Shown here: positions 1-22,073 of the stretch, in pieces
How positions within the stretch are numbered: position 1 is the stretch's first letter
Layout: each line of letters begins with the position of its first letter
Position numbers and translations under genes: made by a program
Notes under the pieces: generated by a model
Databases searched by the model: none
What the model was told of the DNA's origin: nothing
Seen by the model: only the letters and a program-made list of their open reading frames with translations
Virus record (IMG/VR): IMGVR_UViG_3300025062_000007
Coordinates: 1-22,073 of that record
Origin: a virus
Length of the DNA: 22,073 bases
Direction: 5' to 3' (one strand)

Positions 1-88
1 TACGTAAACTGACACATATACCATCAGCATTTAGCATATACATCTTCAAAAATTTCTAAAAAATTAAGGCTTAACCACTATGGTTGAT

Positions 89-142
89 ATGACCAATAAA
101 CGTCTTTCCGTTGCACCCATGATCGATAGTATCCCTGTATAA
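89..142 (+). pseudogene. dusA: Displaced 5' fragment of host dusA
   Basis: The ATG at 89 opens a 17-codon frame that starts MTNKRLSVAPMID and then reads SIPV before TAA at 140. KRLSVAPM(L/M)DWTDRH is the conserved N-terminus of DusA, the FMN-dependent enzyme that reduces U20/U20a in tRNA. The match stops exactly after the Asp, where a functional gene would continue WTDRH. This is the remnant expected when a dusA-specific tyrosine integrase splits the gene and the phage restores the 5' end at the other junction. Positions 1-88 are then host DNA upstream of dusA. They include a perfect short inverted repeat, AACCA-CTA-TGGTT, at 73-85. The identification rests on 13 residues, but they are the diagnostic ones. 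Confidence 0.75.
98..127. other. Candidate attachment-site core (prophage end) in dusA
   Basis: The dusA-like reading is lost at about 127. A family of integrases known to target the 5' end of dusA recombines within the codons for KRLSVAPMLD. The core shared by attL and attR should therefore lie inside this interval. The other junction is outside the window, so the exact core cannot be fixed here. Confidence 0.55.
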
Positions 143-191
143 GCTAAACCCTATATAATTTAAGGCTTTGACTGCTATCAATAAATACAAT

Positions 192-213
192 GGTGCAGAT
201 ACGGTGCAGATAC
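192..213. repeat. Perfect tandem 11-bp repeat GGTGCAGATAC x2
   Basis: Two abutting identical copies lie at 192-202 and 203-213. A related GTGCAGATA occurs at 534-542. Short direct repeats a few tens to hundreds of bases inside a prophage end are the usual form of arm-type binding sites for tyrosine integrases. That role is inferred from position only. No gene lies between 143 and 317. Confidence 0.5.
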
Positions 214-319
214 TTAGACGGGTTTAGACCAACTACCGAGGATTCCTCGTAAGTTCGATTGTCTCTCAAAAACAGCGATTTAGAATGACAGAGCGTTTAG
301 CTTCTCAAATTTTAGGCAC

Positions 320-353
320 AAAAAAACAGCCCACCTAAGTTAATAGATGGGCT
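320..353 (-). terminator. Strong rho-independent terminator of the late operon
   Basis: On the minus strand a 10-bp stem (arms 344-353 and 328-337, one G-T wobble, loop TTAACT) is followed by a run of seven Ts (320-326). It is the first strong terminator after the endolysin gene and the likely end of the late transcript before the attachment site. Confidence 0.8.
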
Positions 354-357
354 TTGG

Positions 358-541
358 AATTTTGGGCAATTTGTCTTAGTTTATAGAGGAACAATAAGCC
401 TAACAAACCTCTTTCATAACGATGTATTGTTATGATTTTCTGCGTTACTTATCGCGAATGTTCGCACAAGGACTTTAAACCAACTGAGCCGTTACAACCT
501 TTATCCGTGAGGACAGCCGACGGTAGGACTACAGTGCAGAT
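358..541 (-). ncRNA. Non-coding, hairpin-rich stretch; possible 3' UTR or small RNA
   Basis: No credible ORF lies between the endolysin stop at 572 and the terminator at 320. On the minus strand there is a TATAAT at 542-547 with no convincing -35. It is followed by short hairpins: GCGA-ACAT-TCGC near 460, and CATAAC/GTTATG around 416-436. The stretch ends at the strong terminator. A 10-bp tandem repeat (gctaaacgta, 551-570) sits just before the endolysin stop. This could be an ordinary long 3' UTR or a processed small RNA, and the sequence alone does not decide it. Confidence 0.25.
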
Positions 542-571
542 ATTATAGCAGCTAAACGTAGCTAAACGTAG

Positions 572-1153
572 CTATTTTGGATAGCTGGACCATGGCAATT
601 GATAATGCGGACCGTCTTTAAACTTGGTCCAATCACCGCCCCATTCAATGCTAACGCCTACGTCTTTTGCTGCTTGCTTAACGGCTTTAGCTAATGGGTG
701 GTAGTATTTCCAATCCCAAGTAACCTTGCCGTTTTCATCAAGTGCGAATAGGTCCACAGCATGACCGGTTAAATGACGACTATTCATGGTACGTGTAGCA
801 CCTTGTTTGAATAGCTCTTTTTGCCGTGTAATGGTCCGCAATCCTTCACCGACTGAGAAATCAGAACCAGTGATTTCAATGGTCCGCTTAACGACTTTGA
901 CCAAATCAGGGTTCAAGCCTTTTAACCGGTCCAGTGATTTTTCTGATAGCTTGAAATTACCTGTCGGATCAACTGGCTTACTTTCATCATTAACTGCGTC
1001 TTTCTCGGTATGCGCTTTGCAATGAATGGCAGCCTCAGCCATGGCATAAAACCCTGCGTGAGCTTGATTACCCCATGTGCCATCTACCTCACCACCATAG
1101 AAGCCGTGTAGCTTCATTGTAGCTTGTAGATTCTTAATAGTAGATTCTTGCAT
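572..1153 (-). CDS. Endolysin, M15-type L-Ala-D-Glu peptidase
   Basis: This 193-aa protein should cleave the peptide stem of host peptidoglycan at lysis. Residues 5-40 resemble a small peptidoglycan-binding domain (LQATMKLHGFYGGEVDGTWG). Residues about 68-188 are a VanY/M15 metallopeptidase with the zinc ligands H127 and D134 in SRHLTGHAVD and H183 in DGPHYQL. E170 in EWGGDW is the likely catalytic base. There is no signal peptide, so export needs a holin. I chose the ATG at 1153 over the TTG one codon earlier because GAGG lies six bases before this ATG and only three before the TTG. It is the last gene of the late operon. Domain order (binding then catalytic) is common in phage L-alanyl-D-glutamate peptidases. 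Confidence 0.88.
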   Translation of the reverse strand: MQESTIKNLQATMKLHGFYGGEVDGTWGNQAHAGFYAMAEAAIHCKAHTEKDAVNDESKPVDPTGNFKLSEKSLDRLKGLNPDLVKVVKRTIEITGSDFSVGEGLRTITRQKELFKQGATRTMNSRHLTGHAVDLFALDENGKVTWDWKYYHPLAKAVKQAAKDVGVSIEWGGDWTKFKDGPHYQLPWSSYPK

Positions 1154-1161
1154 CAATCACC

Positions 1162-1353
1162 TCACAATTTTGGCTGTTTGATAATGCGACCTAAATAGCC
1201 ACTCACAATCATGGCAATAGGCAGCCATTCAAGCGGTATCAAGTTTGCATCGACCACGCTATTAATTAGCGCGTAAAGTACAGCAACGATAATCGGCAAG
1301 ATGACTGCCAGTGATTGCCACATTTTTTGCCAGTTATTAACGATAAAATTCAT
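1162..1353 (-). CDS. Small membrane protein, putative holin
   Basis: This 63-aa protein has two predicted membrane segments, at about residues 15-34 (LAVILPIIVAVLYALINSVV) and 41-58, and a short basic C-terminus (RIIKQPKL). GGAG lies eight bases before the ATG. It stops eight bases before the endolysin start. Size, two membrane helices, charged tail and position next to an endolysin without a signal peptide together suggest a holin that lets the enzyme cross the inner membrane. No holin family is recognised by motif, so the role rests on context. An antiholin is the main alternative, given the second membrane protein upstream. Confidence 0.6.
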   Translation of the reverse strand: MNFIVNNWQKMWQSLAVILPIIVAVLYALINSVVDANLIPLEWLPIAMIVSGYLGRIIKQPKL

Positions 1354-1365
1354 TTATTTAGCTCC

Positions 1366-1388
1366 AAAAAAAGCCCTAAAAATAGGGC
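1366..1388 (-). terminator. Terminator between the two lysis membrane genes
   Basis: On the minus strand GCCCTA-TTTT-TAGGGC (1373-1388) is followed by seven Ts (1366-1372). The T run abuts the GGAG ribosome binding site of the 63-aa gene, so read-through controls expression of the final lysis genes. Confidence 0.75.
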
Positions 1389-1405
1389 GAATTATTTAAT
1401 GATTA

Positions 1406-1798
1406 TTACTTGCCGAATATCGCCCATGCTGCGTCTTTGATTTCTTTGATGACCTCGGATAGTGTTTTCCCTTGCATGAGCGCCACGGCTTGATAAACGA
1501 TACCTATTGCGAGCATACCAAACACTGCCCACACAAGCATGATTGCCCCATGTGTCATGATGCTATAATTTTGATAGCCCATGATTTCTATGTGTGCTGC
1601 ACCGCCAAATAGTGAGATTGTGACCGCAATCGTAAATTTAAAAATCACTGATATGTTGACGCTTATTTTCCCGTCTTTGCCGATATCGCCACTGAGCATC
1701 AAGCCGAATACCGCGCCAATGACGGCAGCAAATACTTTCGGCAAAAACACCAGCAGTTTGAGCAAAATAATATCCCAAAAGGGTGTGTTGTTTGGCAT
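1406..1798 (-). CDS. Three-helix membrane protein, putative holin or antiholin
   Basis: This 130-aa protein has three hydrophobic spans, at about residues 11-35, 48-68 and 81-107, and an amphipathic lysine-rich C-terminus (GKTLSEVIKEIKDAAW). The start has GGAG six bases upstream (GGAGAGACAATG). It lies between the tail-tip genes and the 63-aa membrane protein, which is the usual place of lysis genes. It has the class I holin layout of three spans, but no signature I can name. An unrelated membrane protein carried in the lysis region is possible. Confidence 0.55.
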   Translation of the reverse strand: MPNNTPFWDIILLKLLVFLPKVFAAVIGAVFGLMLSGDIGKDGKISVNISVIFKFTIAVTISLFGGAAHIEIMGYQNYSIMTHGAIMLVWAVFGMLAIGIVYQAVALMQGKTLSEVIKEIKDAAWAIFGK

Positions 1799-1820
1799 TG
1801 TCTCTCCTCAAATTTTAGAT

Positions 1821-1845
1821 AAAATAAAACCCCAATTAAGGGGTT
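1821..1845 (-). terminator. Terminator overlapping the end of the 62-aa gene
   Basis: On the minus strand AACCCC-TTAATT-GGGGTT (1828-1845) is followed by TTTTATT (1821-1827). The loop contains the stop codon of the 62-aa gene (1836-1838), so the 3' end of the gene and the terminator stem are the same bases. Confidence 0.75.
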
Positions 1846-2024
1846 GGTTTTGGCTCTGATTGCCATTTGTTATCGTACCAGTACCACGGCTTAAAATAAT
1901 CAGGCGGCGGTGTTAGGGTGAAATCCAAGTAGTCGGGCATATCGCTGATTACATATTGAGAAAATCCCACATCCTCCCTAAAAAATATAGATGATGATTT
2001 TTCATACAAGTATAGTTTAATCAT
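1836..2024 (-). CDS. Small protein downstream of tail tip gene J
   Basis: This 62-aa protein's ATG shares its A with the TAA stop of J (TAATG), which indicates translational coupling. The C-terminus is rich in aromatics and proline (PPPDYFKPWYWYDNKW). Aromatic WYWYDNKW-like motifs occur in short proteins encoded after tail fibre or tip genes, where they are thought to help fibre assembly. That link is an inference from position and composition. Function is unknown. Confidence 0.6.
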   Translation of the reverse strand: MIKLYLYEKSSSIFFREDVGFSQYVISDMPDYLDFTLTPPPDYFKPWYWYDNKWQSEPKPTP

Positions 2025-5000
2025 TACCGCTTAACTCCTAATATCTGGCAAGCTGATGTTTCAAAACCAAACTCGTGATTAGTTTGTGTTCTAAAGTCCT
2101 TATAATTACCTGGTCCGCCTACGTAGGCGTTAGCAAATAAAACTATCTCAGCTATATACGTCACCTCTCCTAGTGCTTTTGGTGGAGAGTCCAAGATAGT
2201 CGGCATGGTCATTGTCTGGGGCGGTATACTTGCTGCAATGGAAGAAGCCATTCTCTTCACCCTTAAAGGAGTTGTTAGGTCTAACCTGCGAACCTGCAAA
2301 TCGATATATTGGGGCGGAGTGATAGGTGTAGTTTTCGCTACTAAATCTAAGTAAACCATATCAGCAGAAAATTGTATGGAAACTGAACCACCCATTGGGT
2401 CGAATGTTGCTCTTGCAGCTTCAAAAACCCATTTGTGGAAATACCCAGGCTGACCAAACGGCGGGTTTGCTATATATACTTCGGAGTAGCTTACACCACT
2501 GCGCGGCACATTGTCTTTAAGAATGACAGTTTTATTTGGTATGTAAAACAATCTAGGGATTGTCACCGCATTACCCTTTATCTGCAACGTATCCACCTGC
2601 GCATCACCTATTTGAGCAGTCTTAATAGCCGCATCTTTGATTTGTATCGTATCAATAGAAGCGCGAGGTGCATAAAAGTTGCGAGTGTATAGCCCTGCTG
2701 GTACGGTCACACCATCAATCACACTTGCCGTATTGCGTACCACTAATTGACTTAAGCCATCATCACCGCCGACTGGTGGCGATACATAAAAGTTATCTGC
2801 ATAAACGGCAAACTCACCAGTTTTGCCATCGTTGTATGTACCTACGCCAACAACCTTGCCGTTTACATCGAGCAGAGTCGTAGATTGAGCACGTAGACCA
2901 TCAACCACCTCATCCGACCTTTGTATTGACGCAGTATTTTCGCCCACTGTTGTTTGTAGCGTCGTGACCTTGCTCGCTGTCGCACTTGTTGATGTTGCGA
3001 CCGTGTTTAGATTTTCGATAAACTGAGCATTACTACCAGCTACACTAGATTGCAAGTTTGTTATGCGCTCATTCATCGCATAGTTATCACGCGCCACCGT
3101 TTTTGCGTATGTCCATTGCTGCGACTGACTGCTAAAGTATGTCGTTTTATCAAAATATTCGGGCTGATAGTCTGCAATGATGCCGTCCAGCCTTTCGCCT
3201 TGAGTGCCAAATTCGTTTGTTACAGATTGCTCGAAGTTAATAAATTGAGTATTTGTGGCATTAATACGGTTATTGGCTGCTAGTATTTCATTAATACGGT
3301 CTTGTGTCTCTTGACTGATTGCAAGCTCATTATCTTCAATCTTGCCAATCTTAGTAGTCAAAGCAGTATTGAGTGACGACTCTCTTATTTGCCCCTCGAT
3401 TAAATCCATGACTTTATCAGCACTGGCATCTGTAACACCTGTTGCCCATGCTGACCACGGGCTGACAAAACCCAACTTATCAACTAAGCGAGCACGGTAC
3501 GACTGCGACAAGTTGCCTTGCAAGCCTGTGACCGTATGCGTATTAGTCGGATAACTGACCTGTGTAAGTGTTGCAACATTGACATCAGGCGCAGAACCGA
3601 CTTGTATTTCAGTAAATGCAGCATCACCTGAGCCACTAGCAAAGCCCCACTTCAAATCCATGCCAAACAAAATGCCGGTAGCAGTTAAACCAACTACTGT
3701 AGGCGGTAAACCTATCTTGCCCTTGACCTCTGTTAGCATCGAGCTTGTAGGCTGTGATTGCACATCAAACGCACTGACAGCTCGCACACGCGCAAGGTAC
3801 TGACCGCTATAAACACCGTCAATCTCTGCGCTAGTGTTACCCGTACGTGGCACTTTAATCCACGTCCCATCATCTTTACGCCACTCGACATCATAAGCAA
3901 CCGCACCGGATACTTGCGCCCAGCCTATCATGAGTGTTGCTACCGTTTGCCCTTGTACCTCACGATGACGACTACCGATAATCACACCGTCGGGCGCATC
4001 GACCGTATCGGGATTAACAATAGTGATATCAGTCGGTTTTACGTCTGTGCCAAAGTCGATAGCATCATACTTTTGTGGCTCATGCTGAATAGCGACAATG
4101 TTATAGGTATTGTCATCGTTCTCAGCGATCTGCATCACACGAAAACGCATCAGCTTTAAATCAGTCGTTTCAATCGCCCAAACGTGCTCAGGCTCAGCAC
4201 TGGTAAATCCTGCTGTTACTGTAATGCGATTGCCGACCACATTTGATATATTACGACGCTCTGATTTGCCGCTACCGCCGTTAATGATAAGCACATCACC
4301 GACACTAGCCGTTACCTCCCTATCAAGCTCTATGATGCGCTGTGTCTCATTGACAGTGCTAACACGACCGCCATTGGCGCGACCTGCAAACAGCTCATCT
4401 GATACATTGATGATATTGCCAACCGTACAGTTAACCCCATCTAAGCCGACACTAAAAGCGACTTGTCTAGTTTCTAACTGCTCAGTTTTTAGCGCCCACA
4501 GTCCGGCTCGTTGTGCTTGTGCTTGACTGGTACAACCAAAAGCGGATAAATCCAGCACTTTGACGCCAAATTTAGCCATCGCCTTTTCATCGCGTATGTA
4601 CTCGTATTCCGTTTCAAACTTATTAAGCGGATTACTCCAAGCGACTTTAGCTAAGGTATGACGGTCACGCGCTCTTGTGCCCGTGTATTCAAAATGACCA
4701 TCAATGACGTTTGCACGGCTAAAAGTATAAACAGGGTCTTGCGGTACATCCGCATCAAGAATGATTTTCTCGCCATTCCAGTACGACATAGCGCGGAATA
4801 TACCTGCGATATTCTGCAATACCGTGTAAGCATCTTCTTGTTTTTGCAGATAGACGTTACACGTAAAGCGTGGCTCTAGACCACCCTGACCGTCTGACAC
4901 CATCTGATCGCAATATTGACCAAGTGCGTACAATGACCATTTATCAATCATCGTTGCATCAAGTCTATCGCCTAAGCCGAAGCGCCACTGAGTACAAAGA

Positions 5001-5863
5001 TAATAGTAAGCCCATGCTGGGTTATTGCTATAAGCATCTTTAAATGTGCCATCCCAAATCCCTGTATAAGTGCGAGCAACAGCATCATAGTTTGATGGTA
5101 CACGGATAATCGAGCCTTTAGCATGGACTGACATTTTTGCAATGCTGCTAAAAGTCTCAGCGTTATATTGCAAGCCAAGTAAAGCGGTATTAGGGTAAGC
5201 GAGTTTTACATCGATGACCTCAGCAACAGCCTCAATCGTCATTGTGTCTTGTATGTACTCGCTTGGGTCATTAGGCGTGATACGGCGTACACGTAGCTGC
5301 CAACCTGTGTTAGATTTTGGCAAGTCAATACGATGGGTGCGCTCATACCCTGCTGATAACTTGTCCTCAATCTTGGTATTTAAGACCTCAACATAAGCGC
5401 CGCTACCTGTTTTTAGGTCAATGGCATACTCAATCTTATAGCCTGTCACATCGCCGTTATCAGGATTGGTTTTAGACAAACGATTCCATTTGAAACGCAC
5501 CCGTAAAGCGGATAGCTGACTGTCAGTAAACGCTTTAATGTAAGGCGTGGCACTCTTTAGCTCAACACCGATGGGCGTTTCATTGCTTACATCGGGAAAG
5601 CCTTGGATATATTCCTGCTCATTTGTGCCAGCCCTAAAATCCCATGTTACGCCCTCAAAGTTTGGATTACCGGCGTCATCAAGTAATGGCGTACCATCAA
5701 GATAAATGGATTTACCGCCATCGACAAGACCGGCAATCTCACCCTCAGCCAAGCCGTAAAGGATTTTAACGGTGCTGGTAGATGATGCTGTGTCTTTAGC
5801 GATAGAGGGCTTACGTGGCTTTTCTTGACCTTTTTTAGCGCCTTTGATTGCGATAGCTGTCAT
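2024..5863 (-). CDS. J: Tail tip attachment / host specificity protein J
   Basis: This 1279-aa protein is the central tail-tip fibre that contacts the host receptor. The N-terminal part (about 20-600) carries the conserved J core: STVKILYGLAEGEIAGLV near the start, then LRVRFKWNRL and FRAMSYWNGEKIILDAD further on. Residues about 635-810 hold two fibronectin-type repeats (YDVEWRKDDGTWIKV; YLARVRAVSAFDVQSQP). A coiled-coil-like stretch and a DUF1983-like segment follow (NDGKTGEFAVYADNFYV). The C-terminal 200 residues look unique and are the likely receptor-binding part. The longer frame reaches 5914, but the ATG at 5863 is preferred because it overlaps the stop of gene I as TAATG. Lambda J is 1132 aa. 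Confidence 0.93.
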   Translation of the reverse strand: MTAIAIKGAKKGQEKPRKPSIAKDTASSTSTVKILYGLAEGEIAGLVDGGKSIYLDGTPLLDDAGNPNFEGVTWDFRAGTNEQEYIQGFPDVSNETPIGVELKSATPYIKAFTDSQLSALRVRFKWNRLSKTNPDNGDVTGYKIEYAIDLKTGSGAYVEVLNTKIEDKLSAGYERTHRIDLPKSNTGWQLRVRRITPNDPSEYIQDTMTIEAVAEVIDVKLAYPNTALLGLQYNAETFSSIAKMSVHAKGSIIRVPSNYDAVARTYTGIWDGTFKDAYSNNPAWAYYYLCTQWRFGLGDRLDATMIDKWSLYALGQYCDQMVSDGQGGLEPRFTCNVYLQKQEDAYTVLQNIAGIFRAMSYWNGEKIILDADVPQDPVYTFSRANVIDGHFEYTGTRARDRHTLAKVAWSNPLNKFETEYEYIRDEKAMAKFGVKVLDLSAFGCTSQAQAQRAGLWALKTEQLETRQVAFSVGLDGVNCTVGNIINVSDELFAGRANGGRVSTVNETQRIIELDREVTASVGDVLIINGGSGKSERRNISNVVGNRITVTAGFTSAEPEHVWAIETTDLKLMRFRVMQIAENDDNTYNIVAIQHEPQKYDAIDFGTDVKPTDITIVNPDTVDAPDGVIIGSRHREVQGQTVATLMIGWAQVSGAVAYDVEWRKDDGTWIKVPRTGNTSAEIDGVYSGQYLARVRAVSAFDVQSQPTSSMLTEVKGKIGLPPTVVGLTATGILFGMDLKWGFASGSGDAAFTEIQVGSAPDVNVATLTQVSYPTNTHTVTGLQGNLSQSYRARLVDKLGFVSPWSAWATGVTDASADKVMDLIEGQIRESSLNTALTTKIGKIEDNELAISQETQDRINEILAANNRINATNTQFINFEQSVTNEFGTQGERLDGIIADYQPEYFDKTTYFSSQSQQWTYAKTVARDNYAMNERITNLQSSVAGSNAQFIENLNTVATSTSATASKVTTLQTTVGENTASIQRSDEVVDGLRAQSTTLLDVNGKVVGVGTYNDGKTGEFAVYADNFYVSPPVGGDDGLSQLVVRNTASVIDGVTVPAGLYTRNFYAPRASIDTIQIKDAAIKTAQIGDAQVDTLQIKGNAVTIPRLFYIPNKTVILKDNVPRSGVSYSEVYIANPPFGQPGYFHKWVFEAARATFDPMGGSVSIQFSADMVYLDLVAKTTPITPPQYIDLQVRRLDLTTPLRVKRMASSIAASIPPQTMTMPTILDSPPKALGEVTYIAEIVLFANAYVGGPGNYKDFRTQTNHEFGFETSACQILGVKR

Positions 5864-6429
5864 TATTGCGTGTCCTCTGTATAAATACCTGCGCTGCCAA
5901 TAAAGCCGCCCCACATACCCTCACCAATTGCAACGGGTACGGGATTGTTTTGGGCTGTGGTAGTGACTGCACCGCCAAAACCATAGTTAGCCCTGTTGCC
6001 ATCCTCGTCCTGAGTGCCTAGATCAGGATTAGGCATTAGCAATGAGGCAGCACCGCCTATCATCAAGCCGACACCTGCACCAATCATTGCCAAGCCATTA
6101 GCCGAGCCAAGACCGCCACTAAATCCAATCAATGCCGCACCTGCTATCACCTGTAACCATGCAAACGCTTTACCGCCTGAACCCATGATTTTAGGTACAA
6201 CATGAATAACGCTCGCACCTGTCACGCTGTCAATATCGTTTTCGCCTAGATTCTTTTCATCAGCAAATACCGCGAAGCGCATACCGTTTTGCTCAGCTTG
6301 CAGCATGAATTTTTTAAAATCTGGTAACTGGCAGCTAATAGCGTGAGTTGCTTCTTTCGGCGTCAGAACGTCAAGCATAAAATACTTGCCGAATTGCTCT
6401 AGTACGCCATGCAAGACAATCTTTTTCAT
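5863..6429 (-). CDS. I: Tail assembly protein I
   Basis: This 188-aa protein resembles lambda gpI, which is needed for tail-tip assembly. The N-terminal half is a ubiquitin-like fold region (VLHGVLEQFGKYFMLDVLTP, ending near VIHVVPKIMGSGGKA). It is followed by a glycine/alanine-rich hydrophobic stretch (about 90-132) and a C-terminal segment with NPVPVAIGEGMWGG, typical of the family. The order K, I, J matches lambda except for a small gene between K and I. The ribosome binding site is weak, with only GGGC upstream. A degenerate hairpin lies directly before it. Confidence 0.9.
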   Translation of the reverse strand: MKKIVLHGVLEQFGKYFMLDVLTPKEATHAISCQLPDFKKFMLQAEQNGMRFAVFADEKNLGENDIDSVTGASVIHVVPKIMGSGGKAFAWLQVIAGAALIGFSGGLGSANGLAMIGAGVGLMIGGAASLLMPNPDLGTQDEDGNRANYGFGGAVTTTAQNNPVPVAIGEGMWGGFIGSAGIYTEDTQ

Positions 6430-6442
6430 AATTTACGCCCAT

Positions 6443-6467
6443 AAAAAAAGCCGCCGGTTAAGGTGAC
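6443..6467 (-). terminator. Weak or degenerate terminator before gene I
   Basis: On the minus strand GTCACC-TTAACC-GGCGGC (6450-6467) has one A-C mismatch and one wobble in its stem, then seven Ts (6443-6449). The layout matches the other TTAA-loop hairpins, but the stem is poorer. Partial read-through is expected, since I and J must be expressed. Confidence 0.45.
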
Positions 6468-6489
6468 TTGTTTGTTTTTGCTTTAGGTT

Positions 6490-6714
6490 TTATTCGCCGT
6501 TCTCTATTCTTATTTTCGCACAGTAATTTTTAGCATCTTCTTTCTTATCGAAAAATTGACGACGATGATTAGCTCCGGTTAAGTCGAAAACAACGCCCAC
6601 CCAGCCATCGCCATCGGGATTCATGTCAACCGTGTATTGATACCTATCTGTTTTAGCTACTTCAGCAAAACTATATCCGTATTTTCTACCATCTTCCCAT
6701 TGCAAGTTACCCAT
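6490..6714 (-). CDS. Small protein of unknown function between K and I
   Basis: This 74-aa soluble protein is not recognised. It contains QYTVDMNPDGDGWVGVVFDL followed by HRRQFFDKKEDAKNYCAKI, which suggests a small beta-sheet followed by one helix. AGGGG stands six bases before the ATG, so it is well translated. Lambda has nothing at this place. It lies between K and I and is followed by a hairpin. This looks like an inserted accessory gene rather than a tail component. Confidence 0.7.
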   Translation of the reverse strand: MGNLQWEDGRKYGYSFAEVAKTDRYQYTVDMNPDGDGWVGVVFDLTGANHRRQFFDKKEDAKNYCAKIRIENGE

Positions 6715-6722
6715 AACAACCC

Positions 6723-7460
6723 CTAAAACATTGATTTATGTCTTATGATTATAGCAGCTCTACGTTGCCAAGCCTCACTATACATCTCTCTCAGCGACAT
6801 TTGATTGTACGGATGATGCAATACTAAGCAATCACTGATTACGTCCTCTGTGTGCTCAGATTTAAGCGTACCATCACCGATAAAGATAAGGGCGTGGTTC
6901 ACATGGGCAGTACGTCCTAATCGGCAAAGTATCAAGTCATGCTTTTGGATTGTATCAACTTCTACAAAACCCTCTTTCTTAAAGTTATCAAGATACAAGG
7001 GCTTGCTTTTGGCATCCGTCCACCATTCGTCTTTGCGCTCGTAGTCGTTAAGTGTTATGCCAAGCTCACGCTGATAGTAGTCTTTAACGAGTGTAAAACA
7101 ATCCATCAGCCCATGATGATACTCACGCCCTAGTAATGGTGCTTGATAACCATCGGGCTTGTGTAGCTCGACATTTTCACCGTCTGTTATGATCCAAGGC
7201 AAACCATGTAGATTCATTTGCACTCTGTCGGGCTGACTAGGTGCGGTCGTTCCGTCTGGGTGCGAATGGCAGTAGGCTAAAATCTTACCTTCTTTGGCAG
7301 CTCCTACGAGGTCGATAACATCAATCTCAAACTGGTTGTCATCAAGCGACACGTTGGTACATGGTATGTATTCTTTACCGACTATTACTCCGCATGACTC
7401 CTTAGGGTAACATTCGTTTGCATGGTCGTTAATAACTTTTTTTATCTTAGCTGTTAGCAT
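6723..7460 (-). CDS. K: Tail assembly protein K: JAMM peptidase plus NlpC/P60
   Basis: This 245-aa protein resembles lambda gpK and joins two hydrolase domains. The N-terminal JAB/MPN+ domain has E21, then H65-S-H67-P-D and D78 downstream of S75: a complete JAMM zinc site. The C-terminal NlpC/P60 domain has the nucleophile C121 in GLMDCFTLV and H189 in VNHALIFIG. In related tails the NlpC/P60 part is thought to open peptidoglycan during tail-tip passage, and the JAMM part to act in tip assembly. AAGGCGG precedes the ATG. Both active sites look intact. Confidence 0.93.
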   Translation of the reverse strand: MLTAKIKKVINDHANECYPKESCGVIVGKEYIPCTNVSLDDNQFEIDVIDLVGAAKEGKILAYCHSHPDGTTAPSQPDRVQMNLHGLPWIITDGENVELHKPDGYQAPLLGREYHHGLMDCFTLVKDYYQRELGITLNDYERKDEWWTDAKSKPLYLDNFKKEGFVEVDTIQKHDLILCRLGRTAHVNHALIFIGDGTLKSEHTEDVISDCLVLHHPYNQMSLREMYSEAWQRRAAIIIRHKSMF

Positions 7461-7481
7461 AGTACCGCCTTATTTTTGACA

Positions 7482-7507
7482 ATAAAAAACCACCCGTTAA
7501 GGTGGTT
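7482..7507 (-). terminator. Terminator upstream of gene K
   Basis: On the minus strand AACCACC pairs with GGTGGTT (7488-7507) around a TTAACG loop region, and is followed by TTTTTATT. It lies between the 69-aa gene and K. Confidence 0.75.
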
Positions 7508-7525
7508 CGTTTGTGTACTTTTTAT

Positions 7526-7735
7526 TTAGCTTACGTTATGCACAACATAGTGTTGACGATCAAACTCAATCAGTAGGTTTTTAACAAACTCGTAAGCACC
7601 TTTCTGCTCTATATCAAAACCACTATCAATAGCTATCTTATCCATCTGCTCTTTAGTCATAACACTTTCAATGTGACCGTCGTAATCATAACAGACGACA
7701 TTCATGTCATCGTCTTGTACTAATTTATTAGCCAT
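7526..7735 (-). CDS. Small acidic protein of unknown function
   Basis: This 69-aa protein is not recognised. It has an acidic N-terminal strand region (QDDDMNVVCYDYDGHIESVM) and two likely helices (TKEQMDKIAIDSG; AYEFVKNLLIEFDRQ). The ribosome binding site is poor (AGG only). It starts eight bases after the HNH gene stops and is followed by a strong terminator. The HNH gene and this ORF may therefore form one unit driven by the promoter at 8548-8576 and closed by the terminator at 7482. A link to the endonuclease is conjecture. Confidence 0.65.
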   Translation of the reverse strand: MANKLVQDDDMNVVCYDYDGHIESVMTKEQMDKIAIDSGFDIEQKGAYEFVKNLLIEFDRQHYVVHNVS

Positions 7736-7743
7736 AATAAAAC

Positions 7744-8511
7744 CTATTGATAGTTGTAATTCATATTGAGGGACAGCAATTCGCTGCCTGTATAACCATA
7801 CTTAATCCTATACCTAACAGCGCCCTCAGACATTTTTATCTCTTTAGCTATCTCAGAAACTGTTAGCATCCTACCGTCACCAACATTATGTCTAACATCC
7901 CTTTTTCGCACTGGAGCCGACATATCTTTATTGGTAACACCATCATGTCTATGCCTAAGTGTTGAGTCAGCCATACCCAGCTCTCTAGCTGCCTCAGCGA
8001 TGGATGAATAACTAATGCCGTTGATACATACCAGCTTGTTATTCCTCTTATTATTACCTTGCACTAAGGGTGTTGTCCATCTGCAATTATCAGGGCTATA
8101 ACCCTTATTGTTATCTATTCTGTCAATAGTTGCGCCCTTCGGTCTGTCGCCCATGTCTGATATAAAATTATTAATATCAAGCCACCTATCACAAACACCT
8201 ATACCCCTGCCACCATAATCAGGGTAATTCCTAGAGTCTTCCTTGTTGCACCTATGTAGAATCCCGCTCCATGTTTTATATAGCGGATGTGTGGACATTC
8301 CATGTATTGTCTTTCTTTGTCTGCCGTACTCCTTTTGGTAGCAGCCACACGATACCTGATAGCCTTTTGTTACGCTGCCCTTACCTGCGCTTTTTACCAC
8401 TCCACACTCACAAGAGAAAAACCAGTTGATGCGGTTAGTAACACTCCTATCCCTACTTATTGCAGTTAATCGACCAAATTTCTGACCAGTTATATCTAAT
8501 TCTTTTGCCAT
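7744..8511 (-). CDS. Free-standing HNH homing endonuclease
   Basis: This 255-aa protein starts with the FGRLTAISR motif and a zinc-ribbon-like segment (C34-x-C36 ... C55-x-C57). The HNH core follows at about 100-155: GGRGIGVCDRW, then TIDRIDNNKGYSPDNCRW with N142 and the trailing Q151xNN. The first catalytic position is Asp130, not the usual His, which is common in this subgroup. Residues 165-190 (SSIAEAARELGMADSTLRHR) and 213-241 (TVSEIAKEIKMSEGAVRYR) are two NUMOD-like helix-turn-helix units for DNA recognition. It is inserted between L and K, has its own promoter and a hairpin over its ribosome binding site (AAGG at 8519-8522). Confidence 0.9.
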   Translation of the reverse strand: MAKELDITGQKFGRLTAISRDRSVTNRINWFFSCECGVVKSAGKGSVTKGYQVSCGCYQKEYGRQRKTIHGMSTHPLYKTWSGILHRCNKEDSRNYPDYGGRGIGVCDRWLDINNFISDMGDRPKGATIDRIDNNKGYSPDNCRWTTPLVQGNNKRNNKLVCINGISYSSIAEAARELGMADSTLRHRHDGVTNKDMSAPVRKRDVRHNVGDGRMLTVSEIAKEIKMSEGAVRYRIKYGYTGSELLSLNMNYNYQ

Positions 8512-8514
8512 GAA

Positions 8515-8547
8515 AATACCTTATAAATACTTGTTTTATAAGGTATT
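8515..8547 (-). promoter_or_regulatory. 13-bp hairpin covering the HNH ribosome binding site
   Basis: Arms 8515-8527 and 8535-8547 are perfectly complementary, with a 7-base loop (8528-8534). The 3' arm on the minus strand holds the AAGG (8519-8522) that serves the ATG at 8511. Long transcripts from upstream tail genes would fold it and hide the site. A transcript starting near 8541 from the adjacent promoter would lack the first six bases of the 5' arm, including the GG partners of the CC in the 3' arm. Confidence 0.8.
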
Positions 8548-8576
8548 ATTATAACATTAATGTGTTAGTTTGACAA
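8548..8576 (-). promoter_or_regulatory. Sigma-70-type promoter for the HNH endonuclease
   Basis: On the minus strand TTGTCA (8571-8576), a 17-base spacer and a perfect TATAAT (8548-8553) form a near-consensus promoter. The -10 lies just past the stop of L and the -35 inside its last codons. The predicted start near 8541 is within the 5' arm of the hairpin. Confidence 0.8.
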
Positions 8577-9308
8577 CGCAGAGCTAGGAAAACCACCAAA
8601 CGGTAAAGAGTTATTGTCACCGAAGCGCAGCCTACAATCAGACAGTCTGCCACCACACTCGTCTTTAGAAACATCGCTTGTGGGCACGCCATCTTTAGTG
8701 AACATAGCGGTACCTATGTAACCACATTCGGATTGGCGATAGCGACCGTGCATACACCAGTGGCAGAACGATGTAATTTCACGGCTTGGTATTCGTGCGC
8801 CCTCGAAATCTATAGGATTTGAAAGCTCAAAGGTGACTTGTGAGGCATTCTCACTTACCTTTTGCTCAATATACCAAACTTGTTTTCTAAACTCGCTAGA
8901 GTTAGCTTGTGGGTTGCCGTCACTAAAATTATCAGCATCAAGGTATTGGGCTAATGTGTTGTACACAGTAATCCTGCTTCCGCCAAAATCATCGTGGCGT
9001 AAGCATAGGGCGCTAATTGCACCCTGTATGCCGTTTAAGTTATTAGCTAATGCGAGGCTTGGCATTGATGCCTTGCCATCGCCGCGCATCTCTAAGCCGT
9101 CTGTCTGTATCGGTATCGGGCTGTAGGTTTGACCTTGCCAAATAATGTCGCTTTTAACTGTCTTAGCATCAGGATTGATAATAGCCCAATCCTCAAACGA
9201 CACATGACCGTGCCACCGCATGATGCCTGCACCCAATTTAGTAGCGTCAAGCTCATACAGCGTCACAAGCCCCGTAACGCTGAGCTTTTGTAAGTCAGAT
9301 GAAAGCAT
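8565..9308 (-). CDS. L: Minor tail protein L
   Basis: This 247-aa protein resembles lambda gpL, a tail-tip component. The C-terminal domain has cysteines C182, C185, C195, C218 and C225 in FCHWCMHGRYRQSECGYIG and DECGGRLSDCRLRFG. Four such cysteines in lambda gpL bind an iron-sulfur cluster. The N-terminal part contains the conserved FRKQVWYIEQK and VTFELSNPIDFEG. The ATG follows the upstream TAA directly, with GGAGG as ribosome binding site (GGAGGTCTAAATG). Length is close to lambda gpL (232 aa). Confidence 0.93.
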   Translation of the reverse strand: MLSSDLQKLSVTGLVTLYELDATKLGAGIMRWHGHVSFEDWAIINPDAKTVKSDIIWQGQTYSPIPIQTDGLEMRGDGKASMPSLALANNLNGIQGAISALCLRHDDFGGSRITVYNTLAQYLDADNFSDGNPQANSSEFRKQVWYIEQKVSENASQVTFELSNPIDFEGARIPSREITSFCHWCMHGRYRQSECGYIGTAMFTKDGVPTSDVSKDECGGRLSDCRLRFGDNNSLPFGGFPSSALSN

Positions 9309-10154
9309 TTAGACCTCCGGTTGTGTCTCGGTTGGCATGACTGGCGGATCTTTTGGCAGCTCATGCAGACGCAAGCTGATAAAGCGACTTGCAGGAATGT
9401 CACGAGGCTTTGCTAGGTTTGGCACGATATCACCTGTCTCGTCATCAAACCGCTTGGCATATGTTTTAACGCTAATATCATTGTTTGCTAGTTGCTCATA
9501 AACCACTGCAACAAGCACGTTGCCGTTGGCATCTTTGGGTGTTTCGATATACCAGCCTTCTTGCGCTAAGCCAAGCGAGCCTTTGACTAAGTAGTCGCCT
9601 GTGCCTAGCTTTTCAAATGTAATGCCGCCTTGGTTTTTTGCGTCATCGTTTAATGTTATACCGTCGTTATATAAATCAACGACAGGACTTGCGCCTTTTA
9701 AAAAACCGTTACCATCTCTTACTACATTTTGAGTTGTGTAAAATGTATGTACTGCTGACGGATTTAAATCTTTATTGCCCTGAACTGTGCCATAGTAAGC
9801 ATATTGTGGCGCTCCCCCAACGAATGTTGAGCCACCGATGAGTAGTGAGCCGTAATTTGATTGTATTGAAACAAACCCACCAATCAAATCCGTAGCATTA
9901 TAAAAACCGTTTCTCAACGTAGGATTTGTGCCTGTTGTTGTTTTTGAGATGTCACCAAAGTCAGTTAATTTTGCAGCACCGAAACCAAACGAACCAACTT
10001 CCATTACATTGCCTGCTGCACCGCCCACCAATCGACTCGCTGCATGAGTCTGATTGCTAAAGTTTGCAGCTACTTTTGTCATCGCAAGCCAAGGATTGTC
10101 GCCTGTTTTGTCAGCGGGTACGCCTGTGCCTGGGTCTGGTATTTGAATTGTCAT
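9309..10154 (-). CDS. Tail fibre-like protein between M and L
   Basis: This 281-aa protein begins with IPDPGTGVPADKTGDNPW and a KVAANFSNQTHAASRLVGG segment, a layout typical of phage tail structural proteins that start with an attachment peptide. The middle is glycine/serine-rich beta sequence (YGSLLIGGSTFVGG). The C-terminus has the recurring module ITFEKLGTGDYLVKGSLGLA, then EGWYIETPKDANGNVLVAV, found at the ends of several lambdoid tail or fibre proteins. Lambda has no gene here. It may be a side fibre or tip-associated adhesin. Ribosome binding is weak (GAG only), which suggests low copy number or coupling. Confidence 0.65.
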   Translation of the reverse strand: MTIQIPDPGTGVPADKTGDNPWLAMTKVAANFSNQTHAASRLVGGAAGNVMEVGSFGFGAAKLTDFGDISKTTTGTNPTLRNGFYNATDLIGGFVSIQSNYGSLLIGGSTFVGGAPQYAYYGTVQGNKDLNPSAVHTFYTTQNVVRDGNGFLKGASPVVDLYNDGITLNDDAKNQGGITFEKLGTGDYLVKGSLGLAQEGWYIETPKDANGNVLVAVVYEQLANNDISVKTYAKRFDDETGDIVPNLAKPRDIPASRFISLRLHELPKDPPVMPTETQPEV

Positions 10155-10167
10155 AAATTTTTCTCAC

Positions 10168-10188
10168 AAAAAAGCCCCGATTAAGGGC
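10168..10188 (-). terminator. Terminator upstream of the fibre-like gene
   Basis: On the minus strand GCCC-TTAATCG-GGGC (10174-10188) is followed by six Ts (10168-10173), between M and the 281-aa gene. The stem is only four G-C pairs, so it is probably leaky. Confidence 0.6.
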
Positions 10189-10204
10189 GTGTTATTTGAT
10201 TGCG

Positions 10205-10543
10205 TTAAGGTATAAATGCTTGCTTGAGATTAAAGGATATTTGCCAGACGTCAGCGCCCAAGTGGGGTTCGCTTATTTCGCCAACCGTTCGATAGGTTTT
10301 AGTCTCGCCTCTGAGCGTCAAGTAAAAAGGCGTTACCCCTCCATGATCTATCAAAAACTGGTAAATCGCCTCAATCTCAGCAAGCCGTCCAGTTTTAGCG
10401 ACTTGCCAAGACATGACATTGTTGTTGATACCAAATGACGATACTTGCTCATAGCCATCACCAAACTGTACGTTATTGGTCTTAGGGGTAGTTGTTCGTG
10501 TCGCCCCAGCATTGACGCACCATGTAAAGGTTTTAAGGGTCAC
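10205..10543 (-). CDS. M: Minor tail protein M
   Basis: This 112-aa protein resembles lambda gpM (109 aa): TFTWCVNAGATRTTTPKTNN, then VQFGDGYEQ and a C-terminal half ending in VWQISFNLKQAF. It takes part in tail-tip assembly after the tape measure protein. The start is a GTG at 10541-10543, supported by the strong AAGGAGG eight bases upstream. The start overlaps the stop of the 59-aa ORF by 11 bases, so translation is probably coupled. Confidence 0.93.
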   Translation of the reverse strand: MTLKTFTWCVNAGATRTTTPKTNNVQFGDGYEQVSSFGINNNVMSWQVAKTGRLAEIEAIYQFLIDHGGVTPFYLTLRGETKTYRTVGEISEPHLGADVWQISFNLKQAFIP

Positions 10544-10712
10544 GTAACAACCCTCCTTGACGTTTCTCTTTGCGTGTTACATCAATAACAATCTTTTTAA
10601 TCGAATCCGCCATTGCTCGGCTCATTTCTCGGTTTATCTCGTCACTGGTTTTCGACTTGCTGATTTCAGCACTGACATTAAAACCAAACAATCTTACGTT
10701 TAACTTAGCCAT
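10533..10712 (-). CDS. 59-aa ORF repeating the tape measure C-terminus
   Basis: The ATG at 10710-10712 overlaps the last codons of the tape measure gene and has GGGGG seven bases upstream. The protein begins MAKLNVRLFGFNVSAEISKS and ends VTRKEKRQGGLLRDP. Its last 30 residues align with the tape measure end (LRKEKRQGGMLYG), about 17 of 29 positions identical. The gene is closed by overlap with M. The AAGGAGG used by M lies inside its RQGG codons. It is probably a tip or tape-associated small protein. The function is not known. Confidence 0.75.
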   Translation of the reverse strand: MAKLNVRLFGFNVSAEISKSKTSDEINREMSRAMADSIKKIVIDVTRKEKRQGGLLRDP

Positions 10713-10744
10713 ACAACATACCCCCTTGGCGTTTCTCTTTGCGT
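10546..10744 (-). repeat. 30-bp direct repeat, tape measure end and next ORF end
   Basis: Segments 10546-10575 and 10715-10744 match at 26 of 30 positions, 169 bp apart. In both the bases encode KEKRQGG(M/L)L and carry the Shine-Dalgarno of the next gene. The repeat accounts for most of the protein similarity at the C-termini. Confidence 0.85.
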
Positions 10745-13700
10745 AACGTGTCCATGACTACGGCTTTGATACCGTTTGCCATATCACGCCCCATGCGTTC
10801 ATTGTCGCCCGATACGCTAGCATTGCCTTTAGCATCGACGTTTACGTTGATATTGATATCGCCAACTCCACCACCACTAGGCGCCTTACCACTCCGCATA
10901 GCATTGAGATTATCAACCCCGATACGCTTAGTCGATTGAGCATCAAAGACGTACTCTTGACCGTGGACCGCCCCAGCTACTTGATTAACGCCCATGTTGC
11001 CCGTGTAACCACCAGCCTTGAAGCCTTTGGGGTTAATAGCGCCAACTGCTGCTTGAATAACACCTGTTTCTGCTGCCGCAATCGCCACAGCGCCCAAGTT
11101 ATAAGGAAATGGTGCAGACGCCCATGCCAATGCTAGAGCCGTCTTACTGGCTAACAAGACACGCGCTAATGCCAGTCCCTTTTCAACTGCAAACATGGCT
11201 CTATAGATACCTGATTGCTCACCAGCAAAACCTTTGGCGATACTCGCAAGACTGCCAAATAGCTTTTCATTGCCTGATAGCAGCAAATCACGCTTAGCGT
11301 CCATATAAGACTGCTCAATGGCTTTTCGCTTCTCAACTTCTGATCCGATAATGCCAGTCTCTAACATTTCATTGGTCTTTATGATTTCTAATCGACGCGC
11401 ATAATCCGCTTCAATCTTAGCCATTGGCGATTCATTAACTAACTCAGTCATCACGCCATCAACTGCTTTTTTGCTCGCTTCCTTATCTTTACCAAGCTGT
11501 GCAAATCTCGCTTGTATTGCAGCCGTAGCTTTAGCTGTCATGCCTAGCTGCTCAAGCGCCCGTGTTTGCTCAATGAGCTTATCGGTCAACTCTTTAGTGG
11601 CGTCTTTGTATTTATCGGTGTGCTCAATATCGTACATGAGCGAGGCAAGTGAGCTACTATTACCAAATAACGCTGTCTGCTTCATTAGCCCGTCAATACT
11701 GTCTTGTACTGACTTATTAGCGGCTGCCAGTTTGGTTTTTGCTTCAAGCTCAGCAGTAACATTACGATACTCGTTCTTTTTAGCATCGCTCACACCATTG
11801 TACTTACCGATTTTAATATCGTACTCGAGATCCGCTAAGTTGCTGTTATTGCCAAATAGCGCAAGCTCCTTTTTAATTCTAGCAATGCCAGTGTCCACTG
11901 CTTCAATGGCAGAGCTTGCCATTTTTTGCGCTTCGGTTTTGACAGCTTTAGCGCCTTTTTTGATACCGACTGCCATACCCTCGGCGGTCTGCTCACCGAC
12001 TTTTTTCATTACCCGTGAAGGACTGCGAATATCAAGCACACTTTTAGCTTTAGCAACTGCACTTGACGCCATACTACCGATTGCAGTAGCAACACCACTT
12101 GCGCCTGACTTGATACCGTTGACTAAACCCATCACGATATCTCTACCGATTTGCATCATACGGCTAGGCAGTTGGCTTAACGTCGTTATAATGCTTGTCT
12201 TAATGTTATTAAACGCTGTTACCGTAGCGGTTTTAATGCTATTCCAAGCACTGCTTACCGCCTGTTTTGCAGCTTCAAGACTGGATTTAATCGTCGCTGT
12301 GATAGCTGCCCATTTAGCGTTAGCGTAGGCGTTGATCTGATCCCAGTTTTTATACAGAGCCACACCGATAGCTATCAAACTTGCAATAGCGATAACCAAG
12401 ATACCGATAGGACTTGTCACAAAAGCAATCGCAGCACCAAACGCCCATGTTGCTGTAGCAGCGACAGCACTGATTGCAGACCACGTTACAGTAGCAGCCG
12501 TCATGATAGCTGTTGATGCAGCAGCAGCAGCAGACGCCACAGAGCTAGCGATAAGTGCGGCATTGTGAATCAATAGTATTGCTGACACCCCACCTATCAC
12601 ACCACCTATCACTGTAAATAGTGTCTTATTCTCGCTAATCGTTTTACTGATAGTTTCCCAGTTTTGATAAACCAATACGCCCACTACAACCAGCGCTGAT
12701 AGCGCGGCAATAGTTAAGCCCATTGGCGTGGCTAATGCGGTATAAGCGAGCTTTAAGCCATCTATGGTTGTCTTGGCAGCATTAACGCCATCAGCAAAAA
12801 GCTTCATGCTTACAACTGCTGCAAGCAATGAGCCGCCAATCGTTACAATTTGCTTAATTAATTCAGGGTTTTCAGACACCCATATACTTATCGTGGCTAT
12901 AAAAGGGGTTAGTGTATAGAGCAAGTCATTTAATGCTGGTATAAAAGCATCACCAATCCCAGCAACTACGCCATCGATATTCTGCTTAAATAACTTCATT
13001 TTATTGGCAGACGTTTCGCTAATTTTTACAAACTCCTCGTCCATCGAACCAAAATACTCTTTGGTTGTGCCAGCTGTCTCACCAAGCATCGCCCAGTTGT
13101 TTTCTAGTACGCCCACACTAGCTGCGAGCATGGTTATATCATCACCAAACTCTTTACCAATGATTAGTGCGTTTGTACCGATTCGCTCCGACTGCTCAAG
13201 CTTATTGATAGCCTCTAAATAAGTAGTGATTGCTTGTTTACCATCTGTTTTGACTAGCTTGCTAAAATCCTCAATGTTTAATCCTAGCTGTTGAAATCCT
13301 ATCTCTTGTGATTTGGTAGCATTATCTAGCGTAGAGAATGTAGTCAATAGTGAGTTGACCGCCGTTGATGCAACCTCGGCAGGCTTACCCATTGCGATTA
13401 ATGCACCTGTTAAGCCTAACGTTGCGTCCTCTGACAAGCCAAAGACTTTTGCCACGCCACCGACACGCTGTAATGAATCGATAAGTTGTGCTGCTGTGGC
13501 TGGCGTATTGTTTGATAGTGTATTGATCGCATCTCCCAAATTACTGATATTCTCAATCGGTATCTGAAACACGTTAGCGATTTTTGCCATGCTGTCAGCG
13601 GCTTGCTGTGCTGGTATATCAAACGCCACGCCCATCTTTGCCATAGTCTCAGTAAAACCAATTAGGTTTTCCTCTGCGATACCTAGCTGACCACCCGTAG

Positions 13701-14124
13701 CGGTAACAGCCGCCAATTCTTCAAACGTCTGCGGTATGCGCGTGGTTAGCTCTTGCAGACCCTTGCGCATATTTGCCAAACCATCATCGGCTGCAAAATT
13801 AACCGTCTTATTAATTTCAGCCATAGATGATTCCCATGACTGAGCTTTGTTAATAGATAGCCCGATAGCACCAGCAAGTGCAACACCTGCTAATGCAGCC
13901 GCTTTTGCCATACCATCTAATGCTTTTTGACCGCTTGCAGCCGACGCATTTAGCCTATTGGTATCACGGCTTGCCCTATCAGCTCTGTTACCCAAATCAC
14001 CCGTATCGTCTGCTGCACCGTCTGCTGCTGCACCAAGCTCTTTTAGTCGCTCTTTTAATGCCTTAATACGAGCCTCGGCAGCTTGCGAATCAATGACAAT
14101 ACTAAGTCTACTTTCCTGCTCCAT
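10705..14124 (-). CDS. H: Tail tape measure protein H
   Basis: This 1139-aa protein sets tail length and enters the host membrane during DNA delivery. The N-terminal 70 residues are helical (SQAAEARIKALKERLKELGA). Residues about 110-380 are the conserved phage minor-tail/TP901 core, with ELAAVTATGGQLGIAEENLI. Several hydrophobic stretches lie at about 420-620 (for example IGILVIAIASLIAIGVALY), followed by long helices. The C-terminus reads LRKEKRQGGMLYG. The open frame extends to 14163, but the upstream part lies next to a terminator; ATG at 14124 has AAGGGG six bases before it. An ATG at 14148 is the alternative. Confidence 0.92.
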   Translation of the reverse strand: MEQESRLSIVIDSQAAEARIKALKERLKELGAAADGAADDTGDLGNRADRASRDTNRLNASAASGQKALDGMAKAAALAGVALAGAIGLSINKAQSWESSMAEINKTVNFAADDGLANMRKGLQELTTRIPQTFEELAAVTATGGQLGIAEENLIGFTETMAKMGVAFDIPAQQAADSMAKIANVFQIPIENISNLGDAINTLSNNTPATAAQLIDSLQRVGGVAKVFGLSEDATLGLTGALIAMGKPAEVASTAVNSLLTTFSTLDNATKSQEIGFQQLGLNIEDFSKLVKTDGKQAITTYLEAINKLEQSERIGTNALIIGKEFGDDITMLAASVGVLENNWAMLGETAGTTKEYFGSMDEEFVKISETSANKMKLFKQNIDGVVAGIGDAFIPALNDLLYTLTPFIATISIWVSENPELIKQIVTIGGSLLAAVVSMKLFADGVNAAKTTIDGLKLAYTALATPMGLTIAALSALVVVGVLVYQNWETISKTISENKTLFTVIGGVIGGVSAILLIHNAALIASSVASAAAAASTAIMTAATVTWSAISAVAATATWAFGAAIAFVTSPIGILVIAIASLIAIGVALYKNWDQINAYANAKWAAITATIKSSLEAAKQAVSSAWNSIKTATVTAFNNIKTSIITTLSQLPSRMMQIGRDIVMGLVNGIKSGASGVATAIGSMASSAVAKAKSVLDIRSPSRVMKKVGEQTAEGMAVGIKKGAKAVKTEAQKMASSAIEAVDTGIARIKKELALFGNNSNLADLEYDIKIGKYNGVSDAKKNEYRNVTAELEAKTKLAAANKSVQDSIDGLMKQTALFGNSSSLASLMYDIEHTDKYKDATKELTDKLIEQTRALEQLGMTAKATAAIQARFAQLGKDKEASKKAVDGVMTELVNESPMAKIEADYARRLEIIKTNEMLETGIIGSEVEKRKAIEQSYMDAKRDLLLSGNEKLFGSLASIAKGFAGEQSGIYRAMFAVEKGLALARVLLASKTALALAWASAPFPYNLGAVAIAAAETGVIQAAVGAINPKGFKAGGYTGNMGVNQVAGAVHGQEYVFDAQSTKRIGVDNLNAMRSGKAPSGGGVGDININVNVDAKGNASVSGDNERMGRDMANGIKAVVMDTLRKEKRQGGMLYG

Positions 14125-14147
14125 TGCCGACCCCTTTATTTTAGGCA

Positions 14148-14173
14148 TAAAAAAACCACTCAAAAGAGTGGTT
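14148..14173 (-). terminator. Terminator just upstream of the tape measure gene
   Basis: On the minus strand AACCACTC-TTTT-GAGTGGTT (14154-14173), an 8-bp perfect stem, is followed by six Ts (14148-14153). Confidence 0.85.
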
Positions 14174-14185
14174 GTAAATTCGTAA

Positions 14186-14213
14186 TAAAAAGCCCTGCAA
14201 TTTATGCAAGGCT
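14186..14213 (-). terminator. Terminator after the antirepressor gene
   Basis: On the minus strand a 9-bp stem (14191-14213, one wobble, loop TAAAT) is followed by a short T run. Together with the hairpin at 14148-14173 it forms a double stop between the antirepressor cassette and the tape measure. Confidence 0.75.
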
Positions 14214-14241
14214 CTCTTTGATTTAAGTTTTGGCTAGTCTA

Positions 14242-15078
14242 TTATCGACCGCCCCAAGTGCGAGTACGTGCATCTTGGCGTTCGATAAACGCTCTTGCTT
14301 GCTCTAATGCCGTTTGACTACCACCCTCACCTAATTTAACCAGCTTTCTTTGTTCGCCGAAAGCATCATAAATAAGACTGCTATGACCTTGAGCATTACC
14401 TATTGCGTTATATAGGTCACTTACCGCCTTGTGAGCCTCTCCTAGCGCCTTGCTTAGCTCAAAATGCTTTAGTATGCCAACACAGCGCCACATTTCGTTA
14501 TCCATTGCTTTGTCAATATCTACGCCGCCATGCTGAACCTGCATAAGTAAGCCATGTATGTAGTCGATTGCTTGTGGCACTTGTTCGACTGTCATCTCAT
14601 GAACACCCTCTAAGCCAAAGCGTTGATGCATCATTTTCCATACATCGGCATAAAAAGCGCCTGTTTTAGCACAAAAGGTATTTACTGCTGCACCTAATGG
14701 TTTTCTGTCAGCTATGGTTGAAAGGGTTTTTGTTTGTACTGGCTGACCAACCTCTTTGTCAAGAATATCGAGAACCCATTTACGAAATGCTTTGGCAATT
14801 TCGGTACGGGCAAACATTGCAAGTAAGTGACAACCTCGAAGTGAAAAAATTCGTACATCTCTTTTATTCCCTTCACCACTACCAAAACCTTTCACCACCA
14901 TGTTAATAGTGGCGGTCATGCTACCTGTAAACTCGTCTTTATTGCGATTGTACAAATTAGATATCTTATCAGTTCTGCTATAGCCAAGAGCTTTAGCTAT
15001 TTCGGTAGATGTTAACCATATTTGACCATTTTGCTGAACTGGGTTAAAATCAACTTCGTTAAAGGTTAAAGTATTCAT
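14242..15078 (-). CDS. Bro-N domain phage antirepressor
   Basis: This 278-aa protein has a BRO family N-terminal domain at about residues 1-112: LTFNEVDFNPVQQNGQIWLT, STEIAKALGYSRTDKISNLY and the closing RGCHLLAMFARTEIAKAFRKWVLDIL. Residues 120-200 (ADRKPLGAAVNTF, YADVWKMMHQRFG) resemble C-terminal domains of phage antirepressors. Such proteins bind and inactivate prophage repressors. It starts two bases after the Arc-like gene stops, with AAAGGA seven bases before the ATG, so the two form an operon. The partner is unknown. The neighbouring CI-like repressor or a main repressor elsewhere are both candidates. Confidence 0.85.
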   Translation of the reverse strand: MNTLTFNEVDFNPVQQNGQIWLTSTEIAKALGYSRTDKISNLYNRNKDEFTGSMTATINMVVKGFGSGEGNKRDVRIFSLRGCHLLAMFARTEIAKAFRKWVLDILDKEVGQPVQTKTLSTIADRKPLGAAVNTFCAKTGAFYADVWKMMHQRFGLEGVHEMTVEQVPQAIDYIHGLLMQVQHGGVDIDKAMDNEMWRCVGILKHFELSKALGEAHKAVSDLYNAIGNAQGHSSLIYDAFGEQRKLVKLGEGGSQTALEQARAFIERQDARTRTWGGR

Positions 15079-15079
15079 A

Positions 15080-15289
15080 TTAGTTTCCTTTGATTAGTGA
15101 GCGAGCAGACAATTCATCTTGGCGGGTGATGTCTGCTTTTTTATTGCCTTGGGTTTCTTCTAGCAGTCCTTCACTGTCTAAAGCTAACTTTAAATAGTAG
15201 ATAAACTGTCTGCGAATAGACCTATCTTCTTGCTTGGCTCTTCTTTTAACGATATCCGCTAAATCATCGTCATAAATACACGTATACAT
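15080..15289 (-). CDS. Arc-like ribbon-helix-helix repressor
   Basis: This 69-aa protein starts with a short strand (MYTCIYD) and two helices (DDLADIVKRRAKQEDRS; IRRQFIYYLKLALDSEG), the layout of Arc/MetJ DNA-binding dimers. The ribosome binding site is AAGGA eight bases before the ATG. It comes first in an operon with the Bro-N antirepressor. In P22 the Arc protein represses ant transcription. The same negative control is likely here, acting on palindromes in the intergenic space to the right. The C-terminal 25 residues are extra compared with Arc (53 aa). Confidence 0.75.
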   Translation of the reverse strand: MYTCIYDDDLADIVKRRAKQEDRSIRRQFIYYLKLALDSEGLLEETQGNKKADITRQDELSARSLIKGN

Positions 15290-15299
15290 AGTATAATTC

Positions 15300-15370
15300 C
15301 TTATATTAAGTGTTTAATTCAATCAACTTATTAAGTTTAATACGTTTTAATAAGTTAAAAGTATATTATA
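15300..15370. promoter_or_regulatory. Divergent promoter/operator region with palindromes
   Basis: This AT-rich 111-base gap separates divergent arc-like and cI-like genes. It holds a perfect 13-base palindrome AACTTATTAAGTT (15325-15337). A 10-bp inverted repeat (15325-15334 with 15347-15356) also spans it, and ATTAAGT-TTAAT motifs recur at 15305-15318 and 15330-15341. These are operator candidates for the repressor, the Arc-like protein or both. TATATT/TATTAT at 15362-15369 could be a -10 for the plus-strand gene. No clear -35 is visible in either direction. Confidence 0.6.
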
Positions 15371-15400
15371 CGACTAAAATAACAAGGTCAAGGGTTTTTT

Positions 15401-15994
15401 ATGATTGATAATTTCCCAGCGCGTCTTAGATACTTCCGCTCAAAGCAAAACTTATCTCAAACTGATTTATCTGACTTGGTTGGTATATCCCAGAAGCAGA
15501 TATCGGATTACGAGGTAGGTAACAGCATGCCGCGGCAATCCAACCTGTTAAAGCTTATTGAGGCTCTTAAGATTACCAAGCAAGAGTTTATGACCACCCC
15601 TATAGATACAACAAATGATCTGGTATCTGACTTACAGTTTTTTGAATTCCATAATGAAGCTTCCAACCTTAAAATATCTCTACCCACCACTATTGCTCAA
15701 GACCTTCCTTTAGATAAAGAAAAAATTATCCCAACTAGAATAAATGGGCAGTCAATGCTGCCACTATTAAATAATGGTGATATCGCTCTAATAGATACAA
15801 ACCAAAATCAACCACAAGATGGTGAGGTTTTCGCTATCAGCTTTTTTAACGAAGAGTTAGTCGCGAGAGTTTTTAGAAATATAGATGGATCGATTATACT
15901 CTCTAGGGATAACGAGAGTTACCCACCAAAAACAGTAAGCCCTGCTGACATCGAAATAATAGGCAAGGTGGTTTATCGTATGGGTAGCATATAA
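15401..15994 (+). CDS. CI-like repressor, XRE HTH plus S24-type domain
   Basis: This 197-aa protein is the only convincing plus-strand phage gene here. Residues 6-62 are an XRE helix-turn-helix (LSQTDLSDLVGISQKQISDY). Residues 110-195 are a LexA/CI S24 domain with Ser118 in NGQSMLPLLNNGD. The segment aligning with the catalytic lysine (VKRL in LexA) reads LVARVFR, so Ala155 stands at that place. No Ala-Gly or Cys-Gly dipeptide is seen in the linker. It probably binds DNA and dimerises but cannot self-cleave. AAGGG lies six bases before the ATG. It faces away from the Arc-like/antirepressor operon. Confidence 0.88.
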   Translation: MIDNFPARLRYFRSKQNLSQTDLSDLVGISQKQISDYEVGNSMPRQSNLLKLIEALKITKQEFMTTPIDTTNDLVSDLQFFEFHNEASNLKISLPTTIAQDLPLDKEKIIPTRINGQSMLPLLNNGDIALIDTNQNQPQDGEVFAISFFNEELVARVFRNIDGSIILSRDNESYPPKTVSPADIEIIGKVVYRMGSI

Positions 15995-16142
15995 CCCACT
16001 TATCATCTCACTTTTCCTTGCCCCCCATATTGAGGGTCAAGGGATAAGTTATTGATTTTAAGGTATATATTAATATTACTCTGCATATTTGCAGACTGCA
16101 TAATAGTTGGTTCATTATATTTGCAGAACAGTTATTCCAAAG

Positions 16143-16172
16143 AAAAACCCACCGATTAAATGGTGGGTTTTT
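16143..16172. terminator. Bidirectional terminator between repressor and lipoprotein genes
   Basis: AAAAACCCACC-GATTAAAT-GGTGGGTTTTT is perfect on both strands. It serves the convergent repressor gene (plus) and lipoprotein gene (minus). Confidence 0.85.
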
Positions 16173-16186
16173 CAATTCTGCTATTA

Positions 16187-16459
16187 TTATTTATCTATCC
16201 CTGCGGCTTTACAGTCTGTCTTTTCTATCGCTTTCCATTCGTTGTACTTGGCTTCATCTTGAGATTGCAGATAGGCGGCGCTCACCATTCCTGCTTGTAC
16301 GCAAGTTTGTATAACGTCACCTTGTTTTTTAGCTATATCGTACTGAGCAACCATATCATCGGCTACTTTATTATGAATCTTGTCCATCTGCATATCTGTT
16401 GCGGCATCACAGCCAACTAAAGATAAGACAAACAATGTTCCCACTAATATATTTTTCAT
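16187..16459 (-). CDS. Small lipoprotein, probable lysogenic conversion gene
   Basis: This 90-aa precursor has a lysine-led signal peptide and the lipobox LVGC, with Cys17 as the lipidated residue. Asp18 follows at +2, a known inner-membrane retention signal that avoids Lol export. The mature part is helical with two cysteines (C52 region and C83 region). A TATAAT at 16480-16485 may be part of its own promoter. It lies between tail genes and the repressor, followed by the bidirectional terminator, so expression from the prophage is plausible. Superinfection exclusion or envelope modification is a guess from position and location. Confidence 0.7.
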   Translation of the reverse strand: MKNILVGTLFVLSLVGCDAATDMQMDKIHNKVADDMVAQYDIAKKQGDVIQTCVQAGMVSAAYLQSQDEAKYNEWKAIEKTDCKAAGIDK

Positions 16460-16514
16460 TACGCTATCACCATTAATCGATTATATAGCCATATCATAAC
16501 CGATTGTTGCCGAC

Positions 16515-16853
16515 TTAACTATCACTACTAACGTCCTTCATTTTTGCCTGCTCTCTTTGCTCGGACAGTACAATATCATCAATCGCAAAGATAATCGGAT
16601 CAAGCATACTTCGTGACATAGATATAGGATGCGCGTAAACCACGTCTGTTACGTCTTTAACACTTATAGGTAATGGATGTCCTTCAACGTATCTACGTCC
16701 CCTAGAGGCGTAGTAGTACGTTTGCAGTATGTTTTGTACGCTGTCATCAAAACTTGGCGGCTCTGGCACATCAAGCCCTAGATGCGCCATTACCTGCACA
16801 TCAAACTCTGTTAGGCTCGCGTAGTTTTTTTCCCAACTAAACCTCTCAATGGC
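16515..16853 (-). CDS. T: Tail assembly chaperone T part (read as G-T fusion)
   Basis: This frame has no good start of its own; it is entered from G by a -1 shift at 16853-16859. The fused product reads on from Lys143 of G into AIERFSWEKNYASLTEFDVQ, then VMAHLGLDVPEPPSF, and ends DVSSDS, giving about 255 aa (143 + 112). In lambda gpGT binds both the tape measure and tail tube proteins and is absent from the finished tail. A short GTG-initiated product beginning near 16799 is possible but has no evident role. Confidence 0.85.
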   Translation of the reverse strand, partial: AIERFSWEKNYASLTEFDVQVMAHLGLDVPEPPSFDDSVQNILQTYYYASRGRRYVEGHPLPISVKDVTDVVYAHPISMSRSMLDPIIFAIDDIVLSEQREQAKMKDVSSDS

Positions 16854-17281
16854 TTTTTTTTAGTATCAGCCGCTTGTGCCGAAAATTCTTGCGCCATTTC
16901 GTGAAAGTTATCAGAGATAAAACCGATAAACTCAGCATTTTCGTCATCATCACCAACAGACGCACACAAGGCAATGAAGTTATCACCGTTAATGGGTGCA
17001 GTCTTACCGTCACTGGTTTTAACATCCCAGTCAGTGATTAGGTACTCACCGATGACAATCATCATGCCTTCGCCCTGTGACAAGGTTTCAACAGCATTAT
17101 TTGCCTTTGATAGTGCCTCTTTTGTTAGTGGTTTTTCGGGATTCTGCAATTTTTTTAAGGCAGACACATAGTCTTTATCATCACTGATACGCATGGTCAG
17201 TGAAAGCAAGTCTTTATAGTTAAGCTCACGTACCACTTCGCCAAGCTTCTTTGGTTTCAAATCTTTTAAAGTAATAGCCAT
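16811..17281 (-). CDS. G: Tail assembly chaperone G
   Basis: This 156-aa protein, acidic and helical, begins AITLKDLKPKKLGEVV and ends KKTTRA. Its place between the tail tube gene and the T frame, its size (lambda gpG is 140 aa) and the frameshift near its end identify it as the gpG-type chaperone that coats the tape measure protein during assembly. AAGGA is eight bases before the ATG. Confidence 0.88.
   Translation of the reverse strand: MAITLKDLKPKKLGEVVRELNYKDLLSLTMRISDDKDYVSALKKLQNPEKPLTKEALSKANNAVETLSQGEGMMIVIGEYLITDWDVKTSDGKTAPINGDNFIALCASVGDDDENAEFIGFISDNFHEMAQEFSAQAADTKKKPLRGLVGKKTTRA
16853..16859 (-). promoter_or_regulatory. Programmed -1 frameshift site A AAA AAG
   Basis: The minus-strand heptamer is A AAA AAG in the G frame (AAG codon at 16855-16853), within eight consecutive As (16854-16861). 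This is the canonical slippery heptamer of bacterial -1 shifts such as dnaX. After slipping, the frame is open through T to 16515. Without slipping, G ends 14 codons later. Confidence 0.85.
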
Positions 17282-17292
17282 CTTTATAATCC

Positions 17293-18228
17293 TTATGGTT
17301 TAACACGTTTGAGTGTTGGTGCGTCTGCTGGTACATCAGCGTAAACGGTGTAAGTTAATTGAGCTTCTAATCGGTCTTTACCGCCCGATGGAATGTCCCC
17401 TGATACTTGCGCCTTTGGAATCGTCAATACATAAGTATCGCCGTCCGTAAATTTAATCGTGGCTTCAATCGATACCGGTGCGCCTGTTAGCTGCTTGCTC
17501 AATAAGTCTTGCGTCTTTTGGCTATAGGCTAGAGTAATCGAACCTGTCATATCAGCCATCATCTCAAGCAATGCCGAACCGTATAGACCTGCACCTAAGC
17601 AGTTTTGACGCTCAATGTTATTGGCAAGCTCAAAGCTAAACGCTGTCACACATGACACGTTTTTAGTCGTCACACCATCAATCTTAATGTCACTGACTGA
17701 TAGCGAAGTCGCTTTAGGTGACGTTACCGCTGCGGCTGGCGTAGTTGAGAATGGCGTAACCGCTGCCTCATACCCTGCACCCATAAAGCCAAACGTCATG
17801 CTGATAAAGCCGCTTTCAGGAATATCTAGCGAGAAGCTATTAACTCGCATACCTGACCAGTAGTGATACTGGGTAATATCCTTATGGGCTTTTTCCATTG
17901 CAAACGTGGTGACCACATCGCCGCCAAAAGTGATGGTATCGGTCTTAACTGGTACGCCAACCACCCACGCATTACCTGCTGCTGCTGCGATTAGATCATC
18001 GTAAGCACCTTTAATCATTTCTACTTCAACATCGCCCTCAGCATTGGCAGACGTGACTGCACCTGCTGTCTTTAAGCGGCTGTCATTGATTGTTTCGCTA
18101 TCTGTCAGCTCAACCGTGTTATTTAGACTATCTGATACACGGGGTAAGGTTTTCCAACCTGTTACGGGTTTAGTGCCTGCGACCAATTGCGGCGCGTATG
18201 CAAGCGTGACCTTATTTCCACGAGACAT
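17293..18228 (-). CDS. V: Major tail tube protein (V-like)
   Basis: This protein of 311 aa (315 from the upstream ATG at 18240) starts MSRGNKVTLAYAPQL with TGWKTLPRVSDSLNNTVEL close behind, typical of phage tail tube proteins. AEGDVEVEMIKGAYDDLIAA and ESGFISMTFGFMGAGYEA are conserved-looking beta regions. It polymerises into the tail shaft. I prefer the ATG at 18228 because GGAG (in ATGGAGAAAGAC) precedes it. There is no added immunoglobulin-like domain at the C-terminus. It precedes the chaperone genes, as in lambda. Confidence 0.88.
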   Translation of the reverse strand: MSRGNKVTLAYAPQLVAGTKPVTGWKTLPRVSDSLNNTVELTDSETINDSRLKTAGAVTSANAEGDVEVEMIKGAYDDLIAAAAGNAWVVGVPVKTDTITFGGDVVTTFAMEKAHKDITQYHYWSGMRVNSFSLDIPESGFISMTFGFMGAGYEAAVTPFSTTPAAAVTSPKATSLSVSDIKIDGVTTKNVSCVTAFSFELANNIERQNCLGAGLYGSALLEMMADMTGSITLAYSQKTQDLLSKQLTGAPVSIEATIKFTDGDTYVLTIPKAQVSGDIPSGGKDRLEAQLTYTVYADVPADAPTLKRVKP

Positions 18229-18245
18229 GTCTTTCTCCATTACAT

Positions 18246-18269
18246 AAAAAAGCCCTCATTAGCGAGGGC
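18246..18269 (-). terminator. Terminator before the tail tube gene
   Basis: On the minus strand GCCCTC-GCTAAT-GAGGGC (18252-18269) is followed by six Ts (18246-18251), immediately upstream of the tail tube start. Confidence 0.8.
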
Positions 18270-18285
18270 ATAGGTTTTCGTTAAG

Positions 18286-18441
18286 TTATTTAAGCGCCTG
18301 TAGCACTTCGGGTAGTCTGATAGCTACCGCAGTCAATGAGACTAAGATAGCGATAAATGCAAAAGCTGCTACGGTCTGCCATAATCCGTATTTCTCAATA
18401 CTGTATTTCATAGCGTCCACCAAATCTGTGATATAATTCAT
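18286..18441 (-). CDS. 51-aa single-span membrane protein
   Basis: The protein reads MNYITDLVDAMKYSIEKYGL and then a hydrophobic span WQTVAAFAFIAILVSLTAVA, ending IRLPEVLQALK. AGGAG stands ten bases before the ATG. It is bracketed by the terminators at 18480-18513 and 18246-18269, which gives it a self-contained look. The amphipathic N-terminus plus one span could suit a small inner-membrane toxin, a superinfection exclusion factor or a holin-like protein. I do not recognise the family. Confidence 0.65.
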   Translation of the reverse strand: MNYITDLVDAMKYSIEKYGLWQTVAAFAFIAILVSLTAVAIRLPEVLQALK

Positions 18442-18479
18442 TTATGATTTACTCCTAAGTGCTGTTAGGTGTGAATACA

Positions 18480-18513
18480 AAAACCCCGATGACCGCCACA
18501 GTCTCGGGGTTTT
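18480..18513. terminator. Bidirectional terminator 1 of three
   Basis: AAAACCCCGA pairs with TCGGGGTTTT, and the inner GAC/GTC (18491-18493 with 18501-18503) extends the stem past one unpaired T. Both strands give a T tract. Confidence 0.8.
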
Positions 18514-18524
18514 GCTTTATGTGT

Positions 18525-18570
18525 AAAAAAGAGGGACTGACAACCGAAGGTAGAAATCATCGTCAGCCCC
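18525..18570 (-). terminator. Terminator 2 of three
   Basis: On the minus strand GGGGCTGAC (18562-18570) pairs with GTCAGTCCC (18533-18541, one G-T wobble) around a 20-base loop, followed by TCTTTTTT (18525-18532). Confidence 0.7.
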
Positions 18571-18590
18571 AAAGCGTAAAATTCGGGTAT

Positions 18591-18617
18591 AAAAAAGCTC
18601 ACCTGTTAGGGTGAGCT
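18591..18617 (-). terminator. Terminator 3 of three
   Basis: On the minus strand AGCTCACC-CTAACA-GGTGAGCT (18596-18617), an 8-bp perfect stem, is followed by TTTTT. It is the first stop after the tail terminator gene. The space 18618-18682 holds two more short inverted repeats (TTCCGCA/TGCGGAA, 18656-18676; GGATTT/AAATCC near 18629-18641) but no gene. Confidence 0.8.
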
Positions 18618-18682
18618 GTGTTTGTATGGTTGGGATTTGAAATCCGACCCTTTAATTCCGCATTTGAGGTGCGGAACCTTGC

Positions 18683-19099
18683 TTAGCCTTCGTCACAAGT
18701 AAACGGCACATAAACCCGTGAGCGATAGTGAATGTTTTTATCACCATCGTTCGGGAAGTTCACCGTATTGGCTGGTGCTGTCCAAAAGTTAGTGGTTGAC
18801 CATAAGCCGAACCATTGCTCAATAGCATCGGTCAACTCAAATATGCGTCTAGTACCTACGTCTAGGCGCTCAAAGGCATCAATCACAATAACGCCTGTGC
18901 GCCTCGTACACGGTTCTTGACCGATACTAGCTACCTTATGTAATACAAACTCTATATCGTGCAATCTAAGCCATCTACCGCTTATTGGGATAGGTTTATT
19001 CGGTACGTTAGGGTATGACTTGCGTTCTTTGTCGATAGTGTCGAACGTAAACGAGGCAAATCTACCCTCTACCAGTTGTCTAACCGTTTCTTTGCTCAT
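18683..19099 (-). CDS. Tail terminator-like protein (DUF4128 / U-like)
   Basis: This 138-aa protein starts MSKETVRQLVEGRFASFTF. It has WLRLHDIEFVLHKVASIG and CTRRTGVIVIDAFERLDVG, then a C-terminal NIHYRSRVYVPFTCDEG. This layout fits phage tail terminators that cap the tail tube before head joining (lambda gpU). The open frame goes up to 19153, but the ATG at 19099 has GAGG seven bases upstream. It overlaps the end of the preceding 33-aa ORF, which points to coupling. Confidence 0.75.
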   Translation of the reverse strand: MSKETVRQLVEGRFASFTFDTIDKERKSYPNVPNKPIPISGRWLRLHDIEFVLHKVASIGQEPCTRRTGVIVIDAFERLDVGTRRIFELTDAIEQWFGLWSTTNFWTAPANTVNFPNDGDKNIHYRSRVYVPFTCDEG

Positions 19100-19181
19100 C
19101 GTCTGCCTCGTCTTTCTCGCTATCAAGATAATCAATAAATAAATCAGCAGCAAACAGCGCGATCATTAAGAGTATTTTCAT
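19080..19181 (-). CDS. Possible 33-aa hydrophobic peptide
   Basis: The frame encodes MKILLMIALFAADLFIDYLD and an acidic tail ending EQRNG. AAGG precedes the ATG, and the stop lies 20 bases inside the tail terminator gene. The upstream product could serve mainly to couple translation. Whether the peptide accumulates is unknown. Confidence 0.4.
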   Translation of the reverse strand: MKILLMIALFAADLFIDYLDSEKDEADDEQRNG

Positions 19182-19204
19182 GTTAACGCCTTATTTTGGG
19201 CGAT

Positions 19205-19226
19205 AAAAAAGCCCTCGTAAGGGCTT
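19205..19226 (-). terminator. Terminator after the 56-aa ORF
   Basis: On the minus strand AAGCCCT-TACG-AGGGCTT (19209-19226) is followed by a T run (19205-19210). Confidence 0.75.
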
Positions 19227-19242
19227 GGTGTTTTGATCGGAG

Positions 19243-19413
19243 TTACTTGTTGTCTGCAATCAACTTATCGACCGCTTGCTTTAGATTTTCCCATTCAGCA
19301 ACATCAATAAAGACGTGGTTAGCATCATCTTCAATGGTAATAAAATCAGGCTGATTATTACCCCTGTCAAAACATGCGCTTACTTTATCGCTTATATGAA
19401 CTCTGTCACACAT
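19243..19413 (-). CDS. Small acidic protein of unknown function (56 aa)
   Basis: The frame begins MCDRVHISDKVSACF and ends NLKQAVDKLIADNK, with PDFITIEDDANHVFIDVAEW in the middle. AAGGGG lies six bases before the ATG, and a terminator closes it at 19205. It sits between tail completion and tail terminator genes, where lambda has none. Probably an accessory gene (moron). No family recognised. Confidence 0.65.
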   Translation of the reverse strand: MCDRVHISDKVSACFDRGNNQPDFITIEDDANHVFIDVAEWENLKQAVDKLIADNK

Positions 19414-19442
19414 AACAAACCCCTTGTTTTGAGTTTATTATA

Positions 19443-19820
19443 TCATCGATACCAAGTAGCGACACCCAAGAAAGCTACAGTGAATACGCCATTTGGCGCA
19501 AATCTTGAATGCCCTCGTTCCAAATATTTGGCATAGGGCACTGTTGAGCTTAAGAATACGCTGTGTAGCTTATCGACTGGCATAGAGTTAATAACCCCCA
19601 TGCCGTTAGCCATCGCACCGCCACGCCCTATTGTTTTGCCTTCTACATACGTCCAATTAGGCGCATCTAGCGATACCGTCATATTTCCGACATAGTTCGA
19701 CGTGTCAACGGGTGCAAGGTCAACTAATGCAGTCAACATATCTGTACTGGCGTCTTTAACACGCTTAACCGCTGCTCTCTCTACAACATCAGCAAACAGG
19801 CTTGGTGATTTATCCCACAT
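19443..19820 (-). CDS. HK97 gp10-like tail completion protein
   Basis: This 125-aa protein has an N-terminal helix (FADVVERAAVKRVKDASTDM), then LVDLAPVDTSNYVGNMTVS, and the conserved VPYAKYLERGHSRFAPNGVF. The PYA-x-x-LE-x-G ... AP-x-G pattern marks HK97 gp10/lambda Z-like neck proteins that finish the tail for joining. It overlaps the preceding gene by 11 bases. Confidence 0.82.
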   Translation of the reverse strand: MWDKSPSLFADVVERAAVKRVKDASTDMLTALVDLAPVDTSNYVGNMTVSLDAPNWTYVEGKTIGRGGAMANGMGVINSMPVDKLHSVFLSSTVPYAKYLERGHSRFAPNGVFTVAFLGVATWYR

Positions 19821-20187
19821 TAAGCCCCCTTAGCTGCATTACCCACAGCGAGCTTGTAGCGTCTTGGCTCACGTTTAACACACGCCTTGCTACATTGTTA
19901 GCGGTTATCACATCATCGACCTGTGGCGCGATTGTGGACTCAATCTGCAAGCATAATAGCTTTACGTCTGTGATCTCTATTTGTGTAGCTTGTAATTCTT
20001 CTTTGTTATAATTCGAGATAACACCGCGTCCGGTATAGCTTATATCTGCGCCACCAACGTACTCACCTAGCACGGGGTCATACTCACCCGTTGCACCCTT
20101 GCGAGTAGCAGCAAACGTTGTAACAGCGTCTTTTAATTGGGTGTCAAAGGCTTTCGGCAAGTGCTTATTGATAATCGCGTTAATCAT
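19810..20187 (-). CDS. Putative head closure / head-tail connector protein
   Basis: This 125-aa protein, MINAIINKHLPKAFDTQLKD at the start, has ATRKGATGEYDPVLGEYVGG and a beta-rich C-terminus (VDDVITANNVARRVLNVSQD). Its start overlaps the preceding stop as ATGA. Size, composition and position between the DUF4054-type and gp10-like genes fit a head-closure protein; no catalytic motif is seen. Confidence 0.65.
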   Translation of the reverse strand: MINAIINKHLPKAFDTQLKDAVTTFAATRKGATGEYDPVLGEYVGGADISYTGRGVISNYNKEELQATQIEITDVKLLCLQIESTIAPQVDDVITANNVARRVLNVSQDATSSLWVMQLRGLNVG

Positions 20188-20525
20188 ACGACCACCATAC
20201 CGATGCCATTGACTTTAGGTTTGATTAACAGGGCGAATAACTGCCCGTAGCTTGTCGAGTTTAGCCAATCGTTAATATGAGCGACCTTATCGCCAAACTG
20301 TACTTCAACAGTGTCCGCCTTAACTTTAGTGACGTATGGCTCACTCACGCCGCTATTTGGTAGCAGTGTGAGTAAATGAGCCGTCAAGTAAGCTGTGGCT
20401 AACTCTGTTTTATCATCACTAATATCATAAGTTGTAATCAGAACCCCAGCATCACTCAATGCAGTTTGAATCTCATTGTCATTATCGAATGACGGATAAC
20501 GCGCTTTAAATGATGCTAAGTCCAT
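20184..20525 (-). CDS. DUF4054-type head-tail adaptor
   Basis: This 113-aa protein opens with MDLASFKARYPSFDNDNEIQ, the F-x-x-RYP-x-F pattern of DUF4054/gp6-like connectors, followed by an alpha-helical pair (ELATAYLTAHLLTLLP). It should form the ring beneath the portal. ATGA overlap with the next gene shows coupling. Confidence 0.8.
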   Translation of the reverse strand: MDLASFKARYPSFDNDNEIQTALSDAGVLITTYDISDDKTELATAYLTAHLLTLLPNSGVSEPYVTKVKADTVEVQFGDKVAHINDWLNSTSYGQLFALLIKPKVNGIGMVVV

Positions 20526-20530
20526 GATGA

Positions 20531-20713
20531 TTACTCTTTATCTTTGGTTGATTTACTTGCCGCTTTGCCAGTCTCGATTAGACCAGCATCAAGCCATGCT
20601 TTGACCACATGGTTTTTATCATCAAACTTATCAATATCGATGGTTTGACCTGCATCGACCGCCTGACCGTCTGCAAACTGCAAGCGGCTGTTACTCTTGT
20701 TGGTTACCTGCAT
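20531..20713 (-). CDS. Small protein after the capsid gene (60 aa)
   Basis: The frame reads MQVTNKSNSRLQFADGQAVD, AGQTIDIDKF and VVKAWLDAGLIETGK, ending in a lysine/glutamate tail. It starts one base after the capsid gene stop. Similar small beta proteins are common between capsid and connector genes in siphoviruses. Structural role likely but not proven. Confidence 0.65.
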   Translation of the reverse strand: MQVTNKSNSRLQFADGQAVDAGQTIDIDKFDDKNHVVKAWLDAGLIETGKAASKSTKDKE

Positions 20714-20714
20714 A

Positions 20715-21635
20715 TTAAATCCCGTCCATATAACGCATTGCTTCCTTCGTGCGGACTTCTAATCCACCTAAGCGGAAGATTCCTGGAACCACATAGTTAA
20801 GCGCACCCACTTGTACGGCTGGTAAAAATTTGTGCATCATTGGAATATGCAGCTTTAACACACGCGCATTGTTTGAGTAAGCCACAGCACGGTCAATCGT
20901 GCCACCAGCGCCACCAGCTTTTAGTTTGCTAACAGCACGGATGGTTAACGGCTGACCAGTGATAGCGGTATAAGTATTGTACTTTTGAATAAAGCTCAAC
21001 AATGTACCGCCTTCTTTACTTGATAACGGCGTAGAGGCAAGGTAGGTAAACACGCTATATGGTAGCAATAGCGTATCAGCCGCCATTTGGTACTCAGTAT
21101 CAGCAGCCGTACCACTGATTAGCTTGTTGATAGCTGCCAAGATTTCATCTTCGGTTGACAGTAAGAATGTCTTAGCCGATGAATCAATCGTCACGCCTGA
21201 GGTGTTAATCAAGCCTTGCATATTCTTGCTTGCATCACCAGTGATCGCGACCTTATCAACAAAACGCTCATAGGTCTCACGCGCTGCGATAGCATCAGCA
21301 TTTTGCAGATTCACGCCATACGCTAATGAGGCTTGCACTTCTTCATAGCCAAACGTGTAACCCACACCAGCCATATGTACTTCTGACTGTGATTCGCCAT
21401 ACTTGTTGCCAGCAGTCGGAATATCATTAGCATTGCCGTTAATCCAATCCGCATTGCCAAATGATTCAGCATCGCGGAATGTGATGGTTTTCGTCCACTC
21501 AGGCGCACTATTATCAATAGGCACTAAATCAGGATAGACAATCTCAGGGAAAATGGTGCGGTTTACTTCGGTTTCGATATGATTGCGCTGATTTTCGACA
21601 AACGCAAGCATGGTTGGGGCATCATATACTTTCAT
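20715..21635 (-). CDS. Major capsid protein (DUF2184 type, HK97 fold)
   Basis: This 306-aa protein starts MKVYDAPTMLAFVENQRNHI with TEVNRTIFPEIVYPDLVPID next. It has SQSEVHMAGVGYTFGYEEVQ and IAARETYERFVDKVAITGD, patterns of the DUF2184 capsid family. The C-terminus ends in YVVPGIFRLGGLEVRTKEAM. It builds the icosahedral shell. The gene order decoration protein, capsid, connector is normal for such phages. There is no N-terminal delta domain or protease nearby in the window. Confidence 0.88.
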   Translation of the reverse strand: MKVYDAPTMLAFVENQRNHIETEVNRTIFPEIVYPDLVPIDNSAPEWTKTITFRDAESFGNADWINGNANDIPTAGNKYGESQSEVHMAGVGYTFGYEEVQASLAYGVNLQNADAIAARETYERFVDKVAITGDASKNMQGLINTSGVTIDSSAKTFLLSTEDEILAAINKLISGTAADTEYQMAADTLLLPYSVFTYLASTPLSSKEGGTLLSFIQKYNTYTAITGQPLTIRAVSKLKAGGAGGTIDRAVAYSNNARVLKLHIPMMHKFLPAVQVGALNYVVPGIFRLGGLEVRTKEAMRYMDGI

Positions 21636-21644
21636 GTTTTTATC

Positions 21645-22073
21645 CTATTTAAGACGTAATTGAGCAAGACCACCGATAGCGGCTGAGGTATCATAAACAG
21701 CGTTTGCCATTGCAACGGTCACAGTAGTTGCGATAGTCTTAGCAAATTCGCCAGTGGCAACCGTAACGGCAACCGGATCACCAGCTTTTACAGCCTCAGC
21801 AACCGTCACCCAAATCACGCCACGGTCAAGAACACGGGCTGACTCGTATTGGCTAAACTTACCGTTGCCTTGCAAATCACTTGCGGTACGGTCAAGGACA
21901 GTTACACCGACAAACTTAGTATCACCAGCTTGAGTAGCGCGAGCACCTTTATCATTTACGCCTTGAGCGACTGGTTTACCGAATGCGATACCAGCCGCAT
22001 CTTCAACAGTACGGCTAATGATATTGCTGTTTTCAGTGTTAGCGATTGCACCAGCCACACCTTTATCCATCTC
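21645..22073 (-). CDS. Capsid decoration / structural cement protein, partial
   Basis: The 141 residues from an internal ATG at 22070 include NSNIISRTVEDAAGIAFGKP, then VILDRGVIWVTVAEAV-type sequence with KAGDPVAVTVATGEF, and end AAIGGLAQLRLK. This is the DUF2190/Gp24-like trimeric decoration fold. The frame stays open to the window edge, and homologous proteins have a few more residues before this point, so the true start is probably beyond 22073. Confidence 0.7.
   Translation of the reverse strand, partial: EMDKGVAGAIANTENSNIISRTVEDAAGIAFGKPVAQGVNDKGARATQAGDTKFVGVTVLDRTASDLQGNGKFSQYESARVLDRGVIWVTVAEAVKAGDPVAVTVATGEFAKTIATTVTVAMANAVYDTSAAIGGLAQLRLK

Follow-up and report, generated by a model that had tools for sequence, protein, structure and literature searches.

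An HNH cassette between tail genes L and K

The window is the whole stretch of DNA analyzed here, 22,073 nucleotides long. It is a 22-kb viral contig (IMG/VR IMGVR_UViG_3300025062_000007) whose minus strand carries a late operon of the lambda type. Along that strand, the gene order is tape measure, M-like, tail-fibre-like, L, HNH, a 69-aa ORF, K, I-like, and J-like. The following features lie at and around the HNH gene, all on the minus strand.

8565..9308, minus strand: host gene for minor tail protein L (PF05100)
7461..8580, minus strand: whole cassette, ends approximate, from comparison with empty sites, in which only a few nucleotides separate L from K
8571..8576, minus strand: -35 hexamer TTGTCA, from the sequence; overlaps the last codons of L and belongs to the insert according to the empty-site comparison
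8548..8553, minus strand: -10 hexamer TATAAT with a TGn extension and a 17-nt spacer, from the sequence
8539..8542, minus strand: predicted transcription start zone within the hairpin 5' arm, from the -10 position and the Shine-Dalgarno (SD) opening profile
8535..8547, minus strand: hairpin 5' arm AATACCTTATAAA, from sequence and folding
8528..8534, minus strand: hairpin loop ACAAGTA, from sequence and folding
8515..8527, minus strand: hairpin 3' arm TTTATAAGGTATT with the SD inside, from sequence and folding
8519..8522, minus strand: SD sequence AAGG, 7 nt 5' of the ATG, from the sequence
8509..8511, minus strand: HNH start codon ATG, from the sequence
7744..8511, minus strand: HNH homing endonuclease, 255 aa (Pfam PF20987; PHROG 374, HNH endonuclease, E 1e-61)
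7526..7735, minus strand: acidic 69-aa ORF, part of the insert, from the sequence
7487..7508, minus strand: intrinsic terminator immediately ahead of K, with stem-loop GAACCACCTTAACGGGTGGTTT and a T-run after it, from the sequence
6723..7460, minus strand: host gene for tail assembly protein K (JAB and NlpC/P60 domain matches)

In four relatives, whose L proteins are 73-82% identical to that of the window, the L stop codon lies only a few nucleotides before the K start. The adjacency of L and K in these insert-free relatives indicates that the promoter, hairpin, HNH gene, 69-aa ORF, and terminator make up one cassette of ~1.1 kb. The insert (8580 to 7461) also provides the present ribosome site of K.

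The HNH gene has the attributes of a modular HNH homing endonuclease: its product combines the HNH family match with an I-TevI-type DNA-binding region, and it occupies an insertion that is missing from otherwise collinear relatives, at a site shared with homologues. The protein also has a C-terminal HTH-like region; a PDB search with the family profile gave no convincing relative. The 69-aa ORF, for which a 67-aa stretch was used as the query, had no match in Pfam, PHROG, or phage searches, and it is possible that it encodes a partner of the endonuclease. A gene inserted together with an apparent promoter and terminator of its own resembles a moron. The terminator before K suggests such a moron-type unit, which would be compatible with constant translation or with expression in the lysogen.

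Three further HNH genes were found between L and K, in Pseudomonas phage phiAH14a and at loci L050 and L388 (the trio at this junction is also listed as L050, L370, and L388). The phiAH14a and L050 proteins are 39% identical. An intrinsic terminator lies between HNH and K in each of the three, and a terminator before K is thus common to four L/K inserts, that of the window included. As read from the sequences, the shared site and terminators support site-specific homing into the L/K junction and a moron-like closed unit.

Elsewhere in the tail operon, between the tape measure and tail genes, lies an immunity-like block (14242-16459) consisting of a Bro-N antirepressor and a small ORF on the minus strand, an S24 repressor of the CI type on the plus strand, and a small lipoprotein-like ORF. 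The location of a repressor within a tail operon is unusual. A perfect 10-bp palindrome (AACTTATTAA..TTAATAAGTT, 15325-15356) upstream of the repressor gene is a probable operator, and a perfect 12-bp hairpin after the gene (16142-16173), with A/T runs on both sides, is likely a bidirectional terminator.

Promoter and hairpin upstream of the HNH gene

A first-pass annotation of this DNA had placed a TTGTCA-17-TATAAT promoter at 8576-8548 of the minus strand, followed by a perfect 13-bp hairpin at 8547-8515 with the AAGG of the HNH gene in its 3' arm. Both elements were found as described, and both are far beyond chance. Of all sigma-70-type matches in the 22-kb stretch, this promoter ranks first. 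With a TG one base 5' of TATAAT, which makes an extended -10, it scores 11/12 + TGn, a value reached by no other site in the stretch and matched in none of 3000 leader shuffles and none of 10 whole-stretch shuffles.

The -10 hexamer directly abuts the hairpin (8548 / 8547). The inverted repeat, AATACCTTATAAA / ACAAGTA / TTTATAAGGTATT, forms 13 perfect pairs around a 7-nt loop and exceeds in length every other perfect hairpin of the stretch; the longest arm in 20 shuffled stretches was 11 bp. The 43-nt hairpin region folds at -11.2 kcal/mol (z -4.25), equalled by 0 of 200 shuffles. The hairpin of locus L003 is identical and offers no independent variant. The same arms occur in only one other contig, L049, where they precede a separate strong SD and lack HNH context. 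We took this copy to be a coincidence and did not treat the hairpin as a repeated element.

Folding of long and short leaders, which the first-pass annotation had proposed as a check, separated them clearly. The computed cost of opening the AAGG was about 10-13 kcal/mol when the RNA began at 8546 or farther upstream, as opposed to about 0.7-1.4 kcal/mol for starts at 8541-8535. By individual start, the cost was 10.7 kcal/mol at 8547, 4.1 at 8542, 1.4 at 8541, and 0.7 at 8539. The start predicted from the -10 is 8541-8539, where the steep fall of this curve ends, in agreement with the earlier placement of the start at about 8541 within the 5' arm. The computed folds thus pair the SD in a stable stem on read-through RNA, and initiation at the promoter is predicted from sequence and fold to remove the 5' arm, as in the I-TevI/MobE type of regulation. 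Since 17 nt separate the end of the L stop codon from the stem, ribosomes terminating translation of L would not be expected to open it.

Recurrence of the layout among HNH relatives

For 292 distinct HNH relatives, found on viral and cellular contigs, we compared the DNA upstream of the gene with that of other genes on the same contigs. The joint layout was defined as a stem that covers the SD at -8 kcal/mol or below, together with a -10 that places the start in the 5' arm or loop. In the first set, whose data shaped this criterion, the layout was present at 5 of 166 HNH genes versus 0 of 898 controls; out of sample, with the criterion fixed, it was present at 4 of 126 new loci. SD-covering stems alone were not clearly enriched (15/166 HNH relatives versus 57/898 controls), and the hairpin alone was rejected as a signature of the family, there being no clear enrichment over all HNH relatives.

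Among genes with a near promoter, the gating gain was at least 6 kcal/mol in 7 of 29 HNH genes and in 0 of 77 controls (p = 6e-5). Where a co-directional gene ended 45-80 nt upstream, a range picked after the cases were seen, a stem with a -10 at or in it preceded 8 of 32 HNH genes and 0 of 100 controls (p = 6e-6). With any co-directional upstream gene, the stem and -10 layout occurred at 8/166 HNH genes versus 1/803 controls (p = 5e-6). SD-covering stems numbered 10 of 32 in the 45-80-nt set, against 1.2 expected from leader shuffles that kept the SD (maximum 6 in 200). A pre-stated replication on a small set yielded one case in five (L441) versus 0 in 100 (p = 0.048); the replication also turned up L453, with the same layout and a longer loop.

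Overall, the roughly 290 HNH relatives yielded some six distinct lineages in which promoter and stem overlap, in most cases immediately downstream of virion genes. The clean cases (L003 and the window; L017, L019, and L290; L308; L240 and L453; L287; L215; L441) are unrelated in stem sequence and lie behind different genes. Not counted as clean were L138, L241, L166 (without a co-directional neighbor), and L264 (ambiguous start). On the HNH tree, nine positive tips, with L264 counted, require six changes. The upstream gene encodes the major head protein in several cases (L019 and L240, and, by inspection, L441 and L453), as it does at the ambiguous L264 and the promoterless L357. At the latter locus, a 15-bp GC-rich stem (1745-1790) reaches the SD of the HNH gene, which follows the major head gene, and no internal promoter is evident. 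The L269 HNH leader (gene start 1992) has competing hairpins at the SD, GGGGAGTG/CACTCCTC versus CCACAA/TTGTGG, which lie downstream of a TATAAT in an attenuator-like arrangement.

Members of the L017 family preserve the stem through two double compensatory changes, A-U to U-A and A-U to G-C, and a U-G pair is constant in all six of them. Together these features favor RNA over a DNA palindrome as the functional form. In the L291-L293 branch of this family, compensatory changes preserve the stem even as the -10 departs from consensus, so the stem is perhaps the more constrained part. Short-leader opening values for L293 were disregarded because the -10 string was not found there.

The nearest relatives tell a different story. 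The HNH inserts of phiAH14a, L050, and L388 share with the window homology, insertion site, and the terminator before K, but differ in having leaders of roughly 100 nt in which no -10 overlaps a stem; their SDs are moderately structured, with opening costs of about 3-6 kcal/mol. Conservation of hairpin and promoter beside close homologues, another check proposed in the first-pass annotation, is therefore not borne out, and the promoter-hairpin element appears to have re-evolved in other lineages and not to be conserved by descent. When 392 genomes taken from the order to which the Stutzerimonas locus L131 belongs were screened for closer homologues, only two matches turned up, neither of them close.

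Probable gated expression, its alternatives, and known systems

We consider it probable that the cassette uses T4-style gating, with the SD hidden on late RNA and freed on RNA from the cassette's own sigma-70-type promoter. In this scheme, a free-standing HNH homing endonuclease cassette would sit between L and K, and late RNA entering from L would carry the full hairpin with the SD buried, leaving the highly transcribed tail operon to yield little endonuclease. RNA from the cassette promoter would start inside the 5' arm and, being unable to form the stem, would expose the SD for translation. Cassette transcription would halt at the terminator before K, and late RNA would continue past it to K, I, and J, presumably through antitermination of the Q type known from lambda. 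Expressed at a basal level in the lysogen, or soon after infection, the endonuclease may serve to cut relatives that lack it. On sequence grounds, such a design is well supported by the folds of the long and short RNAs, by the location of promoter and hairpin on the insert, and by recurrence in unrelated HNH cassettes; against it stands the lack of conservation in the nearest homologues.

Alternatively, the hairpin palindrome could work at the DNA level, as an operator of the cassette promoter to which the endonuclease binds, as I-TevI does in autorepression, or else the CI-type repressor of the prophage, with the RNA stem incidental. It lies exactly at the predicted +1 with 20 bp between arm centers, the HNH protein has HTH-like regions, and CTTAT..ATAAG half-sites are common to the HNH hairpin and the 10-bp palindrome upstream of the repressor gene. 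However, the half-sites are unequally spaced (13 versus 18 nt), the leader's similarity to the repressor intergenic region is not significant (p = 0.07), its similarity to empty sites has p = 0.06-0.63, and the stems of related cassettes cover the SD and use G-U pairs that break DNA symmetry. We regard this alternative as unlikely. The idea that the leader is a copy of the homing site was not supported.

Even lower is the likelihood we assign to RNA gating and transcriptional autorepression acting at one site. Although T4 I-TevI does both (PMC2988022) and the anatomy of the cassette leader permits both, the leader contains no homing-site-like sequence. An ordinary moron, whose hairpin only shields the 5' end or has arisen by chance as an AT-rich repeat without translational effect, would account for the promoter and terminator around the inserted gene, a classic moron layout, and for the terminator common to the four L/K inserts. 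This reading is improbable given a stem far beyond chance and SD coverage repeated in unrelated cassettes; a protective stem would, moreover, be destroyed by a start inside its 5' arm.

Returning to gating, we lean toward a broader view, in which free-standing HNH cassettes of many siphophages and prophages that are not related to one another arrived time and again at one arrangement, a host-type promoter inside a hairpin that hides the SD, and in which it was selected because these cassettes insert next to the most heavily transcribed virion genes (major capsid, tail). If true, this would be a general convergent rule for homing-gene regulation outside T4-like phages: the T4-like trick may be a convergent solution, built with ordinary host promoters, that suits selfish endonucleases on arrival in strongly expressed structural operons. 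Because the element is simple and testable and has several independent natural examples, it makes it possible to ask why late transcripts must not express such genes and at what time the genes would be active in temperate phages.

An RBS-hiding hairpin with a nearby T4-type promoter has been described for I-TevI, I-TevII, I-TevIII, segB, and Aeh1 mobE (PMC2988022), in agreement with PMC3014915; the former confirms the first-pass attribution of the design to I-TevI and related endonucleases. The same annotation knew of no HNH case in a lambda-type tail operon. Aeromonas phage Aeh1 mobE is an HNH precedent for the arrangement (PMC2988022), whereas what seems to be new is only the presence of a sigma-70-type promoter within structural operons of the lambda type. 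A search of the open-access literature found no report of this design for lambda-type operons or prophages.

T4 I-TevI, I-TevII, I-TevIII, and SegB share with the cassette an RBS hidden on long RNA and a promoter at the stem that yields a short RNA without the 5' arm. They differ in their late or middle promoters, in being mostly GIY-YIG enzymes, and in the group I introns that house the intron endonucleases; here, a sigma-70-type promoter precedes a free-standing HNH gene in a lambda-type tail operon. Since I-TevI/MobE-type regulation involves a phage late-type promoter and late expression, the sigma-70-type consensus means that the cassette would work like the T4 late-promoter type without being a member of it. 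Aeh1 mobE likewise combines a free-standing HNH endonuclease, an RBS-hiding hairpin, and a nearby promoter, but it is inserted in the nrdA gene of a T-even-like phage and has a late promoter, and no terminator-closed unit is described for it in PMC2988022. Lambdoid morons, in turn, are inserted genes between structural genes with their own sigma-70-type promoter and intrinsic terminator, to which the cassette adds a homing endonuclease and a translation-gating hairpin. Relative to a design previously known mainly from T4-like phages, the sigma-70-type promoter, the lambda-type structural operon setting, and the convergent recurrence look new.

Follow-up and report, generated by a model that had tools for sequence, protein, structure and literature searches.

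A CI-like repressor instead of Mnt in a P22 immI-like cassette between the chaperone and tape measure genes of a virus with relatives in Psychrobacter

The DNA analysed here (hereafter the window) is a whole virus fragment of IMG/VR, IMGVR_UViG_3300025062_000007, of 22,073 bases. It carries a lambda-like tail module on the minus strand, whose relatives are found in Psychrobacter, and the early region lies outside the fragment. Within this module we find a compact three-gene cassette, in which a CI-like gene on the plus strand faces a gene for a small Arc-like protein and a gene for a Bro-N antirepressor on the minus strand (Table 1). This arrangement had been described in an earlier note on the same DNA, and the ORF coordinates bear it out. 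The position between the chaperone pair and the tape measure gene is also as described there, except that the slot holds a lipoprotein-like ORF absent from the earlier note; the gene order is chaperones, lipoprotein-like ORF, cassette and tape measure. A single base separates the Arc-like ORF from the Bro-N ORF, and these two genes (hereafter arc-ant) are transcribed in the same direction as the tail operon. Elsewhere in the module, a free-standing homing-endonuclease-like gene (7744-8511), with a match to the I-TevI DNA-binding domain, lies between tail genes L and K.

Table 1. The cassette and the features around it, with positions in the window.
Feature	Position	Strand	Remarks
Tail chaperone pair	16811-17281 and 16515-16799		
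Lipoprotein-like ORF	16187-16459	-	Variable slot; accessory, probably outside the switch
Bidirectional terminator beyond the CI gene	16140-16182	both	-19.9 kcal/mol
CI-like repressor	15401-15994	+	197 aa; HTH_3 + Peptidase_S24; proposed Mnt-like maintenance repressor
Candidate arc-ant promoter	15363-15391	-	TTGACC 15391-15386; TATAAT 15370-15365 or TAATAT 15368-15363
Candidate operator	15325-15356		AACTTATTAA GT TTAATACGTT TTAATAAGTT, three 10-bp arms
Arc-like (ribbon-helix-helix) protein, first gene of the arc-ant operon	15080-15289	-	69 aa
Bro-N antirepressor (Ant-like)	14242-15078	-	278 aa
Intrinsic terminator 1, downstream of Bro-N	14178-14216	-	-17.4 kcal/mol
Intrinsic terminator 2, downstream of Bro-N	14140-14178	-	-11.8 kcal/mol
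Tape measure	10705-14163		As listed; likely ATG start near 14124

The CI-like protein matches Pfam HTH_3 (50.4 bits) and Peptidase_S24 (58 bits) and so, as had been stated, belongs to a family other than that of Mnt, a ribbon-helix-helix (RHH) protein. The identity of the antirepressor is equally clear. Its Bro-N match in Pfam (44.9 bits) lies above the cut-off, and in PHROGs it falls into the anti-repressor family phrog_2127 (193 bits). In its C-terminal part, moreover, aa 111-180 are similar to P22 Ant (31% over 70 aa).

The Arc-like ORF required more indirect evidence, as it has no Pfam, PHROG or convincing PDB-sequence match. An RHH profile made from the Arc and Mnt proteins of such cassettes scores it at 17.3 bits, which is reached by none of 4,098 scored shuffles, and the scored region covers the two-helix core with the RS motif. 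An AlphaFold2 model from nine sequences has the two RHH helices at residues 8-20 and 25-39 (pLDDT about 90-95), but the alignment contained RHH proteins and hence the model is not independent evidence. In a Foldseek search this model has P22 Arc as its best PDB matches (1baz and 1par; probability 0.99, rmsd 1.6-1.7, E only 0.2). We set aside an earlier model from three sequences, which formed a single long helix (pTM 0.37). When the two closest Arc-like sequences alone were compared with RHH proteins by hhalign, the match was weak (probability 36%). Moreover, the C-terminal stretch QGNKKADITRQDELSA is common to the window protein and the Arc-like protein of L004, a 33.5-kb virus record, and the N-terminal half of the latter reads as an RHH core. 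Altogether, profile and model support an Arc-like character of the 69-aa ORF, so that the label given in the earlier note can be kept without a Pfam match.

A double terminator had been noticed at the end of the cassette, and two minus-strand hairpins with T runs indeed lie between Bro-N and the tape measure gene. The bidirectional terminator beyond the CI gene shields the cassette from the lipoprotein/chaperone side. With terminators at both places, the cassette is insulated at both ends. The minus strand carries promoter-like boxes (TTGACC-N15-TATAAT or TTGACC-N17-TAATAT) that are directly followed by three 10-bp arms, AACTTATTAA / AACGTATTAA / TTAATAAGTT, and the predicted start adjoins this candidate operator. 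The promoter is a consensus match only, and the site counts of the scan do not exceed those of shuffles. A repressor sitting on the candidate operator would block initiation of arc-ant. No second copy of the operator palindrome or of the arm cluster was found elsewhere in the window and, hence, no wider CI regulon is visible in it.

The location of the operator is relevant to the direction of control. Vibrio and Aeromonas phages have transcription-factor-driven antirepressor modules, in which the transcription factor accompanies a smORF and activates the neighbouring antirepressor gene, and some of these modules are counter-oriented and XRE-controlled (PMC10432266). By analogy, a signal might cause the CI-like protein to activate the arc-ant operon that it faces. 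We consider this quite improbable, because the candidate operator lies at and just downstream of the start of what is a predicted promoter, which is a repressing position, and because homologous slots hold Mnt/Arc-type proteins, which are repressors in P22.

The most informative feature of the CI-like protein is its S24 domain. Self-cleaving LexA/CI proteins of this type have a Ser-Lys dyad and an A-G or C-G cleavage site, and the window protein has neither: the Ser is kept (GQSM), the Lys is replaced by Ala (LVARVF), and the protein contains no A-G or C-G cleavage dipeptide. The catalytic Lys is likewise Ala in the only other known Psychrobacter copy of this type. In cassettes of two further lineages, which are described below, the substitutions are others, namely Ser to Ala together with Lys to Arg in the Providencia proteins, and Ser to Ala in the repressor of Escherichia phage JEP4. 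The dyad is broken in 6/6 cassette CI-like sequences from three lineages, with different substitutions in each, and none of the three has an A-G or C-G dipeptide in the expected stretch. On the other hand, it is intact in 33 of the 36 HTH-S24 repressors taken for comparison, which include the main repressors of PSTNGR2lys, JEP4, Psymv2 and tail-related prophages; this set was gathered by similarity with near-identical members included, and its ORFs were not filtered by the G.SM motif. The exceptions (L080, L081 and L086) are of an unusual type of 303-309 aa. This threefold loss of the dyad at the same genetic position, through substitutions that differ between the lineages, is the strongest new evidence of this study.

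A CI-like protein that has lost the dyad is predicted to be unresponsive to RecA, which fits a maintenance repressor. We take it to be a maintenance repressor of arc-ant that does not respond to SOS, Mnt-like in its role but of another family. The same data bear on the possibility that the cassette is a second SOS sensor, in which Bro-N is freed by RecA-stimulated cleavage of the CI-like protein and induction is thereby coupled to DNA damage. The S24 domain and its intact Ser would suit such a sensor. However, an SOS-cleaved switch was rejected on the dyad state, that is, the Lys to Ala change in both Psychrobacter copies, along with the missing cleavage site and the broken dyads of the other two lineages, and we hold it to be the least probable of all readings considered.

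The earlier note had suggested looking for the same triplet in relatives. It is present in the same slot of Psychrobacter nivimaris LAMA 639 contig 51 (L046, 6.9 kb), and CI-like proteins facing Arc and Bro-N also occur in Providencia and in JEP4. Scans of Psychrobacter, by tail and by genus, led to the P. nivimaris contig, while a scan of viral contigs with the CI-like protein gave no relative; only two CI-type copies are known in Psychrobacter, including the window. The order of genes in L046 is that of the window (chaperones, a 164-aa membrane-type protein, CI-like, Arc-like, Bro-N, tape measure), and the two loci are 81% identical in the CI-like protein, 83% in the Arc-like protein and about 94% in the intergenic/operator alignment, with the 32-bp candidate operator unchanged. 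All three cassette ORFs are intact in both. The cassette block as a whole has 81% DNA identity, compared with 70-74% for the flanking tail DNA. The Bro-N proteins differ in their C-terminal halves, where no DNA alignment extends beyond about residue 115, so their targets may differ. This half (window 14242-14734 vs L046:3011-3569) is exchanged or highly diverged, as if target specificity had been swapped.

In L005, L006, L007, L045 and L047, the same slot is without the cassette and contains other genes; L045 is another contig of P. nivimaris LAMA 639. The cassette is a removable unit inside the late operon, as are immI regions and ant morons. The slot between chaperone T and tape measure (14125-16500 in the window), considered across these five loci and L046, is a hotspot of variable genes, and its contents in relatives are a 282-aa TPR-like protein, a 447-aa repeat protein or membrane/lipoprotein-type proteins of 150-178 aa. 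Such a hotspot could also house a passenger moron that has no part in the regulation of the phage, and degraded immI regions are known in some P22-like phages (PMC2629481, PMC8022706). We regard a mere passenger as very improbable in view of the three intact ORFs in both copies, the unchanged operator and the higher identity of the cassette block relative to its flanks.

Related cassettes with other controllers occupy this slot as well. In L004, an Arc-family protein faces the Arc-like protein and Ant, and a separate S24 repressor is encoded early in the record. In Psychrobacter G090 (L110), a 104-aa Arc-family protein faces a 46-aa Arc, a Rha-like protein and Bro-N, and the cassette adjoins the tape measure gene. 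Early-region S24 repressors are also found in tail-related prophages. The earlier note had placed the main immunity region outside the window. Such a region would lie outside the 22-kb record, and its existence is deduced from relatives, namely PSTNGR2lys, JEP4 and the tail-related prophages.

Beyond Psychrobacter, Providencia phage PSTNGR2lys and the related prophages L203 and L204 encode an HTH plus S24 protein facing a 56-aa Arc and Bro-N, and PSTNGR2lys has a separate main cI annotated next to cro. As in the window, the CI-like protein has lost the dyad, and in L203 and L204 the cassette lies downstream of genes of tail tube/chaperone type. Unlike in the window, both Ser and Lys are lost, the repressor is only about 29% identical to the window protein and, in PSTNGR2lys, the cassette follows the tail fibre gene. 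A third case is JEP4, a P22-like Lederbergvirus, where a C2-like repressor faces a 57-aa RHH-like protein and Bro-N in the ant moron, the main C2 being annotated separately elsewhere in the genome. This moron shares with the window a C2/CI-like facing repressor with a broken dyad, but Ser rather than Lys is lost, a KilA-type ant and an mnt-like gene are present in addition, and the position is that of P22, next to the tailspike. The annotated start of this C2-like gene (JEP4_14, L206:4983-5624) is 72 nt too late, and the full ORF has a complete HTH. Finally, Salmonella phages SPN3UB and vB_SosS_Oslo and Klebsiella phage ST512-KPC3phi13.1 resemble the window in that the tail operon includes an immI-type cassette, which lies upstream of the tape measure gene, and differ from it in that an ordinary RHH (Arc-like) protein takes the Mnt place. 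Since the same swap occurs in at least two unrelated phage lineages, the replacement of Mnt by a CI-type protein seems to be a recurring design and not a chance event.

To place this swap among the controllers of Bro-N genes, we surveyed 87 Bro-N loci of IMG/VR. An RHH protein of the Mnt/Arc family faces Bro-N in 69 of them (39 distinct facing repressors, 27 clusters at 60%), an HTH protein in two (L175, adjacent, and L195, more than 1 kb away), and neither type in the remaining 16. RHH proteins in the CI place, upstream of the tape measure gene, are found in Acinetobacter Vieuvirus, in SPN3UB and Oslo, and in the Klebsiella phage. Several scanned loci without a facing repressor carry a C4, sRNA-Xcc1 or AaHKsRNA82 RNA upstream of Bro-N. 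In Psychrobacter, C4 or sRNA-Xcc1 RNAs precede the related Bro-N genes of L109, L111 and L112, and two of these genes are directly followed by an ORF of tape measure size. This is reminiscent of the C4 RNA control of ant in P1, and differs from the window in that the controller is an RNA and not a protein; no such RNA was found in the window.

These loci also inform on the target of Bro-N. It is conceivable that Bro-N acts on the facing CI-like protein itself, which would make the cassette a local bistable switch and possibly the sole immunity region of the prophage. There is a precedent in the Gifsy prophages, whose non-cleavable repressors are inactivated by antirepressors (PMC3121763), and absence of cleavage is likewise predicted for the cassette CI. 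Still, we find this alternative unlikely, because most loci of the same Bro-N family have a facing RHH protein or a preceding C4-type RNA, showing that the facing regulator need not be the target, and because a separate main repressor exists in PSTNGR2lys, JEP4 and the tail-related prophages.

In P22, Mnt represses arc and ant, Arc moderates ant, and Ant binds C2 (PMC8022706, PMC11016777, PMC2629481). The cassette has the corresponding arrangement: an oppositely transcribed putative maintenance repressor, here the CI-like protein, faces an arc-ant operon within the late operon, and in arc-ant a small gene of Arc type (RHH according to profile and model, though not to Pfam) directly precedes the antirepressor gene. 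The differences from P22 are an HTH plus S24 protein instead of Mnt, an N-terminal Bro-N domain on Ant, and the location, as immI of P22 lies between gene 16 and the tailspike. No sar RNA was found either, the window having no Rfam match. Because the facing repressor is of HTH_3 plus S24 type and not RHH, the cassette is immI-like in its putative working and not a strict member of immI. The earlier comparison with P22 is nevertheless partly supported. Its structural half is well supported, since the CI-like protein occupies the place of the Mnt/Arc repressor of related cassettes, and by gene arrangement an assignment to the immI or ant moron type is likewise well supported. Its functional half, in which Bro-N would inactivate the main or a foreign repressor and the CI-like protein would block the Arc promoter, is a proposal. 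The ant moron has been reported to be highly variable, with the remark that phages without arc must be controlled in some other way (PMC2629481). In Psychrobacter phage vB_PmaS_Y8A, a gene annotated as Arc-like faces a KilA-N gene, upstream of the tape measure gene, and we found no immI interpretation of this pair in its description (PMC10434257). Our search of open papers gave no account of a CI-type repressor at the position of Mnt, although one may exist in subscription journals.

Our favoured reading, with a probability of roughly 70%, is that an ant moron of the immI type has inserted between the chaperone genes and the tape measure gene of the tail module, with the CI-like protein holding arc-ant off and Bro-N hitting a main CI-type repressor. 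It builds on observed features: gene content and order, domains, dyad loss, operator conservation, terminators and recurrence. From these we infer operator binding, direction of control, the Bro-N target and timing, as follows. In the lysogen, the CI-like protein bound to the palindromic operator at the arc-ant promoter would keep the antirepressor off, as Mnt does in P22, and it would not be removed by RecA/SOS because the self-cleavage dyad is missing. Upon infection, arc-ant would be transcribed before the CI-like protein accumulates, and the Arc-like protein would then damp the operon. The resulting short pulse of Bro-N may inactivate a main CI-type repressor, belonging either to the phage itself or to a resident prophage, and bias the outcome to lysis. 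In the late phase, transcription of the tail operon would read through arc-ant, the terminators probably being passed by late antitermination.

With somewhat better than even confidence, we extend this reading to a general pattern, in which main-immunity repressors of CI/C2 type have been repeatedly recruited to the Mnt place and have lost RecA-dependent self-cleavage each time. The antirepressor core would then be combined with exchangeable controllers, whether an RHH protein, a C4-type RNA or a dead CI, and here it would be read through with the tail genes. Such a pattern would mean that a protein of another fold can take over from the maintenance repressor of a secondary immunity region with the shape of the circuit preserved, and that a main repressor put to Mnt-type use sheds SOS sensing. 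In phage genomes, the state of the dyad could serve as a simple sequence mark by which main repressors that respond to SOS are distinguished from silent maintenance repressors. In addition, the dead CI would represent a further controller type for antirepressors, which decide prophage induction and mutual override.

Some of the Bro-N loci deserve separate mention. The Rfam family sRNA-Xcc1 (RF02221) is found shortly upstream of Bro-N in six of them (L111:9040-9128, L112:10413-10501, L125:4816-4903, L176:4631-4960, L192:4580-4668 and L196:4098-4468), mostly near the Bro-N start and, in L196, several hundred bases off. This location suggests that sRNA-Xcc1 is a C4-type regulator of antirepressors. 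A match to sar RNA (RF00262) lies near the Bro-N start in L186 (4911-4975), where an RHH protein faces Bro-N. In L175, an Acinetobacter-type prophage, the protein facing Bro-N (4372-4842) is a 156-aa HTH protein without S24, whose C-terminal half appears RHH-like by eye and which is possibly an HTH-RHH fusion.
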